From: Paenibacillus tianmuensis
GTDB taxonomy: Bacteria; Bacillota; Bacilli; Paenibacillales; NBRC-103111
Direction: 5' to 3'
Assembly: GCF_900100345.1 (NCBI RefSeq)
Contig: NZ_FMTT01000014.1
Coordinates: forward strand, 62,001-126,000
DNA: 64,000 bases
Position numbers and translations under genes: made by a program. The number at the start of each line of letters is the position of its first letter. Position 1 is the first letter of the stretch. The notes under the pieces were generated by a model that was given only the letters and a program-made list of their open reading frames with translations, searched no databases and was not told the origin of the DNA. Below are positions 1-64,000 of this stretch, one piece after another.

Positions 1-148
1 AGACGAGAACGCCGCACTCTGCACCGATTTGGATCAGGTCGATAAAATTTTCTTGATTCCCGCGAAAAATTCGCGTTTCATCCGAGTGAGTAAGAATGGC
101 CAGCGTCGGATGTTCGCGCTTGGACGGTGCGTTGGTGTTGGTATCCAC
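1..148 (-). CDS. YheC/YheD family ATP-grasp protein, N-terminal part (cut by window edge)
   Basis: Fourth and last member of a minus-strand YheC/YheD run. Only the first 49 codons lie in the window. It starts at GTG (148-146), directly after the TGA of the gene upstream (TGAGTG), with AAGGAGG about 9 bases before the start. The visible protein runs from a short polar N-terminus into LAILTHSDETRIF, matching the start of the pre-ATP-grasp segment in its neighbours (IGVLTS, VGIMTT). It therefore lacks the extra N-terminal domain of two of its paralogs. Family knowledge: YheC and YheD are spore-coat-associated proteins in Bacillus. The reaction is not known from the sequence. Translation is probably coupled to the gene before it. 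Confidence 0.75.
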   Translation of the reverse strand, partial: MDTNTNAPSKREHPTLAILTHSDETRIFRGNQENFIDLIQIGAECGVLV

Positions 149-1516
149 TCAGGAATCCCTCCTTGACCGAAATTGGCTCAAGTAGAGGCAGTAGTCGTGA
201 ATGTTTTGCAGCGAGGCTCTTCCTTGTTCCTTCAGCGCCGGATGCTTGAAAATGGACCGCCCCGGCTTGGAGTTCGCCTCGAACATCCAGAGGTGTTCGT
301 TCTGGTCGATCCCGATATCGAAGCCGAGCTCGCCCAAGGTATGACGGTAATTCTTTTCGATGTCCTCCGCCAGCTTGACGGCGGTTTCTTTGGCGTTCGC
401 CAGCACCGCGTCCGCCCGGTTGCCGAAAATTTGCCGGAGCACCTGGTCGGGAGTCATCAGCTGCCCGCCGGTGCGCACATGGGTCGTGACGCTGCCTTTG
501 CCTGCTTTCTTGGCCCCGATGGCGGCAACGACCCATTGGTTATTGCTGTTCTTGGTCATATGGAAGCGGAAGTCGATCGGACAGTTATCAAGTTCGATCA
601 GCCGAATCCCCTGCTGGGCAACGTAGTTGTTCAGCCTTCCGCTCTGCCGGTTAAGCAGCGACATGAGGGCCTCGAACCGGCTGAACCGCAGCAGCACATT
701 GCGTCCCCCGCGCCGGAAACGGACAAAGTAGCCGCGCTTCGGATTGTACGTCAGGCGGAAAATGCCGATGCCGAGGCTGCCGCCCGTCGGTTTCAAATAG
801 ATGAATTTATGCTTCTCCAGCATTTCCTTAATTTGCGAAGAGGTGGGGTTGATCCGGGACTCGGGAACGAAGCGGGAAGCTTCGGTGCCTTCCAGCAAAT
901 TGTAGACATCCCATTTGTCAAAAAAAGTCCAGTTGAACAGCGGAATCCCTCTGCGAATAAACCGCTGTTTGAAAGCGTTCATCGACTCGAGCCGCTCCGT
1001 CTTCCGACTGGGCAGCCGGTTGTAGACGACATCCGGCAGCGGCATCGTCTTGCGTACCCAACCGCCTTCGCCGCGCGGGAGAATGGCTGTGACGGTCGCT
1101 TGAGACCAATTGACGCTTTGGGGGGAAAAGCCGAAGTAGAATGCATTGTCGGAGCCGACGCGCATAAATTGCCGGATAAACTCCGTCCGATTGCCGAACG
1201 GAGCGCTGTCCCCTCCCGTGACGCTGGTCAAGACCCCGATCAGCGGGCCGATGCGGATGTCTTTGCCGTTGCTGCACGTGATCATGCTGGTGCCGGCCCG
1301 GGGAATGCGAAGCTGCGTGTAAAGAAATGACGGCAAATACAGATGGTTTCCGCTCTTTTTCAACAGCTTCAAACCTGCGGATACGCTTTTGCCGCCGAGG
1401 TGCAGATGTATGTTTCGTGTCTTGGATACTTTAAGCGCCCGCGCCAATTCGCCGGAGAGGTAGACGACCCGCTCCTGACGCTGGGTGACATGAATCGTGC
1501 AAGTTGTCAAGCTCAT
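149..1516 (-). CDS. YheC/YheD family endospore coat-associated ATP-grasp protein
   Basis: 455 aa. The ATG at 1516 is chosen because AGGAGG lies 5-6 bases upstream; an in-frame start 26 codons earlier has no such site. Residues 1 to about 95 form a small basic N-terminal domain. GPLIGVLTS then opens the pre-ATP-grasp region. The ATP-grasp core includes a phosphate-loop-like stretch (KPTGGSLGIGI) and ends in a metal-binding-like segment (FDIGIDQNEHLWMFEANSKPGRS). The ELGFDIGID and EANSKPGRS signatures recur in the two upstream genes, so these are paralogs. Family knowledge: YheC/YheD are spore-coat-associated in Bacillus. A carboxylate-amine ligase activity is inferred from the fold only. Confidence 0.85.
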   Translation of the reverse strand: MSLTTCTIHVTQRQERVVYLSGELARALKVSKTRNIHLHLGGKSVSAGLKLLKKSGNHLYLPSFLYTQLRIPRAGTSMITCSNGKDIRIGPLIGVLTSVTGGDSAPFGNRTEFIRQFMRVGSDNAFYFGFSPQSVNWSQATVTAILPRGEGGWVRKTMPLPDVVYNRLPSRKTERLESMNAFKQRFIRRGIPLFNWTFFDKWDVYNLLEGTEASRFVPESRINPTSSQIKEMLEKHKFIYLKPTGGSLGIGIFRLTYNPKRGYFVRFRRGGRNVLLRFSRFEALMSLLNRQSGRLNNYVAQQGIRLIELDNCPIDFRFHMTKNSNNQWVVAAIGAKKAGKGSVTTHVRTGGQLMTPDQVLRQIFGNRADAVLANAKETAVKLAEDIEKNYRHTLGELGFDIGIDQNEHLWMFEANSKPGRSIFKHPALKEQGRASLQNIHDYCLYLSQFRSRRDS

Positions 1517-1531
1517 GTTGAACCTCCTAAG

Positions 1532-1552
1532 AGTTTTGCCGCAGGCAAAACT
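1532..1552 (-). repeat. Hairpin just upstream of a YheC/YheD ribosome binding site
   Basis: Perfect 9-bp inverted repeat AGTTTTGCC / GGCAAAACT with a 3-base loop, only a few bases before the AGGAGG of the downstream minus-strand gene. A third copy of AGTTTTGCC lies at about 1573-1581, so the stem can pair in more than one way. No U-run follows it, so it is not a classical terminator. It may be a stability or translation element between two cotranscribed genes. The role is inference. Confidence 0.5.
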
Positions 1553-1590
1553 TTCTCCGAAAGCGTAGGCTAAGTTTTGCCGGGCATTCG

Positions 1591-2742
1591 TCAAGGCTGC
1601 TTTCGCCTGACGATTGCCTGCGCACGCGGCTGCCGCAGCAAATACCGCGCGTAGCGCAGCGGGTTGGCCAGTGCGTCCAGTTTGGCTTGGTCGTCTTGTA
1701 AATAAGTAAAGATGGAGCGGCCGGGTTTGGAATTCACCTCAAGAATCCAACTATTGCCGTCCGTGTCGACACCGAAATCAATGCCGAGCTCGGCGAGCCG
1801 CCCGTGACAAGATTCCAGCGCTTCCGGAAGCCCCATAGCGAGCTGCTTCAGCTCGTGAAGGAGCTTCTCGGCGCGTGCCGGCCCGAACTCGCGGGCGAAG
1901 AACGGTCCGATGGGTTCCACCGTGCCCCCGCCGTGCAGATTGGAGGTCAGGCTGCCGTTCTGCCCCCGGCGGACGGCCATGCCGGTCAGCTTCCAGCGGC
2001 CGTCGCCGTCTTTCTGCACGAGCGCGCGCACATCGTAGGCGTCGCCGTTTTGCGACTGCAGCGGCAAATACTGCTGCAGCAAATAGCTGCGCTGCGCGAC
2101 GAAGCGGCGCAGCCAGCGAAGCAGCGCCCCGGCGTCGGCGAAGCCGCACGCGACGGCGCGGTTGCGCGGATCACGCCCGCGGACGGTGAACGCAGGGGCC
2201 GCGCTTTCGCGGCGCACGAGCAGCACGCCGCGTCCCTGGGAGCCGCCACGCGGCTTCAGAATCGCTTCGCCGCACCGCCGGAGCCAATCCGCGAGCGTGC
2301 GCATGCTGCGCAGCGGCTGCGTCTCCGGCAGATGGCGGTCAAACCGGCCATCCCGCCGAAGCGCTTGCTGAACGTCCCACTTGCCCTTCAAGCCGTGGCC
2401 GAGCAGCCGGACGGAGGACTGCTGCTTAAGACCGTGCAATGCGCTCCGATAATCGGCGTACTGCCTTCGGGCGGTGAAAAAGCAGCGGTCATATACGACA
2501 GCCGGCAGGTCGAAGGTCCGGCTGACCCATTCCTTGAGTGCCGGATCATAGACATACCCGGTCACTTGCGGCCGGGACCAGTCGATGCCCTGCGGAGAAA
2601 ATACGAATACCGTCAAGCCGCTGCGGCTCCCGTGGGTGCATAAACGGCGGTAGAAATCGCGGTTGGCAAAAGGCGGATGTTCATCGGTTTGCGTCGTCAT
2701 GATGCCGACGGTACTTTCGTTCGGGCGGTCTGGTTTCATCAT
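1591..2742 (-). CDS. YheC/YheD family protein lacking the N-terminal accessory domain
   Basis: 383 aa from the ATG at 2742 (ATGATG), with GAGG about 8 bases upstream. A longer reading from 2799 is possible but has no visible ribosome binding site. The protein starts almost directly at the pre-ATP-grasp segment (STVGIMTT) and so lacks the roughly 95-residue domain of the genes on either side. The core contains the glycine-rich loop LKPRGGSQGRGV and the terminal LGIDFGVDTDGNSWILEVNSKPGRS. Its middle is richer in Arg/Ala and GC than its neighbours. Likely a spore-associated ATP-grasp paralog; substrate unknown. Confidence 0.8.
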   Translation of the reverse strand: MMKPDRPNESTVGIMTTQTDEHPPFANRDFYRRLCTHGSRSGLTVFVFSPQGIDWSRPQVTGYVYDPALKEWVSRTFDLPAVVYDRCFFTARRQYADYRSALHGLKQQSSVRLLGHGLKGKWDVQQALRRDGRFDRHLPETQPLRSMRTLADWLRRCGEAILKPRGGSQGRGVLLVRRESAAPAFTVRGRDPRNRAVACGFADAGALLRWLRRFVAQRSYLLQQYLPLQSQNGDAYDVRALVQKDGDGRWKLTGMAVRRGQNGSLTSNLHGGGTVEPIGPFFAREFGPARAEKLLHELKQLAMGLPEALESCHGRLAELGIDFGVDTDGNSWILEVNSKPGRSIFTYLQDDQAKLDALANPLRYARYLLRQPRAQAIVRRKQP

Positions 2743-2866
2743 GCGCTTTACCTCGATCCGTTGGAGCTGCGTTCGTCGCAGGACCCCGAAATATCCCATA
2801 TACGGGGGGCAGTTTATCGGGGGAGATCTGCTTTCCGGTTCGCCGATTCGGAAGCTTGGCGAACGG

Positions 2867-4237
2867 TCAAAACTTCGCCGTGAAGCGGGCGTATTGCACC
2901 AGCTTCTTGACGGAGGGACGGATCTTGCGCCCGGCCGCCAGCGGCGTATTGTCCTCCTTCGACGGCTTCGAGTTGACTTCAATCAGCCATACCCGGCCAT
3001 TCGTATCGATCGCCAGATCGATTCCGAGCTCGGCATAATGGCCTTGGATCTGCGTTTCGATGCCCTTGGCAATTTGGATGGCCGCCCGCCTCAGCTTGCC
3101 TACGCCGCCGGCCGCCGCGGCAGCCCCGGAGCGTCCCAAAGCGTCCTTGACCGTTGTCAGCGTACCCCCCCGAGCCAGATTGGAGACGAAGTGATGCGTG
3201 CCGGCTATGCGGGCTACGATGGACGTAATGCCCCATTGTCCGGTTTCCCCGCGCTGCACCAAGGCCCGAAAATCGACGGGCCGGCCGTTCACGGTCAGCA
3301 AGTCGAGCCCTTGCTGAATTTGATAGCGTCGGCTTTTCAATTTGCCCGAGATGGTGCTGAACAGCTTGCCAAGGGTCGCAAAGGACTGCTTACGGGCGCC
3401 GCCCAGATTCGTAAAATGACAAATGTATCCGTCCGGTTGTTTTTTAATCCGAATGATGCCTTTCCCGAGGCTGCCGGTAATCGGTTTGAGAAACACGGTC
3501 GGATGCTTGGCGCACATCGATTTGAGAAGCTGGAGGTTCCGCAGCAAATACGACTCCGGCAAGTACTTCTGCAGACCCGCTTCCTTGTGGAGGGCATCGA
3601 ATACTTCCGTCTTGTTCAAATACTTTTCATTGAAGAGCACCGCATTATGGCGACTCTTGGCTTGCGTCACAAAATGCTGCACATTGGCCCGGTTTTCCAG
3701 CTTGCGCGAGGTCAGACGGTTATACAGCACGTGCGGCACCGGAAACGTCGTTTTTTCCCAGTCGCCGGTTGCCTTGACGCGCCACCCCCGAACCTCGTCG
3801 CTCTGTCCGCGCAAATCTTCAGGCGTGCTGAAATACACCGATGCGCCATACAGCCTGCACGCCTCGGAGAGCTCGCGGCTAAAGGCGGTATTCGCCCCGA
3901 ACAGCTTGTCGGCGGAATTGGCGTAAACGCGGCTGACCATGACACCGATCAGCGGGCCAAGATGAATCGTACGGGTTCCGGTTTTGTATTGAAGACAGAG
4001 TTCATCCCCGTGGGCAAGCCCCCATCGGGAAGCTAACGAACCGCTCAAGCGCAGCACGCCGGCCTTGGACGAAGAGTTGACCGAAACCTCCTCCCGGCTA
4101 GAGCCGAAACGGAGCTGGAGAGGCTGCTGCAGCGGAATCTTCCATCTTTTCACTACAGATTCGCTGAGCGTCAGAACGGAACCGTCCGAGGAAGTGCCGG
4201 CGCTTTGGATCTGGATCGTCACCTTTGTTCTTTTCAT
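2867..4237 (-). CDS. YheC/YheD family endospore coat-associated ATP-grasp protein
   Basis: 456 aa. The start at 4237 has AAGGAG about 7 bases before ATG; in-frame codons further upstream lack a site. An N-terminal domain (about 1-105) rich in short beta-like stretches precedes GPLIGVMVS. The ATP-grasp core has LKPITGSLGKGI and ends in LGIDLAIDTNGRVWLIEVNSKPS. It is first in the minus-strand run, so its promoter should lie in 4238-4450. Function is assigned by family only: a spore coat or cortex-associated ATP-grasp enzyme with unknown product. Confidence 0.85.
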   Translation of the reverse strand: MKRTKVTIQIQSAGTSSDGSVLTLSESVVKRWKIPLQQPLQLRFGSSREEVSVNSSSKAGVLRLSGSLASRWGLAHGDELCLQYKTGTRTIHLGPLIGVMVSRVYANSADKLFGANTAFSRELSEACRLYGASVYFSTPEDLRGQSDEVRGWRVKATGDWEKTTFPVPHVLYNRLTSRKLENRANVQHFVTQAKSRHNAVLFNEKYLNKTEVFDALHKEAGLQKYLPESYLLRNLQLLKSMCAKHPTVFLKPITGSLGKGIIRIKKQPDGYICHFTNLGGARKQSFATLGKLFSTISGKLKSRRYQIQQGLDLLTVNGRPVDFRALVQRGETGQWGITSIVARIAGTHHFVSNLARGGTLTTVKDALGRSGAAAAAGGVGKLRRAAIQIAKGIETQIQGHYAELGIDLAIDTNGRVWLIEVNSKPSKEDNTPLAAGRKIRPSVKKLVQYARFTAKF

Positions 4238-4449
4238 GCGGAACTCCTTCCCAGCACCGGCTTGCCGCAAGACATGCCGCAACATGCTTTGAACATTGAG
4301 AAGCGAACTACTTCATCATATGAGGGCGTCTAACCCTTGGTGAAAGAAACTACCTATATCGGGCAAGTGCCTGCAAGCCCGTCGACTCCTGCCATGACTG
4401 AAATACTTCATGTCGGAGCAAGATCCTTTTGAGCCTTCTACAAGGTGAA
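4238..4449. other. Intergenic region upstream of the yheC/yheD run
   Basis: I see no gene here. It should hold the minus-strand promoter for the YheC/YheD run, probably a sporulation-sigma promoter, but I could not point to a convincing -35/-10 pair. The right side ends in a long hairpin. Confidence 0.4.
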
Positions 4450-4506
4450 CGTCAAATAGCCCCCAGCGAGCCTAGCTAAGCTAGCCGCGTTGGGGGCTAT
4501 TTGACG
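4450..4506. terminator. Long near-perfect inverted repeat between divergent transcription units
   Basis: Arms of 19 bp (4450-4468 and 4488-4506) pair with one G/A difference. Between them is a second, nearly palindromic CTAGCTAAGCTAG core. The outer part begins CGTCAAATAGCCCCC. There is no strong T-run on either side, so it may be an unusual bidirectional insulator, or a repeat, rather than a standard terminator. It separates the promoter of the YheC/YheD run from that of the acyltransferase. Confidence 0.5.
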
Positions 4507-4541
4507 CTTACTCTACAAGCAAATCATCTAACCAGGGCTAA

Positions 4542-4595
4542 GTGACTAGACTGTCACATTCAAGTCACTGTAAAGTTACTTCGGGCAGATATATT
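4542..4595 (+). promoter_or_regulatory. Four 11-bp-phased direct repeats plus -10 box (OmpR-family-like activator site)
   Basis: Four 6-mers occur at an exact 11-bp pitch: GTGACT (4542), GTCACA (4553), GTCACT (4564), GTTACT (4575). Nine bases later is TATATT (4590-4595). PhoP-type response regulators bind such 11-bp direct repeats, and the spacing to the -10 is the same as in the ppk, pstS and pstC promoters here. The half-site GTNACW differs from their TTWACA, so either a PhoP variant or another OmpR-family regulator could bind. The geometry is seen directly; the regulator is inferred. Confidence 0.6.
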
Positions 4596-4627
4596 AAACC
4601 CATCGACAAACGGTTGGAGGGTTCAGC

Positions 4628-4678
4628 ATGGAAATTCTAAGGATCGAACATAGTATAAATGCCTATGAACTTCTGTAA
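4628..4678 (+). CDS. Possible 16-aa leader peptide upstream of the acyltransferase
   Basis: A short reading frame, MEILRIEHSINAYELL, starts at ATG 4628 behind a strong site (TTGGAGGG, about 6 bases upstream). It stops at 4678, 19 bases before the proposed GTG start of the acyltransferase, and the weaker GAAGGGA of that gene follows the stop directly. This arrangement would couple translation of the two. No recognisable family. It could also be a chance ORF. Confidence 0.4.
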   Translation: MEILRIEHSINAYELL

Positions 4679-4697
4679 GAAGGGAAGAGAAACGCAC

Positions 4698-5804
4698 GTG
4701 ACAGAAACGAAACGGATATCGAAACCGAAGCTGTTGGAGCTGGACATCGTCCGGGCCATCGCCATTCTCGCGGTCGTGCTCATTCATTCGACGGCCGACC
4801 CCACGGTCGAGCTGCCGCCGGGCAGCGGCCCCCATGCGGTGTATCTGACGCTCAACAAGCTTTCCAGTTTTGCCGTGCCGGTATTTATCCTGATCAGCGG
4901 TCTGGTATTGTTTTACCGCTATCAGGACGACTTCGGCGGCAAGCAGGCGCTGCAGTTTTATTTGAAGCGTGTCAAGCAGGTGCTGTACCCGTATTTGGTG
5001 TGGTCGCTCTTTTATTACTTGTACAACCAGTGGATTTTTGTCGGGCAAAACCTGCACTGGAAAACGAGAGAATTTTTGGGTTTGCTAAAGTGGGGGGAAG
5101 CTTCGTATCACTTATACTTTATGATCATTATCATCCAGTTTTATTTGCTGTTTCCGCTGCTGATGTGGCTGTGCCGGACATTTCCCTGTTTCCGCAGCGG
5201 CTTGATCTGGATCGGCCTGTTCATTCAGACCGGGTTTTATGCGTATCACATCTGGGTGAAGCCGATCGGCCACATGCCTGCGCTCGCTATTAACTATTTC
5301 AGCATGTTTACGCTAGGCGGATGGATCGGTCTCCATTACGAAGCATTCGCGGCTTGGATTCGCAAGCACTTCGTCTGGGTGCTGCCGCTGACGGCGGTGC
5401 TCGGCTTCGGCTTCATGGGCTTGTCCCAGATGGAAGTGCGGCTGAAAGTCGATCTGGCCCACCCCTGGAATCACGTCTTGTATTACGCTTATGCGGCTTT
5501 TGCCGCCATGAGCTTTATCCGATTGGGCCAGTTGCTGCTGGAGCGGGCCAAAGCGGCGGCGCGCGTGCTCATGACGCTTGGAGCCGCCTCGTTCGGCATT
5601 TATTTGGCGCATCCGGCGTTGATGACCTATTACAAAATGCATGTCCTCCCGTTCAGCAGCGCCATGTCGGCTTATCATGCCTATATATTTGAGGTGTTCG
5701 CGCTTTGTCTGACGATTCCGTGGATCGCAACGTTCTTGTATGGTCAAGCCATGCGGTCGTTCCGGCGCAAGAAGCCAAAGCTAAGCCCCGGCGGGAGCGC
5801 TTAG
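4698..5804 (+). CDS. Acyltransferase 3 family integral membrane protein
   Basis: About 368 aa. The protein has about ten hydrophobic segments with short loops. The N-terminal stretch LDIVRAIAILAVVLIHS carries the family signature, with the conserved His in the first membrane segment. The first span is followed by FAVPVFILISG and the last by FGIYLAHP. Family knowledge: acyltransferase-3 proteins move acetyl or other acyl groups across or onto envelope polymers or exported molecules. The start is uncertain: GTG 4698 (GAAGGGA upstream) avoids overlap with the leader ORF, while ATG 4659/4665 would overlap it. The phased-repeat promoter suggests control by a response regulator. Substrate unknown. 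Confidence 0.8.
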   Translation: MTETKRISKPKLLELDIVRAIAILAVVLIHSTADPTVELPPGSGPHAVYLTLNKLSSFAVPVFILISGLVLFYRYQDDFGGKQALQFYLKRVKQVLYPYLVWSLFYYLYNQWIFVGQNLHWKTREFLGLLKWGEASYHLYFMIIIIQFYLLFPLLMWLCRTFPCFRSGLIWIGLFIQTGFYAYHIWVKPIGHMPALAINYFSMFTLGGWIGLHYEAFAAWIRKHFVWVLPLTAVLGFGFMGLSQMEVRLKVDLAHPWNHVLYYAYAAFAAMSFIRLGQLLLERAKAAARVLMTLGAASFGIYLAHPALMTYYKMHVLPFSSAMSAYHAYIFEVFALCLTIPWIATFLYGQAMRSFRRKKPKLSPGGSA

Positions 5805-5879
5805 CGAAGTTAAGGTGCTATTTTGGCCGGGACCCTCATACAATGTATCGTACAAGTTGTACGAGGGGAGGCTGGAATT

Positions 5880-6158
5880 TTGAAGGGGACCCGTCATATC
5901 ATGGGGTTGGCCCTGGCGCTGGGCATGATGCTTTACGCCGTACCAAGGCTCGATTTCAGCGGGGGCTGGACGCTGGCTTCCGTTTTCGGCGCGGGATGGA
6001 TCGCTTTTGCGCTGCTCGTCATTGCCGCACATTTGCACGAGCTGCTTGGCGTGGAGGAGGAGACGAAGCGGGAGCTGCTCAAGATCAAACGAATGAAAAA
6101 ATGGCGGCTGGAGCAATCGCTGCAGGGAAGGCGCAGCCTTTTGCAGATCAAAAGATAG
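5880..6158 (+). CDS. Small two-TM membrane protein with basic coiled-coil tail, unknown function
   Basis: 92 aa from TTG 5880, chosen because GGGGAGG lies 9 bases upstream. There are two predicted membrane segments (about 7-22 and 28-50). A highly charged Lys/Arg/Glu-rich helix (about 55-92) follows and is likely cytoplasmic. I do not recognise a family. It follows the acyltransferase by about 75 bases on the same strand and may be cotranscribed. A strong terminator follows its stop codon directly. Confidence 0.6.
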   Translation: MKGTRHIMGLALALGMMLYAVPRLDFSGGWTLASVFGAGWIAFALLVIAAHLHELLGVEEETKRELLKIKRMKKWRLEQSLQGRRSLLQIKR

Positions 6159-6160
6159 CG

Positions 6161-6208
6161 AAAAAAGTCCGTTTTCACCCCTTAAGCGGTGGGAAACGGA
6201 CTTTTTTT
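6161..6208. terminator. Bidirectional Rho-independent terminator
   Basis: Stem AAAAAGTCCGTTT / AAACGGACTTTTT, with A- and T-runs on the outer ends so that it works from both sides. It lies between two convergent small genes (ending 6158 on plus and 6220 on minus). Confidence 0.9.
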
Positions 6209-6219
6209 CTGCCCCTCGG

Positions 6220-6552
6220 CTACACAATGAGCGAGATCGCTAACAGATCGAACAGGACGAGCGGTAAGATCACATTGCTGTAGAAGGGATTGTAGAACGA
6301 ATCAGCATAAGGGCCGGGAAGCAGGGCGCGGCCGTGCTCCGGAGACATTTGCAAATACGCGTAATGATCGTCGATATTTACGATCGTGCCTTCGTAGCTG
6401 TGCCCGTGGACCGTATAGACGCGTACGGGCCTCTGCAAATATTCGGTGCATATGCTGTGAATGCGGTTCTTGCACCGGTTGAATGCTTCCGCGTCGCGCG
6501 TATCAAGCTCGTAGACGGTCCGCGTCTCGCCTGCGAATGGGTTGTCTGGCAT
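6220..6552 (-). CDS. Conserved small protein with Sm-like middle and hydrophobic C-terminus, unknown function
   Basis: 110 aa. ATG at 6552 with AGGAGGTG about 10 bases upstream. The central part (PVRVYTVHGHSYEGTIVNIDDHYAYLQM, abridged: VRVYT..GTIVNIDDHYAYL) has the beta-strand rhythm of Sm-like/DUF2642-type folds found in some spore-coat-linked proteins. The last 20 residues are hydrophobic (LPLVLFDLLAISLIV) and could sit in or on a membrane. It is divergent from ytoI. Family and role are not established. Confidence 0.65.
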   Translation of the reverse strand: MPDNPFAGETRTVYELDTRDAEAFNRCKNRIHSICTEYLQRPVRVYTVHGHSYEGTIVNIDDHYAYLQMSPEHGRALLPGPYADSFYNPFYSNVILPLVLFDLLAISLIV

Positions 6553-6637
6553 ATGGATTCCACACCTCCTATGGGGTTTCGCCTAATCCATTGTATGCTG
6601 ACGGGCTGCTTTTCTAGTCCTGAGCGCAGTTTTTTTT

Positions 6638-6666
6638 GTGCAAAAAAAATGATAAGATATAGTACA
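6638..6666 (+). promoter_or_regulatory. Candidate sigma-A promoter for ytoI
   Basis: TTGTGC, about 16 bp, then TATAGT, within an A/T-rich stretch that also contains a T8-GTGC-A8 inverted repeat (about 6631-6650). It lies about 40-60 bases before the ytoI start. The assignment is by eye. Confidence 0.45.
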
Positions 6667-6701
6667 GAGTGATACAGAATTAGAATGGATTGGTGAGACA
6701 G

Positions 6702-8048
6702 ATGAGTGAAAACGAAACGACCAACGTGCAGGAAGCCGCAACCAAGCACGAACAAATCTTGAAATATATCGAGAGCTTGAACATCGGCAGCAAAATCTCC
6801 GTCCGCAAAATCGCCGAGATACTGGGGGTCAGCGAAGGGACGGCTTACCGCGCGATCAAGGAGGCGGATGCGATCGGACTGGTGGCGACGAAGGAGCGGG
6901 TAGGCACGGTCCGCGTCGAGAAAAAGCTGCGCGACCAGATGGATAAGCTGACGTTCGCGGAAGTCGTGAATATGGTCGACGGCGAAGTGCTCGGAGGCCT
7001 AGCGGGCCTGGACAAAACCTTGAACAAGTTCGTCATCGGCGCGATGGAGCAGGATGCGATGATGCGCTATATCGATCCGGGCAGCCTGCTGATCGTCGGA
7101 AACCGGAGCACGGCGCATCTGGGCGCGCTGGAGCAAGGGGCGGGCGTGCTGATTACAGGCGGCTTCGGGACGAGTGAGGAGGTCAAGGAGCTCGCCAACC
7201 GGCTGGAGCTTCCCATCATTTCCAGCAGCTACGATACGTTCACAGTCGCATCCTTGATCAACCGGGCGATTTACGACCGGCTGATCAAGAAGAAAATTTT
7301 GCTGATCGAGGACATCGTCCCCCAATCGATGCAGGTGTACGCGCTGAAGGCGCACCATACGCTGAAAGACTGGCAGCGGCTGCACGAGGAAACCGGGAAT
7401 AGCCGTTTTCCGGTAGTGGACGAGTGGAACCGCGTTATCGGCATGATTACGTCGAAGGATTTGATCGGCGCCGAGCCGGACCAGACGATCGACAAGCGGA
7501 TGACCCGGGGACCAGTGACGGCAAACACCAACACGTCGGTGGCGGCGGCGGCCCATCTGATGGTATGGGAGGGCATCGAGCTGCTGCCGATCATCGACAT
7601 GAGCCGCAAGCTGACCGGCGTTATCAGCCGCAAGGACGTGCTGAAGGCGATGCAGCATATTCAGCGCCAGCCGCAGCACGGGGAGACGTTCGAGGATTTA
7701 ATCTGGTCGGGCTTCTGCGAAGAGAAGGACCGGGACGGGCATCCCGTGTTCCGCGGGACGATTACCCCGCAAATGACGAACCGGCTCGGCACCGTCTCCG
7801 AAGGCGTGCTGACGGTGCTGATGACGCAGGCTGCTTATCACGCGGTGCAGGATGTCAAGAAGGGCGATCTTGTGCTGGACAACATGGCTTCGTATTTTAT
7901 CAAGCCGGTGCAGATCGACAGCGCGGTGGAAATTCGTCCCCGCATTATCGAGGTAAGCCGCAAATTCGGCAAAATCGATGTCGAGATGCATCTGGACGGC
8001 GCTTTGGTGGCTAAGGCGATGCTGACGGCGCAAGTATTCGAGCCTTAG
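6702..8048 (+). CDS. ytoI: YtoI-like protein: HTH, DRTGG, paired CBS and hotdog domains
   Basis: 448 aa; ATG 6702 is preceded by GGTGAG. Domains in order: winged-helix-like HTH (about 10-75, ISVRKIAEILGVSEGTAYRAI), DRTGG domain (about 85-190), two CBS motifs (about 195-315, including MITSKDLIG and VISRKDVLKAM), and a C-terminal hotdog/thioesterase-like domain (about 330-448). This combination is that of Bacillus YtoI. CBS and DRTGG domains often sense nucleotides, so it is probably a ligand-responsive regulator. The ligand and targets are unknown. It faces the ytpI/ytrI/ytrH run, whose members neighbour ytoI in Bacillus too. Confidence 0.85.
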   Translation: MSENETTNVQEAATKHEQILKYIESLNIGSKISVRKIAEILGVSEGTAYRAIKEADAIGLVATKERVGTVRVEKKLRDQMDKLTFAEVVNMVDGEVLGGLAGLDKTLNKFVIGAMEQDAMMRYIDPGSLLIVGNRSTAHLGALEQGAGVLITGGFGTSEEVKELANRLELPIISSSYDTFTVASLINRAIYDRLIKKKILLIEDIVPQSMQVYALKAHHTLKDWQRLHEETGNSRFPVVDEWNRVIGMITSKDLIGAEPDQTIDKRMTRGPVTANTNTSVAAAAHLMVWEGIELLPIIDMSRKLTGVISRKDVLKAMQHIQRQPQHGETFEDLIWSGFCEEKDRDGHPVFRGTITPQMTNRLGTVSEGVLTVLMTQAAYHAVQDVKKGDLVLDNMASYFIKPVQIDSAVEIRPRIIEVSRKFGKIDVEMHLDGALVAKAMLTAQVFEP

Positions 8049-8168
8049 AGGAGAGCGGAAAAAGGGGGCTGCGAAGCCGTTCAAGCCCGCAAATGGCTTC
8101 ACGGGCTTGGCGGGCGGCCGGAAGGACATCGTCCTCCGGTGCCGTCCCGAGATTTATGCGTTGGCGGT

Positions 8169-8456
8169 TTATTTCCGGCTGAACAGATTGTGATTGCGGA
8201 TGCCCGCAAACAGATTGAACAAGCCGAGCAGCAGGCAGACGGTTCCGAAGATGCGGCGGGTTGCGGAATCTTCGAAGAAGAACAGCTGGGATACGGCGAT
8301 CACGACAAGCATAAGCCCCATGAAGATGTTCATCCGGGCCGAATACAGGCCGCGCCGTTTCGGCTCCTGTTCCCGGCGGTAACGCACACTGAAATAGAGC
8401 GAAAATACGAGGAAGATGACGATCAGCACGCTGAGCGTCCATTGCATGGTTTGCAT
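8169..8456 (-). CDS. ytpI: YtpI family membrane protein
   Basis: 95 aa. Start at ATG 8456 with AAGGAT upstream; a second in-frame ATG (8447) is possible. There are three hydrophobic segments (about 6-23, 42-60, 68-86). The second and third are joined by FFFEDSATRRI, resembling Bacillus YtpI, a small membrane protein of unknown function coded beside ytoI. It is the last gene of the ytrH-ytrI-ytpI run, 80 bases after ytrI. In Bacillus, nrnA (ytqI) lies between ytrH and ytpI; it is absent here. Confidence 0.75.
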   Translation of the reverse strand: MQTMQWTLSVLIVIFLVFSLYFSVRYRREQEPKRRGLYSARMNIFMGLMLVVIAVSQLFFFEDSATRRIFGTVCLLLGLFNLFAGIRNHNLFSRK

Positions 8457-8536
8457 CTTGAGCGGCACATCCTTATGTACGGGTTCTGCTTCCACTTTAG
8501 CGATTTCCGCGCGGGAAATCAACCGGCTGTGGAAGA

Positions 8537-9046
8537 TTACGAGAGCGGGATTCGCTTCCACTCTTTGACCGTGACCCATACCTTAAGCTCTGTTTGGGTC
8601 AGCACGATCCATTTGACGGCCTGTACGACATAATCCTTATCCAGCACGCCGACGTAAGGCTTCTCCGTCAAAATTTGCTCGTAGACGTCAGGCATCGCGG
8701 CAAAATCGGATATTTTGCGGCCGACAACGATTTTTTTCAAGTCGCCGTGAATGCGGCGCTTCAGCTCGCTTTCCGTCACCTTGTCGAGCGTCGTGTGCTC
8801 TCCGGGCTCGATATAAATGTTCAGGAGATTGATCGTCGTCTGCTGATTTTTCGTTTTGGTCAAATCGGCGATCTTGGCTTCCAGATCCACCTTGGCGGAG
8901 AGCAGCTCCCGGTTCTGCTCGATCATCATATTCAAGCGTTGATTGTATGCGCTCAGAAACAGGGCGGCGCCGATGACCATCCCGGCGACAAGGAGGCCTG
9001 CTGCATGCAAAAAACCGCCGGACGAAGCGGAAGCGGGCGTCTTCAC
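8537..9046 (-). CDS. ytrI: Sporulation membrane protein YtrI
   Basis: 169 aa from GTG 9046, with AAGGAGG upstream; an earlier ATG (9073) would swallow this site. There is one membrane segment (about 16-36), then a coiled-coil-like helix (about 38-75) and an extracytoplasmic alpha/beta part. Bacillus YtrI is needed for efficient sporulation and is coded with YtrH. The start overlaps the stop of ytrH (GTGA), indicating translational coupling. The coiled coil is typical of the family. Confidence 0.85.
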   Translation of the reverse strand: MKTPASASSGGFLHAAGLLVAGMVIGAALFLSAYNQRLNMMIEQNRELLSAKVDLEAKIADLTKTKNQQTTINLLNIYIEPGEHTTLDKVTESELKRRIHGDLKKIVVGRKISDFAAMPDVYEQILTEKPYVGVLDKDYVVQAVKWIVLTQTELKVWVTVKEWKRIPLS

Positions 9047-9375
9047 CCCTCGCTCCCTCCTTTGCAGATCCACTGGATCAGGGTCGAGCCCATATGCGCG
9101 CCGACGAAGGCGCAGACGATGTACATGATTTGTTTGATCGCCGGGGAGATATGTCCTTCGATAAAATGCGTCTCAATCGCGCGGATCGGATCGATCGTTC
9201 CGCCGATGGCGGCGACGATCGCCCAAATTTTGATTTGCTCCGCGACGCTCGTCATCCGGTACACCGGAGGTTCGAGCGTCAATACGGCGCTAATGCCGGC
9301 CAGCATCGTCCCCCCGAGCACGACTCCGAACGCCACGAAAAAATCAAGAAAGCATCTGGATACAAATGGAGACAT
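9043..9375 (-). CDS. ytrH: Sporulation membrane protein YtrH
   Basis: 110 aa; ATG 9375 with AAAGGATGAGG upstream. Three hydrophobic segments (about 8-30, 48-62, 78-100). This is the size and partner of Bacillus YtrH, a sigma-E-controlled protein needed for full spore formation. It is first in the minus-strand run and divergent from dnaE. The 145-base gap to dnaE must hold both promoters; I could not assign a sigma-E promoter with confidence. Confidence 0.85.
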   Translation of the reverse strand: MSPFVSRCFLDFFVAFGVVLGGTMLAGISAVLTLEPPVYRMTSVAEQIKIWAIVAAIGGTIDPIRAIETHFIEGHISPAIKQIMYIVCAFVGAHMGSTLIQWICKGGSEG

Positions 9376-9520
9376 CGTTCCTCATCCTTTCCGGACTGTT
9401 GAGCAGCCGTTCCCAGCCGTTCGGGGCTTGGCCGACTTCGCCTTACTAATATATATGGCACACTTGTTCGCATTATGCTAAACTATGGATAAATATTTCA
9501 AACGCGGGGAGGCGGCCCGG

Positions 9521-12500
9521 ATGGGCGATTTCGTACATTTGCATGTGCACAGCGAATACAGTCTGCTCGACGGCGCCGCGCGCATCGACGATTTGGTCGG
9601 CCGTGCGGCCGAGCTCGGCATGAAGGCGCTGGCGCTGACGGATCACGGTGTGATGTACGGCGCCATTCCTTTTTATAAAGCGTGCAAGCAGCGGGGGATC
9701 AAGCCGATTATCGGGTGCGAGGTTTATTTCACCTCGGGCTCCATCCGGCAAAAAGGCAGCCGTCAAGAGCAGCCGATCTATCACCTGATTCTGCTCGCCA
9801 AAAATAAAACCGGATATCAAAATCTGATGAAGCTGTGCTCCATTGGACATTTGGAAGGCTATCACTATAAGCCGCGGATCGATCTGGAGCATCTGGAGCG
9901 CTATGCGGAAGGGCTGATCTGCACCAGCTCGTGCCTTGGCAGCGAGGTGTCGCAGCATCTGCTGCACGGACGCTACGACGAGGCGAAGGCGGCGGCGCTG
10001 CGTTACCGTGCGATCTTCGGAGACGATTTCTTTCTGGAGCTGCAGGACCACGGCTTGACGGAACAAAAGAAAGTGATGCAGGACATGCTCCGGCTTGCCC
10101 GCGACACCGGCATTCCGCTGGTCGCGACCAACGACGCGCATTACGTTCGCGAGCCGGACCATGCGATGCAGGACATCCTCATTTGCATAGGTACGGGCAA
10201 AACGATCGACGACGAAGCGCGGCTTAAGTTTCATACATCGCAGCTTTATTTGAAAAGCCCGGACGAGATGGCAGAGCTGTTCGCCCATGCGCCGGAGGCG
10301 CTCGCCAATACGCTGGAGGTAGCCTGGCGATGCGACCTTGAGCTTGAGTTCGGGCAGTCGATTTTGCCGGAATTCGCTCCGATTCCGGACGGTATGACGG
10401 CCGGGGCGTATCTCGCCCAGCTTTGCCGGTATGGCCTTGAGCAGCGGTACGGCGCGGCCGAGGAATGGAACGACGCGGAGTGGCGGAGCAAGGTGGAAGA
10501 ACGGCTGCATTACGAGCTGTCCGTCATCGAGCGGATGGGGTATTCGGATTATTTTCTGATCGTATGGGACTTCATCCGTTTCGCTCACGAGCAGGGGATC
10601 GCTACCGGACCCGGACGGGGGTCGTCGGCGGGGAGCCTCGTCGCCTATGTGCTGCGCATCACCGATGTGGACCCGATCCGCTACAGCCTGCTGTTCGAAC
10701 GGTTCCTGAACCCCGAGCGGGTGTCGATGCCCGATATCGATATCGACTTCAGCGACCTCCGGCGCGACGAGGTGATCGACTATGTCGTGCGCAAGTACGG
10801 CCGGGACCGGGTGGCACAGATTATCACCTTCGGAACGATGGCCGCCAAAGGGGCGGTGCGCGACGTCGGCCGGGTGCTGAACATGCCTTACGGTGAGGTG
10901 GACCGCGCGGCCAAGCTGATTCCGCATCAGCTCGGCATGACGCTGGAGGAGGCGCTGCGCACGAGCCCCGACCTGAAGGCGCTCGCCGCGAAGCAGCCGA
11001 AGACGGCGGAGCTGCTGGAGCTGGCGATGAAGGTGGAAGGGATGCCGCGCCACGCCTCCACCCACGCCGCCGGCGTCGTCATTTCGCGCGAGCCGCTGAC
11101 GCAGTACGTGCCGCTGCAGGAAGGAACCGAGCAGACGGCGCTGACGCAGTATACGATGGAGCATCTGGAAGCGATCGGCTTGTTGAAGATGGACTTTCTC
11201 GGACTGCGGACGCTGTCCATCATTGAGCGCACGCTGGAATGGATTTGCGAGCAGACGGGGACGCCCTTCGACTGGACGAAGGTACCGATCGACGATTCGG
11301 CGACTTATGCGCTGCTCAGCCGAGGCGATACGACGGGTGTTTTCCAGCTGGAGTCGGCCGGCATGCGCCGCGTGCTGAAAGAGCTGCGGCCGTCGAACTT
11401 CGAGGACATCATCTCGGTGCTCGCGCTCTACAGGCCGGGCCCGATGGAGTTTATCCCGAAGTATATCGCCTGCAAGCATGGACAGCAGCCGGTGGAATAC
11501 CCGCATGAAGCGCTGGAGCCCATCCTGCGGGATACGTACGGGATCATCGTTTATCAGGAGCAGATTATGCAGATCGCTTCGAAGATGGCCGGATTCAGCC
11601 TCGGCGAAGCGGATTTGCTGCGCCGGGCAGTGAGCAAAAAGAAGCGGGAAGTGCTGGACGAGGAGCGAGCCCACTTCGTGAAAGGGAGCCTCGGCCAAGG
11701 CTACAGCGAAGCCGAGGCAAACCGGGTGTACGACATGATCGTCCGCTTCGCCGACTACGGCTTTCCGCGGGCACATGCGACGGCTTACGGTGTGCTTGCG
11801 TTCCAGACGGCGTATCTGAAGGCGCATTACCCCGTACCGTTCATGGCGTCGATGCTGACTGCAGTGACGGGCAGCCATCATAAAATTGCGGAATATGCCG
11901 ACGAATGCCGCCGCATGGGCATCGCCGTGCTCCCGCCCGACGTGAACGAAAGCGGCTTTCTGTTTACGCCGGTTGCGGCTGAGAACGCCGGCGCGATTCG
12001 CTTCGGCCTCGCGGCGATCAAGAACGTCGGGACGCACGCGATCGAATCGATCATCGCAGAGCGACGTACGGGAGTCTATGCCAGCTTGATCGATTTCTGC
12101 AGGCGCGTCGACCTGCGCGTCTGCAACAAGCGCGTGATGGAGTCGCTGATTCAAGGCGGCGCGCTCGATTCGCTGCCGGGCCACCGGTCCCAGCAGCTCG
12201 CGATGCTGGAAGACGCTGTCGATGCGGCGGTCAAATGGCGCAAGGACCGCGAAGATTTGCAGCTTGTGCTCGACGGCTTCACGGAGGAGGTCAACTGGGA
12301 GGTGGAATACCCTCAGATTCCTCCGTTCACGCTGACGCAAAAGCTGGAGCTGGAGCGGGAACTGCTCGGCCTGTACATTTCCGGCAGCCCGCTCGACGAT
12401 TTCGATGCGGTGCTGCAGAAGCTGGAGACGGACCTGCTGTCCCGGCTTCAGGAGTACCCGGACGGCAGCGACGTCATGGTTGCCGGGCTGGTCATCTCGA

Positions 12501-13171
12501 ACAAGACGATCGTCACGAAAAAAGGCCAGCCGATGGCGTTTATGGAGCTGGAAGACCGTGTCGGCAAGGCGGAGGTCGTGCTGTTCCCGGAAACGTGGAA
12601 AAAGTACGCCCCGCTGGTGCAGAAGGGCAAGCCCGTGCTGGTCGTCGCCAAGCTTCAGCTCGGGGACGAAGACTACAAGCTGCTGGCCGATCAGCTTATT
12701 GCGCTGGCCGATCCGCATCTGGAGCAGAAGGCGGTTAAGCCGGCGCCGCTCCCAGCAGGCTCCTCGCGAAGCGGTCAGCGGCGCGCTTCCGGCTTCACGC
12801 CCCGCGGCACAGCTTCGGCGGCAGCTTCCCCGGCGGCGGCTCAAACATCCAGCCCCTCGCCGGGCGGGGCGGAGCGCAAGGCTGCGGACCGGCCCGTGCA
12901 GGCCGCTGAAACCGCCGTCCGCGGTTCCCGCGCCGCAACGACGGGTCAGCGCGTCTATATGCGCATTTCTCCGCAGCGCGAGCAGCCGGCGGTGCTTGAA
13001 TCGCTTAAGCGGCTGATCGCCGGGCACGGCGGTCCGCTGCCGGTCGTGCTGTACTACGAGCGGACCCAAAAAACGCTCGGCTTAAGCGACCAGTACAAGG
13101 TGAAGCCGTCCCCCGAGCTGTTCGCTCGTATTGAAGAGCTGCTTGGCAAAGACAGCGTGAAAGTGAAATAA
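9521..13171 (+). CDS. dnaE: DNA polymerase III alpha subunit (DnaE)
   Basis: 1216 aa. ATG 9521 is preferred because GGGGAGG precedes it; ATG 9485 has no site. The N-terminal PHP domain starts at once (HLHVHSEYSLLDG, ALTDHG). The polymerase core carries the catalytic acids in MPDIDIDFSD (D405, D407). Helix-hairpin-helix and OB-fold regions follow (about 840-1060). An Ala/Pro/Ser-rich linker (about 1075-1140) joins a C-terminal alpha/beta domain. This is DnaE rather than PolC, because no DnaQ-type exonuclease is embedded. In Gram-positive bacteria DnaE extends primers and hands over to PolC. Confidence 0.95.
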   Translation: MGDFVHLHVHSEYSLLDGAARIDDLVGRAAELGMKALALTDHGVMYGAIPFYKACKQRGIKPIIGCEVYFTSGSIRQKGSRQEQPIYHLILLAKNKTGYQNLMKLCSIGHLEGYHYKPRIDLEHLERYAEGLICTSSCLGSEVSQHLLHGRYDEAKAAALRYRAIFGDDFFLELQDHGLTEQKKVMQDMLRLARDTGIPLVATNDAHYVREPDHAMQDILICIGTGKTIDDEARLKFHTSQLYLKSPDEMAELFAHAPEALANTLEVAWRCDLELEFGQSILPEFAPIPDGMTAGAYLAQLCRYGLEQRYGAAEEWNDAEWRSKVEERLHYELSVIERMGYSDYFLIVWDFIRFAHEQGIATGPGRGSSAGSLVAYVLRITDVDPIRYSLLFERFLNPERVSMPDIDIDFSDLRRDEVIDYVVRKYGRDRVAQIITFGTMAAKGAVRDVGRVLNMPYGEVDRAAKLIPHQLGMTLEEALRTSPDLKALAAKQPKTAELLELAMKVEGMPRHASTHAAGVVISREPLTQYVPLQEGTEQTALTQYTMEHLEAIGLLKMDFLGLRTLSIIERTLEWICEQTGTPFDWTKVPIDDSATYALLSRGDTTGVFQLESAGMRRVLKELRPSNFEDIISVLALYRPGPMEFIPKYIACKHGQQPVEYPHEALEPILRDTYGIIVYQEQIMQIASKMAGFSLGEADLLRRAVSKKKREVLDEERAHFVKGSLGQGYSEAEANRVYDMIVRFADYGFPRAHATAYGVLAFQTAYLKAHYPVPFMASMLTAVTGSHHKIAEYADECRRMGIAVLPPDVNESGFLFTPVAAENAGAIRFGLAAIKNVGTHAIESIIAERRTGVYASLIDFCRRVDLRVCNKRVMESLIQGGALDSLPGHRSQQLAMLEDAVDAAVKWRKDREDLQLVLDGFTEEVNWEVEYPQIPPFTLTQKLELERELLGLYISGSPLDDFDAVLQKLETDLLSRLQEYPDGSDVMVAGLVISNKTIVTKKGQPMAFMELEDRVGKAEVVLFPETWKKYAPLVQKGKPVLVVAKLQLGDEDYKLLADQLIALADPHLEQKAVKPAPLPAGSSRSGQRRASGFTPRGTASAAASPAAAQTSSPSPGGAERKAADRPVQAAETAVRGSRAATTGQRVYMRISPQREQPAVLESLKRLIAGHGGPLPVVLYYERTQKTLGLSDQYKVKPSPELFARIEELLGKDSVKVK

Positions 13172-13281
13172 ATCGCGCCTCCCCCGCATACATTTAGTAA
13201 CCTGCACCCTTTCGGCGAGACGCGAGACTCGCCGGTTTGCACGCGTTACGAAATGGAACCGGAGGAGGCGTTATTTTTTCT

Positions 13282-13776
13282 ATGTCCTGCCAACATATTG
13301 TCGAATGTTTGGAGAAACGCGGCGTTACTGTCGAACGCATAGCGGACATTGTGCGCGAATTGCAGCTTCCCTACAATCCCGCGCTTTCCGCGGAGGCGTG
13401 CATCGAGAGCGTGATGACGGTTCTCCGAAAGCGTGAAGTCCAATACGTGCTTTATACCGGAATCGCGCTGGACGAGCTGGCCGAACGGAAGGAGCTGCCC
13501 GAGCCGCTGCAGGGACTGATGGAGACGGATGCGCCCTTGTACGGCGTGGACGAGACTTTGGCGCTCGGCATTGTTCACGTATACGGCATGGTCGGGCTGA
13601 CCAGCTTCGGCTATTTGGATAAGAGAAAGCCGGGCATCATTCGCGAGCTGAACGACCACCCGACACGCATTCACGTTTTTTTGGACGACCTGGTAGCGGG
13701 ACTGGCCGCCGCGGCTTCGGCCCGGATCGCGCACAAGCATCAGGATGAGGCGGATGGCCTTTCGACGCAAACTTGA
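13282..13776 (+). CDS. Phosphatidylglycerophosphatase A-related protein (YutG)
   Basis: 164 aa from ATG 13282, with GGAGGAGG about 14 bases upstream, a little far. The sequence closely follows Bacillus YutG: LQLPYNPALSAEACIESV, KREVQYVLYTGI, ETLALGIVHVYGMVGLTSFGY and an end with FLDDLVAGLAAAASARIAH. It is a mostly helical PgpA-like domain without obvious membrane spans. PgpA family enzymes dephosphorylate phosphatidylglycerophosphate, but the activity of the soluble YutG branch is not certain. Confidence 0.75.
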   Translation: MSCQHIVECLEKRGVTVERIADIVRELQLPYNPALSAEACIESVMTVLRKREVQYVLYTGIALDELAERKELPEPLQGLMETDAPLYGVDETLALGIVHVYGMVGLTSFGYLDKRKPGIIRELNDHPTRIHVFLDDLVAGLAAAASARIAHKHQDEADGLSTQT

Positions 13777-13906
13777 CTGTCGGGATTTGTCGAAACGGCG
13801 CACGTTTTATCGATAAAGACCTCCCCTCCGGCATACCGAACTTCGGTTGCGGGAAAAAGTGCACTTATGATATCATTATTGCATTATGTTCGGGAGGTCC
13901 TTTTCC

Positions 13907-14098
13907 ATGTGGACGGTTATCTATATCGCTCCGACCGCTAAAATCGCTGAAAGAATCAAGCAAAGACTTACGGAAGAAGGCTTCCTTGTTCAAGTCCGTG
14001 CTATCAACATGACCAAAAACCAATTTGAGATCGTCGTTCCCGAAGGCGAATTGGAAGAGGTTCAGGAAGTGCTGAATTCCATTTTGCATAGATCCTAA
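13907..14098 (+). CDS. Small conserved protein preceding accD, beta-alpha-beta fold likely
   Basis: 63 aa; ATG 13907 with GGGAGG 6-8 bases upstream. The sequence reads as beta (WTVIYIAP), helix (AKIAERIKQRLTEEG), beta-beta (FLVQVRAIN, FEIVVPE), helix (LEEVQEVLNSIL), like a small ferredoxin-like or DUF2007-type signalling fold. It lies 34 bases before accD on the same strand, so it is probably cotranscribed with the acetyl-CoA carboxylase genes. The function is unknown; a regulatory role for the carboxylase is only a guess from position. Confidence 0.75.
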   Translation: MWTVIYIAPTAKIAERIKQRLTEEGFLVQVRAINMTKNQFEIVVPEGELEEVQEVLNSILHRS

Positions 14099-14132
14099 AC
14101 AAGTCCCCAATACCGCAAGCGAGGTGAAAATT

Positions 14133-15053
14133 GTGCAATTTAAAGACTTGTTTCAGAAAAGAAAATATGCCACGGTTCCTTCCGTGGACAGGAGGGCTCC
14201 GAACCGGGTGATGGACGGAGCCATCGACGTTCCCGAAGAGCGTCCGAAACGCGAAATCCCGGAAGGCCTGATGAACAAGTGCCCCAAGTGCGGGACGATC
14301 CAGTATAACAAAGAGCTTGATAAAAACTTAAAAGTATGTACCGCTTGCGAGTACCATTACAAGCTGAATGCCGTAGAGCGGATCCAGATGACGATGGACG
14401 AAGGCCGTTTTGTGGAATTTGACAGTGAGATGGCATCCCAGGACCCGCTCGAATTCCCCGCTTACATAGCCAAGTACAACAAAGCGGTTGAGTCTACCGG
14501 CATGCAGGACGCCGTTATTACCGGCGAAGGAACGATCGGAGGGTATCCGGTTGTCGTAGCGGTGATGAGCTTCGACTTTATGGGCGGAACGCTCGGATCG
14601 GTTGTTGGCGAAAAGGTGACGAACGCGATCGAGCATGCGACCCGGACGAACCGACCGCTTATCATTTTCTCCACATCGGGCGGCGCGCGGATGCAGGAAA
14701 GCATTCTCAGCCTGATGCAGATGGCGAAAACGAGCGCGGCGCTCGCCAAGCTGAACGAGCAGGGCGGCCTGTACGTTTCCGTCATTACCGACCCGACCTT
14801 CGGCGGCGTCAGCGCGAGCTTCGCGATGCTCGGAGACTACATTATTGCCGAGCCAGGCGTGGCGTTCGGCTTTACCGGCGGACGCGTCATCGAACAGACG
14901 ATGAGAATCAAGCTGCCGCCAGGCTTCCAGACGGCGGAATTCAACCTGAAGCATGGACAAGTGGACCTGATCTCGCACCGCAAAGAAATGCGCAGTACGC
15001 TGACCCGTCTTCTTAGCATGCACGGGGTAAAGGAGGAAACCGTTAATGGCTAG
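14133..15053 (+). CDS. accD: Acetyl-CoA carboxylase carboxyltransferase subunit beta
   Basis: 306 aa from GTG 14133; GAGGTG lies 6 bases upstream and overlaps an earlier in-frame GTG. A C4 zinc ribbon is present (C50, C53, C69, C72: CPKCG and CTAC). A crotonase-like carboxyltransferase domain follows, with [10 protein letters not shown] and [11 protein letters not shown]. With AccA it transfers the carboxyl group from biotin carrier protein to acetyl-CoA, the first step of fatty acid synthesis. It overlaps accA by 8 bases. Confidence 0.95.
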
Positions 15054-16020
15054 TGAAATGCCTTTCGAGCAGCCGCTAGTCGAGCTTCGCGCCAAAATCG
15101 ACGAGCTGCGCAAGTTCGGAGCGGACAAGCAGATCGATTTCTCCGAGGAGATCAAGCGCTTGGAGCAGCGGCTGGAGCAGCTCGAAACGGAATTGTACGC
15201 CGGCATGTCGACCCGGCAAAAAATGCAGGTCGCCCGTCATCCGCAGCGCCCGACGTCACTTGATTACATTCAGCATTTGTTCACCGATTTCATCGAGCTG
15301 CACGGGGACCGTTTATTTGGCGACGACCTGGCCATTGTGGGGGGCATCGCACGCTTTAACGGCATTCCAGTGACCGTGGTCGGCCATCAGAAAGGGAAAG
15401 ATACGAAGGACAACATTGCGCGTCACTTCGGCAGCCCGCATCCGGAAGGCTTCCGCAAAGCGCTGCGTTTTATGAAGCAGGCGGACAAGTTCAAGCGTCC
15501 GATCATTACGTTCATCGATACGAAAGGTGCTTACCCCGGCAATGCGGCGGAAGAGAGAGGGCAAGGGGAAGCGATCGCCCGGAATCTGATGGAGATGGCA
15601 TCCTTGCGAGTGCCTGTCTTGTGCGTCGTCATCGGCGAAGGCGGCAGCGGCGGCGCTTTGGCGCTTGGCGTAGGCAACCGCGTATTTATGCTTGAGAATG
15701 CGATTTATTCGGTTATCAGTCCAGAAGGCGCAGCCTCGATTTTATATAAAGACGCTTCAAAATCGATGGAAGCCGCCGAAGCGATGAAGATTACGGCGGA
15801 CGAAATTTTGAAGCTCGGCGTAATCGATGCGATCATTTCCGAACCGAAGGGCGGCGCCCATCGGGATGTTGCCGCGCAGGCGGAATCGATCAAGCAAATG
15901 TTGTGGACCCACTTGCAGGAATTGCTCAAGATGACAGAGAATGAATTAATAGAAGACCGTTATAATAAATTTAGACAAATCGGTCGGTTCACCAAGATCC
16001 AGGAGGGAAATCATGCGTAA
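15046..16020 (+). CDS. accA: Acetyl-CoA carboxylase carboxyltransferase subunit alpha
   Basis: 324 aa. ATG 15046 lies inside the end of accD, with AAAGGAGG upstream. A helical N-terminus (about 1-60) precedes the carboxyltransferase domain with [10 protein letters not shown] and [15 protein letters not shown], the family signatures. Forms the alpha2-beta2 carboxyltransferase with AccD. Its stop overlaps the pyk start (CATGCGTAA), so accD-accA-pyk is one tightly packed operon. Confidence 0.95.
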
Positions 16021-17770
16021 AACAAAAATTGTGTGTACCATCGGACCGGTCAGCGAATCGCTGGACATGTTCAAAAAGCTGATTGATGCAGGGATGAACG
16101 TTGCTAGGCTGAACTTCTCCCACGGCGATTTCGAAGAGCATGGCAACAGAATCAAGAACGTGCGTCAGGCTTGTCAGGAGCTCGGCAAAAGCGTAGCCAT
16201 TCTGCTTGATACCAAGGGACCGGAAATCCGGACCGGCAAGCTGAAGGACGATCAAAAAGTTGAGCTGCTTCAGGACAATCTGATCACCTTAACGACGGAA
16301 GAAGTACTCGGCGATGCCGAGCGCGTTTCCATCACATACAGGGACCTTTACAGGGATGTAAAGATCGGTTCCACCATTCTGATCGATGACGGCTTGATCG
16401 GACTGACGGTCGAGGATATCCGCGGAACGGATGTCGTGTGCCGGATTAAAAACGGCGGATTGCTTGGAGGTAAGAAAGGCGTGAACGTGCCGGGGGTGAA
16501 AATCAACCTGCCGGGCATCACGGAAAAAGACGCGAACGATATCATTTTCGGCATTCAGCAGGGAGTGGATTTTATCGCTGCTTCTTTCGTGCGTAAAGCG
16601 AGCGACGTCCTTGAAATCCGCGAAATTCTGGACCGCCATAACGCAACGCATATTCAAATCATTTCCAAAATCGAAAACCAGGAAGGCGTGGAAAACCTCG
16701 ACGAAATTCTCGAGGTATCCGACGGTCTCATGGTAGCGCGCGGCGATCTCGGTGTGGAAATTCCGGCCGAAGACGTACCGATCGTGCAAAAAGCGATGAT
16801 CAAAAAATGTAACCAAGTCGGCAAACCGGTTATTACGGCTACGATGATGCTGGATTCCATGCAGCGCAACCCGCGCCCGACGCGTGCGGAAGCGAGTGAC
16901 GTGGCGAACGCGATCTTCGACGGCACGGACGCCGTGATGCTGTCCGGCGAAACGGCAGCAGGGAAATACCCGGTGGAGTCGGTGCAGACGATGGCCCGCA
17001 TCGCCGAGCGTGCGGAAACGGCGCTGGAGTACCGGGAAATTTTCATCCGTCAAAGCAATGCGCAGCAGACGACGGTAACCGAGGCGATCAGCCAAGCGGT
17101 AGCGAACTCGGCGCTGGATCTGGACGCCAAAGCGATTCTGACTTCGACGGAAAGCGGCTATACGGCGCGTATGGTATCCAAATACCGTCCGAAGGCGCCG
17201 ATTATCGCGGTAACGCCGAACGACCGCGTGCTTCGCCGTTTGTCGCTCGTATGGGGCGTTATTCCGGTGAAAGGCGAAACGTGTACTTCGACCGACCAAT
17301 TGTTCGAGCATGCCGTAGATGCCAGCGTGAAGTCAGGCCTGGTCAGCCTGGGCGATCTGGTCGTGATTACCGCAGGCGTGCCGGTCGGCCGCTCCGGAAC
17401 GACCAACTTGATCAAGGTTCATCAAATCGGTGAAATGATCGCCAAAGGCCAAGGGATCGGCACGCAAATCGCCACAGGCCATGTCGTGACGGCCCGCTCC
17501 GCCGAGGAAGCGAATGCGAAGACGACCGAGGGCTGCATTCTGGTTACTATTACAACCGATAAAGACTATATGCCGGCCTTCGAGAAAGCGGCAGCGGTTA
17601 TTACCGAGACGGGCGGGATTACGTCCCATGCGGCGGTTGTCGGCATCAGCTTGGGCAAGCCTGTCATCGTCGGTGTGGACAACGCGATCGGCATCCTGAA
17701 AGACAACGACGAAGTATCCATCTATCCGGAAGTCGGCGTCATCTATTCCGGCCGCGCCCGCGTGCTGTAA
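16013..17770 (+). CDS. pyk: Pyruvate kinase with C-terminal PEP-utilising-type domain
   Basis: 585 aa; ATG 16013 with AGGAGG upstream. The TIM-barrel core has [10 protein letters not shown] and [10 protein letters not shown] at the N-terminus and [16 protein letters not shown] and [12 protein letters not shown] in the active site. [22 protein letters not shown] is the family signature (shown in part: ATMMLDSM). After the core (about 1-472), an extra C-terminal domain carries [11 protein letters not shown], the phosphohistidine-type motif found in Bacillus pyruvate kinases of the same length. pfkA, which sits between accA and pyk in Bacillus subtilis, is missing here. Confidence 0.95.
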
Positions 17771-17807
17771 ATAGAACATCGTCGAAGCCTTACGATACAG
17801 AACCATC

Positions 17808-17843
17808 GGAGCGAAATCGAACAGCGGTTTCGCTCCTTTGCTT
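17808..17843 (+). terminator. Terminator after pyk
   Basis: Stem GGAGCGAAATCG / CGGTTTCGCTCC with a 5-base loop, then a short T-rich stretch. It lies between pyk and the thioesterase gene, so part of the transcription probably ends here. Confidence 0.7.
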
Positions 17844-17870
17844 TACAACTCTAGGATTCAGGAGGTTCGT

Positions 17871-18272
17871 ATGCAGCATGCTTTACGTGTCCGCTATCAG
17901 GAGACGGACCAGATGGGCGTCATGTATCACGCCAACTATTTGAATTGGTTTGAAGTCGGCCGAACGGAGATGATCCGCGAGTTGGGTATGCCTTATCAGG
18001 CGCTGGAGGCCCGCGGCCTGCTGCTGCCGGTGATCGAAGCGGACCTGAAATTCCGCTCGCCCGCACGTTACGATGATCTGGTGACGATTGACACCAAAGT
18101 TGTCGAATTGAGGAGTCTTCGGATCCAGTTCGCTTACGAAATTAAGCGCGGCGAGGAAGTGCTGGTCACCGGGAGAACGCAGCACGTCTGGTTGAACCGG
18201 GATTGGAAGCCGGTGCGGATCGACAGAGAAGTGCCGGATTTATATGCCCTCCTTGCCAAAGTCATGAGCTAA
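17871..18272 (+). CDS. YbgC/FadM-type acyl-CoA thioesterase (hotdog fold)
   Basis: 133 aa; ATG 17871 with AGGAGG about 6 bases upstream. It has the single-domain 4HBT hotdog pattern. RYQETDQMGVMYHANYLNW contains the catalytic Asp of the YbgC type. It hydrolyses acyl-CoA or related thioesters in the cytoplasm; chain preference cannot be read from sequence. It follows pyk by 100 bases, across a terminator. Confidence 0.85.
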   Translation: MQHALRVRYQETDQMGVMYHANYLNWFEVGRTEMIRELGMPYQALEARGLLLPVIEADLKFRSPARYDDLVTIDTKVVELRSLRIQFAYEIKRGEEVLVTGRTQHVWLNRDWKPVRIDREVPDLYALLAKVMS

Positions 18273-18309
18273 AGCGCATCCCGAAATTCCGCTAACCTAC
18301 AAATAATGA

Positions 18310-18349
18310 AGGACTTGGCCTTTCTTGGTCAGGTCCTATTCCTTTTTAT
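18310..18349 (+). terminator. Terminator after the thioesterase gene
   Basis: AGGACTTGGCC / GGTCAGGTCCT hairpin with mismatches, then ATTCCTTTTT. It separates the thioesterase from the LysR gene. Confidence 0.6.
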
Positions 18350-18431
18350 GCTATATTTTCCAAAATGATTCGTGCTATTGTATAATTGAAGTACAAGCGG
18401 AAGGATTGAGCGATCAAAGGGGAGAGGCACT

Positions 18432-19307
18432 ATGGAACTGCGTCATTTGCGATACTTCGTTACCGTTGCGGAGGAGCTGCATTTCGGCCGGGCGGCTGCA
18501 CGCCTCAATATGGCGCAGCCCCCGTTAAGCCAGCAAATCCGCAAGCTGGAGGAAGAGCTCGGATTCTCGTTATTTTCCCGAAGCAAGCAGCACGTTGAAT
18601 TAACGGATGCGGGGAAAGTATTCCTGGAGGAGTCGCGGTCGGCTTTAGCGCGTGTGGAGCAAGCGCGCGAGACGGCGGAGAAAGCGAGCCGCGGGCAAAC
18701 GGGCAGACTGGTGATTGGCTTTGTCGGTTCGGCGACCTACCACATCGTTCCGCTGCTGCAGCAGTATCGGCTGCGTTTTCCTTCGGTGGAATTGAAGCTG
18801 CATCAAATGAAGAGCGGGAACCAACTGCAAGCGCTGCACGAAAAAAGTCTCCATCTCGGCATTGTGCGCGCCTCGATTCACAGTCCATATTTGAATACGG
18901 AGCTGTTTAAGCGCGAGCCGTTTATGGCGGTGCTTCCCGAGGCGCATCCGTTGGCCAGCCGGCAAGCGCTTAGCGTCCGCGATCTGGAGGACGAGCCGTT
19001 TATTTTGTCTCCCAGGCAAAACGGTTCTACTTATCACGATGCGGTCATCCATTTGTGCTATAAGGCCGGATTTTCGCCTAACATTGCGCTGGAAGCGCCT
19101 GAAATTTTAACCGTTGTTGCCTTTGTAGCCGAAGGGATGGGGGTTGCTTTGGTTCCCGCGTCATTTCGGCACCAGCAAAATCAAGGGGTCGTTTACCGGG
19201 ACATTCGGGAAGCCGCCGTTCTGGAAACAGCGTTTATTTGGCGGAAAGACGAGACGTCGCCGGTGCTGCCTGAATTTTTGAAGCTCGGCCAAGCGTTCGG
19301 CGATTGA
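18432..19307 (+). CDS. LysR family transcriptional regulator
   Basis: 291 aa; ATG 18432 with GGGGAGAGG upstream. The N-terminal winged HTH (MELRHLRYFVTVAEELHFGR, then AAARLNMAQPPLSQQI) is canonical. A linker helix and a periplasmic-binding-like effector domain (about 90-291) follow. It is related to the BenM/CatM/AlsR group, which senses small organic acids. It is coded on the same strand just before the methylcitrate genes, with an inverted repeat between them, so it is the likely regulator of that cluster. The effector is not known. Confidence 0.85.
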   Translation: MELRHLRYFVTVAEELHFGRAAARLNMAQPPLSQQIRKLEEELGFSLFSRSKQHVELTDAGKVFLEESRSALARVEQARETAEKASRGQTGRLVIGFVGSATYHIVPLLQQYRLRFPSVELKLHQMKSGNQLQALHEKSLHLGIVRASIHSPYLNTELFKREPFMAVLPEAHPLASRQALSVRDLEDEPFILSPRQNGSTYHDAVIHLCYKAGFSPNIALEAPEILTVVAFVAEGMGVALVPASFRHQQNQGVVYRDIREAAVLETAFIWRKDETSPVLPEFLKLGQAFGD

Positions 19308-19328
19308 ACGGGTGTTCTTTTGCCTGCT

Positions 19329-19347
19329 TGATATGTTCTGCGTATCA
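19329..19347 (+). promoter_or_regulatory. Candidate LysR-type operator (TGATA-N9-TATCA)
   Basis: Inverted repeat TGATA / TATCA separated by 9 bases, which gives the T-N11-A form used by LysR proteins. A possible promoter follows (TTGGAC about 18-19 bases before TATACT, near 19366-19396). It lies 90 bases before the methylcitrate synthase start, consistent with activation from upstream. Confidence 0.5.
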
Positions 19348-19436
19348 GGAAGGACTTAACGGATATTGGACGTGATTTCCAGAGGGTCGATATACTGAAG
19401 GGGCAAAGTCAAACCATCGGGAGGAGCGAAAGAACG

Positions 19437-20567
19437 ATGAGCGGATCATTCCAGCCCGGCCTTGAAAACGTTATCGCAAGCGAGACTGAAATTTCTTATT
19501 TGGATGTCGAAAAAGAACAAATTGTGCTGCGGGGTTACGATCTTATCGAATTGGCCAAAACCGTGACTTATTTGGACGCCGTTTCGTTAATGCTTGACGG
19601 CAGTCTGCCGACGCCCGAGTGGCGGAATGCTCTTGAGCTGAGCCTCAAGACGGAGTACGGACTGCCGGAGGATGCGCTGTCGATCCTGCGTCTGCTTCCG
19701 AAGCAAACGCATCTGATGGACGCCCTGAGAACGGGAATTTCCGCCATTGCCGGCTACGACCAGGATATCGAGGACCGGTCGCGGGAAGCGAATTACCGCA
19801 AATCGATCCGGCTGTTGGCCAAGGTACCCCAGATCGTGGCGAGCAGCTATCATGCGTCCATGCGGCAGCCTCTGGTGGAGCCCCGCCAAGACCTCTCGTA
19901 CAGCGCCAACTTTTTGTACATGATTACCGGAAAGGTTCCTTCCGAAATGGAAGAGAAGACGTTCGATCAGTCGCTGATCGTCTACAGCGAGCATGAAATG
20001 CCTAACTCGACCTTTGCCGCGCGCGTCATTGCGTCCACGCAGGCCGATCTGTACGGGGCGCTGACCGGCGCCGTCGCTTCGCTGAAAGGCACGCTGCATG
20101 GCGGAGCGAACGAAGCCGTCATGAAGATGCTGCTGGAAGCGGGAGATGAGGACAGCATGGAGCCGCTGATCCTCGGCAAATTGAACCGCAAGGAGCGCAT
20201 CATGGGCTTCGGCCACCGGGTGTACATGAAGAAGCCGGACCCGCGCGCGGTGCTGATGAAAGAAGCGCTGGCTGTGCTGGCGGCCGCCAAAAACGAAGAG
20301 AATCTGTACCGCATGTGCGTCATCGGCGAAGAGGTGATGAACCGCGAAAAAGGTTTGTATCCGAACCTCGATTACTATGCCGCGCCAGTTTATTATTTGC
20401 TGGGCATTCCGATCGACTTGTTCACCCCGGTCTTTCTTGCCGCCCGGACCGTTGGCGTCTGCGCGCATGTAATGGAGCAGCATGCGAACAACCGGCTTTT
20501 CCGGCCTCGTGTTCTGTACAAGGGACCTCGCGATCTGCATCCCAATTCGGCCTCGATCGGCACTTAA
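19437..20567 (+). CDS. prpC: Citrate synthase family enzyme, likely 2-methylcitrate synthase
   Basis: 376 aa; ATG 19437 with GGGAGG upstream. Citrate synthase fold with the catalytic regions LKGTLHGGANEAV (His), IMGFGHRVY (His) and the Asp-containing region near NLDYYAAPVYYLLGIP. It ends in a family-typical NNRLFRPR stretch. The companion prpD and prpB genes imply the methylcitrate cycle: condensation of propionyl-CoA with oxaloacetate. A second citrate synthase gene (27242) has the genomic context of citZ. It corresponds to mmgD in Bacillus. Sequence alone cannot fix the substrate. Confidence 0.85.
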   Translation: MSGSFQPGLENVIASETEISYLDVEKEQIVLRGYDLIELAKTVTYLDAVSLMLDGSLPTPEWRNALELSLKTEYGLPEDALSILRLLPKQTHLMDALRTGISAIAGYDQDIEDRSREANYRKSIRLLAKVPQIVASSYHASMRQPLVEPRQDLSYSANFLYMITGKVPSEMEEKTFDQSLIVYSEHEMPNSTFAARVIASTQADLYGALTGAVASLKGTLHGGANEAVMKMLLEAGDEDSMEPLILGKLNRKERIMGFGHRVYMKKPDPRAVLMKEALAVLAAAKNEENLYRMCVIGEEVMNREKGLYPNLDYYAAPVYYLLGIPIDLFTPVFLAARTVGVCAHVMEQHANNRLFRPRVLYKGPRDLHPNSASIGT

Positions 20568-20591
20568 CTGGTAGTGGGAGGAGACATCGAT

Positions 20592-22052
20592 ATGGTAGCA
20601 AACCCATCCATGGCTTATGAACAAGGACGAACCGCGTCCGCTGCGGATCAACTGTTAGTGGACATCGCGGATTACGCGCTGGAATACGAAGTCCAAAGTC
20701 CGGAAGCCCGGCGCATTGCACAGCACGTCGTATTGGATTCGCTCGGCACCGCCATTTTGGCGCTGCGCTTTCCGGAATGCGTGAAGCATCTTGGACCTGT
20801 CGTACCGGGCGTCACCGTGCCTCACGGCTGCCGGGTGCCGGGAACCCGCTATGAACTGGACCCCGTACACGGGGCGTTTAATATCGGGTGCATGATCCGC
20901 TGGCTTGATTACAACGATACGTGGCTGGCCGCGGAATGGGGCCACCCTTCGGACAATCTGGGCGGCATTTTGGCGGTAGCCGACTATCTCAGCCGCGTCC
21001 GCATCGCGGAAGGCAAAGCCCCTTTGCTTATGCGGGACGTGCTGGACGCCGCCGTGAAGGCGCATGAAATTCAAGGAGTGCTCGCACTCGAAAACAGCTT
21101 CAACCGGGTGGGGCTGGATCACGTGCTGCTGGTGAGGATCGCTTCGACGGCCGTCGTTACGGCGATGCTGGGCGGCAGCCGGGACGAAGTAGTCAACGCG
21201 CTTTCCAACGCTTGGCTGGACGGCGGCAGCTTGCGCACGTACCGGCACGCGCCGAATACAGGATCGCGCAAATCGTGGGCGGCCGGAGACGCAACCAGCC
21301 GCGCGGTCCGTCTCGCTCTCATGGCCGTCAACGGCGAAATGGGGTACGCCACCGCGCTTTCGGCCAAAACGTGGGGCTTCCAGGACGTATTGTTCCAAGG
21401 TAAGCCGCTGAAGCTTGCACGCCCGCTCGGCTCTTACGTGATGGAGAATGTACTGTTTAAAATTTCCTTTCCGGCCGAATTCCACGCCCAGACCGCCGTC
21501 GAATGCGCCTTTGCACTGCACCCGCAAATCAAGGACCGGCTGGACGAGATCGATCGGATTACGATGACGACGCACGAGTCGGCCATCCGCATCATCGATA
21601 AGAAAGGCCCGCTGCATAACCCGGCGGACCGGGACCACTGCCTTCAATACATGGTAGCGGTAGGCTTGCTGCATGGCGAGTTGACGGCAGAGCATTATGA
21701 GGATGAGGCGGCCAGCGATCCGCGAATCGATGCGCTTCGGGAGAAGATGGTCGTCACGGAAAATCCGCAGTACAGTCGGGATTACCTCGATCCGGACAAA
21801 CGCTCGATTGCCAATGCCATCCAAATCCGCTTCACGGACGGGACGGAGACACCGAACGTGGAGTGCGAATACCCGATCGGTCACCGCAGACGGCGTGCTG
21901 AAGGGCTGCCGAAGGTGATCGACAAATTCGAAGCCAATCTGCTGACCAGGTTTCCTAAGCAAAAAGCGGCGCAAATCCTCGAACTGTCGCTTGACTTGGA
22001 GCGGTTGGAGCAGATGCCGGTAAACGAATACATGAATCTGTACGTCATTTAG
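20592..22052 (+). CDS. prpD: 2-methylcitrate dehydratase (MmgE/PrpD family)
   Basis: 486 aa. ATG 20592 is chosen because GGGAGGAG lies 8-10 bases upstream. It is a full-length MmgE/PrpD fold (all-helical domain plus lid), with [11 protein letters not shown] near the N-terminus, [20 protein letters not shown] in the conserved His/Asp active-site part, and [13 protein letters not shown] in the middle. It dehydrates 2-methylcitrate to 2-methyl-cis-aconitate. It lies 24 bases after prpC and in one operon with prpB. Confidence 0.9.
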
Positions 22053-22097
22053 TTTAACGGTACGGCTGCGGAATAAGACTTCCCGGGAGGAGTAACG

Positions 22098-23006
22098 ATG
22101 GCTTGGTTGATGGAGCAGGAAAAGGACCAACGGGAGCTGGCGGCCGATTTTCGAAAACGGATGGAAGCCGGCCCGATTCTCAAAATTCCGGGTACGCACG
22201 ACGGAATGGCGGCCAGAATAGCGAGGCAGTTCGGCTTCGAGGCGCTTTATTTGTCCGGTGCCGCCTATACGGCCAGCCGGGGCCTGCCGGATCTCGGGCT
22301 GATTTATTCGAATGAAGTCGCGGACCGGGCCCGCGAGCTCGTCCGCGCCTCCATGCTTCCGCTCCTGGTGGATATCGATACCGGCTTCGGCGGCATCTTG
22401 AACGCGGCCCGGACAGCCAAGGAAATGGTCGAAGCCAAGGCGGCCGCCGTCCAGATCGAGGATCAGGAAATGCCGAAGAAATGCGGCCACTTGAACGGCA
22501 AAAAGCTTGTTTCCACCGAAGACATGATGCAAAAAATCAAGACGATCAAGGAAATCAGCCCAACGCTTGTCGTCATTGCCCGCACGGATGCCAAAAGCGT
22601 AGAAGGCTTCGAAGCGGCGGTTGATCGGGCCAAGCATTATTTGGCGGCGGGAGCGGACGGGATTTTTCCGGAGGCGCTGGAGAGCGAGGAAGAGTTCAAG
22701 CGGTTCCGCGCCGCTATCGATGCACCACTGCTGGCGAACATGACGGAGTTCGGAAAAACGCCGTATTTTACCGCAGAGCAGTTTGAGGCTTGGGGCTTCA
22801 ATATGGTCATTTATCCGGTAACCTCGCTGCGGGTAGCGGCCAAAGCCTATGAACGCGTATTTTCGGAAATTAGCCGAACCGGGACGCAAGCGGGATCGCT
22901 CCAAGACATGCAAACCCGCAAGGAGCTGTACGATACGATCCGCTATTACGATTACGAAGCCTTGGACGGAAAAATCGCTAAAACCGTTCTGCCGCCAACC
23001 GAGTAG
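22098..23006 (+). CDS. prpB: Methylisocitrate lyase (PrpB/MmgF/YqiQ)
   Basis: 302 aa; ATG 22098 with GGGAGGAG. It is a PEP mutase/isocitrate lyase superfamily barrel: DIDTGFGG holds metal ligands, and KKCGHLNGKKLV is the catalytic loop with the family Cys. IARTDAKSVEGFEAAVDRA and EGMP-like downstream parts also fit. It cleaves 2-methylisocitrate to pyruvate and succinate and so ends the cycle started by prpC and prpD. No aconitase-like acnM or prpF gene is nearby. Confidence 0.92.
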   Translation: MAWLMEQEKDQRELAADFRKRMEAGPILKIPGTHDGMAARIARQFGFEALYLSGAAYTASRGLPDLGLIYSNEVADRARELVRASMLPLLVDIDTGFGGILNAARTAKEMVEAKAAAVQIEDQEMPKKCGHLNGKKLVSTEDMMQKIKTIKEISPTLVVIARTDAKSVEGFEAAVDRAKHYLAAGADGIFPEALESEEEFKRFRAAIDAPLLANMTEFGKTPYFTAEQFEAWGFNMVIYPVTSLRVAAKAYERVFSEISRTGTQAGSLQDMQTRKELYDTIRYYDYEALDGKIAKTVLPPTE

Positions 23007-23034
23007 ATCCCTTGATTTCCAACGATTATCACGT

Positions 23035-23076
23035 AAAGAGTTCCTGAAGAGGCCAGTTCTTTCGGGAGCTCTTTTC
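23035..23076 (+). terminator. Terminator after the methylcitrate cluster
   Basis: Imperfect stem AAAGAGTTCC / GGGAGCTCTTTT closing before a T-run, 30 bases after prpB. Confidence 0.75.
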
Positions 23077-23142
23077 GTTGTATAATGATAAAGCTCTTTT
23101 TGAATCGGCCTTGGATAAAAATTAGGTGTATTTTCCCTTGTG

Positions 23143-23196
23143 TTTACATAAAATTAACAAAAAGAGCGCGCTCGCTTAACATTGTCGAATTACGAT
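23143..23196 (+). promoter_or_regulatory. PhoP box and -10 element of ppk
   Basis: TTTACA (23143), TTAACA (23154), a degenerate third position (23165) and TTAACA (23176) lie at an exact 11-bp pitch. TACGAT (23191) follows 9 bases after the last repeat. PhoP of Bacillus binds TTAACA-like direct repeats at this pitch, and the pstS and pstC promoters here have the same layout. The start codon of ppk is about 60 bases downstream. Control of ppk by phosphate starvation is thus strongly suggested. Confidence 0.85.
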
Positions 23197-23254
23197 ATAG
23201 AAAGTAAACAAAACGAAGCTAAACGGTGAATGACTATGGAGGGTTTACTGCCTT

Positions 23255-25348
23255 ATGAAGGACACTGCTGCGCGTGAGATGGCCAACCATTATCTGAACC
23301 GCGATTTAAGCTGGATCGAGTTTAACTGGCGCGTGCTGGAGGAGGCGCAGGACCCCGACACGCCGCTGCTCGAACGCGTCAAATTTTTATCGATCGTTTC
23401 TTCCAATTTAGACGAGTTTATGAGCGTCCGCGTAGCCGGGATCAAGGATCAGATCAAAGCGGGCCATACGAAAAAAGATTTCACCGGCTACACGCCTGCC
23501 GGACTGTTCAAACGCGTCATGAAGCGCTCGTCCAAAATGGTAACGGAGCAGTATAAGACGTACCGGGACGTGATCCGGCAGCTCGGCAAAGAAGGCATTA
23601 TTTTTACCGAATACGACGATTTGAATGCGACCCAACGCAAAGCGATGGACGAATATTACCACGCCATCGTCTTCCCTGTGCTGACGCCGATGGCGGTCGA
23701 CCAAGCGCGGCCGTTTCCGCTGGTGCGGACTCAGGCTTTATATTTGGCGGTCGTGCTGATGAAGGAAGGGGACGACCCGGAGGACGAACCGTATTTTGCT
23801 ATCCTGCAGGTACCGTCCAATTTAAGCCGTTACCTTGCGGTGCCCGGACGAACCAACAGTAAGAAGCGCGAATTCATTCTCATGGAAGAGCTCATCGAAA
23901 AGCACATATATACGCTGTTCAGTGGCTATATTCCGATCTCGGTCCATGCGTTCCGGCTGACACGCAACGCGGACTTGACGCTGAACGAGGAAGGCGCCGA
24001 GGATTTGCTGGAGGAGATCGAAATCCAGCTCCGCAAGCGGCGCTGGGGGACGCCGGTCCGGCTGGAGGTGCAGAGGGGCATTCACCCGTATGCGCTGGAG
24101 CAACTGACGGAGGAGTTCGAGATTGTTGAGAACATTTTTGAAATCGACGGCCCGCTCGACCTGACGTATTTTATGAAAATGGCGTCGGCGCTTCAAGGCT
24201 TCGATCATTTGCGCTACAGCCCGATCCAACCGGTATACCCTTCCGAGCTCGACGATGTCGAGGATCTGTTCGCCAAGCTGCGGCAGCAGGATGTGCTCGT
24301 GTATCACCCTTACGAGTCGTTCGATGCCGTCACCGATTTTGTACTTCAAGCGGCTTACGATCCGCAAGTGCTCGCCATCAAAATGACGCTGTACCGGGTC
24401 AGCGGCAATTCCCCGCTCATCCAAGGGCTTGCCCGTGCAGCGGAGTCCGGCAAGCAGGTGACGGTTGTGGTGGAGCTGAAGGCGCGGTTTGAAGAAGAGC
24501 GCAACATCGCTTGGGCGCGCAAGCTGGAGCAGGCGGGCTGCCATGTCGTTTATGGGCTCGTGGGGCTGAAGACGCATGCCAAAATTACGCTGGTCGTCCG
24601 GCAGGAAGCCGATGGGCTGAGGCGGTACGTGCACGTGGGCACAGGGAATTACAATGACAATACGGCCAGATTGTACACCGATGTCGGCTTGTTTACTTCA
24701 CATAAGGAAATCGGAGAGGACGCTTCTGCGTTATTCAACGAGGTGACCGGATATTCGGCGCCGCACAATTGGAAGGCGTTCGGCGTGGCGCCTACGGACA
24801 TGATGGATAAGTTGTTCGAGAAAATTCGCCGCGAAGCGAAGCACGCTGCCGAAGGCAAGCCCGCGCGAATCATCGCCAAGTTCAACTCGCTCTCGAACCA
24901 GCAGATGGTCGACGAGCTGTATGCGGCTTCGCAGGCGGGGGTCGAGATCGATCTGATCGTGCGCGGCGTATGCTGCCTGCGGCCCGGTGTTCCGGGACTG
25001 AGCGAGCGGATAACGGTGCTCAGCATCGTCGACCGGTTCTTGGAGCACTCGCGCATTTTTTATTTCGAGAACGGCGGGGAGCCGGAAGTGTACATCGCCA
25101 GCGCGGATTGGATGACCCGGAACCTGACGCGACGCGTCGAGCTGATGTGTCCCGTATTTGACAAAAGCATCCAGAAGTCGCTGATCCATATATTGCGGCT
25201 CAACTTGAAGGATAACGTGAAGGCGCGACAGCTCCAACCGAACGGCATGTATAAACATGTCCGCGCGGAAGGAGGCAGGCCGCAGCTTCGCAGTCAATTT
25301 GTTGCCATGCGCATCAGTTCGTGGAAAACGACGACTCGTGAACTTTGA
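23255..25348 (+). CDS. ppk: Polyphosphate kinase (PPK1)
   Basis: 697 aa; ATG 23255 with GGAGGG about 11 bases upstream. All four PPK1 domains are present. The N-terminus has LNRDLSWIEFNWRVLEEA, and the head domain spans about 120-310. The two catalytic C-terminal domains carry LKARFEEERNIAWARKLE and YVHVGTGNYNDNTARLYTDVG, the latter near the phospho-His region. It makes polyphosphate reversibly from ATP. Its 3' end overlaps the 3' end of ppx on the other strand by 35 bases. A Pho-type promoter precedes it. Confidence 0.95.
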   Translation: MKDTAAREMANHYLNRDLSWIEFNWRVLEEAQDPDTPLLERVKFLSIVSSNLDEFMSVRVAGIKDQIKAGHTKKDFTGYTPAGLFKRVMKRSSKMVTEQYKTYRDVIRQLGKEGIIFTEYDDLNATQRKAMDEYYHAIVFPVLTPMAVDQARPFPLVRTQALYLAVVLMKEGDDPEDEPYFAILQVPSNLSRYLAVPGRTNSKKREFILMEELIEKHIYTLFSGYIPISVHAFRLTRNADLTLNEEGAEDLLEEIEIQLRKRRWGTPVRLEVQRGIHPYALEQLTEEFEIVENIFEIDGPLDLTYFMKMASALQGFDHLRYSPIQPVYPSELDDVEDLFAKLRQQDVLVYHPYESFDAVTDFVLQAAYDPQVLAIKMTLYRVSGNSPLIQGLARAAESGKQVTVVVELKARFEEERNIAWARKLEQAGCHVVYGLVGLKTHAKITLVVRQEADGLRRYVHVGTGNYNDNTARLYTDVGLFTSHKEIGEDASALFNEVTGYSAPHNWKAFGVAPTDMMDKLFEKIRREAKHAAEGKPARIIAKFNSLSNQQMVDELYAASQAGVEIDLIVRGVCCLRPGVPGLSERITVLSIVDRFLEHSRIFYFENGGEPEVYIASADWMTRNLTRRVELMCPVFDKSIQKSLIHILRLNLKDNVKARQLQPNGMYKHVRAEGGRPQLRSQFVAMRISSWKTTTREL

Positions 25349-26855
25349 GCTGCTGTCCCCACGTATTTTTAAATTCTTTTTGCAGTCCGAGGACCTCTCT
25401 GTATTCGGCGGAGGGGTCGTGCTTTGCTTTCAACCGCAAATGCAGCGCCTTGCTCTCCGAGAACGCGGTCGTCACTTCCAGCGCTTGCGTCTCGCTAATA
25501 TCGAGAGCGACGGCGAGCTTGAGCAGAGTGCCGAGCTTTGCGATCAGATCGGTATCGGTTTTTTTCAAAATATCTTTGTGATGCTGCACGGCCTGTTGGG
25601 TCCGTGCTTTTGTTTTGTATGAAGCGGTCAAGGCGCAGATCAGAATCTCTCGGTGGGTCAGACCGTCGATGCGCGTGTGCGCAATCATATGGAAGGAATG
25701 CTTCGGATACTGGTAATAGCTAAGCGACGCCCCGATCCGGTACAGCTTGGCCGCTACGATCAGACACAGACGCGCGCGCGGATCGAAGCGCTGCTTTCCC
25801 GCCTCCGTCAAGGCGTCGAACAGCTTCAAGGCCGTCCAGCTCACCTGCGAGAGATGCGCCCGAGGGGCCGTCGAATGAAGGGCGAGCAGGTTGTCTGCAC
25901 TTCGCTCGGCCATATGCTTTAGCTCCGTGTCGACAGGATAAAAGCTTTCAAAGAACAGGCCATCCCGCAGGCCCGCGCCGCTGACGACATAGTGCGAAGC
26001 GCCGGCTGCCTGGAAGATCGTCTGAAGAATCAGCAGCCCCGGGATGATAATATCGTAGCGGTCTTTGGACAGACCGTCGATTTTTTTGCGTTTTTCTCCG
26101 GGCATGAGCGGGAGCCAGGCGGCGAGCTCGTCCACTTCGGCGGCGGAGATCGTATAATTATGCGTAAGCGGCAAGGAATATTTGCGCTTGCGCTGATTGA
26201 TTTTGCATAGCGTCCGTACGCCGCCTCCGAGCCCGACGAGCGGCAGGCCGGGAGCCTGTCGAATCCAGGGCTCGCAGGCAATCGCGTCCTCGACCATCTG
26301 GCAGATGCCCTGCAGCTGTTCTTCGTGGAATTCGCCGTTTGGCGCAAACTTGCGCGTCGTATTGACCGCCCCGAAAGGAAACGATACGCTGCGGATCAAG
26401 GTGCGGTCGCGAAAGAGCGAAATTTCAGTGCTTCCCCCGCCGATGTCGACAAGAAAGCCGTCCGCTATATCCATCGTTTGGATCATGCCCAAGAAGCCGA
26501 GTCTGGCTTCGTCCTCCCCGGACAGCAGCTCGACGTGAAATCCGCTTTCGCGCCGCAGCGTGTTCAGAATCTCTTGCGAATTCGCCGCATTGCGAATGGC
26601 CGCCGTGGCGGCTACCCGGTATTCGGTCACTTCGTGAGCGTGACATATCCGTTTAAAATGCGACAAAACCTGTACGATCACTTGAACATCCTCTTGAGCC
26701 AATGTCCCGTCGGCGCCGATCCGCTGGCTTAAGCGAGCGGACTCCTTGAATTCGCCGATCACGCGGTACGCTCCGCCTGTCGTCTGTTCGTTTACGGCTA
26801 ACCGGATCGAGTTGGAGCCGATATCAATGATGCCGATTCGCCGGCTGTTGTTCAT
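25314..26855 (-). CDS. ppx: Exopolyphosphatase (Ppx/GppA family)
   Basis: 513 aa; ATG 26855 with CAGGAGG upstream. The actin-like ATPase fold opens with IGIIDIGSNSIRL (phosphate 1 loop). GGGSTEISLF follows (phosphate 2 loop). The C-terminal half (about 310-513) is a helical HD-like extension. It removes phosphate from polyphosphate ends or pppGpp. It faces ppk tail to tail, so the making and degrading enzymes share overlapping ends. Confidence 0.92.
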   Translation of the reverse strand: MNNSRRIGIIDIGSNSIRLAVNEQTTGGAYRVIGEFKESARLSQRIGADGTLAQEDVQVIVQVLSHFKRICHAHEVTEYRVAATAAIRNAANSQEILNTLRRESGFHVELLSGEDEARLGFLGMIQTMDIADGFLVDIGGGSTEISLFRDRTLIRSVSFPFGAVNTTRKFAPNGEFHEEQLQGICQMVEDAIACEPWIRQAPGLPLVGLGGGVRTLCKINQRKRKYSLPLTHNYTISAAEVDELAAWLPLMPGEKRKKIDGLSKDRYDIIIPGLLILQTIFQAAGASHYVVSGAGLRDGLFFESFYPVDTELKHMAERSADNLLALHSTAPRAHLSQVSWTALKLFDALTEAGKQRFDPRARLCLIVAAKLYRIGASLSYYQYPKHSFHMIAHTRIDGLTHREILICALTASYKTKARTQQAVQHHKDILKKTDTDLIAKLGTLLKLAVALDISETQALEVTTAFSESKALHLRLKAKHDPSAEYREVLGLQKEFKNTWGQQLKVHESSFSTN

Positions 26856-27148
26856 GGCTGGTCCTCCTGCTAACGGGTGAAAGTTAGTTTTATTTTACCG
26901 TTACGGCGGAGGGAATGTCCACTGAGCCGCCCCCGATAAACTCCCCTAAGGGGCAAAGGAACGAACTGCTTACTCCATTGGTCTTCGCCGCGTTTTCCCG
27001 CTCCTTACCCATAAAGACATTGATTCCTTATGATTTATTATGAGTTAATATGAGTATAATGAAACTGGGCGAAGCCTTTACAGACGGGTCTTTATTCAGG
27101 TTGAGTACATAGGATTCAGCCGACAGATAGCATATGTTTATGGTGCTG
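26856..27148. other. Intergenic region between ppx and citZ
   Basis: No gene seen. It must hold the ppx promoter (minus strand). A TATGA element recurs at 27029, 27039 and 27049, exactly 10 bp apart, running into TATAAT at 27055-27060, which could be a -10 box for an upstream citZ promoter. The CcpC-type site follows at 27149. Confidence 0.4.
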
Positions 27149-27203
27149 ATAATGAACTTTTATGTCTGAATTTGTTCACTTTAGTATCTAAATACTTTAT
27201 ATT
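27149..27203 (+). promoter_or_regulatory. CcpC-type operator and promoter of citZ
   Basis: ATAA-TGAACTT-TTAT (27149-27163) is an exact ATAA-N7-TTAT dyad, the known CcpC recognition form. A further TTAT half (27197-27200) overlaps a -10-like TATATT (27198-27203), with TTCACT 17 bases before it. Bacillus CcpC represses citZ and citB using a dyad plus a downstream half site in the same way. Citrate-responsive control is inferred. Confidence 0.65.
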
Positions 27204-27241
27204 AGACTTATGTGAATTCGAACGCTAAAGGAGAGATTATC

Positions 27242-28354
27242 TTGACTGCTACCAAAGGTTTGGAAGGAATTGTAGCCACAACGTCCTCCATCAGCTCCAT
27301 TATCGACGGTGTGCTCACCTATCGCGGCATCAATATCGACGACCTTGCAGAGAACGCCACGTTCGAAGAGGTCGTATACTTGCTATGGTACGGCAAGCTT
27401 CCTAATCGCTCCGAGCTGGATCAATTAACGAAAGAACTGAGCGACAACGCTTCAGTTCCTGCCGAAGTGATCGAACAAATCAAATTGTACCCGAAAGACG
27501 TCAATTCCATGGCCGCGCTTCGTACCGCCGTTTCCAGCTTGGCGTTGTACGATGCCGAGGCAAACGATATGACTCCGGAATCCAACCTCCGCAAAGCGAT
27601 CAAGCTGCAGGCGCAGCTGCCGACGATCGTAGCGGCATTCTCTCGCATCCGCCAAGGCCAAGAGCCGATCGCGCCGAAATCCTGTACTTCCGTTGCCGAG
27701 AACTTCTTGTATATGCTCACGGGCAAACAACCGGAAGCCATCGCCATCCAGGCTTTGGACAAAGCTTTGGTGCTTCATGCCGACCACGAGCTGAACGCTT
27801 CGACGTTCGCCGCGCGCGTAACCGTTGCGACGCTGTCCGATATTTATTCGGGCATGACGTCCGCGATCGGCGCGCTCAAAGGCCCGCTGCACGGCGGCGC
27901 CAACGAAGCGGTTATGGCGATGCTCGAAGAAATCGGCACGGCGGACAATGTGACCAGCTATATCAACGATAAGCTGGCCAACAAGGAGAAAATTATGGGC
28001 TTCGGCCATCGCGTCTACAAAAACGGCGACCCGCGCGCGAAGCATCTCCAGAAAATGTCCCAGGAGCTCGGTAAAATTACCGGCAACATGAACTGGTACG
28101 ACATGTCCATTCAAATCGAAGAAATCGTGACGGGCCAAAAAGGGCTGAAGCCGAACGTAGACTTCTATTCCGCTTCCGTCTACACGACGCTCGAGATTCC
28201 GCGCGACTTGTTTACGCCGATCTTCGCGATCAGCCGTACGTCCGGATGGACGGCGCACATTCTCGAGCAATTTGACAATAACCGCCTCATTCGTCCACGC
28301 GCCGAATATACGGGACCTTCACATCAGGCCTTCGTTCCGATTGAGCAGCGCTAA
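27242..28354 (+). CDS. citZ: Citrate synthase (CitZ)
   Basis: 370 aa from TTG 27242, chosen because AAAGGAG lies about 9 bases upstream. It is a type II citrate synthase of the short Gram-positive kind with YRGINIDDLAENATFEEVVYLLWYG (opening partly quoted: YRGINIDDLAE), LKGPLHGGANEAV, IMGFGHRVYKNGDPRAK and a terminal SGWTAHILEQFDNNRLIRP-like segment. It makes citrate from acetyl-CoA and oxaloacetate. icd and mdh follow as in Bacillus. Paralog of the 19437 gene. Confidence 0.93.
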   Translation: MTATKGLEGIVATTSSISSIIDGVLTYRGINIDDLAENATFEEVVYLLWYGKLPNRSELDQLTKELSDNASVPAEVIEQIKLYPKDVNSMAALRTAVSSLALYDAEANDMTPESNLRKAIKLQAQLPTIVAAFSRIRQGQEPIAPKSCTSVAENFLYMLTGKQPEAIAIQALDKALVLHADHELNASTFAARVTVATLSDIYSGMTSAIGALKGPLHGGANEAVMAMLEEIGTADNVTSYINDKLANKEKIMGFGHRVYKNGDPRAKHLQKMSQELGKITGNMNWYDMSIQIEEIVTGQKGLKPNVDFYSASVYTTLEIPRDLFTPIFAISRTSGWTAHILEQFDNNRLIRPRAEYTGPSHQAFVPIEQR

Positions 28355-28389
28355 TCCGGCACGGGATGCCCGCACCTGCGGGAAGAAAT

Positions 28390-28418
28390 AAAAAAGCAGC
28401 TATCCTACGGGTGGCTGC
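28390..28418 (-). terminator. Minus-strand-oriented terminator hairpin between citZ and icd
   Basis: Ten-bp stem GCAGCTATCC / GGGTGGCTGC (with G-U pairs) and a 3-base loop. The U-run lies on the minus-strand side (TTTTTTATTT when read on minus), while both flanking genes are on plus. It could stop antisense transcripts, or act in plus mRNA only as a processing or stability hairpin. Confidence 0.5.
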
Positions 28419-28545
28419 GGCGTTATCGGTCTTCTAAGAAGGGGACGGGCGCCGCTGCTCCCGTATCTTTTTGACATCATCATCCCTATTCCATGGAGCT
28501 CGTGTTGCAGCGGCTCCAAACCACTCCAAGGAGGCTTACCTATTC

Positions 28546-29841
28546 ATGGCACAATTCGAACAATACGCACTTCCGACTGAAGGCGAACGCATCACCATCA
28601 CAAACGGCAAACTGAACGTTCCGAACAATCCGATCATTCCTTTCATCGAAGGCGACGGCACAGGTCCGGACATTTGGGCGGCTTCCAAGCGCGTATTGGA
28701 TGCAGCGGTAGAGAAAGCATACAAAGGCGAGAAGAAAATCGCATGGTACGAAGTATTTGCAGGCGAGAAAGCCTTCAACAAATACAATAACTGGCTGCCG
28801 AGCGATACGCTGACGGCGATCCGCGAATATATCGTAGCGATCAAAGGACCTCTGACGACGCCAATCGGCGGCGGTATCCGTTCCCTGAACGTTGCGCTTC
28901 GTCAAGAGCTGGATCTGTATGTGTGCTCCCGTCCGGTTCGCTACTTCAAAGGCGTGCCTTCCCCGGTAAAACGTCCGGAGCTGGTGGACATGGTTATTTT
29001 CCGTGAAAATACCGAGGACATCTATGCCGGCATCGAGTGGGCTGCAGGTTCCGACGAAGTGAAAAAAGTGCTTGCTTTCATGCAAAACGAAATGGGCGTA
29101 AAGAAGATCCGCTTCCCGGAAACGTCCGGTATCGGAATCAAGCCGGTATCTTCCGAAGGCTCGAAGCGTCTGATCCGCGCCGCGATCGAATATGCGATCG
29201 AGCATAACCGCAAGAGCGTGACTCTGGTACATAAAGGGAACATCATGAAGTTTACCGAGGGCGCGTTCAAAAACTGGGGCTACGAGCTCGCCGAGCAAGA
29301 GTTTGGCGACAAAACGTTTACTTGGGCTCAATACGACAAAATTAAAGAAGAGCAAGGCGTTGACGCGGCGAACAAAGCGCAAAAAGACGCGGAAGCCGCC
29401 GGCAAAATCATCGTAAAAGACGCGATTGCCGACATCGCCCTGCAGCAAGTGCTTACTCGTCCGACGGACTTCGACGTCATCGCTACGCTCAACCTGAACG
29501 GCGACTACCTGTCCGACGCTCTGGCTGCTCAAGTTGGCGGTATTGGTATCGCTCCGGGTGCAAATATTAACTACGTAACCGGTCATGCGATCTTCGAAGC
29601 AACGCACGGTACGGCTCCGAAATACGCAGGTCTCGACGTTGTAAATCCGGGCTCCGTTATTTTGTCCGGCGTTATGATGCTGGAGCACCTGGGCTGGCTG
29701 GAAGCAGCTGACCTGATCTACAAAGGAATGGAAACGGCAATCAACAACAAAACGGTAACTTACGACTTCGCCCGTCTGATGGAAGGCGCAACCGAAGTGA
29801 AATGCTCCGCGTTTGCTGACGAGATCATCAAGAGTTTCTAA
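28546..29841 (+). CDS. icd: Isocitrate dehydrogenase (NADP)
   Basis: 431 aa; ATG 28546 with AAGGAGG about 10 bases upstream. It is the bacterial IDH family with [32 protein letters not shown], and [16 protein letters not shown]; the phosphorylatable-Ser region IRSLN is near. [20 protein letters not shown] holds the cofactor loop, fitting NADP use. It oxidises isocitrate to 2-oxoglutarate. It lies between citZ and mdh as in other Bacilli. Confidence 0.95.
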
Positions 29842-29850
29842 CCCTCCAAA

Positions 29851-29890
29851 CCTCCCTTACAAGGGAGGCCCCAGGGGTTTCGGCCCCTGG
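29851..29890 (+). terminator. Two tandem hairpins after icd
   Basis: CCTCCCTT-AC-AAGGGAGG (29851-29868) and CCAGGGG / CCCCTGG (29871-29890) follow the icd stop within 10 bases. No strong T-run, so they may stabilise the 3' end or act as weak terminators. Confidence 0.5.
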
Positions 29891-29944
29891 ACGACGAAAG
29901 TTGTCGGCATGCAGGGTAGAGGCGCACCCATGGGGCGTTTGAGA

Positions 29945-30009
29945 ATGGAACGCGTTTGTCTGCGGGCGGCCCGGCTGAAGCCAGGCGCCCGCAGACACGC
30001 TTTCATGCG
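29945..30009 (+). repeat. Hairpin element, copy 1 of 2, between icd and mdh
   Basis: Outer stem GGAA-c-GCGT-tt-GTC / GAC-ACGC-TTTC encloses an inner stem TGCGGGCG / CGCCCGCA. It is followed by ATGCG. The outer part is shared with the copy at 30040, while the inner stem differs in sequence but still pairs. Therefore the structure, not the sequence, appears conserved. Confidence 0.55.
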
Positions 30010-30039
30010 TGCACGGGCGTTTATGCGTTAGGTTGGTGT

Positions 30040-30114
30040 AGGAACGCGTTTGTCCTCGTGCGCACGAGCTGGCGCCGTGCTGCACAAGGACACGCTTCCA
30101 TGCGCTTCCATGCG
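30040..30114 (+). repeat. Hairpin element, copy 2 of 2, between icd and mdh
   Basis: The same outer stem as copy 1 (GGAA-c-GCGT-tt-GTC / GAC-ACGC-TTCC). The inner stem is different: CTCGTGC / GCACAAG with one mismatch. CTTCCATGCG at its end is repeated once more in tandem. It lies about 110 bases upstream of mdh. Role unknown. Confidence 0.55.
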
Positions 30115-30226
30115 TCACTGATCATACGTCAATGATAAAGACTAAGCCAAAGTCATATGCTAATTCCTAAAATTGAATCATAAAATTAATGTGCGATAAA
30201 GCACAAACCAATGGGAGGAATTGATT

Positions 30227-31168
30227 ATGGCAATCCAACGTAATAAAATTACGGTTGTCGGCGCAGGTTTCACGGGTGCGACAACAGCGCTGATGCTGGC
30301 GCAAAAAGAACTCGGTGACGTCGTATTGCTGGACATCCCTCAACTGGAGAACCCGACCAAAGGGAAAGCGCTGGATATGCTCGAAGCTTCCCCGGTGCAA
30401 GGGTTCGACGCGAACATTGTCGGCACGTCCAACTATGACGAGACCAGCGGTTCCGACATCGTGATTATCACGGCAGGGATTGCCCGCAAACCGGGCATGA
30501 GCCGCGACGACCTCGTGAACACGAACGCAGGTATCGTGAAATCCGTTTGTGAAAATATCAAGAGAACGAGCCCGCAATCGATCGTGATCATCCTGAGCAA
30601 CCCGGTAGACGCCATGACGTATGTCGCTTACCAAACGCTCGGCTTCCCGAAAAACCGCGTTATCGGCCAATCCGGCGTGCTGGACACGGCCCGTTACTGC
30701 ACGTTCATCGCGCAAGAGCTGAACGTTTCCGTAGAAGACGTGCGCGGCTTTGTACTCGGCGGCCATGGGGATGACATGGTTCCGCTCGTTCGTTACTCCA
30801 ATGTTGGCGGGATTCCGATCGAGAAGCTCATTCCGGCTGACCGCATCGAAGCAATTGTGAAGCGTACGCGTACCGGTGGCGGCGAGATCGTGAACCTGCT
30901 TGGCAACGGTTCCGCTTACTACGCACCGGCTGCTTCCATCGTGCAAATGACGGAAGCGATCTTGAAAGACAAGAAGCGCGTTCTGCCTTCCATCGCTTTG
31001 CTCCAAGGCGAATACGGCTATGACAACCTGTTCATGGGCGTACCGACGCTGCTTGGCGGCGACGGCATCGAGAAAGTGTTCGAGCTGGAGCTGCTTCCGG
31101 AAGAGAAAGCGGCACTCGACAAATCCGCAGAATCCGTACGCAACGTCATCAAAGTCGTTACGGGCTAA
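30227..31168 (+). CDS. mdh: Malate dehydrogenase
   Basis: 313 aa; ATG 30227 with GGGAGGAA upstream. NAD-binding Rossmann motif [12 protein letters not shown], Arg-containing substrate loop [14 protein letters not shown], and the catalytic His in [11 protein letters not shown]. These mark an LDH-like malate dehydrogenase as in Bacillus. It oxidises malate to oxaloacetate and so feeds CitZ. A small hairpin (GTGCGATAAAGCAC) lies just before its ribosome binding site. Confidence 0.95.
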
Positions 31169-31189
31169 TCGCATAGTATCTGTTCAAAG

Positions 31190-31231
31190 AAAGACCTGTT
31201 TTCGCCGAAAGGCCGAAGCTGGTCTTTTTTT
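31190..31231 (+). terminator. Terminator after mdh
   Basis: AAGACC / GGTCTT outer stem with an inner TTTCG / CGAA pairing, then TTTTTTT. It ends the citZ-icd-mdh region. Confidence 0.85.
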
Positions 31232-31287
31232 ATTTTCAGAAGGAACGAGATCGGACTACGCTCGGCCAGAGCGGCAGACGAAAGGGA

Positions 31288-31341
31288 TTGAAAGCCTTGG
31301 CAATCCATGGTACGATACAAAATGACTGACGAATCAGTCAT
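31288..31341 (+). promoter_or_regulatory. Promoter and perfect TetR operator of the regulator-exporter operon
   Basis: TTGAAA (31288) and TACGAT (31311) are separated by 17 bp, a good sigma-A promoter. The expected start point falls in a palindrome, ATGACTGA-CGAA-TCAGTCAT (31322-31341), with perfect 8-bp arms. Repressor bound there would block initiation. The likely repressor is the TetR protein coded directly downstream. Confidence 0.85.
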
Positions 31342-31390
31342 AATGCCGGGATCTGCCGTGAGGAGAGTCCCAGGAGAGGTGAATTCGCCA

Positions 31391-31990
31391 TTGGCTGTAG
31401 AGAAGAGAGATAAAATCGTCGAGTCGGCGCTGAAGCTTTTTGAGCAAAAAGGGTATCACAGCACTAAAGTGTCAGACATTGTGAAGGATGCAGGCATGGC
31501 GCAGGGCACGTTTTATCTTTATTTTAAAGGCAAGGAAGATTTGTTCCGCTGCGTGGCGGAGGAGTGCTTGAAAGAAATCGTCGTCGCGCTTGAACCGAAA
31601 TCGTTGGATCCTTGCGAATTGCACAACGACAAGATGCACGATCGTTTGATCCGGGAAACACTCACGATTTATTACCATAATCGGACCATACTTAACATTT
31701 TGAAGCGGCATGGCGCCGCCTCTCCGGAAATAGCGGACATCTCGAAGCAGTTTTACGGCAATGTTTGCGAGGTTGTCAAGGGCATATTCAAGCATTTCAA
31801 TGTCTATCCCGGGTATACGGAGGAGCAGTTGGATATGACCGCGTATGCGGAAATCGGGATGGTGGAGCTGGTCGCTTACCAGTGGTTCATCGAAAAAGGA
31901 TACGGTCTGGAAAAGATTGACCCGCTTGCCGAGGTGCTCGTCGGGATCAACGTCAATGCCCTGCCGAAAATGGATGTGAGCGGAGGATGA
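31391..31990 (+). CDS. TetR/AcrR family transcriptional regulator
   Basis: 199 aa from TTG 31391, with AGGAGAGG about 10 bases upstream; starts further upstream would begin inside or before the operator. The N-terminal HTH (VEKRDKIVESALKLFEQKGY, then HSTKVSDIVKDAGMAQGTFYLYF) is typical of the family. The C-terminal helical ligand domain (about 60-199) is unassigned. It overlaps the RND exporter gene by 4 bases (ATGATC around the TGA), so the two are coupled. It resembles the YerO-SwrC (YerP) pair of Bacillus. Likely an autorepressor relieved by an exported compound. Confidence 0.85.
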   Translation: MAVEKRDKIVESALKLFEQKGYHSTKVSDIVKDAGMAQGTFYLYFKGKEDLFRCVAEECLKEIVVALEPKSLDPCELHNDKMHDRLIRETLTIYYHNRTILNILKRHGAASPEIADISKQFYGNVCEVVKGIFKHFNVYPGYTEEQLDMTAYAEIGMVELVAYQWFIEKGYGLEKIDPLAEVLVGINVNALPKMDVSGG

Positions 31991-34900
31991 TCGCGAAGCT
32001 GCTGAAGTACCGCAAGGTGACGCTGCTGTTTTTCGTGATAGCGGTCGTGCTCGGGGTGTTCAATATTTTCACCTTGAAGCAGAGGGAGAATCCCGAGATC
32101 GAGATCACGTATGCGTTAGTGAAAACCGTCTATCCGGGGGCTTCGCCGGAAAAGGTGGAGCAGTTCGTCACCCGTCCGCTGGAAAATAAAATTAAGGAAA
32201 TCAGCGGAATCAAGGTTATCAGCTCCACTTCAGCCGCCAACTTGTCGGTCATTCAAGTCGAGCTGAAGTCGGATACGGATATCCGCAGGGCGTGGGACTC
32301 GCTGCGTCAAAAGGTGCAGTCCGCACAAGGAGACTTGCCGGAAGGCGCGCGCCAGCCGGAAGTGAACGACGACTTAAGCAAAATTGCGGCGCAAATTTTG
32401 CATTTTGTCGTGGAGACGCCGGAGGAGCTGGAGCCGCTGCGGACGACGATGGACCACTGGAAAAAGCAGCTTGCGACCGTCCCCGGCGTGAGCAACGTCG
32501 AGGTCGTCGGACTGCCAAAGCAGGAAGTGGCGATTACGCTCGATACCGATAAGCTGGATACGCTCAGGCTGCCATGGGGCATCGTAGCGCAATCACTGAA
32601 AAATAAGCATGACCGGGTGCCGCTCGGAACGGTGAACAAGGACGCAAAGCAGTATTACGTCAATATGGGCGGAGAATGGAAATCCGCCGAGGATATCGCG
32701 AATACGGAGCTTCTGGGACTGCCTCCCGGTAAAGCGCTGAAAATTAAAGACGTCGCCGAAGTCAAGCTGAGCTCGAAGAAAAAAGAAGTATCCATCTTAC
32801 ATAACGGAAAGCCTGCCGTCGATCTGGTCATCAATACGGAGAAAGGCACGGATGTTCCGTCGCTGCAGAATCGCATCGATAAGAAGGTCGCGGAGCTGAA
32901 GCCGAAGCTGCCGGCCAACGTGAAGATCGAATCGCTGTTTACGCAAAAGGAAAGTCTCGACCATCTGTTTAACAAGCTGGGCAAAGAACTGCTGATGGGG
33001 ATTCTTTCGGTTATCGTCGTCTGCTCCCTCGGGCTGACGTTCGGCACTTCGCTGATCGTGGCTTTGGCCATTCCGGTGTCAATTACGGTCGGTTTTATTC
33101 CCGTCGAGGCCATGGGAATCGATCTGAATCAGATTACGATCGTTGCGATTGTTATCGTGCTCGGCATTCTGGTCGACGACGCCATCGTCGTGAACGATAA
33201 TATCCAGCGCCGCCTGCAGCTGGGCGATGATCCGGCTACGGCCTCGCTGGAGGGAAGCCGCGATGTTGCTATTTCAATCCTGACGGCGACGATTGCGACG
33301 GCTGCTGCGTTTTTGCCGCTGTTTTTCCTGCAGGGCAACATCGGCAGCTTCATTCGCCCGCTTCCTGTCGTCATTTCGCTATCGCTTGCGGCTTCCATGG
33401 CGATGTCGCTGACGATTGTTCCGATTTTCCGCCAATGGGTGGGTGAACGGCGGCTTCGCCGCAAAGGCTCCAAGACCGAGCCAACCAAAGGTGCTGTGGC
33501 GGCGTCCGGAAGCGAAGGGACGGACACTCCGGGTCTGCTCGGCAAGCCGATCGCAAGGCTGAGTGCCTTTTACGGAAAGCAGATTCACCGCTTCTTGCGT
33601 CGTCCGCTGCTGACCGGGCTCGCTGCGCTGCTGCTGGGCACCTCCGCCTTCGGATTGCTGCCGCTGCTTGGGGCAGAGTATTTCCCGCCTGCGGAGAAGG
33701 AAGAGATGCTCATTGATTTCAAGCTTCCGTCCGGCCGTCAGTTTGCGGAAACGGAGTTTACGATCCGCAAAGCCGCGGCATGGATGGAAAGGCAGCCGGG
33801 CGTGCGTTTTGTCTCGGCTTATGCCGGGAGAACGGCCCCGCATTTTTACTACTCGGAAGCGGATCAGACGGGCATTTTGATCGGACAGCTGTTCGTTAAG
33901 GTCGATACGAAGCAGTTGAACACGAAAGCGGTCGTCGTGCAGTGGCGGGAGCAACTGAAGGCGATGTTCCCCTCCGATGTGGAAATTACGCCGCGGAAGC
34001 TGGAGCAAGGACCGCCTGTCGGCGCGCCGATCGCCTTACGCATTAGCGGCAGCGAGCTGTCGGAGCTTCGCCAGATTGCGGCGGACATTCAAGGGATGCT
34101 GAAAGAAATCCCGGGTACGATCAGCGTAACCGACGATGTCGGAGAGGCCATGAACACCTACGAGGTGGAGCCGGACCCGGCGAAGCTGAGTTTATTCGGC
34201 GTGAACGAAAAGGATCTTTCCACGACGCTCAGAATTGCAACCGAAGGGCTGGAAGTGTCGGAGATGCAGAAAGGTGAGGACCTGATCGACGTGACTCTGT
34301 ACGCCAAGATGCGTTCCGCCGACCCGGTGGAGACGATGAAGAAAATGTACGTTTCGACGCAAAAAGGCGGTACGGTTCAAATGCGCGAGCTGGGAGATAT
34401 CCGCACCAGCCAAATGATCAAGTCGATTCATCACCGCGACCAGACCCGGACGATTACCGTGCGCAGCTATACGCAGGACCGGCTGGCGGACGATATTGTG
34501 AAGGATCTGCAAGCGAAGCTGGGAAGCTATAATGTTCCTGCAGGCTATGCGATTCAGTTCGGTGGCGAAAACGAGGAGCGTAATGAAGCGTTCGCCTCGA
34601 TTGGAAAGCTATCGGTTATCGTTATTTTGCTGATTTACATCATTATGGTCATGCAGTTTTACTCACTGTCGATTCCGTTGCTTATTCTTTCGACCGTCTA
34701 TTTGGCGGCAGGCGGCGCGATCATCGGTCTGTTTCTTTCCGGTTCGCCGATCGGCTTCATGGCGCTCATGGGGCTCGTCAGCTTGGCGGGCATCGTGGTG
34801 CGGAACGGGATCATTCTGATCGAATTTATCGAGCAGGCGCGCGAACGCGGACTGCCGCTGTACGAAGCGGTAGCGGAAGCGGGGAAAGCGCGGCTCCGGC

Positions 34901-35112
34901 CGATTCTGCTGACGACGGCCACGGCGATCGGCGGCTTGCTGCCGATGACGATTATGGGCGGAAATTTATGGCGCCCGATGGGAATTACGATTATTTCCGG
35001 TCTGCTGTATTCGACCATACTGACGCTGATCGTCGTGCCGTCGCTGTTCGTGATTTTGCAGAAGTGGCGCGACAAACGCGCGGCGAAAGCGGGTAAAGCG
35101 GTTCATCCGTAA
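31987..35112 (+). CDS. RND superfamily efflux transporter (SwrC/YerP-like)
   Basis: 1041 aa; ATG 31987 overlaps the TetR stop. It has the duplicated RND layout: TM1 near residues 12-30, a large outer loop, TM2-6 (about 335-500), a second TM7 after a linker of about 40 polar residues, a second large loop and TM8-12. LVDDAIVV holds the paired acidic residues of TM4 (D397, D398) used for proton coupling. A membrane-fusion partner is not coded nearby, as with Bacillus SwrC. Substrate is likely an amphiphile or lipopeptide-like molecule, by analogy. Confidence 0.9.
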   Translation: MIAKLLKYRKVTLLFFVIAVVLGVFNIFTLKQRENPEIEITYALVKTVYPGASPEKVEQFVTRPLENKIKEISGIKVISSTSAANLSVIQVELKSDTDIRRAWDSLRQKVQSAQGDLPEGARQPEVNDDLSKIAAQILHFVVETPEELEPLRTTMDHWKKQLATVPGVSNVEVVGLPKQEVAITLDTDKLDTLRLPWGIVAQSLKNKHDRVPLGTVNKDAKQYYVNMGGEWKSAEDIANTELLGLPPGKALKIKDVAEVKLSSKKKEVSILHNGKPAVDLVINTEKGTDVPSLQNRIDKKVAELKPKLPANVKIESLFTQKESLDHLFNKLGKELLMGILSVIVVCSLGLTFGTSLIVALAIPVSITVGFIPVEAMGIDLNQITIVAIVIVLGILVDDAIVVNDNIQRRLQLGDDPATASLEGSRDVAISILTATIATAAAFLPLFFLQGNIGSFIRPLPVVISLSLAASMAMSLTIVPIFRQWVGERRLRRKGSKTEPTKGAVAASGSEGTDTPGLLGKPIARLSAFYGKQIHRFLRRPLLTGLAALLLGTSAFGLLPLLGAEYFPPAEKEEMLIDFKLPSGRQFAETEFTIRKAAAWMERQPGVRFVSAYAGRTAPHFYYSEADQTGILIGQLFVKVDTKQLNTKAVVVQWREQLKAMFPSDVEITPRKLEQGPPVGAPIALRISGSELSELRQIAADIQGMLKEIPGTISVTDDVGEAMNTYEVEPDPAKLSLFGVNEKDLSTTLRIATEGLEVSEMQKGEDLIDVTLYAKMRSADPVETMKKMYVSTQKGGTVQMRELGDIRTSQMIKSIHHRDQTRTITVRSYTQDRLADDIVKDLQAKLGSYNVPAGYAIQFGGENEERNEAFASIGKLSVIVILLIYIIMVMQFYSLSIPLLILSTVYLAAGGAIIGLFLSGSPIGFMALMGLVSLAGIVVRNGIILIEFIEQARERGLPLYEAVAEAGKARLRPILLTTATAIGGLLPMTIMGGNLWRPMGITIISGLLYSTILTLIVVPSLFVILQKWRDKRAAKAGKAVHP

Positions 35113-35199
35113 GCCCGGTTTGCATTTGCTTAGGAAGCTCGTATTCTTGTATACTAGGGGAGAGAGAAAACGTGGTTGAATAGGGAGGGTTCCGGGATT

Positions 35200-35619
35200 A
35201 TGTATCAAGTGTTTTTGTATTTACATGTGCTCGGCGCCATAATGATGGGCTTTTATCTCCTGTTGCCGTTTTTGGCAATGCGGGTGGAGGCGCTGCAATC
35301 GGGAACGGCGCAGTTCGGTTTTTTGAATGTGTTGTTTGCCGCTAACCGAGCGGGGCAGTTGGCGCTCGTGATCGCATTATTGTCCGGCGGTTATATGGTC
35401 AGCAAGGCGCCATATTCGGTGCTGTGGATGGTGCTGGCCGTCGTTCTGTTCCTCGCGATCGGGGCGCTGACAGGCATTCTCGGCAGCAAAATACGCAAGG
35501 CGCTGCAAGATCCGGCGGGCGGCAATATCAAGGCTCACATGGGTTCTATCAAGTCGCTTAGCGTGATCAACGGCATCATCTTCTTTCTTGTCGTTACGCT
35601 GATGATGTTCCCCTTTTAG
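35200..35619 (+). CDS. Small four-TM membrane protein, unknown function
   Basis: 139 aa; ATG 35200 with GGGAGGG about 9 bases upstream. Four hydrophobic segments (about 3-23, 40-60, 65-90, 112-137), with the loops short and basic. The N-terminal stretch has YLHVLGAIMMGFYLLLP, where a His in the first span recalls haem-binding or DUF2269-like proteins, but this is not firm. It follows the exporter by 87 bases and may be in its operon. Confidence 0.7.
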   Translation: MYQVFLYLHVLGAIMMGFYLLLPFLAMRVEALQSGTAQFGFLNVLFAANRAGQLALVIALLSGGYMVSKAPYSVLWMVLAVVLFLAIGALTGILGSKIRKALQDPAGGNIKAHMGSIKSLSVINGIIFFLVVTLMMFPF

Positions 35620-35634
35620 TTCAGGTTAGAGTAT

Positions 35635-35668
35635 AAAAAGGCCGGGATAACAACCCCGGCCTTTTTTG
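35635..35668. terminator. Bidirectional terminator between convergent genes
   Basis: AAAAAGGCCGGG / CCCGGCCTTTTTT with an 8-base loop; A-run and T-run at the ends serve both the membrane-protein gene and serS. Confidence 0.92.
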
Positions 35669-35675
35669 CGTATCT

Positions 35676-36974
35676 TTATTCGCTGGAAGTGACGGACGGA
35701 GGGTGCAGCCGCTCCATGCCATTCATGTACGGGCGCAGCGCCGACGGAATCCGGATCGAGCCGTCCTCGGCCTGATGATTTTCCAGCAGCGGGATTAGGA
35801 TTCTCGGCGAAGCGACGGCCGTATTGTTGAGCGTATGGCAGTAGCGCAGCTTGCCGCCCGAATCGCGATACCGAATGTTCGAACGGCGCGCTTGGAAGTC
35901 GAGCAGGTGGGACGACGAATGGGTTTCGCCGTAGGCTTGGCGGCTCGGCATCCAAGTTTCGATGTCGTACTGCTTATACGTTTTTTGCGACATATCGCCG
36001 GTGCAGACGGCCATGACCCGGTAGGGCAGCTCCAGAAGCTGCAAAAGCTCTTCCGCGTTGCTCGTGATGGCTTCCAGCAGCGGTTCGGAACGATCAAGCT
36101 CGGCTTCGCACACGATAACCTGCTCCACCTTGGAAAATTGATGCACGCGGTATAAGCCGTACACGTCTTTGCCTGCCGAGCCGACTTCGCTTCGAAAACA
36201 CGATGAGACGGCGGCAAGCATGAGCGGCTCGCGCACATCGACTACCTCATGGCTGTAATACGAAACAAGCGGCACTTCCGAGGTGCCGACCAGCCACTTG
36301 TCTTCGTCCGCGATCCGGTACACCTGCTCTTGGCCGAAGGGGAAGTAGCCCGTATGGGTCAAGGCATCGGCGCGTACGAGCAGTGGAACTTCCAATAGCG
36401 TAAAGCCCCGGCTTAGCAGCATATCCACCGCAAGCTGCTGTACGGCGCGGTGCAGCAGGGCTCCGGGGCCCCGCAGGTAATAGTTGCGGGTTCCGGCCGT
36501 CTTGACGCCGCGCGGGATGTCGATCATCCGGTGAAGCTCGCCAAGGGCTACGTGGTCTTTGGGCTCGAAAGCGAACGCGGGCGGCGATCCGTTACGCCGA
36601 ATTTCAATATTGTCGGCATCCGAACGTCCGACAGGCGTGTCGGGAGAAACGAAGTTCGGGATGCGCAGCATCAACTGATCGAACTGCCGTTGCACCTCGG
36701 CCAACTCCGGTTCCGTCTCCGCCAAGCGGCTGCCCAGATCCTTCACGTTGCGTTTCAACGGCTCGGCTTCTTCATGGCCTCCCGAACGGACGAGTGTGCC
36801 GATCTCCTCCGACAGCTTGTTTCGGGCATGGCGCAGCTTCTCGGTCTCTTGAAGCAGATTGCGTTTCTTCTCGTCCCAGGCGAGCAGCTCGGCGACGGAA
36901 ACGGCGATTCCTTTTTGATCGGCGACCGTTTGTACCCTCTCGTGATTTTGGCGAATCCAGTGAATGTCTAACAT
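35676..36974 (-). CDS. serS: Seryl-tRNA synthetase
   Basis: 432 aa; ATG 36974 with AAAGGAGC about 9 bases upstream. The N-terminal coiled-coil arm (about 25-110) is followed by a class II core. GTSEVPLVSYYSHEVV, FRSEVGSAGKDVYGLYRVHQF (motif 2, in part: CFRSEVGSAGKD) and CHTLNNTAVASPRILIPLLE (motif 3, in part: TAVASPRIL) are visible. It charges tRNA-Ser with serine in the cytoplasm. A T-box leader precedes it. Confidence 0.95.
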   Translation of the reverse strand: MLDIHWIRQNHERVQTVADQKGIAVSVAELLAWDEKKRNLLQETEKLRHARNKLSEEIGTLVRSGGHEEAEPLKRNVKDLGSRLAETEPELAEVQRQFDQLMLRIPNFVSPDTPVGRSDADNIEIRRNGSPPAFAFEPKDHVALGELHRMIDIPRGVKTAGTRNYYLRGPGALLHRAVQQLAVDMLLSRGFTLLEVPLLVRADALTHTGYFPFGQEQVYRIADEDKWLVGTSEVPLVSYYSHEVVDVREPLMLAAVSSCFRSEVGSAGKDVYGLYRVHQFSKVEQVIVCEAELDRSEPLLEAITSNAEELLQLLELPYRVMAVCTGDMSQKTYKQYDIETWMPSRQAYGETHSSSHLLDFQARRSNIRYRDSGGKLRYCHTLNNTAVASPRILIPLLENHQAEDGSIRIPSALRPYMNGMERLHPPSVTSSE

Positions 36975-36995
36975 TGTGGTACCGCTCCTTTTTGT

Positions 36996-37208
36996 GGAAA
37001 ATGACAAAAAGCGCCCTCTATCCTTTTGGGACGAGGAGCGCTTGTCTCGCGGTGCCACCCAACTTGACCGGACAGCATGGTGGTCCGATCCGCTTTGGTT
37101 CCGCGTTAACGGGCGGGCCCGGTTCACTTGAGGGACGGTATCGGTCCCTTTAACGAGAACGCCTCCGAGTTGGATACTCTTCATAGGCAAATGGTCAGTC
37201 ATTCAATT
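36996..37208 (-). promoter_or_regulatory. T-box leader (serine) upstream of serS
   Basis: The T-box sequence GGGTGGCACCGCGAGA is at 37060-37045 on minus. A terminator stem follows (AGCGCTCCTC / GAGGGCGCT, about 37004-37042) with a U-run. Stem I begins soon after +1 (about 37208). TCC in GAGTATCCAACTC (near 37175-37187) is a likely serine specifier codon. Uncharged tRNA-Ser would bind and favour read-through into serS. Confidence 0.9.
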
Positions 37209-37214
37209 TGTTGT

Positions 37215-37243
37215 AGTATAGCTTATTCGGGTAAAGGATTCAA
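37215..37243 (-). promoter_or_regulatory. Sigma-A promoter of serS
   Basis: On minus: TTGAAT (37243-37238), 17 bp, then TATACT (37220-37215). The start would be at about 37208, just before stem I of the T-box leader. Confidence 0.75.
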
Positions 37244-37292
37244 GTGCAGAGCAGCAAAGAAACCGTCAGACTGGGTTCAGGCCCGCTTTGGA

Positions 37293-37321
37293 TTGACCGG
37301 TCACTGCTGTTTTTGTACAAT
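37293..37321 (+). promoter_or_regulatory. Sigma-A promoter of the structured leader upstream of the SDR gene
   Basis: TTGACC (37293-37298), 17 bp, TACAAT (37316-37321). Near consensus and back to back with the serS promoter. Confidence 0.75.
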
Positions 37322-37327
37322 TAGGCT

Positions 37328-37509
37328 AGAGATGCAGGAGAGGGGAATTTACCCAATGGCAGGCACTTTGTAATGGTTGACGAACCGGATAGCGCACGAT
37401 CCCGATTAGTTTTACGGGAGAGGTGTGCCTGTCTGTCGCCATTACAGGGACGCTTTGGGAACGAGTTCGACACCCGGCACGCGGATACCTTGTGGTATTC
37501 GCTTTTTTT
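37328..37509 (+). ncRNA. Candidate ~180-nt structured RNA or attenuator leader
   Basis: Runs from the predicted start of a near-consensus promoter to a strong terminator (GCGGATACC-ttgt-GGTATTCGC-T7, 37481-37509). Long-range stem TGTAATGG / CCATTACA (37369-37376 with 37439-37446) is extended by GAC / GTC. It encloses a hairpin GCGCAC..TCCCG / CGGGA..GTGTGC (37392-37428). A tiny ORF, MAGTL (37356-37373), has GGAGAGGGG before it, and its stop overlaps an ATG (TAATG). I do not recognise a known riboswitch class. The SDR start lies 70 bases beyond the terminator. Confidence 0.5.
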
Positions 37510-37579
37510 AGTTAATCCGGGAATTGTTGCATCTCCGGTAGCTCACACTATTGCGTTCCATCTACACGGAGGGGATTGG

Positions 37580-38359
37580 ATGAACGAGAAAAGATTGCAA
37601 GGCAAAGTCGCTATTGTGACTGGAGTGAGCCGCCGAAACGGTATCGGTAGCGCCATTGCCCGCGCGCTGGCGGAAGAAGGCGCCGATTTGTTTTTTACCC
37701 ATTGGCACAAATACGATGAAGCTCAGCCTTACGGAAGCGACCGGGACTGGCCGAGGCAGATAGCCGAGGAGCTTATCGCGCTAGGGGTAAAGACCGCGTC
37801 GATGGAGCTGGATTTATCTTACAATGACTCGGCGATTCGGCTGCTGGATGAAGTGCAGCACCGGCTTGGCACCCCGTTTATATTGATCAATAACGCTACG
37901 CATTGCGAGGAAGTCGGCTTCGAGGCGCTGAATGCAGATATTCTCGATGCGCATCACGCCGTCAATGTTCGTGGCACATGCATGCTTTCAGTGGAATTTG
38001 CCCGCAGGTTAAAAGGCGGGAGCGGCGGACGGATCATTAATCTGGTATCGGGACAAGACAAAGGTCCGATGCCGGGAAATCTGGCCTATGTCGCGACCAA
38101 AGGGGCCATCTCGGCGTTTACTGTCTCGCTCGCCGCGGAGCTGGCCCCGCACCGGATCACGGTCAATGCGGTCGATCCCGGACCGACCGATTCGGGATGG
38201 ATGGACGAAGCGCTGAAGCGGACCCTGCTTCCCAAATTTCCGATGGGACGCATCGGACAACCGGAAGATGCTGCAAGGCTGATCCGTTTTCTGGCCGGCG
38301 ACGACGCCCGGTGGGTGACGGGACAAATCATTCATTCGGACGGCGGATTTTGGGGCTAA
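37580..38359 (+). CDS. SDR family oxidoreductase
   Basis: 259 aa; ATG 37580 with GGAGGGG about 7 bases upstream. The reading frame is open back to 37373, but that part covers the terminator and is probably untranslated. Classical SDR: TGVSRRNGIG cofactor loop (residues 14-23), NNAT (104-107), Ser157, Tyr170 and Lys174 (YVATK) catalytic residues, and PGPTDSG after beta-6. It reduces or oxidises a carbonyl/alcohol with NAD(P); often annotated as 3-oxoacyl-ACP reductase. The insertion HWHKYDEAQPYGSDRDWP after beta-2 is characteristic of a subgroup. Substrate unknown. Confidence 0.85.
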   Translation: MNEKRLQGKVAIVTGVSRRNGIGSAIARALAEEGADLFFTHWHKYDEAQPYGSDRDWPRQIAEELIALGVKTASMELDLSYNDSAIRLLDEVQHRLGTPFILINNATHCEEVGFEALNADILDAHHAVNVRGTCMLSVEFARRLKGGSGGRIINLVSGQDKGPMPGNLAYVATKGAISAFTVSLAAELAPHRITVNAVDPGPTDSGWMDEALKRTLLPKFPMGRIGQPEDAARLIRFLAGDDARWVTGQIIHSDGGFWG

Positions 38360-38450
38360 GGCTTTCGTTCGCAAAGTTGCCGCCGCTGCGGAGGTTGGAT
38401 AAACTTAGAAGAGAATCGAATTAGCCCTGAGAGAGGAGCAATAAACACAC

Positions 38451-39392
38451 ATGAAACTAAGCCTGTTGGATCTTGTTCCTTTGCTTGAAGGGGCGGATGC
38501 CGTGACCGCTTTGGCGCAAGCGCGCAGACTTGCCCAGACGGCGGAGAAGCTGGGGTATTCACGCTACTGGGCCGCGGAGCATCACGATTTGCCGGGGCTG
38601 GCCTGTCCTGCGCCGGAAGTGCTGCTGTCGCATATCGGTGCGCACACGGAGCGGATACGGCTCGGCTCCGGGGCGCTGCTGCTGCCGCATTACAAACCGA
38701 TTAAGGTGGCCGAAACGTTTCGGCTGCTCGCGGCGTTGTATCCCGGGCGGATCGATCTTGGAATCGGTCGGGCCCCGGGAGGCTCGGCGCATATGAGTAT
38801 GGCGCTGAGCGGCAACTTTTTGGAAAACGTCCGGCAGCTGCCCGAATCGCTTCGTTCTTTGTCCGCCTTGCTTGTTGACGAATTTCGCGTGGAGGATGTG
38901 CCGGTCCGGGCGATGCCCGTTCCTCCTGCCGATCCGGAGGTGTGGCTGCTCGGGACGAATCAGAAGAGTGCCTCGTATGCCGCGGAGTTCGGGGCCGGAT
39001 TCGTCTTCGGCCAATTCATGAGCGACCGGGACGGGGCGGAAGTGCTTTCCGCCTACGTTCGGGAGTTCCGGCCAACGTCCTTGGGAGCCGCCCCGCGTGC
39101 GATAATGGCTGTGAGCGTCCTCTGCGCGGATACGGAAGAGGAGGCGCACAGGCTCGCGTCCGAAGCGAAGAAGCTGCTGCAGCCGGAGGGCGGCAGCGGA
39201 GATGACCGGCCCAAGCCGATGATCGGAACGCCTGGACAAGTGAAGGCGGCATTGGAGCAGCTGCATAGGGATTGCGGCTTCGACGAATTGATGATCGTGA
39301 CGTTGGGGCCCGACTATGAAAGCCGCCTTCGTTCGTACGAGCTGCTGGCGGATGCCGTATGGGGAGCTGCGGGAGGCATCAATACAGCTTGA
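38451..39392 (+). CDS. LLM class flavin-dependent oxidoreductase
   Basis: 313 aa; ATG 38451 with GAGAGGAG. It has the luciferase-like TIM barrel: LSLLDLVPL start, YWAAEHHDLPGLACPAPEVL (in part: RYWAAEHHDLPG), IRLGSGALLLPHYKPIKVAE, and LGIGRAPGG, which identify the MsnO8-like subgroup. It probably uses FMN and NAD(P)H for a monooxygenation or reduction. It is 91 bases after the SDR gene. Its end overlaps the convergent YneQ-like gene by 14 bases. Confidence 0.88.
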   Translation: MKLSLLDLVPLLEGADAVTALAQARRLAQTAEKLGYSRYWAAEHHDLPGLACPAPEVLLSHIGAHTERIRLGSGALLLPHYKPIKVAETFRLLAALYPGRIDLGIGRAPGGSAHMSMALSGNFLENVRQLPESLRSLSALLVDEFRVEDVPVRAMPVPPADPEVWLLGTNQKSASYAAEFGAGFVFGQFMSDRDGAEVLSAYVREFRPTSLGAAPRAIMAVSVLCADTEEEAHRLASEAKKLLQPEGGSGDDRPKPMIGTPGQVKAALEQLHRDCGFDELMIVTLGPDYESRLRSYELLADAVWGAAGGINTA

Positions 39393-39681
39393 ACCGTTCG
39401 ATGTGTTCCCCAAGCCCTTCCTTCTGCAAAATTTCGATCTGCTTCGGTCCGATCAGGTCGTAGTGCGGGAAGCTTTCGCGGTCGTGGATATACCGGGGAT
39501 TCAGTCCGTTGGCTTCGCACCATGCGATGAGCCGCTTCATATCCGAGCATCCGACCTTGGTGACCGAATGAAACTGCGGGAAGCGCGGGTCGAACCAAAA
39601 ATGGGTTAAAAAAGCGATCTCCCCGCGTGTGACCGCTTCTTTCCACTGAACGAGCTCTTTTCTTTTAATACCGAATGCCAT
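39379..39681 (-). CDS. YneQ-like small conserved protein
   Basis: 100 aa; ATG 39681 with AAGGATG upstream. MAFGIKRKELVQWK, ITHFWFDPRFP-like segment (FLTHFWFDPRFPQFH) and TKVGCSDMKRLIAWCEANGL strongly recall Bacillus YneQ, a protein of unknown function. Rich in aromatic and His residues near the C-terminus. Short overlap at 3' with the luciferase-like gene. Confidence 0.7.
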   Translation of the reverse strand: MAFGIKRKELVQWKEAVTRGEIAFLTHFWFDPRFPQFHSVTKVGCSDMKRLIAWCEANGLNPRYIHDRESFPHYDLIGPKQIEILQKEGLGEHIERFKLY

Positions 39682-39768
39682 AAGCCGGTCATCCTTATCG
39701 ATGGGTTCATTATTGTTTTATTATGACGGATGGAACGGTCTACTTCAAATGTAAAGGAGAAAGCGGAA

Positions 39769-41568
39769 ATGAAAGAGAGAAAAAGAAGAGACCAAGTCGA
39801 GCCGCAATCCACTTGGAATTTGGCCGATTTGTATGCAGGAGACGAAGCTTGGGAAGCCGAAATGACCAGCATCGTCGAATCTCTCCCGTCCATGGGGCGC
39901 TTTCAAGGGAAGCTGCACGAAGGGGGTAGTCGGCTTCTGGAGTGTCTGGAAGCGCAGGAGGCGCTGCACATCCGGCTTTTGCGCGCCGCGACGTATGCCC
40001 GCTTGCAGCTATCCGGCGACGGAACGAACCCGGCGTACCAAGCGAATTCCACCCGGGTCGGAGATGTCGCTGCGCAAGCGGAGGCCGCGCTTTCGTTCAT
40101 TCGCTCGGAGCTGCTGGAGCTGGCGGACGGATGGCTGGAGCGGTACATCGGCGAAGAACCGAAATTGGAGCCGTTCCGCAAAAGCTTGACGGAATTACTG
40201 GAAACGAAGCCGCGCCGGCTGCAGGCGGAGACGGAAGCGGCCCTGGCGTCGCTCGGGGAAGTGATGGGCGCCCCCTATACGATCTATCAGCGAAGCAAGC
40301 TGTCGGATATGTCTTTCTCTTCCGTAGAGGACGGCGAGGGCGTAACGCGGCCAGTTTCGTTCGCGCTGTACGAAACCGACTACGAGTTGTCGCCAGATAC
40401 CGTGTTGCGCCGGAATGCTTACCAGTCGTTTACCGGGACGCTGGAGTCTTACCAGAATACGTTTGCCGCGGTCTATGCCGCCGAAGTGAAGAAGCAGACG
40501 GTCATTTCCCGGCTGCGCGGCTACGAATCCGTGACGCATATGCTGCTCCAGCCGCAGCAGGTCACGATTCCGATGTATCATAACATCCTGGATATGATCC
40601 GCACGGAGTTGGCACCGCACATGCGGCGGTTGGCCCGGCTGAAGCAGAGGGTGCTCGGATTGGACCACATCCGGTTCTGCGACTTGAAAGCTCCGCTCGA
40701 TCCGGAATTCAGTCCTTCGGTCACGTTCGAAGAGGCGGGGCGGACGATTCTGGACGCTCTGCGGGTGCTGGGGCCCGAATATACGGAGCTTATGGAGCAG
40801 GCGCTGACCGGGCGCTGGATCGATTACGCTGACAATATCGGCAAGTCGACTGGTGCCTTCTGCTCAAGTCCGTACAGCACGCATTCCTACATTCTGATCA
40901 CGTGGGCGGGCAACATGCGCAGCGCCTTTACGCTGGCGCACGAGCTGGGGCATGCGGGCCATCTGATGCTGGCCGCGCGCAATCAGCGGTATACGAACTT
41001 CAGGCCATCTACCTATTTTATCGAAGCGCCGTCGACGATGAACGAGCTGCTTCTCGCCCGGCATCTGATGGAGCAGTCCGACGATCCGCGTCTGAAACGT
41101 TGGGTGATTCTTCAACTTCTGAATACCTACTATCATAATTTCGTCACGCACCTGCTGGAAGGCGACATGCAGAGCAGGGTGTATGAGGCGGCGGAAGCGG
41201 ATAAGGCGCTGACGGCGAAAAAGCTCCGCGAGCTGAAGGGGAGCGTGCTGTCGGAGTTCTGGGGAGATGTGGTCGACATCGACGCGGGAGCGGAATTAAC
41301 CTGGATGCGCCAGCCGCATTATTATTTGGGGCTATATCCGTATACGTACGCCGCGGGCTTAACGGCCTCGACGGCCGTAGCCGGGCTCATCCGCGAGGAA
41401 GGGCAGCCGGCCGTGGATCGCTGGCTCGACGTGCTCAAGGCCGGAGGCACGATGCGGCCGCTTGAGCTGATGAAGCTCGCCGGCGTCGATTTATCCGAGC
41501 CGCAGCCGATTCGCAGCGCGGTCGCCTATGTCGGTTCTTTGATCGACGAGCTGGAGCAGCTGTTTTGA
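39769..41568 (+). CDS. M3 family oligoendopeptidase (PepF-type)
   Basis: 599 aa; ATG 39769 with AAAGGAG about 8 bases upstream. An N-terminal helical region (about 1-190) precedes the M3 core. The HELGH zinc site is at residues 391-395, and EAPSTMNELL supplies the third ligand Glu. A Tyr/His-rich part follows (MRQPHYYLGLYPYTYAAG), typical of PepF. It is a cytoplasmic metallopeptidase that cuts short peptides. Bacillus PepF overexpression affects sporulation signalling peptides; whether this one does is unknown. Confidence 0.92.
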   Translation: MKERKRRDQVEPQSTWNLADLYAGDEAWEAEMTSIVESLPSMGRFQGKLHEGGSRLLECLEAQEALHIRLLRAATYARLQLSGDGTNPAYQANSTRVGDVAAQAEAALSFIRSELLELADGWLERYIGEEPKLEPFRKSLTELLETKPRRLQAETEAALASLGEVMGAPYTIYQRSKLSDMSFSSVEDGEGVTRPVSFALYETDYELSPDTVLRRNAYQSFTGTLESYQNTFAAVYAAEVKKQTVISRLRGYESVTHMLLQPQQVTIPMYHNILDMIRTELAPHMRRLARLKQRVLGLDHIRFCDLKAPLDPEFSPSVTFEEAGRTILDALRVLGPEYTELMEQALTGRWIDYADNIGKSTGAFCSSPYSTHSYILITWAGNMRSAFTLAHELGHAGHLMLAARNQRYTNFRPSTYFIEAPSTMNELLLARHLMEQSDDPRLKRWVILQLLNTYYHNFVTHLLEGDMQSRVYEAAEADKALTAKKLRELKGSVLSEFWGDVVDIDAGAELTWMRQPHYYLGLYPYTYAAGLTASTAVAGLIREEGQPAVDRWLDVLKAGGTMRPLELMKLAGVDLSEPQPIRSAVAYVGSLIDELEQLF

Positions 41569-41718
41569 CGAGTGATGCCTGATAAAAAATGGAACATGAA
41601 CGAGGCTTGGGCGTGGATAAGCAGGAGTAGTCGATTTCGACGGTTATTTTCTACAAGTCCATATGTCGCAACGAGGAAGAGCCGCGCAGCTATGGCCCTC
41701 CCATGGTTTCCATGCCTC

Positions 41719-42381
41719 TTAGGGTTCGATTTTATCCGCCGTTTGGGAAAGCCGGCCGGTTACAATCTGGACGGCGATGGCGTCGTCTAGATACCCTAAG
41801 GGAAAGACGTAGTCGGGGATAATGTCCGCCGACAAAATAAAGTAAAGCAGAGCGCTGCCGGCGATCGCGCGCCGCTCCGGCGTCGTATCCTCCCGGCAGT
41901 ACAGCTCATGCAATTGCCTCAGCTCGTCGATAAAAGGCCCGGCGCCGTTGACGCTTTCCACCTTCGTTCGGAAATCGTCGACGATGATTCGCTGTCCTTC
42001 CTCGGTCATGGCATATTGCTCGTATTTGCTCAATTCCTTGCTTACAAGCTCGGTTGTAAACTGCTGATCGAACAAGTTGGACGAGAGAAGAACATCTTTG
42101 ATGCTTTCGACGGAGGCGTAAATATCCGAGCTTTGTTCCGACTGGCGGGAACCAACGTCGAATCCGGCCGCTTGAAACAGCTGCTCCGTCGGAACGCCGA
42201 GATGGACGGCGAACTGCTGCAAGTGGTCGGGCTTTGCCTGCTGCTTGCCGTTGGCGATACGCGAAATTGTCGCCGTATCGATTCCGGTAAGCAGGCTTAG
42301 CTTGCGCATGGATAAGGAACGGCCTTTTAACAGCGATTTTAAGGTTGAGCCCAGCTCCGGTTCTTTTTTCTTGTCGGACAT
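41719..42381 (-). CDS. XRE-type HTH regulator fused to DUF1232
   Basis: 220 aa; ATG 42381 with GGGAGGAA upstream. Residues about 10-65 form a Cro/CI-type HTH (MRKLSLLTGIDTATISRIANG). A helical middle follows. The C-terminus (about 165-210) has the DUF1232 pattern RRAIAGSALLYFILSADIIPDYVFPLGYLDDAIAV (key part: DIIPDYVFPLGYLDD). DUF1232 is usually membrane-associated. It is divergent from a YtaF-like gene, with inverted repeats between, so it may control itself and that gene. Fusion of these two domains is known but not well studied. Confidence 0.85.
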   Translation of the reverse strand: MSDKKKEPELGSTLKSLLKGRSLSMRKLSLLTGIDTATISRIANGKQQAKPDHLQQFAVHLGVPTEQLFQAAGFDVGSRQSEQSSDIYASVESIKDVLLSSNLFDQQFTTELVSKELSKYEQYAMTEEGQRIIVDDFRTKVESVNGAGPFIDELRQLHELYCREDTTPERRAIAGSALLYFILSADIIPDYVFPLGYLDDAIAVQIVTGRLSQTADKIEP

Positions 42382-42416
42382 CGGTTATTCCTCCCGATTG
42401 CTTGTGTTGAGTACGC

Positions 42417-42481
42417 ATATTGAAAAATTCTCAATAAGTGTTGAGACGGATAGGCACATTTTTACCGAATCCTCAATATGA
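42417..42481. promoter_or_regulatory. Inverted repeats between the divergent HTH and YtaF-like genes
   Basis: CATATTGA (42417-42424) and TCAATATG (42474-42481) are a perfect 8-bp inverted pair 49 bases apart. Inside is CTCAA-N6-TTGAG (42432-42447). TTGA/TCAA recurs, as expected for a dimeric HTH operator with two sites. Binding by the adjacent HTH protein is inferred. Confidence 0.5.
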
Positions 42482-42513
42482 TGCCAATATAAAGCGAAAA
42501 GGAGTGAAACATC

Positions 42514-43008
42514 ATGACATGGTTGCTTATCGTAGGTTTTGCCGTCTCGTCGAGTTTGGATAATTTGGGTGTGGGGATATCCTATGGGATCCGGAAAATC
42601 CGCGTCGGCGTGTTGTCGAATCTGCTCATCGCCATCATTTGTTTTCTGTTCAGTGAGACGGGGATTTTATTCGGACAGTGGCTTTCGAACATTCTTCCGG
42701 GAATGTTTCCGGTTCTGGTCAGTGCTTTTATTCTGATGGTCATCGGGTTGGGCGAATCGGTTGTTCTGGGCATCGCGCTTTCGGCGAATGCCGTCACGAA
42801 CGGCCTGAGCGCAGGGCTGCTCGGTTTGTCGCCACTGGCCATCTCGCTGACAGCCGCGCAAGGAAGCTTCATTTCCGTATGGTTCGGCGTTATTATAGGA
42901 AGGAAGGTTGCGGGAGTTCGCATCGGGGCCTTCACCTTGGGACAATTCGGCACGTTGATCAGCGGGGTTATCCTTCTGGTGATTGCAGGCAACTCGCTGT
43001 TTGGCTAA
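42514..43008 (+). CDS. YtaF/MntP-like membrane protein (short paralog)
   Basis: 164 aa; ATG 42514 with AAAAGGAG about 10 bases upstream. Five or six hydrophobic segments. SSSLDNLGVGISYGIRKIRV and a second ALSANAVTNGLSAGLLG-like half match the repeated motif of YtaF and MntP (compare the gene at 61893: SLDGFGVGVTYGFRKIRI). Here it lacks the long central polar linker of YtaF, so it is shorter. Family members include manganese exporters (MntP) and sporulation protein YtaF. The metal is not predictable, because one Asp of each motif is replaced in the second half (Asn). Confidence 0.8.
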   Translation: MTWLLIVGFAVSSSLDNLGVGISYGIRKIRVGVLSNLLIAIICFLFSETGILFGQWLSNILPGMFPVLVSAFILMVIGLGESVVLGIALSANAVTNGLSAGLLGLSPLAISLTAAQGSFISVWFGVIIGRKVAGVRIGAFTLGQFGTLISGVILLVIAGNSLFG

Positions 43009-43100
43009 CGGAAGCTGCCCCTTCCCAAGCAACTTGTCTTTACTATACTACGGGCAGTGGGTACTTGTTATGACAGGAATGGAACGAAAGATAGGAGAAA

Positions 43101-43137
43101 AGCAGTCTGGCGCGGGTTCGCGTCGGACTGCTTTTTC
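43101..43137. terminator. Terminator between YtaF-like gene and yfbR
   Basis: AGCAGTC / GACTGCT stem with an inner GCG / CGC part, then CTTTTTC on plus and an A-rich run on the other side. Serves the convergent genes. Confidence 0.75.
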
Positions 43138-43144
43138 TTTAGGG

Positions 43145-43726
43145 CTATAGTTCGTCGAGCGTCTTCTCCAGACTCGGAGCCAAATGCTGCAGGAAATAGT
43201 CCAGCTCGGGCATGTTCATCGCTTCAATCGATTGTTCGATCTGCTTCTTCGCCATGGTGAATTCACGGTTGCCGGCGGACAGTTCGGACACGCATTTGAG
43301 ATAGGCGTCCAGAAGATCGGCGCCCTTGACGTATTGTTTCAGCTCGGGATCGGCATCCTTCTTCGCAACGATCAGCGGGTCGTACACGTGTCGCAGCGGC
43401 TCCGGAACCATGTCCAGCAGACGCTCGGCGGCAAGCTGCTCGATCTCGCGGAAGTTGGAAAGTATCTTCGGATTATGGTGCTTCACCGGCGTTGGAATGT
43501 CTCCCGTGAAAACCTCCGTCGCGTCGTGGAACAACGCCATGCTGACGGCGCGCTCCGTCGGCACCTGCTTGCCGTACACCTCGTTGGCGATCGTGCAAAG
43601 CACATGAGTCAGAATCGAGACGTGAAAAGAGTGCTCGGCGACGTTTTCCTTCAGCACGTTTCGCATCAGGCTCCAGCGCTCGATATACCGCAGTCGGTAT
43701 AAATAAGCTAAAAAATTACTTTCCAT
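43145..43726 (-). CDS. yfbR: HD-domain 5'-deoxynucleotidase (YfbR)
   Basis: 193 aa; ATG 43726 with AGGATGATG upstream. RLRYIERWSLMRNVLKENVAEHS carries the YfbR opening, with the first His of the HD set. FHDATEVFTGDIPTPVKHHNP has the HD pair plus family-specific TGDIPTPVK. It hydrolyses deoxyribonucleoside 5'-monophosphates in the E. coli homologue, which has almost the same motif order and length. It ends close to the shared terminator. Confidence 0.92.
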   Translation of the reverse strand: MESNFLAYLYRLRYIERWSLMRNVLKENVAEHSFHVSILTHVLCTIANEVYGKQVPTERAVSMALFHDATEVFTGDIPTPVKHHNPKILSNFREIEQLAAERLLDMVPEPLRHVYDPLIVAKKDADPELKQYVKGADLLDAYLKCVSELSAGNREFTMAKKQIEQSIEAMNMPELDYFLQHLAPSLEKTLDEL

Positions 43727-43778
43727 CCATCATCATCCTAGATTATGAATTCAGCTTCGGTTTCCTGCGTGCATCCGG

Positions 43779-44027
43779 TCACGCCTTCGTATCGATCGTT
43801 CGGCGCAAAGCGAAGCTTTGTACATTTGGATTATACACGATTTGTCCCCCGACTGCCTGTTCTAAATCTTTCAGAGTGATAAAGATTTTATTGTTTTTCG
43901 ATGTCGGCGGTTTGTGAAGCGTCAGCGTCCGGCCGTCCGGCGCGGTTAGCTTCGTGCTGCCTGCCGCCGCAAAAACGCGGTGTTGGTCCCCGTCTGAATA
44001 TGCTATTATAGATTTATGCGTTTCCAT
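43779..44027 (-). CDS. Small protein resembling a copper-amine-oxidase N-terminal (stalk) domain
   Basis: 82 aa from ATG 44027. The second half reads KIFITLKDLEQAVGGQIVYNPNVQSF, which has the rhythm of the repeat domain in copper amine oxidase N-termini of Paenibacillus surface proteins (hydrophobic strand, LxxLA-type helix, GG, strand). No clear ribosome binding site is visible and there is no signal peptide, so it may be a remnant or a differently started gene. Its 5' end overlaps the fumarase promoter (TTGGTC, TATTAT at 43983-44009). Confidence 0.45.
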   Translation of the reverse strand: METHKSIIAYSDGDQHRVFAAAGSTKLTAPDGRTLTLHKPPTSKNNKIFITLKDLEQAVGGQIVYNPNVQSFALRRTIDTKA

Positions 44028-44075
44028 GTTATCAAGTATCGTTTTTGCGAAAAACGAAAGGAGTCTTGTGCCATC

Positions 44076-45611
44076 ATGCAGCATTTTCAAGAGAGCATTT
44101 ATCAATTGATCGTTGAAACGTCCACGAACCTTCCGGCCGACGTCCGGGAAGCGATTCAGTCCGCCCGTGCCCGGGAGGATGCGGGTACGCGCTCCGCGCT
44201 TTCGCTGTCCACGATTGCAAACAACATTCAGATGGCGGAGTGCAACGTGTCGCCAATCTGTCAGGATACGGGAATGCCGACGTTTATCGTTCATTGTCCG
44301 GTCGGCGCGAACCAGATCGAGATGAAGAAGCAGATTATCGCCGCTGTTGCCCAAGCGACGAAGGACAGCAAGCTGCGGACGAACTCCGTCGATTCGCTGA
44401 CCGGCGCGAACAGCGGGGACAACATCGGTCCGGGCACCCCGGTCATCCACTTCGAGCAGTGGGAACGGAATGAAATCGAAGCGAAGCTGATCCTCAAGGG
44501 CGGCGGCTGTGAAAATAAGAACATTCAATACAGCCTGCCGACCGAACTCGAAGGCCTTGGCAAAGCGGGCCGCGACCTCGACGGCATCCGCAAATGCATC
44601 CTGCATGCGGTATATCAAGCGCAAGGCCAAGGCTGTAGCGCCGGGTTCATCGGCGTAGGCATCGGCGGCGACCGGACGACCGGCTACGAGCTGGCGAAGC
44701 ACCAACTGTTCCGGTCAGCCGACGACGTCAATCCGAATGATGAGCTCCGCAAGCTGGAAGACTATATTCTGGATAACGCCAACAGGCTCGGCATCGGAAC
44801 GATGGGCTTCGGCGGTCAAGTAACGCTGCTCGGCTGCAAGGTCGGCGTCATGAACCGGCTGCCGGCAAGCTTCTTCGTCTCCGTCGCGTACAACTGCTGG
44901 GCGTTCCGCAGACAAGGTGTACTGATTGATCCGGCAACGGGCGCGATCACGAAGTGGGCATACCGCAAGGGCGAAGAGCTGCCGATGCAGAAAGACGAGC
45001 CGGCCGCCGCGTCCGAGTCGGACGAGCGCCGCGAAGTCGTGCTGCAGACGCCGATCTCCGAGGAGCAGATCCGCCAGCTCCGCGTCGGCGACGTCGTGAT
45101 TATCAACGGACCGATGCATACGGGCCGCGACGCGCTGCACAAATATTTGATGGATCACGATTCTCCGGTGGATCTGAACGGCGCGGTGATTTATCACTGT
45201 GGACCGGTTATGGCTAAGGATGCGGAAGGGAATTGGGTCGTGAAAGCGGCAGGCCCGACGACCAGCATCCGCGAGGAGCCTTACCAAGGCGACATTATTA
45301 AGAAGTTCGGCATTCGCGCGGTCATCGGCAAAGGCGGCATGGGCGCCAAAACGCTCAAAGCGCTGCAGGAGCATGGCGCTGTATACATGAACGCCATTGG
45401 CGGCGCGGCGCAATATTATGCGGAATGCTTTAAGAAAGTGGAAGGCGTCGACTTCATGGAATTCGGCATTCCGGAAGCGATGTGGCATCTCCAAACCGAA
45501 GGCTTTGCGGCCATCGTCACTATGGATTCCCACGGCAACAGCCTGCATGCGGACGTCGAGCAAGAATCACGCGAGAAGCTGGCCCAGTTCAAAGAACCGG
45601 TCTTCGTGTAA
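44076..45611 (+). CDS. Class I (Fe-S) fumarate hydratase, fused alpha and beta domains
   Basis: 511 aa; ATG 44076 with AAAGGAG about 11 bases upstream. The N-terminal alpha part has CQDTGMPTF (first cluster Cys), a GGGCENK-type loop (second Cys) and a third Cys in GQGCSAGFIGVGIGGDRT. The C-terminal beta part (about 325-511) has HCGPV, GKGGMG and AVYMNAIGGAAQYYAE. It hydrates fumarate reversibly to malate and feeds the malate dehydrogenase coded 13 kb away. The 4Fe-4S class is sensitive to oxygen. Alpha-beta fusion is standard for FumA. Confidence 0.95.
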   Translation: MQHFQESIYQLIVETSTNLPADVREAIQSARAREDAGTRSALSLSTIANNIQMAECNVSPICQDTGMPTFIVHCPVGANQIEMKKQIIAAVAQATKDSKLRTNSVDSLTGANSGDNIGPGTPVIHFEQWERNEIEAKLILKGGGCENKNIQYSLPTELEGLGKAGRDLDGIRKCILHAVYQAQGQGCSAGFIGVGIGGDRTTGYELAKHQLFRSADDVNPNDELRKLEDYILDNANRLGIGTMGFGGQVTLLGCKVGVMNRLPASFFVSVAYNCWAFRRQGVLIDPATGAITKWAYRKGEELPMQKDEPAAASESDERREVVLQTPISEEQIRQLRVGDVVIINGPMHTGRDALHKYLMDHDSPVDLNGAVIYHCGPVMAKDAEGNWVVKAAGPTTSIREEPYQGDIIKKFGIRAVIGKGGMGAKTLKALQEHGAVYMNAIGGAAQYYAECFKKVEGVDFMEFGIPEAMWHLQTEGFAAIVTMDSHGNSLHADVEQESREKLAQFKEPVFV

Positions 45612-45620
45612 GGCCCGGCC

Positions 45621-45847
45621 ATGGGCATGGGTTCATTCGGTGTCAGGCTGAACGCCTGGATACAAAAATATTTGTCCGTCATTGTCCCGGTATCGTTGAT
45701 ACTGGGGTTTCTTTTGTCTCATGATATGAATAGCTGGACAGCGGCGGTGCCGCTGCTGTTCGCATACTTGATCTTCGTCATGGCATCATTTCACTCGGGT
45801 TTGTGCTGGCGCTCGTCCCTTTACACAAAATTAACTGGCGCTCCATA
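45621..45847 (+). pseudogene. Transporter debris: N-terminal fragment joined to an out-of-frame C-terminal fragment
   Basis: The first frame gives MGMGSFGVRLNAWIQKYL, then SVIVPVSLILGFLLSHD and AAVPLLFAYLIFVMA. This matches the start of bile-acid/sodium-symporter (BASS) type proteins, then loses membrane character. In the next frame, from about 45780, GIISLGFVLALVPLHKINW is a hydrophobic end followed by a stop, like the last span of a transporter. No good ribosome binding site. A deletion next to the IS remnant would explain it. Confidence 0.5.
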
Positions 45848-45870
45848 GGCTGAACAAGTACGATATGGAT

Positions 45871-46000
45871 TGAGCCTCCAACACGGCTAAAGCCGAGGGA
45901 TTCTTAGCTAGTTAACGCACGCAGGCCATTTCTGTTTTGTGCCGACTGCTAAGTTAAGAGCTAGCTCATTAGCTCATCCTAGATCAGAGCGTATAGCTAT
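45871..46000 (-). ncRNA. Right end of IS605-type element and predicted omega (re)RNA scaffold
   Basis: On minus, sequence after the tnpB stop ends with the short hairpin CGGCT-TT-AGCCG (45895-45884) and GAGGCTCAAT. This closely resembles the right end of IS605-family elements (AATCCC..CGGCTTTAGCCG..GAGG.TCAA). In such elements an RNA overlapping the tnpB 3' end and this segment guides TnpB. The guide would be the bases just outside (read on minus from about 45870 down to 45850). RNA presence is inferred. Confidence 0.6.
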
Positions 46001-47056
46001 CTAGGCTGATAGACTGTTACCATCTATCACAGGTTGGCGCATGATGTTGATGGCTCCAACTCTGTCGCGGTGCGCGCGATACCCACATGAACACTCATAC
46101 GTTCGGCCCTTTGCCTTGTTCCGTTTCTCGCAGCTTGGGCACGTTTGGGAGGTGTACGCTGGATTGACTTCGATGATGCTAATCCCCGCCAATGCCGCTT
46201 TGTATGCGATAAACGTTTGCAATTGATAGAACGTCCAGTTATGCAAGTTTTTTGCGTTTTTACGACTTGTTCTTGTCGTTTGGCGAAGGTTCGTCAGCTT
46301 CTCCAGCTTGATGACCGATACTTGTTCTTCAATCGCCATGTTCACGATCTTACGGCTGATTTTGTGGTTTTGGTCTTTCATGTAGCGATGTTCTTTATTT
46401 TCTTGCTTACGGATCGCAGACAGCTTCTTTAACTTGCCCATCTTTCTTCTGCGCTCTTTGTATTTGCGGCGTATGTACTTGTTCTGTCTGCCGTTGCCAA
46501 CAAATTTCGTCTTCCCTGTTGAGGTGACGACAACGGCAGGGATTTTTATGCCCAAATCAATGCCCATTATGACATCGCCGGTTGCTTGTTCTGTCTTTCG
46601 TTCAATAGAAATTTGTACGTACCACTTGCCCGACTTCTCAACTATTTTTAAGAGGCCAAGCTTGCCGCTGGAGAGCAACCGTTGTTCGCGTTCCATTACA
46701 TGAGCCGAAATCTTGAGCCGCTGTACGTTCCCATCCAATATCACAGGAGATGCAACGCTATGGTCCCCAAGTGAATAGTTCTGGTTATTGACGTAGTAGG
46801 CTCTACGCTTTAGAATCGGACGTTTTCCTTGCTTTTTCGTCTTGTTATGAATGCTTCGCGCATCTCGAATGGCTTGGTTCTTTACTGCGGATGGAAGTTT
46901 GGCATCGACATCCTTGGAGGTGAGCTTCGGAAAGGTGCCCGATGCTTCCGCTTGTTCGGTGAGGAGATTGACCGTTTTGATGTATTCGTCCCCCATCTCC
47001 TTCAGCAGGGAAACATCGTTTGGGAAAATTCGAATTTGAACGGTTATGGTTTGCAT
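46001..47056 (-). CDS. tnpB: TnpB (IS200/IS605 OrfB), RNA-guided nuclease family
   Basis: 351 aa; ATG 47056 with AAGGGGGTG about 5 bases upstream, which also holds the tnpA stop. The RuvC-like nuclease residues are all present: D167 (GIDLGIK), E252 (KLEKL), D331 (HRDRVGAINI). A zinc finger has four Cys (306, 309, 322, 324: CPSC and CSC). An N-terminal helical and wedge region covers about 1-160. TnpB proteins are guided by an RNA from the element's right end and cut DNA next to a short TAM. This one looks functional although its transposase is not. Confidence 0.92.
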   Translation of the reverse strand: MQTITVQIRIFPNDVSLLKEMGDEYIKTVNLLTEQAEASGTFPKLTSKDVDAKLPSAVKNQAIRDARSIHNKTKKQGKRPILKRRAYYVNNQNYSLGDHSVASPVILDGNVQRLKISAHVMEREQRLLSSGKLGLLKIVEKSGKWYVQISIERKTEQATGDVIMGIDLGIKIPAVVVTSTGKTKFVGNGRQNKYIRRKYKERRRKMGKLKKLSAIRKQENKEHRYMKDQNHKISRKIVNMAIEEQVSVIKLEKLTNLRQTTRTSRKNAKNLHNWTFYQLQTFIAYKAALAGISIIEVNPAYTSQTCPSCEKRNKAKGRTYECSCGYRAHRDRVGAINIMRQPVIDGNSLSA

Positions 47057-47060
47057 GGCT

Positions 47061-47225
47061 TCACCCCCTTGTCTTTTGTTCTTCAACATAACGCCGGATG
47101 GTTTCGCTCGAAACATTCCCTGCCGTGCTGACAAAATAGGAACGTGTTCAAAGGCTTGGCAGTTGCTTCAAGTGCTTAAATTCTTGACGCAAACATCGCG
47201 AGGTCGTACCTTTCAATTTTACCAC
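47061..47225 (-). pseudogene. tnpA (IS200-type Y1 transposase) C-terminal remnant with internal stop
   Basis: Reading on minus in one frame gives VVKLKGTTSRCLRQEFKHL, then KQLPSL, a TGA (47150-47148), TRSYFVSTAGNVSSETIRRY and VEEQKTRG before the true stop (47063-47061). These are the last 54 codons of an IS200-type TnpA. LWTRSYF or a similar segment is usual, so the TGA replaces a Trp codon. The catalytic HUH and Tyr region is absent. Cannot mobilise the element on its own. Confidence 0.75.
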
Positions 47226-47359
47226 ACAAAATGATAGTTGATGAGTGTACGGTTGTTGTCGTTCTTCTATATTGTTATCCCATACACCGATTGCGTCAGT
47301 TTAAACATAAAAACCGCAACAACATGAAACAATGTAGGACAATGAAGCTATCTAAAGAC

Positions 47360-47411
47360 AGCCCTTGTCCTAAGCCGATTCATCCCATGCCTAAAGGCAA
47401 GGGCTTTCTCG
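47360..47411 (+). terminator. Terminator-like hairpin upstream of phoR
   Basis: AGCCCTTG / CAAGGGCT stem with a 30-base loop and TTTC after it. It may end transcripts coming from the IS side, just before the phoR promoter region. An overlapping alternative pairing (AGCCGA / TCGGCT) exists. Confidence 0.5.
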
Positions 47412-47481
47412 GCTAAGATATGTAAAAACGTTTGTCGGGACCTTGACGCCCGCGAAGCTCGCTTGGAGGGAAACGCACCGT

Positions 47482-49281
47482 ATGAAGATGTTCCGCGCCC
47501 GGTTGACCTTGATTTTTATCGCTTTGATCGGCGCTTCCGTGCTGATGGCTGGTTTGTTTATGGCCCGAATGCTGCAGCAATCGTATATCGACTCGCTCAA
47601 AACGAATATGGAGCGGGAGCTGCGAATCATCCTCGCGACGATGGATTGGAGCCACCGGGGATCGGAGCCGGAGCTGATGAAGGAGTTCTCGGAGCGGGCC
47701 GTCCGGCTGAAGCAGTTTGCCGACGCGCGGGTCACGTATATCCGCGGAGACGGCAAGGTGATGGCGGATTCGGATTCCAATCCGGCAGAGATGGAGAATC
47801 ACCTGCGCCGCGAAGAAATCGAAGCTGCGGCAAGCTCGGGGAAAGTCGGCTATGCGCAGCGCCACAGCAGCACGATCGGTCAAAACATGCTCTACGTTGC
47901 GATTCCTGTACAGATGGGGGACAAGACCGAAGGCTATCTGCGGCTCGCGATGAGCCTAGCGGAGGTTGAGCAGTCGATCCGCAAAGTGTGGTACGTTTTG
48001 CTCGGCGGGCTGCTGGCCGTGTTCCTGCTGGCCGGTCTGATCAGCTACCGCGTCGCCTACGGTATTACGCGGCCGATCGAGCTGATCACGAGCGTCGCGC
48101 AGCAGATTACGGACATGAATTACAAGTACCGCGTCCGGCTCAACAAAAAAGACGAGATCGGGCAGCTCGGCCATGCCATTAACCTGATGGCGGACAGTTT
48201 GCAGCTGCAGATGAACCGCATTCTGGAGGACGAGAACCGGCTCAAGAGCGTGCTGGAGAACATGATCAGCGGAGTTATGATGATCGACCGGGAAGGCAAG
48301 ATCGTGCTTCTGAACCGTTCGGCTGAAGACATCTTGGGCTTTTCCGCCCAAGAGCTCTTAGGGAAAAAATTCGATCAGGCCAAGCAGCAGTTCGAGTTCA
48401 CCCAACTGATCCAGGAATGTATCGAGGTCCGCGAGCATATCCGGGACGAAATGATTTTCTACTATCCAAGCGAGCGGATTCTGGAGATTAACCTGAGTCC
48501 GGTCTCGGATTCGAGCCAGGAATGGACGGGGCTTCTCATCGTACTGCACGATATCACCGCCGTCCGGCGGCTGGAGCGGATGCGCAGCGAGTTCGTCGCC
48601 AACGTGTCCCACGAGCTGAAAACGCCGATTGCCGCGGTTAAGGGCTTCGCCGAAACGCTGCTGGCGGGGGCGCTGAACGATAAAGAGACGGCGCGGTCGT
48701 TTCTCCAGATCATTTTCGACGAGAGCGAGCGGCTTAACCGGCTGATCGGGGACATTCTGGAGCTGTCCAAAATCGAATCGAAGCGCATTCCGCTGCAGTT
48801 CTCGCCGGTGCATCTGGAAACGTTCGTCGGTCATTGCGTCAATGTGATGCGGACGGAGGCGGCGAAGAAATCGATCGAGTTGGATATGCAAGTGCCCGAA
48901 GACATTTATATGGAAGCGGACGAGGACCGGCTGCGGCAGATTTTGATCAACCTGCTGTCCAACGGCATCAACTATACGCCGGAGGGCGGCAAAGTGAAAG
49001 TGAAGGTCGAACAACTGCTCGGCGGAACGTCGGAGGCGGCGGACGACAAGGTCCGGTTCACGATTGTCGATACCGGCATCGGCATTCCGAAGAAGGACCT
49101 GCCGCGCATCTTCGAACGGTTTTACCGGGTGGACAAGGCGCGTTCACGCATCTCCGGGGGTACGGGACTCGGGCTATCGATCGTCAAGCATCTGGTGGAG
49201 CTTCACAAGGGGACGATCCGGGTCGAAAGCGAAGTCGGCGTGGGGACGAAGTTTGAGATCGATATGCCGATGATTCATTAA
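47482..49281 (+). CDS. phoR: Sensor histidine kinase PhoR
   Basis: 599 aa; ATG 47482 with TTGGAGGG about 11 bases upstream. TM1 (about 7-28), an extracytoplasmic sensor domain (about 29-165), TM2 (about 170-192), HAMP (about 193-245), PAS (about 250-355), dimerisation domain with the phospho-acceptor H377 (VSHELKTP), and ATPase domain with NLLSNGINYTPEGG, DTGIGIP and GGTGLGLSIV. This matches PhoR/WalK-type kinases. The downstream response regulator and Pho promoters in this window favour PhoR. The kinase gene comes before the regulator, the reverse of Bacillus phoPR. Confidence 0.85.
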   Translation: MKMFRARLTLIFIALIGASVLMAGLFMARMLQQSYIDSLKTNMERELRIILATMDWSHRGSEPELMKEFSERAVRLKQFADARVTYIRGDGKVMADSDSNPAEMENHLRREEIEAAASSGKVGYAQRHSSTIGQNMLYVAIPVQMGDKTEGYLRLAMSLAEVEQSIRKVWYVLLGGLLAVFLLAGLISYRVAYGITRPIELITSVAQQITDMNYKYRVRLNKKDEIGQLGHAINLMADSLQLQMNRILEDENRLKSVLENMISGVMMIDREGKIVLLNRSAEDILGFSAQELLGKKFDQAKQQFEFTQLIQECIEVREHIRDEMIFYYPSERILEINLSPVSDSSQEWTGLLIVLHDITAVRRLERMRSEFVANVSHELKTPIAAVKGFAETLLAGALNDKETARSFLQIIFDESERLNRLIGDILELSKIESKRIPLQFSPVHLETFVGHCVNVMRTEAAKKSIELDMQVPEDIYMEADEDRLRQILINLLSNGINYTPEGGKVKVKVEQLLGGTSEAADDKVRFTIVDTGIGIPKKDLPRIFERFYRVDKARSRISGGTGLGLSIVKHLVELHKGTIRVESEVGVGTKFEIDMPMIH

Positions 49282-49377
49282 CCGCAGGCCGATTGGGCCC
49301 AAAACCCATTTGCCGTTTGTCAATAAATATAGGCTATGTTAAGCTTTAGATATAGAATAAGTGCCCGGGGGAGTAAC

Positions 49378-50097
49378 ATGCCACAAAAAATTTTGGTTAT
49401 TGAGGACGAGCCTACGCTGGCGAGGCTGTTGTCTTATAATCTTACGCAAGAAGGCTACGAAACCAAAGTGGTCGATCACGGAAGCGACGGATTGCAGGCA
49501 GCGCTGCAGCATCAGTTCGATCTCATCGTCCTGGATATTATGCTTCCCGGGATGAACGGCTTTGAGATTTTATCCAAGCTCCGGCAAAAAGGAAACAAAA
49601 CACCGGTGATCATTCTGACCGCCCGCAATGCTGAGGAAGAAGTGGTGCAGGGGCTTAAGTACGGAGCCGACGACTATATTACGAAGCCGTTCGGCGTGGC
49701 GGAGCTGTTGGCCCGGGTATCCGCCGTGCTGCGGCGGACGACGGCTGATGACGGCCTGCAGGATAAGCCCGGAAGCGGGGAAAAGGTCATCACCGCGGGC
49801 GACCTGCATATTTATCCGGAAAAATACGAGGTACTGCTCGGCGGCGAATCGATTCCGCTTCGTCCGAAGGAGTTCGAAGTGCTGCTGTATCTCGTCCAGC
49901 GGCCGGGCGTCGTCGTTACGCGGGACGATCTGATGAACATCGTCTGGGGCTTCGACTATATCGGCGGTCAGCGGACGGTGGATGTGCACGTCAGTTCCCT
50001 CCGCAAAAAGCTGGAAATGAACCAGCAGTCGGTGCAGATTGAATCGATTCGCGGCGTCGGCTACAAGCTGGTCGCTTCGACAGGAAAAAAAGGATAG
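49378..50097 (+). CDS. phoP: Response regulator PhoP (OmpR family)
   Basis: 239 aa; ATG 49378 with GGGGGAG about 5 bases upstream. Receiver domain with ED pair (residues 9-10), phospho-acceptor D53 (VLDIMLPG), Thr in ILTARN and Lys in YITKPFG. A C-terminal winged helix follows (about 135-235: RPKEFEVLLYLVQRPGVVVTRDDLM in part: LRPKEFEVL; VDVHVSSLRKKLE). Phosphorylated PhoP activates Pho genes. It probably binds the 11-bp repeats found before ppk, pstS and pstC. A 96-base gap with its own possible promoter separates it from phoR. Confidence 0.88.
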   Translation: MPQKILVIEDEPTLARLLSYNLTQEGYETKVVDHGSDGLQAALQHQFDLIVLDIMLPGMNGFEILSKLRQKGNKTPVIILTARNAEEEVVQGLKYGADDYITKPFGVAELLARVSAVLRRTTADDGLQDKPGSGEKVITAGDLHIYPEKYEVLLGGESIPLRPKEFEVLLYLVQRPGVVVTRDDLMNIVWGFDYIGGQRTVDVHVSSLRKKLEMNQQSVQIESIRGVGYKLVASTGKKG

Positions 50098-50107
50098 CTT
50101 ACGCAGC

Positions 50108-50144
50108 AAGGAGGAGGCAGCAGACATTGCGGCCTCCTTTTCTT
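50108..50144 (+). terminator. Terminator after phoP
   Basis: AAGGAGG / CCTCCTTTTC stem with a loop of 18 bases containing CAG / TTG-like pairs and T-rich tail. Confidence 0.75.
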
Positions 50145-50335
50145 TTGGCATAAGCGGAGTTTGTGATGCTGCCAGAGCAGGAGGAAATTCGCTCGGCCAA
50201 AGAAGGCGCTAAACAACTTCGACACTGAAGATCAGCCCTGCGGACGTGGAGAAATGGAATCAAGTGGTCGCTTGGATCGAATAATGGCGATCGATATCCA
50301 TTTCCCGGGAAATAGGTCGAGAGGATGGGCAATCG

Positions 50336-51328
50336 ATGTCAGATCAAATCAAATGGGGAGTTCTGGGGACGGGATGGATTATAGGCAAAGCCGGAGAAGC
50401 GGCAAACGGAATGTGGCACGGAGTAGCCGGGAGGACGGGAGAGAACGGGCGTTCTGCCGCTGAGCGTTTCGGTGTGCCTCATTCTTATGAGAACTACGAG
50501 GCCTTATTGCGCGATCCCGAGATCGATGCGGTGTACATCGCGTTGCTCAATCATCTGCATAAAGAATGGGCGGTGAAAGCATGCGAAGCTGGAAAGCACG
50601 TGCTGCTGGAAAAGCCGTTTGCTTTGAACGGGAGCGAGGCTAAAGCGATTGCCGATGCGGCCCAAAAGCATAATGTGCTGGTTCGGGAAGCTTTTGTGTG
50701 GAAGTATTACCCCGGTTTCGAGCAGATGCGCGATTGGATCGGGGAAGGCGCGATTGGGCAATGGGCCCGTTTTTACGGGCGCTTTTCGTCTGTGGCCGAC
50801 GAAGCCAGCAGCCGCTGGCGTAAAGACTGGGGCGGTGGCACGCTGTACGATATCGGCTGTTATCCGGTCGCTTGGGCGCGGTACTTTACCGGGGAGGAGC
50901 CGGTAGCTGCGGATGCCGCTCTGGAGCTGCATCCCCTGCATGGCGTAGATCGGCGGTTCGCGGGTACGCTTTATTTTGCCGAGGGGCGTACGGCCCAACT
51001 GGATGCGGCGCTGGATCTGCCTCATGGAGCCAGCTTCGAGCTATGGGGGACAAAGGGGAAGCTGCAGGTTGAGCTAGGCGTGACCGCGGAGGAGCTGCGG
51101 ATTTGCTGTTGGCTCGACAATCGGCGGAAGGAATGGGTCACCGACCGGCTCACGCCGTTTCGCTTGCAGGCGGAGAGCTTCGCGGATGCGGTGCTGCTTC
51201 GGAAGCGGGGGCGTTCAGAAGACAGCGACGGAGCCGAAGAAGCGCTCCGACAAGCGCGGGTCATGGATGCGCTGCTGGGGGCAGCCCGTACCGAGCGCAG
51301 AGTGCGCGTACAGGCGTCGACCGAATGA
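50336..51328 (+). CDS. Gfo/Idh/MocA family oxidoreductase
   Basis: 330 aa; ATG 50336 with GAGAGGATG about 7 bases upstream. N-terminal Rossmann domain with GVLGTGWI and the family EKPFAL motif (LLEKPFAL, residues about 92-99). It also has DIGCYPV in the C-terminal substrate domain (about 165-180). The second Rossmann strand (after GMWHGVAGRTG) is shorter and more polar than usual, perhaps through small deletions. Probably an NAD(P)-dependent sugar or inositol-type dehydrogenase. Unrelated in regulation to phoP, which ends in a terminator. Confidence 0.85.
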   Translation: MSDQIKWGVLGTGWIIGKAGEAANGMWHGVAGRTGENGRSAAERFGVPHSYENYEALLRDPEIDAVYIALLNHLHKEWAVKACEAGKHVLLEKPFALNGSEAKAIADAAQKHNVLVREAFVWKYYPGFEQMRDWIGEGAIGQWARFYGRFSSVADEASSRWRKDWGGGTLYDIGCYPVAWARYFTGEEPVAADAALELHPLHGVDRRFAGTLYFAEGRTAQLDAALDLPHGASFELWGTKGKLQVELGVTAEELRICCWLDNRRKEWVTDRLTPFRLQAESFADAVLLRKRGRSEDSDGAEEALRQARVMDALLGAARTERRVRVQASTE

Positions 51329-51473
51329 GAAGCGCGATACCTAACGAATGCAGCGATGACACAATCGCATATAACGAACGCCAATTCCGAAATATCTTTT
51401 TGGCCGAAATTTGTCTATACTAAGGCTTGAGATTACGAATCAAACCGCGATTGACGAAGGAGGCGCCGTCTTC

Positions 51474-52556
51474 ATGTCTAAAGTATACCGGATTGGAATT
51501 ATCGGCTGCGGGGGAATTGCCAATGGCAAGCACATGCCTGCGCTGAAAAATCAACCTAACGCTGAAATGGTCGCATTTTGCGATATTGTCGAAGAGCGGG
51601 CGCAAGAGGCCGCAAGCAAATTCGGAGCGCCGGGAGCGAAAGTGTACTCGGATTATAAGCAGCTGCTGGCCGATACGACGCTCGATATCGTCCATATTTG
51701 TACGCCGAACGATTCCCACGCCGACATTACGGTCGACGCTCTGGAATCTGGCAAGCACGTGATGTGCGAGAAGCCGATGGCTAAAACCGTAACCGACGCC
51801 AGACGTATGATGGAAGCGGCGAAGCGGACCGGCAAAAAGCTGACGATCGGCTATCAAAACCGTTTCCGTGCAGACAGCCAATATTTGAAAAAGGTATGCC
51901 AGGAAGGCGAGCTCGGCGACATTTATTACGCTAAAGCGCATGCGATTCGCCGCCGTGCCGTGCCGACCTGGGGCGTCTTTCTGGATGAAGAGAAGCAGGG
52001 CGGTGGCCCGCTGATCGATATCGGGACGCACGCGCTCGATTTGACGCTGTGGATGATGGACAATTACAAGCCGAAGGCCGTGCTCGGGACCGCGTTTCAT
52101 AAGCTGTCGAAGAAAGCGAACGCTGCCAACGCTTGGGGCTCTTGGGACCCGGAGAAGTTCACGGTCGAGGATTCCGCGTTCGGCATGATTACGATGCAGA
52201 ACGGAGCGACGATCGTGCTCGAATCGAGCTGGGCGATCAACCTGCTGCAAACCGGCGAAGCCAAAACGACGCTGTGCGGTACCGAGGGCGGCGCCGACAT
52301 GTGGGACGGCTTGCGCATCAACGGCGAGAAGCACAGCCGCTTGTTCATGAACGAAATCCAGTTGGATGCCAAAGGCGTCGATTTTTACGAAGGCAACGGC
52401 GAGAGCCCGGCCGATCTCGAGGCCCGCTTGTGGCTGGAAGCGATCGACAAGGATATCGATCCGGTCGTCACACCGGAGCAGGCCTGCGTCGTTTCGGAAA
52501 TTCTCGAAGCGATCTACGAGTCTTCCCGCACCGGCAAAGCCGTCTATTTCGAATAA
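51474..52556 (+). CDS. Gfo/Idh/MocA family oxidoreductase
   Basis: 360 aa; ATG 51474 with GAAGGAGG about 9 bases upstream. Rossmann motif GIIGCGGIANGKHMP, CTPNDSHADI and CEKPMAKTV (Lys of the EKP motif is catalytic-associated). The C-terminal alpha/beta domain has GPLIDIGTHALDLTLWMM (DIGTHALD holds substrate-binding residues). A sugar or polyol dehydrogenase by family. Different subgroup from the preceding gene, so not a recent duplicate. Confidence 0.9.
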   Translation: MSKVYRIGIIGCGGIANGKHMPALKNQPNAEMVAFCDIVEERAQEAASKFGAPGAKVYSDYKQLLADTTLDIVHICTPNDSHADITVDALESGKHVMCEKPMAKTVTDARRMMEAAKRTGKKLTIGYQNRFRADSQYLKKVCQEGELGDIYYAKAHAIRRRAVPTWGVFLDEEKQGGGPLIDIGTHALDLTLWMMDNYKPKAVLGTAFHKLSKKANAANAWGSWDPEKFTVEDSAFGMITMQNGATIVLESSWAINLLQTGEAKTTLCGTEGGADMWDGLRINGEKHSRLFMNEIQLDAKGVDFYEGNGESPADLEARLWLEAIDKDIDPVVTPEQACVVSEILEAIYESSRTGKAVYFE

Positions 52557-52564
52557 ACGTAGGG

Positions 52565-52604
52565 AGCCCCGACTTCGCATTGGATGCGAAACCGGGGCTT
52601 TTCG
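52565..52604 (+). terminator. Terminator after the second oxidoreductase gene
   Basis: AGCCCCG / CGGGGCT outer stem with inner TCGCAT / ATGCGA, followed by TTTTC. Confidence 0.85.
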
Positions 52605-52647
52605 TATGCTTATCGACTTCTCTAGAACATCCCGAAAGATTTAAACT

Positions 52648-52701
52648 TTTACATTCCGTTTACGTTCCGATGGTTTTCACTTAACAATTGGTTGGTACGA
52701 T
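52648..52701 (+). promoter_or_regulatory. PhoP box and -10 element of pstS
   Basis: TTTACA (52648), TTTACG (52659), ATGGTT (52670) and TTAACA (52681) at an exact 11-bp pitch, then 9 bases and TACGAT (52696). The third unit is degenerate as in the ppk and pstC promoters. Directly upstream of pstS. Confidence 0.9.
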
Positions 52702-52739
52702 GTCCTAGTAAACAAAAAACAAAGGGAGGACATGCTGAA

Positions 52740-53669
52740 ATGTTGAAGCAGCTGTCAAAGAAAGGTTTAAGCTTAGCCATGGTTTCGATCTTAATGTTGG
52801 GGGTTCTTTCCGCTTGTGGTACGAAGACAGAACCGGCACCGAATAATGCGGCAGCAGGTGGAGACAAAACGGCAACAACGGGGGACAAAAAAACGACGGA
52901 GCAACCGGCTAAGACAGAAGAGATTACCGGCACGGTAACAGCTTCCGGCTCCAGTGCTCTGCTCCCGCTCGTTAAAGCGGCTGCGGACGAGTTCATGAAG
53001 AAAAACGCGAAAGTAACGATCAACCCGACCGCCGGCGGTTCCGGTACAGGTCTTAAAAACGTCGCAGACGGCACATCCGATATCGGCAACTCCGACATCG
53101 AAGCCGGTCTGGAATATAAAGACAAAGGTCTTGTCGACCACATCGTAGCGGTTGCGCCTTTTGCCATCATTGTGAATAAAGACGTTCCGATCGACAATTT
53201 GACGAAAGCTCAAGCAGCGGACATTTTCTCCGGTAAAATCACGAACTGGAAAGAAGTTGGCGGCAAAGATCAAAAAATTACGATCGTTCACCGTCCGGAC
53301 AGCTCCGGTTCCCGTGCGCTCGTGAAGAAAATCGTTCTGGACGGCAAAGACTTCACGAAAGACGGCGTGACGCAAGAATCCAGCGGCGCTATGGCTACGA
53401 CCGTTGGTCAAACGACCGGCGCGATCGGTTATGTAGACACGCCTTATGTTAACGATACTTTGAAAGCTCTGAAATTCGAAGGCGTGGCATTCAGCAAAGA
53501 CTCGATCAAGGAAGGCAAATACCCGCTGTACGGCATCGAGCATATGTACACGAAAGGCGAAGCGAAAGGCGCAGCCAAAGCATTCATCGACTACATCATG
53601 AGCCCGGAATTCCAAGACAAAAAAGTCGAAGAGCTCAAGTTCCTTCCGGCCAACCTGTTGAAAAAATAA
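52740..53669 (+). CDS. pstS: Phosphate ABC transporter, substrate-binding lipoprotein PstS
   Basis: 309 aa; ATG 52740 with GGGAGG about 12 bases upstream. Signal peptide with lipobox LSAC (Cys26) is followed by a Thr/Lys-rich linker. TASGSSALLPLVKAA, DIGNSDIEAG and RPDSSGSRALVKK are phosphate-binding loops of PstS. It binds phosphate outside the membrane and passes it to PstC-PstA. A terminator separates it from pstC, so it can be made in excess. Confidence 0.95.
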   Translation: MLKQLSKKGLSLAMVSILMLGVLSACGTKTEPAPNNAAAGGDKTATTGDKKTTEQPAKTEEITGTVTASGSSALLPLVKAAADEFMKKNAKVTINPTAGGSGTGLKNVADGTSDIGNSDIEAGLEYKDKGLVDHIVAVAPFAIIVNKDVPIDNLTKAQAADIFSGKITNWKEVGGKDQKITIVHRPDSSGSRALVKKIVLDGKDFTKDGVTQESSGAMATTVGQTTGAIGYVDTPYVNDTLKALKFEGVAFSKDSIKEGKYPLYGIEHMYTKGEAKGAAKAFIDYIMSPEFQDKKVEELKFLPANLLKK

Positions 53670-53688
53670 TCGTCCAGTCATCCACGAG

Positions 53689-53717
53689 GGCAGCGGCATA
53701 ACGTCGCTGCCCTTTTT
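53689..53717 (+). terminator. Terminator between pstS and pstC
   Basis: GGGCAGCG / CGCTGCCC perfect 8-bp stem with a 8-9 base loop and TTTTT. pstC has its own promoter after it. Confidence 0.92.
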
Positions 53718-53755
53718 ATGTCCGCGTCTGCCGATTTGTCGAGACCTGCGCAATT

Positions 53756-53809
53756 TTTACATTACCTTAACAATTCTCATGTTCTGTTATTACATTCGTA
53801 CTCTATGAT
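53756..53809 (+). promoter_or_regulatory. PhoP box and -10 element of pstC
   Basis: TTTACA (53756), TTAACA (53767), CATGTT (53778, degenerate) and ATTACA (53789) at 11-bp pitch, then 9 bases and TATGAT (53804). The same geometry as pstS and ppk. Confidence 0.9.
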
Positions 53810-53863
53810 GGTCTTGAGCTAAGGAACACGTGTAGAACTATTCGAACCAGGGGGTAATAGCTG

Positions 53864-54802
53864 ATGAATTCATTTGCCGATCAGCTGACGGAAAGTGTGA
53901 AGGAAGAGCGGAAGGAGCATCCGATGAACCGCTGGACGAGAGCACAAAACAGAAGCGACCAAGTGATGAGATGGATATTTATAGGAAGCGCGTCGCTCGT
54001 AACGTTCATCATCTTTTCCGTCATCGTCTTTGTCGGTTGGCAAGGAGTCAAGACCTTTTCGGGGGTGACGCCAGTCGAGTTTTTTTTCTCGACTGATTGG
54101 ACCCCGTCGCAAAATAAATTCGGTGCGTTTTCGTTTCTGTACAGCACGCTGCTGTTGACCTTCTTGTCGGTGCTGCTGTCGGTGCCGCTCGCGCTGTCGG
54201 GTGCAGTCTTTATAGCTAAAATCGCGCCAAAGTGGGTGCGTGAAATTGTTCGTCCGGCCACCGACTTGTTCGTCGGGATTCCGTCGGTCGTCTACGGCTT
54301 GATCGGTCTTACGGTGATCGTTCCGTTTCTCGCCAAATTTAATGAGGGCTTCGGGTACGGGATTTTGCCGGCGGCTATTATTCTGGCGATCATGATTCTG
54401 CCGACGATTCTATCTATCTCCGAGGACGCGATCCGTGCGCTGCCCGGCCGCTTGGAAGAGGCTTCGCTCGCGCTCGGCGCAACGCGCTGGCAGACGATTT
54501 GGCGCGTGCTGATCCCTGCGGCCCGGCCCGGCATACTGACCGGGATCATTCTTGGGATGGGACGAGCAATCGGAGAAACGATGGCCGTATTCATGGTCAT
54601 CGGCAACTCGCCGCAAATGCCGGATTCGCTGCTCAGCTCGGCGACGGTGCTGACGACGGCGATCGTCAAGGACATGGGGAACACCCATTACGGCAGCACG
54701 TGGAACAACGCTTTGTTCCTGATGGCACTTGTGCTGCTTCTCGTCTCGCTGGCCTTGATCCTGATCATCCGCATTGTCGCAAAGAGGAGTGAAGTGAAAT
54801 GA
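53864..54802 (+). CDS. pstC: Phosphate ABC transporter permease PstC
   Basis: 312 aa from ATG 53864 (AGGGGG upstream). ATG 53924 with a better-looking AAGGAG is a real alternative and would shorten the cytoplasmic N-terminus by 20 residues. Six membrane segments, and the EAA-type cytoplasmic loop EEASLALGATRWQTIWRVLIP that docks PstB. The family sequence GIPSVVYGLIGL is present. With PstA it forms the channel. It overlaps pstA by 4 bases (ATGA). Confidence 0.93.
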   Translation: MNSFADQLTESVKEERKEHPMNRWTRAQNRSDQVMRWIFIGSASLVTFIIFSVIVFVGWQGVKTFSGVTPVEFFFSTDWTPSQNKFGAFSFLYSTLLLTFLSVLLSVPLALSGAVFIAKIAPKWVREIVRPATDLFVGIPSVVYGLIGLTVIVPFLAKFNEGFGYGILPAAIILAIMILPTILSISEDAIRALPGRLEEASLALGATRWQTIWRVLIPAARPGILTGIILGMGRAIGETMAVFMVIGNSPQMPDSLLSSATVLTTAIVKDMGNTHYGSTWNNALFLMALVLLLVSLALILIIRIVAKRSEVK

Positions 54803-55656
54803 CAAGCAAAACGACCGACCGGATTGCCACGCTCTATTTTTGGGCAACGGGCGCTGTTATTATTGTGATTCTGGCCTGGTTTTTATTCCGTATCTTAGGC
54901 GACGGACTGCCGATGCTGAACTGGAATTTCATCACCGGCAAGCCTTCAGAAATTATGGCTGGCGGCGGCGTAGGCCCGCAGCTGTTCAACTCCTTCTATA
55001 TTTTGTTCTTGTCGCTGCTGTTCTCGCTGCCGATCGGTATCGGCGCCGGCGTGTATCTGGCGATTTATGCGAAGAAGAATCGGTTTACGGACGTCGTGCG
55101 CGTCTCCGTTGAAGCATTGTCTTCCGTGCCGTCGATCGTCTTCGGCTTGTTCGGCTTCCTGTTGTTCGTCAACTGGATGGGTCTGAAATTTTCGATCATC
55201 GGCGGGGCGATCACCTTGTCGCTGCTCAATCTGCCCGTGCTTGTGCGGGTAACGGAAGAAGCGATCCGCTCCGTTCCGGAATCGTACTGGGAAGCGTCGC
55301 TTGCGCTCGGCTCGACCCGCTGGCAGGCGATCCGCAAGGTGCTGATTCCGGCTTCGCTGCCGAGCTTAATTACGGGAATCACGCTCGTCGCGGGCCGCGC
55401 CCTCGGGGAATCGGCCATTCTGATCTATACCGCGGGGCTGTCGGTATCCCGCTTCTTCCCGGACTTAAACCCGCTCAGCATGGGTGAAACGCTGTCCGTT
55501 CATCTATGGTACGTCCAATCCGAAGCGATCGTGCCGGACGCCAAAGACATTGCCAAAGGCTCCGCCGCGCTGCTGTTGATCGTCGTGCTGATCTTTAACC
55601 TGTTAATCGGTATTCCAAGCCGTATGCTGCAGAAAAAATTGTCCGGAGGGAAATGA
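54799..55656 (+). CDS. pstA: Phosphate ABC transporter permease PstA
   Basis: 285 aa; ATG 54799 with GAGGAG upstream. Six membrane segments. [20 protein letters not shown] is the coupling loop, and [16 protein letters not shown] matches the PstA family. The start is coupled to the pstC stop, and the end overlaps the pstB start region. Confidence 0.93.
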
Positions 55657-55658
55657 CT

Positions 55659-56447
55659 ATGGCGACAGCTGGTGCAATCGCGAACCCAAAGGTTGCGAAT
55701 AAGATCAAAGTGGAGCAATTAAATTTATATTACGGTGAAAATCATGCGCTGCATAACATCGGGCTGACGATCGAGCAAAATTCCATCGCCGCTTTGATTG
55801 GTCCTTCCGGCTGCGGGAAATCGACTTTTCTGCGCACCTTGAACCGGATGAACGATCTGATCGACAACGTGCGGATCACCGGCGACATCTATGTAGACGG
55901 CCAACATATTTACGGCCCGGAGACGGACGTCGTGTCTCTGCGCAAGAAGGTCGGCATGGTGTTCCAGCGTCCGAACCCGTTTCCGATGAGCATTTATGAC
56001 AACATCGCATACGGCCCGCGGATTCACGGCACGAAGAAGAAAGCCGTGCTTGACGAAATCGTCGAACGCAGCCTGGTGCAAGCCGCGCTGTGGGACGAGG
56101 TCAAGGATCGCTTGAACAAGTCGGCGCTCGGCCTCTCCGGCGGTCAGCAGCAGCGTTTGTGCATTGCGCGTCTGCTTGCCGTCGAGCCAGATGTGCTGCT
56201 GATGGATGAGCCGACGTCTGCGCTCGACCCGATCTCGACGCTGAAGGTCGAAGAGCTGACGCAGGTATTGAAGGAGAAGTATACGATCATCATCGTCACC
56301 CATAACATGCAGCAAGCGGCCCGGATTTCCGACTACACCTCGTTTTTCCTGAACGGCGTGCTGGTTGAGTCGGACAAAACGGACAAAATTTTTACCACGC
56401 CTTCCGACCAACGGACGGAAGATTATATTACCGGACGGTTCGGATAA
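55659..56447 (+). CDS. pstB: Phosphate ABC transporter ATP-binding protein PstB
   Basis: 262 aa. ATG 55659 is chosen over 55653 because GGAGGG lies only 3 bases before the latter. Walker [10 protein letters not shown], signature [16 protein letters not shown], Walker [13 protein letters not shown] and the switch His in IVTHNMQQA are all intact. It powers phosphate import through PstCA. Confidence 0.96.
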
Positions 56448-56482
56448 GTTCCCGGCCGTTCGGACAAAGGAGCGCTCTATTC

Positions 56483-57142
56483 GTGGACAACCGGATCAAT
56501 TTTCACCAATCGCTGGACCTGCTTCAAAAAGACCTGCTCGACATGGGCAACAATGTCGCGAGGCTGATCCGCCAAGCCGTCGAAGCGCTTGCGCGGCTGG
56601 ATGAGGGCTTGGCCCGGCAAACGATCGAAGAGGATGATCGGATCGACGAGATGACCACCAGAATCGAAGAAGATTCGCTGCGGCTGATCGCGCTGCAGCA
56701 GCCGATGGCCAGCGATCTGCGGATTATCAGCATGGCGCTGAAGATCGCCACCGATCTCGAACGCATTGCGGATCATGCCGTCGATATCGCCAAAATTTGC
56801 ATCCGGTTGAACGGCCAAGAGCTGGCGAAGCCGCTCGAAGACATCCCGCGCATGGCGGAGCTGACCCAAAATATGCTGCAGGAAAGCCTGCTGGCTTATA
56901 CCGAGCGCGACGTTCACCGGGCGGCGGCGCTGGCCGAGAAGGACGACGAAGTCGACAAGCTGTACAGCGTCATCGTGAACGATATCATCATGCTGATGGG
57001 CACCGACTTTGCTAAAAACAGACAGCTGTCCCAGCTCATGCTGGCCGCCCATTTCCTCGAACGTGTTGCCGACCATTCGACGAATATCGGGGAGGGCGTA
57101 ATCTATATGGTCACCGGCAAACGCAAAGATTTAAACGTATAG
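56483..57142 (+). CDS. phoU: Phosphate uptake regulator PhoU
   Basis: 219 aa from GTG 56483, with AAAGGAG about 7 bases upstream. Two three-helix PhoU repeats, each with the metal-binding E/D-x-x-x-D-type segment (DLERIADHAVDIA at about 93-105; FLERVADHSTNIGEG at about 192-206). PhoU links Pst transport to PhoR control. It is the last gene of the pstC-A-B-phoU unit, with 35 bases between. Confidence 0.93.
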   Translation: MDNRINFHQSLDLLQKDLLDMGNNVARLIRQAVEALARLDEGLARQTIEEDDRIDEMTTRIEEDSLRLIALQQPMASDLRIISMALKIATDLERIADHAVDIAKICIRLNGQELAKPLEDIPRMAELTQNMLQESLLAYTERDVHRAAALAEKDDEVDKLYSVIVNDIIMLMGTDFAKNRQLSQLMLAAHFLERVADHSTNIGEGVIYMVTGKRKDLNV

Positions 57143-57162
57143 CGGATACCGGACGGCTCCGG

Positions 57163-57210
57163 CCGAAAGTCCCGCCGCGCACTTACACCAAGGCACGGGC
57201 GGAACTTTTT
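57163..57210 (+). terminator. Terminator after phoU
   Basis: AAAGTCCCGCC / GGGCGGAACTTTTT imperfect stem with a T-run and a second T6 run after it. Confidence 0.7.
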
Positions 57211-57263
57211 GCTTTTTTGCCATCGTAAAAACAACTTCTGGTGGACGACGGGCCGATTAAAAT

Positions 57264-58034
57264 TTACCCGAAGAGCTGGAGAAGCTGATCCAACTGCTTG
57301 ATCAAATACACCCTACGCTTTCCCAGCCGTTGCTGGGAAATTTTGCTATCGCTCGATTCGGCGGACGGACCGGCCGCTCCGGGATGAAGCCATACGGCAT
57401 CCAGGCCCGCTTTTACGGCGCCGCATACGTCATGTTTCCACGAGTTCCCTACCATGAGCGCCTGCCTTGGCGCAAGCTGCATCGTTTGGAGCGCCGTCTT
57501 GAAGAGATAAGGCGCAGGCTTCTTGTCCGCAGGCTTCTGTGCCGTAAAGATGCGTTCTTCGGGAAAATACGATTCCAGCCCAAACCGCTGCAGCATCATC
57601 AGCACTTCGCTGCGGGGGCTGTTGCTGATGATGGCGAGGCGGTATGTACGGGACAGCTCCTCCAGCGTTTTTGCCGTCTGCGGCGCCATGGACTTCGCCG
57701 ATACCTGCAAGCGGCGGATATCCTGCATGAAGCTTCGCAGGATGCCGGAGGAAGCGGGAATCCTCAGCGCCTCGAAGGCTTCCTGCAGGCATTGCTGCTG
57801 CAGCTCGTCGAGCTGCTTGAATGTCGTCCGGCCTTTTTTGCGCTGCTGCCAACGCGTGATATACTGCTCCCAGAGCGAATCCGCCTTCGGGCGGTCCTCC
57901 GCCGTCCATCTGGCCGAATAATCGTTCCACACCTCTGCGAAGCATTGTTCAAAGCTGAGTCCCTGCTGTACCAGCGTCTGATTGACATCGAAAAAAATCG
58001 CGCGTTTTCCGTTTAAACGAACCGTCTCTTTCAT
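57264..58034 (-). CDS. HAD superfamily hydrolase with DxN variant of motif I
   Basis: 256 aa; ATG 58034 with GGAGG about 9 bases upstream. Motif I reads FFDVNQTL: the nucleophile Asp is present, but the usual second Asp (D+2) is Asn. Motif II is SNS (ISNSPRSE), motif III a Lys (KPADKKPAP), motif IV GNSWKHDVCGA. A helical cap lies between I and II (about 25-130), as in dehalogenase- and phosphatase-type (C1) members. The D+2 change suggests a different mechanism or reduced phosphatase activity. Substrate unknown. Confidence 0.8.
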   Translation of the reverse strand: MKETVRLNGKRAIFFDVNQTLVQQGLSFEQCFAEVWNDYSARWTAEDRPKADSLWEQYITRWQQRKKGRTTFKQLDELQQQCLQEAFEALRIPASSGILRSFMQDIRRLQVSAKSMAPQTAKTLEELSRTYRLAIISNSPRSEVLMMLQRFGLESYFPEERIFTAQKPADKKPAPYLFKTALQTMQLAPRQALMVGNSWKHDVCGAVKAGLDAVWLHPGAAGPSAESSDSKISQQRLGKRRVYLIKQLDQLLQLFG

Positions 58035-58216
58035 GAACCCAGCCTCCGATCTCCTTTCCGCTCGAAAGGCGCCGTCAAGGATCAAAAGTTAGTTCATTTT
58101 ATGCGGCAAAAACGGCGCACACCCCTTTTTCGAGAAAGCTTTCCAAAGGTTTTTTTCTTATGCTGTCCTATGCTATCATGTATAGAGTAGGAAGACTGCC
58201 GAATGGGGTGTAACCA

Positions 58217-60898
58217 TTGTCCAAGCTTATTTTGATCGACGGGAACAGCATTGCCTACCGCGCTTTTTTTGCGCTGCCGCTGCTGAGCAATTCCAAGGGG
58301 CTGCACACGAACGCGGTCTATGGGTTCACCACCATGCTGCTCAAGCTGCTGGAGGAACAGAAGCCGACGCACTTTCTGGTTGCATTCGACGCGGGGAAAG
58401 CGACGTTTCGACATAAAGATTACGCAGAATACAAAGGTGGCCGCGAGAAAACGCCGCCGGAGCTGTCCGAGCAGTTTCCGCTGCTCCGGGATCTGCTCGG
58501 ATCGCTTGGCATCCGCCAGTTTGAGCTGGACGGCTACGAGGCCGACGACATCATCGGCACGCTGACGCGCATTGCGGACGAGAAAAGCGGTATCGAGGTC
58601 ATCGTCGTCACCGGGGACAAAGACATGCTGCAGCTTGCAAGCGGGCAGGTGACCATTGCGCTGACGCGCAAGGGCATCAGCGAGGTCGAGCTGTTCGATC
58701 CGGCGCACATCGAAGAAACGTACGGGCTGAAGCCGCATCAGATCATCGACCTGAAAGGGCTGATGGGCGATACGTCCGACAACATTCCGGGCATTCCGGG
58801 CGTTGGGGAGAAGACGGCGCTTAAGCTGCTGCACGAATACGGCTCGGTCGAGAACGTGCTGGAGAACGCCTCGCAGATTAAAGGCAAGCTTGGAGAGAAG
58901 GTCGCTGCGAACGTCGACAGCGCCCGGATGAGCAAGGAGCTTGCGACGATTTTCCGGGAGGTGCCGGTCGATTTTTCATGGGACGAGCTGGCCTATCGCG
59001 GATATGAGGAATCGGAGCTTGCCGAGATGTTCCGCAAGCTGGAGTTTAAGTCGCTGTTGGAGCGGCTGCAACTGCCCGCTTCCGGCGCTGCGGCGGCCGG
59101 GGAAGCGGAAGAAGCCGGAACCGAGCCGCCGGCGGTGCTGGTTACAGACGATAAGCTGGCCGAGCTGACCGCCGCGCTGCCGCATGTCCGTGCGCTGCAT
59201 GTGGAAGCGGCCGGCGACAATCCGCATAACGCCGAGGTGATCGGCGTGTCCTTCTATAGCGAAGAAGGAGGCGCGGAGCCCGTGTGCTACTATGTGCCAG
59301 TGGGACGGCTTGAGCAGGATAACGCCTCTGCGGTACGGGAGTGGCTCGCTTCGGAAGACAAGCAGGCGGTTGCCATTTACGATTTGCACCGCACCATCAT
59401 CGTGTTGTCTTGGCGCAGGATCGAGCTGGGCGGCATCGGCTTCGATGCGCTGCTCGCCGGCTATTTGCTCGATCCGACGGAGTCGTCGCTGACGCTGGAT
59501 GGCCTGACGTCCCGTTACGGGCTGCGTCCGCTTCCGGCCGACGAGGAAGTGTTCGGCAAGGGCGCGAAATTCAAGGTGCCCGAGGAAGACGTGCTGACCG
59601 CCTACTTGTGCCGCAAAGCCGCCGCGGTCCATCGGCTGACGCCGAAGCTGAAGGAAGCGCTCGAAACGAGCGAAATGCATCAGTTGTTTTACGAGCTGGA
59701 GTTTCCGCTGGCGCTCGTGTTGGCTTCGATGGAGCGCAAAGGGATCAAGGTGGACGCAGAGGAGCTCAAAGCCTACGGTTTCGAGCTTGGGAGCCAGCTC
59801 GAAGGCATCATGCAATCGATTTACGACGCGGCCGGCGTAGAGTTTAACATCAACTCACCGAAGCAGCTGGGGGAAATTTTGTTCGAGAAGCTCGGACTGC
59901 CGGTGGTCAAGAAAACGAAAACCGGGTATTCGACCGACGCCGAAGTGCTGGAGAAGCTGGAGCCGTACCACCCGATGGTCGGTCACATTCTTCATTACCG
60001 GACGCTGGCGAAGCTGCAGTCGACTTATGTGGAAGGCCTGCTTAAGGAAGTGCGTCCTTCTACCGGGAAGGTGCATACGTACTTTAGGCAGACAATCGCA
60101 GCGACCGGACGGCTCAGCAGCCAGTATCCGAACCTGCAGAACATTCCGATCCGGCTGGAGGAAGGCCGCAAAATCCGCAAGGTGTTTTTCCCTTTCGAGC
60201 CCGGGTGGAAAATCTTGACCGCCGACTACTCGCAGATCGAGCTGCGCGTGCTGGCGCACATTTCGCAGGACGAGAAGCTGATTGAAGCGTTCCGCAACAA
60301 TATGGACGTTCATACGAAAACGGCCATGGACGTGTTCGGTGTATCCGAAGCGGAAGTCGATTCGAATATGCGGCGTCAGGCCAAAGCGGTCAACTTCGGC
60401 ATTGTATACGGTATCAGCGATTACGGGTTGTCGCAGAACTTGAACATTACCCGTAAGGACGCGGCGAAGTTTATCGAGCAATATTTTGCCGTGTTCCAAG
60501 GGGTTCGCCAATATATGGACGATATCGTCAAAAAAGCCCGCCAGGACGGCTACGTCACGACGCTGCTGCAGCGCCGCCGCTACCTGCCGGAAATTACAGC
60601 CTCGAACTTCAACCTGCGTTCGTTCGCCGAGCGCACCGCGATGAATACGCCGATTCAAGGAACAGCCGCGGATATTATCAAGCTGGCGATGGTCCAATTG
60701 GACAAGCGGATGAAGGAAGAGGGCGTGCGCAGCCGCATGCTGCTGCAGGTGCATGACGAACTGGTGTTCGAAGTGCCGGAAGACGAGATTGACTTGATGA
60801 AACAAATGGTCGCCGAATTGATGGAATCGGCCCTGAAGCTCGACGTGCCGCTGAAGGTGGACGTCGATGCCGGGGAGAACTGGTACGAGGCGAAGTAA
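58217..60898 (+). CDS. polA: DNA polymerase I
   Basis: 893 aa from TTG 58217 with GGGGTG upstream. N-terminal 5'-nuclease (about 1-290) with the LIDGNSIAYRAFFAL, YKGGREKTP-type region and DNIPGIPGVGEKTA motif. The 3'-5' exonuclease-like domain (about 300-470) lacks the DxE metal residues (LHVEAAGDN stands where E. coli has DTE), so proofreading is probably absent, as in Bacillus Pol I. Polymerase domain has DYSQIELRVLAHIS (motif A), RRQAKAVNFGIVYGISDYGL (motif B) and QVHDELVFE (motif C). It acts in repair and Okazaki fragment processing. Confidence 0.96.
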   Translation: MSKLILIDGNSIAYRAFFALPLLSNSKGLHTNAVYGFTTMLLKLLEEQKPTHFLVAFDAGKATFRHKDYAEYKGGREKTPPELSEQFPLLRDLLGSLGIRQFELDGYEADDIIGTLTRIADEKSGIEVIVVTGDKDMLQLASGQVTIALTRKGISEVELFDPAHIEETYGLKPHQIIDLKGLMGDTSDNIPGIPGVGEKTALKLLHEYGSVENVLENASQIKGKLGEKVAANVDSARMSKELATIFREVPVDFSWDELAYRGYEESELAEMFRKLEFKSLLERLQLPASGAAAAGEAEEAGTEPPAVLVTDDKLAELTAALPHVRALHVEAAGDNPHNAEVIGVSFYSEEGGAEPVCYYVPVGRLEQDNASAVREWLASEDKQAVAIYDLHRTIIVLSWRRIELGGIGFDALLAGYLLDPTESSLTLDGLTSRYGLRPLPADEEVFGKGAKFKVPEEDVLTAYLCRKAAAVHRLTPKLKEALETSEMHQLFYELEFPLALVLASMERKGIKVDAEELKAYGFELGSQLEGIMQSIYDAAGVEFNINSPKQLGEILFEKLGLPVVKKTKTGYSTDAEVLEKLEPYHPMVGHILHYRTLAKLQSTYVEGLLKEVRPSTGKVHTYFRQTIAATGRLSSQYPNLQNIPIRLEEGRKIRKVFFPFEPGWKILTADYSQIELRVLAHISQDEKLIEAFRNNMDVHTKTAMDVFGVSEAEVDSNMRRQAKAVNFGIVYGISDYGLSQNLNITRKDAAKFIEQYFAVFQGVRQYMDDIVKKARQDGYVTTLLQRRRYLPEITASNFNLRSFAERTAMNTPIQGTAADIIKLAMVQLDKRMKEEGVRSRMLLQVHDELVFEVPEDEIDLMKQMVAELMESALKLDVPLKVDVDAGENWYEAK

Positions 60899-60942
60899 TC
60901 CGCCGGGCATCAACCCGGTGGAATGGAGGAGGGGAAGACATC

Positions 60943-61806
60943 ATGCCGGAATTGCCGGAGGTCGAGACGGTACGTCGTACGCTCAATCAATTAGTCATTG
61001 GCAAGAAGATCGAACGCGTGTCCGTCCTGCTGCCCCGCATCATTCAGCATCCAGACGACATCCAGGCGTTTGCGGTCATGCTTGAGGGGGAAACGATCCA
61101 CTCGGTCGAGCGGCGGGGGAAATTTTTGCGGTTCATGCTCGATCAGTATACGCTCGTCTCGCATCTGCGGATGGAGGGACGCTATGGGGTATACCGCTCG
61201 GACGAACCGATGGAAAAGCATACGCATGTCGTGTTTCATTTTACGGACGGCACGGAGCTGAGGTACAAAGACGTGCGGCAGTTCGGAACGATGCACGTCT
61301 ATCCGAAGGATCGGGATTTGCTGGAGGCGCCGCTCAAGAAGCTCGGCCTTGAGCCGCTCGACGAGGCGTTTACGCCGGAAGCTTTCCGTGGGAAGATCGG
61401 AAAGCGCAAGACGAAGATCAAGCCGCTGCTGCTGAACCAGGAATACATTGTCGGCATCGGGAATATTTATGTGGATGAAGCGTTATATCTGGCCGGTATC
61501 CATCCGGAGCGGGAAACCCATACGCTGAGCGCGGCGGAATCGACCAAGCTGCATGAAGCGATTGTAGAAACATTGAAAGACGCCGTGGCGGCAGGCGGAT
61601 CGTCCATCAAGTCGTACGTCAACGGTCAAGGCGAGATCGGGATGTTCCAGCATCAGCTGAAAATGTACGGCCGCAAGGATGAGGCTTGTCTGACTTGCGG
61701 CACGGCGATTATCAAGACGGTGGTAGCCGGGCGCGGCACCCATCATTGTCCGGTGTGCCAGCCGCTGAAGCGCAAGCGCGGGAAACGGGAAGAGCTCGAA
61801 GACTAA
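60943..61806 (+). CDS. mutM: Formamidopyrimidine-DNA glycosylase (Fpg/MutM)
   Basis: 287 aa; ATG 60943 with GGAGGGG upstream. The mature N-terminus PELPEVETVRR gives catalytic Pro2 and Glu3, and a Lys in the ERRGKFL region contacts DNA. The helix-two-turn-helix (LLNQEYIVGIGNIYVDEALYLAGI) and a C4 zinc finger (CLTC and CPVC) are complete. It removes 8-oxoguanine. It follows polA by 44 bases, as in Bacillus. Confidence 0.95.
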   Translation: MPELPEVETVRRTLNQLVIGKKIERVSVLLPRIIQHPDDIQAFAVMLEGETIHSVERRGKFLRFMLDQYTLVSHLRMEGRYGVYRSDEPMEKHTHVVFHFTDGTELRYKDVRQFGTMHVYPKDRDLLEAPLKKLGLEPLDEAFTPEAFRGKIGKRKTKIKPLLLNQEYIVGIGNIYVDEALYLAGIHPERETHTLSAAESTKLHEAIVETLKDAVAAGGSSIKSYVNGQGEIGMFQHQLKMYGRKDEACLTCGTAIIKTVVAGRGTHHCPVCQPLKRKRGKREELED

Positions 61807-61892
61807 CGGGTTCTCCCGGAACGGCAACACGCACCCTCCGCCCAAAACAGCCATATAGTATGGTGTGCAGTTACTGGTGAGGAGGGAACGTC

Positions 61893-62576
61893 ATGTTGTC
61901 TGTCGTCTCGTTACTTCTGCTTGCGTTTGCCGTCAGTCTGGACGGATTCGGGGTAGGCGTCACGTACGGTTTCCGCAAAATCCGGATTCCGCTCACTTCG
62001 ATCGCGATCATCGCGGCTTGGTCGGGGGTTATTATTTACGCTTCGATGCAGATCGGTGTCTGGATGAGCCGGTTTGTCGACCCGGCCGTGGCGAAAGATA
62101 TCGGCGCCGTGATTTTGATGGGAATCGGCTTGTGGGCGCTGGTTCAGCTGGTCCAGCACAGACGGCAGGAATCGCAAGCGGGGCAGGCGAACGAGCCGCA
62201 GCCGCCAGTCCCCGTACCGGGGCCAGCGACGGCCAAAGAAGTATTTTATCTTGAACTGAAACGGTTTGGTCTGGTCATTCAAATTTTGCGCACGCCGTCC
62301 ATGGCGGATGTGGACCGTTCCGGCAACATATCGGCCTATGAAGCGACGCTGCTGGGGCTGGCGCTCTCGCTGGACGCTTTCGGGGCGGGGATCGGCGCCG
62401 CACTGCTTGGCTTCATGCCGTGGCTGACGGCGGCGGTCATTGCGCTGGCCAGCGGTACGTTTCTGGGTATCGGTCTGCAAATCGGATTGCGCTATGCGGA
62501 GCTGAAATGGATTCGCAAGCTGTCCGCTTTGCCCGGATTTGTCTTGATCCTGATGGGCATCATGAAACTGTTCTGA
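61893..62576 (+). CDS. ytaF: Sporulation membrane protein YtaF
   Basis: 227 aa; ATG 61893 with GAGGAGGG about 6 bases upstream. Two MntP-like halves: SLDGFGVGVTYGFRKIRI near residue 16 and SLDAFGAGIGAALLGF near 160. They are joined by a polar linker (about 85-135) rich in Gln/Pro/Ala. An EF-hand-like DVDRSGNISAYEA segment (about 140-152) is seen before the second half, as in YtaF. In Bacillus ytaF lies between mutM and coaE, as here. Exact role in sporulation is unknown. Confidence 0.88.
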   Translation: MLSVVSLLLLAFAVSLDGFGVGVTYGFRKIRIPLTSIAIIAAWSGVIIYASMQIGVWMSRFVDPAVAKDIGAVILMGIGLWALVQLVQHRRQESQAGQANEPQPPVPVPGPATAKEVFYLELKRFGLVIQILRTPSMADVDRSGNISAYEATLLGLALSLDAFGAGIGAALLGFMPWLTAAVIALASGTFLGIGLQIGLRYAELKWIRKLSALPGFVLILMGIMKLF

Positions 62577-62617
62577 CCATACAACAACATCATCTTGGAT
62601 ATAATAGGGGAATGACC

Positions 62618-63214
62618 ATGAACATCGGATTAACCGGGGGGATTGCGTGCGGGAAAAGCACGGTCGCCGAGATGCTCGTCCGGCGCGGCGCGCTGCTGAT
62701 CGATGCGGACCGGATTGCGAGAGAGGTCGTGGAGCCGGGAACCCCCGTTCTGGCTGAAGTGATCCGGCGGTTCGGAGACGATCTGCTGCTGCCGGACGGT
62801 TCTCTTCATCGCAAAAAGCTGGGGGAGCGGGTCTTCGGCAATCGCGAAGCGCTTCGCGATCTGGAAAATCTGCTGCATCCGCCCATTCGCGCATTAATAC
62901 GCGAGAGAATGCAGAACTACGCGGCGGAGCAGCCGGACAAGCTGGTCGTCGTCGACGTGCCGCTCCTGTACGAATCGGGGCAGCAGGCCATGTACGAGCA
63001 GGTGATGGTCGTCTATGTGCCGCGCGAAGTGCAGCTTCAGCGCCTGATGGCCCGGGACGGAGTCACGGTGGAGCAGGCGGAGAAGCGCTTGTTGTCCCAG
63101 ATGCCGATCGAGGAAAAGAAAGGGCTTGCCGATTGGATCATCGACAATTCGGACACCCTGGAGGCAACGGAAAAGCAAGTTGAAGCTTTCTGGAATGAAA
63201 GGGGGCTATCATGA
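62618..63214 (+). CDS. coaE: Dephospho-CoA kinase
   Basis: 198 aa; ATG 62618 (AGGGGA about 6 bases before) rather than the ATG 6 bases earlier. P-loop GLTGGIACGKST, DADRIAREVVEPG, DVPLLYESG and the lid region with RQ-type basics (LQRLMARDGVTVEQAEKRLLSQMP in part) define CoaE. It phosphorylates dephospho-CoA in the last step of CoA synthesis. It overlaps the next gene by 4 bases (ATGA). Confidence 0.95.
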   Translation: MNIGLTGGIACGKSTVAEMLVRRGALLIDADRIAREVVEPGTPVLAEVIRRFGDDLLLPDGSLHRKKLGERVFGNREALRDLENLLHPPIRALIRERMQNYAAEQPDKLVVVDVPLLYESGQQAMYEQVMVVYVPREVQLQRLMARDGVTVEQAEKRLLSQMPIEEKKGLADWIIDNSDTLEATEKQVEAFWNERGLS

Positions 63215-63774
63215 GCTTTTGGCGGAAAAAGCGGGTTTTCGCCTTGCTGCTGCTGACGTTTGTTATCTTTTTGTTCTTAAGCAGCACGTATGTGGGGCGC
63301 ATGCTGTATCCGATCCATTACGAACAGGAAATACGCCAAAACGCCGCAAAATACGATCTCGATCCTTTTCTTGTGGCCGCCGTTATTCGGGTGGAATCCA
63401 ACTATTTGACGGAAACGGAATCCAAGAAAGGCGCATACGGAATGATGCAGCTTATGCCGGATACGGCGAATTGGATTATTGACAAGGCGCGTTTTAGTGA
63501 AGAATTCAAAACCAGTCTTAACGATCCGGCGGTCAGCATCGAGCTGGGATCATGGTATCTTAATTGGTTGTTTAAGCAGTTTGACGGGAATCGCATAGCG
63601 GTTCTTGCGGGCTATAATGCGGGGCATGGCAAAGTCAGCCGCTGGCTCCAGGAGAACGCATGGGACGGAACGCTCCAAAATGCGGACCGTATCCCTTACG
63701 GAGAAACGAGACATTACATACAGCGTGTAATGTATTACTATAACAAGTATGTTAAATTGTATGGGGAAGAGTGA
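63211..63774 (+). CDS. Lytic transglycosylase (Slt-like), membrane-anchored
   Basis: 187 aa; ATG 63211 with AAAGGGGG upstream. A basic N-terminus and one membrane segment (about 9-26) lead to an extracellular SLT domain. AVIRVESNY holds the catalytic Glu, GAYGMMQLMPDTA and AGYNAGHGKV the substrate groove, matching Slt70-like goose-lysozyme folds. It cleaves peptidoglycan to 1,6-anhydro products. Gene order ytaF-coaE-slt is as in Bacillus (ytcC/ytaG region). Coupled to coaE. Confidence 0.9.
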   Translation: MSFWRKKRVFALLLLTFVIFLFLSSTYVGRMLYPIHYEQEIRQNAAKYDLDPFLVAAVIRVESNYLTETESKKGAYGMMQLMPDTANWIIDKARFSEEFKTSLNDPAVSIELGSWYLNWLFKQFDGNRIAVLAGYNAGHGKVSRWLQENAWDGTLQNADRIPYGETRHYIQRVMYYYNKYVKLYGEE

Positions 63775-63802
63775 GGAGCGCGCCGCTTGACCTTACAATG
63801 CA

Positions 63803-63855
63803 AAGAAGTATCGGACAAGTCGCCTTTGACTGCGAGCTTAGGCCCGATACTTCTT
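63803..63855. terminator. Long terminator hairpin between lytic transglycosylase and SASP genes
   Basis: Perfect 12-bp arms AAGAAGTATCGG / CCGATACTTCTT with a 29-base loop. No strong T-run on plus; a short T stretch exists on either side. Suits convergent genes. Confidence 0.65.
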
Positions 63856-63877
63856 GCGTATTCTTCAAAACGTGTTA

Positions 63878-64000
63878 TTATTTGAATTGACCGGCAAGAG
63901 ACTGCTCGGCGATTTGCACCAGGCGACGAGTGATGTTACCACCGATCGCACCAGTATCACGAGTAGCCATGTGACCGAAGTAACCGTCCTGAGGGATCGC
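63878..64000 (-). CDS. Small acid-soluble spore protein, alpha/beta type (C-terminal part)
   Basis: The last 40 codons lie in the window. Reading on minus gives DGYFGHMATRDTGAIGGNIT and RRLVQIAEQSLAGQFK. The GAIGGNITRRLV motif and length are diagnostic of alpha/beta SASPs. It binds and protects DNA in the spore core and is degraded at germination. The GPR cleavage site lies outside the window. This is firm evidence for a spore former. Confidence 0.95.
   Translation of the reverse strand, partial: AIPQDGYFGHMATRDTGAIGGNITRRLVQIAEQSLAGQFK

Follow-up and report, generated by a model that had tools for sequence, protein, structure and literature searches.

A captured promoter of a two-component/ABC-transporter module probably controls a membrane acyltransferase gene in Paenibacillus tianmuensis

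Several described systems resemble the promoter considered here. The regulator MtrA recognizes sites that, in the available parts of two reports, read GtnAcC-n5-GTnAcn in Streptomyces and consist of GTCACAgcg direct repeats in mycobacteria (PMC5650626; PMC13189361). Bce-like modules are represented, in the excerpts at hand, by BceRSAB and PsdRSAB (PMC3023708; PMC10314905), and the accessible portion of another paper gives their sites as AnnTTACnAnnnnGTnAG (PMC10858260). Promoter capture, in which a deletion or rearrangement sets a gene under another promoter, is likewise documented (PMC12803068; PMC11111574). The element at 4542–4595 described below is very probably the captured, activator-dependent promoter of a two-component/ABC-transporter module, which now likely controls a membrane acyltransferase gene.

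The window, that is, the whole stretch of 64,000 nucleotides that was analysed, carries four direct 6-mers on its + strand: GTGACT (4542–4547), GTCACA (4553–4558), GTCACT (4564–4569), and GTTACT (4575–4580). Their pitch is exactly 11 bp, and nine bases separate the fourth GTNACW unit from the -10 element TATATT (4590–4595, +), which reads TATACT in the native genus copies read. This architecture, on which the original prediction was built, was recovered exactly: the pattern (GTNACW-N5)x3-GTNACW matches at 4542–4580 (+), the predicted binding array for the OmpR-family regulator of the module, and also on the minus strand at 4541–4579, because the unit WGTNACW is its own reverse complement. The expected number of such fourfold arrays was 0.00 in 100 dinucleotide shuffles, none of which contained one, and no second array with up to two mismatches was found in the 64-kb window. 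With its direct repeats of about 6 bp at a one-turn pitch beside a -10 element, the array has the form of an OmpR/PhoB-family site. In a consensus scan of 4200–6300, the two sigma-70-like sites were both on the minus strand; the lack of a plus-strand site fits an activator-dependent promoter.

The window also contains three sites of the type bound by Bacillus-type PhoP (starts at 23143, 52648, and 53756, all +), which were detected as four TTHACA units at an 11-bp pitch scoring at least 17 of 24 points, followed by nine bases and TA...T. As had been predicted, these Pho boxes share the pitch and the nine-base gap to the -10 with the 4542 array, but their units are TTHACA rather than GTNACW and the third is degenerate in each. 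A reading of the 4542 array as a Pho box was therefore rejected, and the Pho-type sites of the window are separate from it.

The origin of the array was traced by homology. Bases 4520–4640 of the window (121 bases) gave 12 strong matches in nine of the 25 genomes of the genus, namely the window itself, nine native module loci, one per genome, and two copies in a sister genome (G015) that precede acyltransferase sequence. In all nine native matches, a histidine-kinase gene ends on one side and an ABC-transporter ATPase gene starts on the other; in the genome of the window (G000), the native copy lies at G000:C31:27895-28015. The segment 4520–4647 takes in the stop codon of the kinase gene, the promoter, the ribosome site, and the first eight ATPase codons (MEILRIEH); its identity with the native copies is 93% for G000, G009, and G024 and 91% for G015. 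The segment begins with the last codons and stop of the captured kinase gene (4520–4531, +) and includes the Shine-Dalgarno sequence GGAGGG (4616–4621, +) inherited from the ATPase gene. Of the 104 family genomes, only G000 and G015 carry strong matches (E<=0.001) away from the module locus. By this homology, the 4542 array is a stray second copy of the promoter/switch region of the module, brought in with a deletion. The acyltransferase gene has other upstream DNA in related genomes, and the promoter has another gene in its native place, which is what defines a promoter capture. Compared with the captures described in the accessible literature, the present one involves a short piece of a distant locus at a deletion junction, in two related natural genomes. 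In a separate observation, the third unit is damaged in the native array of both G000 (AGTCATT) and G015 (AGTCATG), and the G015 array also has an altered first unit and one extra base, whereas the captured copies keep the consensus.

The recipient locus has also been rearranged. In eight relatives (G009, G024, G005, G003, G001, G019, G004, and G007), yheC and the acyltransferase gene are about 5.6 kb apart, against 0.4 kb in the window. The gene content of this interval was read in G009, where it comprises gerAA, gerAB, gerAC, and the genes for an HAD hydrolase and a DeoR-type regulator; the other seven relatives provide the spacing. About 5.2 kb is gone in the window and in G015, and the module promoter fills the gap before the acyltransferase gene. 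What is left is a remnant of the gerAA start (ATGTCGGAGCAAGATCCTTTTGAGCC) at 4410–4435 (+), while the rest of the gerA operon and the HAD hydrolase and DeoR genes are missing relative to G009. At the left junction, at about 4436, gerAA passes into the 3' end of the kinase gene with CTT common to both, and 4436–4444 (+) forms the left piece of the captured DNA. At the right junction, near 4647, ATPase codon 8 passes into acyltransferase upstream DNA. The same gerAA remnant, palindromic element (described below), and junctions are present in G015, which is 95.7% identical to G000 over 6 kb of the region.

Matches to the acyltransferase were found in 49 of 60 genomes, and 30 loci were examined for the array. 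It lies within 400 bases upstream of the gene in two of them, the window and its G015 orthologue; the other 28 have none, their best score of 17/24 being within the shuffle range. Eight orthologues (82–84% identity) are preceded by the start of the DeoR-type gene and by another upstream region, both lost in the window. The array is therefore not a typical acyltransferase-gene site. The original prediction had named a lack of conservation at orthologous acyltransferase genes as grounds for discarding the site, and this lack is nearly complete; yet the site is not spurious, because the scarcity reflects the capture of the promoter in one lineage. The gaps between the DeoR-type and acyltransferase genes of other genomes (loci L003–L010) contain repeated AAGT/CTTA-like words, which by eye resemble DeoR operators.

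Within the captured DNA, a 67-bp palindromic, MITE-like element occupies 4445–4511. It has 23-bp imperfect inverted ends with three mismatches and is flanked by two copies of TCTACAAG, an 8-bp direct duplication (left copy 4437–4444, right copy 4512–4519, both +). The element or its ends match in 8 of the 25 genus genomes (E<=0.001), including G000 and G015; at the few other copies viewed by eye, no clear flanking duplication was seen. The stretch folded (4447–4513) forms a hairpin of -43.8 kcal/mol (z -9.0), after which no T-run was seen. An ordinary terminator was considered and set aside, since an inserted element accounts better for the missing T-run, the duplication, and the scatter of related ends. 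The element apparently entered the captured DNA later.

The native module of G000 encodes a 227-aa regulator, a 337-aa kinase, a 227-aa ABC ATPase, and an 854-aa permease. The regulator has Response_reg (PF00072) and Trans_reg_C (PF00486) domains, the kinase HisKA and HATPase_c domains, and the permease FtsX and MacB_PCD domains. Among solved structures, the best relatives of the regulator are RegX3, MtrA, and KdpE, and its best NCBIfam family is MtrA, at 200 bits; this is below the cut-off of 300, so that the protein does not qualify as an MtrA equivalog. In the available text on MtrA, the sites have the same GTnAC core as the array, and the Streptomyces direct repeats have the same 11-bp pitch. 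The initial belief that no such site had been described has to be abandoned, as GTnAC-N6-GTnAC direct repeats are reported for MtrA in the parts of these papers at hand (PMC5650626; PMC13189361). The two systems differ in that each promoter has four units here and two there, at least in those parts, in that the regulator falls short of the family cut-off, and in that its partner kinase is short and lies beside an ABC transporter.

As in Bce-like modules, the regulator, kinase, ATPase, and permease genes stand together, and in the excerpts available the promoter of those modules likewise precedes the ATPase gene. The core TnAC-N6-GTnA of the Bce-like sites given there, as read from the sequence, occurs three times in the 4542 array. 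The permease differs. According to the same excerpts, a Bce-like permease has 10 helices and a single large loop, which joins helices 7 and 8, whereas a hydropathy scan of the module permease gave about eight hydrophobic segments, ordered 1+3+1+3, and two large loops. Its best solved relatives are an unnamed ABC permease, YtrF, MacB, and LolF, the last three matching better than PsdB (E=0.0019), and BceB is absent from its 25 solved-structure matches up to E=10. For the ATPase, the best solved relatives are MJ0796, LolD, and PsdA. The kinase matches many kinases through its catalytic part, VicK-like proteins best and BceS far more weakly. Bce-like kinases are described, in the excerpts, as having two helices joined by a very short outer linker. 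The module kinase has one hydrophobic stretch near its start (about residues 9–55), which a simple scan resolved as one segment only, and no room for an outer domain. Classification of the module as Bce-like was dropped, because the permease departs from the definition in its helices, in its loops, and in the missing BceB match. Boxes of a 7-4-7 type, reportedly treated by Dintner in 2011 and Fang in 2017, were not used as evidence. No description of this module or of a four-unit GTNAC array was recognised in the literature searched, and as far as these searches show, the module–site pair and the natural re-use of its promoter are new.

In 13 of the 14 genomes that were read, tblastn (E<=1e-15) places the regulator and kinase genes next to the ATPase gene; in the remaining one, G125, the array is present and the 10-kb stretch gave no regulator or kinase match. 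In G101, a VanZ-family gene (PF04892) lies between the kinase and ATPase genes, directly behind the array (5392–6330 within G101:C33:60000-71000), and the kinase–ATPase gap of G073 is similar in size. Two tandem permease copies were noted in G015:C56:64000-72646, apart from the contig with the regulator and kinase genes (C89); the second is a partial match with an internal stop at the contig end, so the assembly may play a part.

Across the family, the array tracks the module. A model was built from 14 array sequences of 13 genomes, picked as well-scoring copies of an earlier search, and run on 104 family genomes; it is sequence-only and its E-values are rough. At E<=0.001 it matched 22 of the 25 genomes with the permease (E<=1e-50 for the latter) and none of the 79 others, among which G098 gave a match only at 0.009. 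Twelve permease genomes had given the model no sequence, and nine of these were matched, several with copies nearly identical to those of the model. Three permease genomes gave no match at this threshold (G067, G076, and G032); the first two show weak, partial matches about 0.7–0.8 kb before the permease gene. At E<=0.01, G000 has two matches and G015 has three, against a single match for every other matched genome. The first-look candidates scored per genome numbered 49 in the 104-genome run and 150 in the other run, and weak sites may thus be missed. In the 14 aligned copies, the unit bases are nearly fixed and the spacers vary. The search of related genomes proposed with the original prediction thus turned up such sites, behind the kinase gene of the module. 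Judged by this distribution, the array belongs to the module, and the pair formed by four GTNAC units and an MtrA-like regulator beside a tandem-FtsX ABC exporter follows the module across six genera.

The gene now behind the captured promoter (4698–5804, +) encodes a 368-aa membrane acyltransferase (PF01757), for which NCBIfam (E<=1e-5), PADLOC (E<=0.001), and solved structures (E<=1) returned nothing. It is open, and its dN/dS between G000 and G015 (0.41 by NG86, 0.55 by YN00) indicates that it is constrained between these genomes. Upstream lies a 16-codon mini-ORF, MEILRIEHSINAYELL (4628–4678, +), whose first eight codons come from the ABC ATPase and the remainder from acyltransferase upstream DNA; it ends 19 bases before the GTG start of the acyltransferase gene. 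The three captured copies all keep it in frame (MEILRIEHSINAYELL, MKILRIKHSINAYELL, and MEILRIEISIDAYELL).

These features suggest how the locus may have arisen and how it may work. In the common ancestor of G000 and G015, yheC and the acyltransferase gene would have been brought closer by the loss of about 5.2 kb, and about 130 bp of the module now stands at the junction, with the kinase 3' end, array, -10 element, ribosome site, and eight ATPase codons. One copying event, with template switching at short homology, could have produced deletion and insertion together. For the module, with its OmpR-family regulator, membrane kinase, LolD/PsdA-like ATPase, and tandem FtsX permease, we infer a signal, regulator binding, and inducibility: the kinase, perhaps signalled via the ABC transporter, would phosphorylate the regulator, which would bind all four GTNAC units on the same face of the DNA, with units 3 and 4 over the -35 region. 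The bound regulator would recruit RNA polymerase, and the transcript would start just after 4600. The hybrid ORF has a strong ribosome site, and its translation would stop just before the ribosome site of the acyltransferase gene, to which it may be coupled. The captured copy thus probably puts the acyltransferase under the control of the module, presumably with some benefit. With the promoter captured in this way, the gene is most likely driven by a regulator of the OmpR family that is distinct from PhoP, in line with the original prediction; the position of the array behind the kinase gene of a module with a Response_reg and Trans_reg_C regulator agrees with this, and the variant in which PhoP has changed its specificity is not supported. 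The suggested role in envelope stress is plausible, in view of a kinase lacking an outer sensor domain, an ABC exporter, and the VanZ gene that follows the array in a related genome.

The array could also be a passenger of the deletion, without effect on an acyltransferase gene that uses another promoter. Between G000 and G015, the 54-bp core carries two differences, one in the free base of unit 4 and the other in the fifth -10 base, so that it evolves no more slowly than its surroundings, and divergence leaves selection on the captured copy unproven. Against this, the four units, the 9-bp gap, and the TA...T box are kept in both genomes, and each of the three captured copies retains a ribosome site and the mini-ORF in frame; moreover, the upstream DNA of the orthologues is gone, and 4200–6300 offers no + strand sigma-70 match. 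The presence of the array in two genomes supports function without proving it, and a passenger role appears distinctly unlikely. Import of a ready-made fusion from another species, instead of formation in this lineage, would be compatible with a captured copy that is equally close (93%) to the native copies of G000, G009, and G024. It is nevertheless unlikely, as G015 is the nearest of the relatives searched for the flanking yheC and acyltransferase genes, which is expected of descent, and as G000 and G015 are alone among the 104 family genomes in having strong matches outside the module locus.

Even if the promoter was captured, another OmpR-family regulator (PhoP, WalR, or another paralogue) might use the array, perhaps at both promoters. 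Such regulators often bind direct repeats, judging from the excerpts of the literature available. At E<=1e-25, 35 places in G000 match the regulator, itself included, so a paralogue could bind the array, and the array of G125 has no adjacent regulator match. Still, the array follows the module, occurring in 22/25 genomes with and 0/79 without the permease, and the regulator gene is adjacent in 13/14 loci, which makes this explanation very unlikely. To our knowledge, PhoP and WalR are expected throughout the family, in contrast with the module-limited array.

Control of the acyltransferase by the captured module promoter suggests that a one-operon regulon may gain a member through a short promoter piece landing at a deletion, and not by point mutations building a site. 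In this case, donor locus, recipient locus, gene order of relatives, and both junctions are all visible, and the regulator–site pair is directly testable with reporters. A further, tentative possibility is that the promoter behaves as a portable cassette: that of a single-target module would have recruited an envelope acyltransferase by short insertion at a deletion junction, a second G015 copy with the 5' part of the gene would lead a UbiA/DUF212 membrane-gene cluster, and a one-operon regulon would be growing by promoter duplication while its native site decays in G000 and G015. This second captured copy lies at about 5297–6650 of G015:C116, where the array, -10 element, mini-ORF, and 5' portion of the acyltransferase gene lead into a UbiA-family ORF, whose protein has no match in G000 (E<=1e-20). 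Behind this ORF follow an EamA/SMR-like gene, an unnamed 585-aa gene, and a DUF212 gene.
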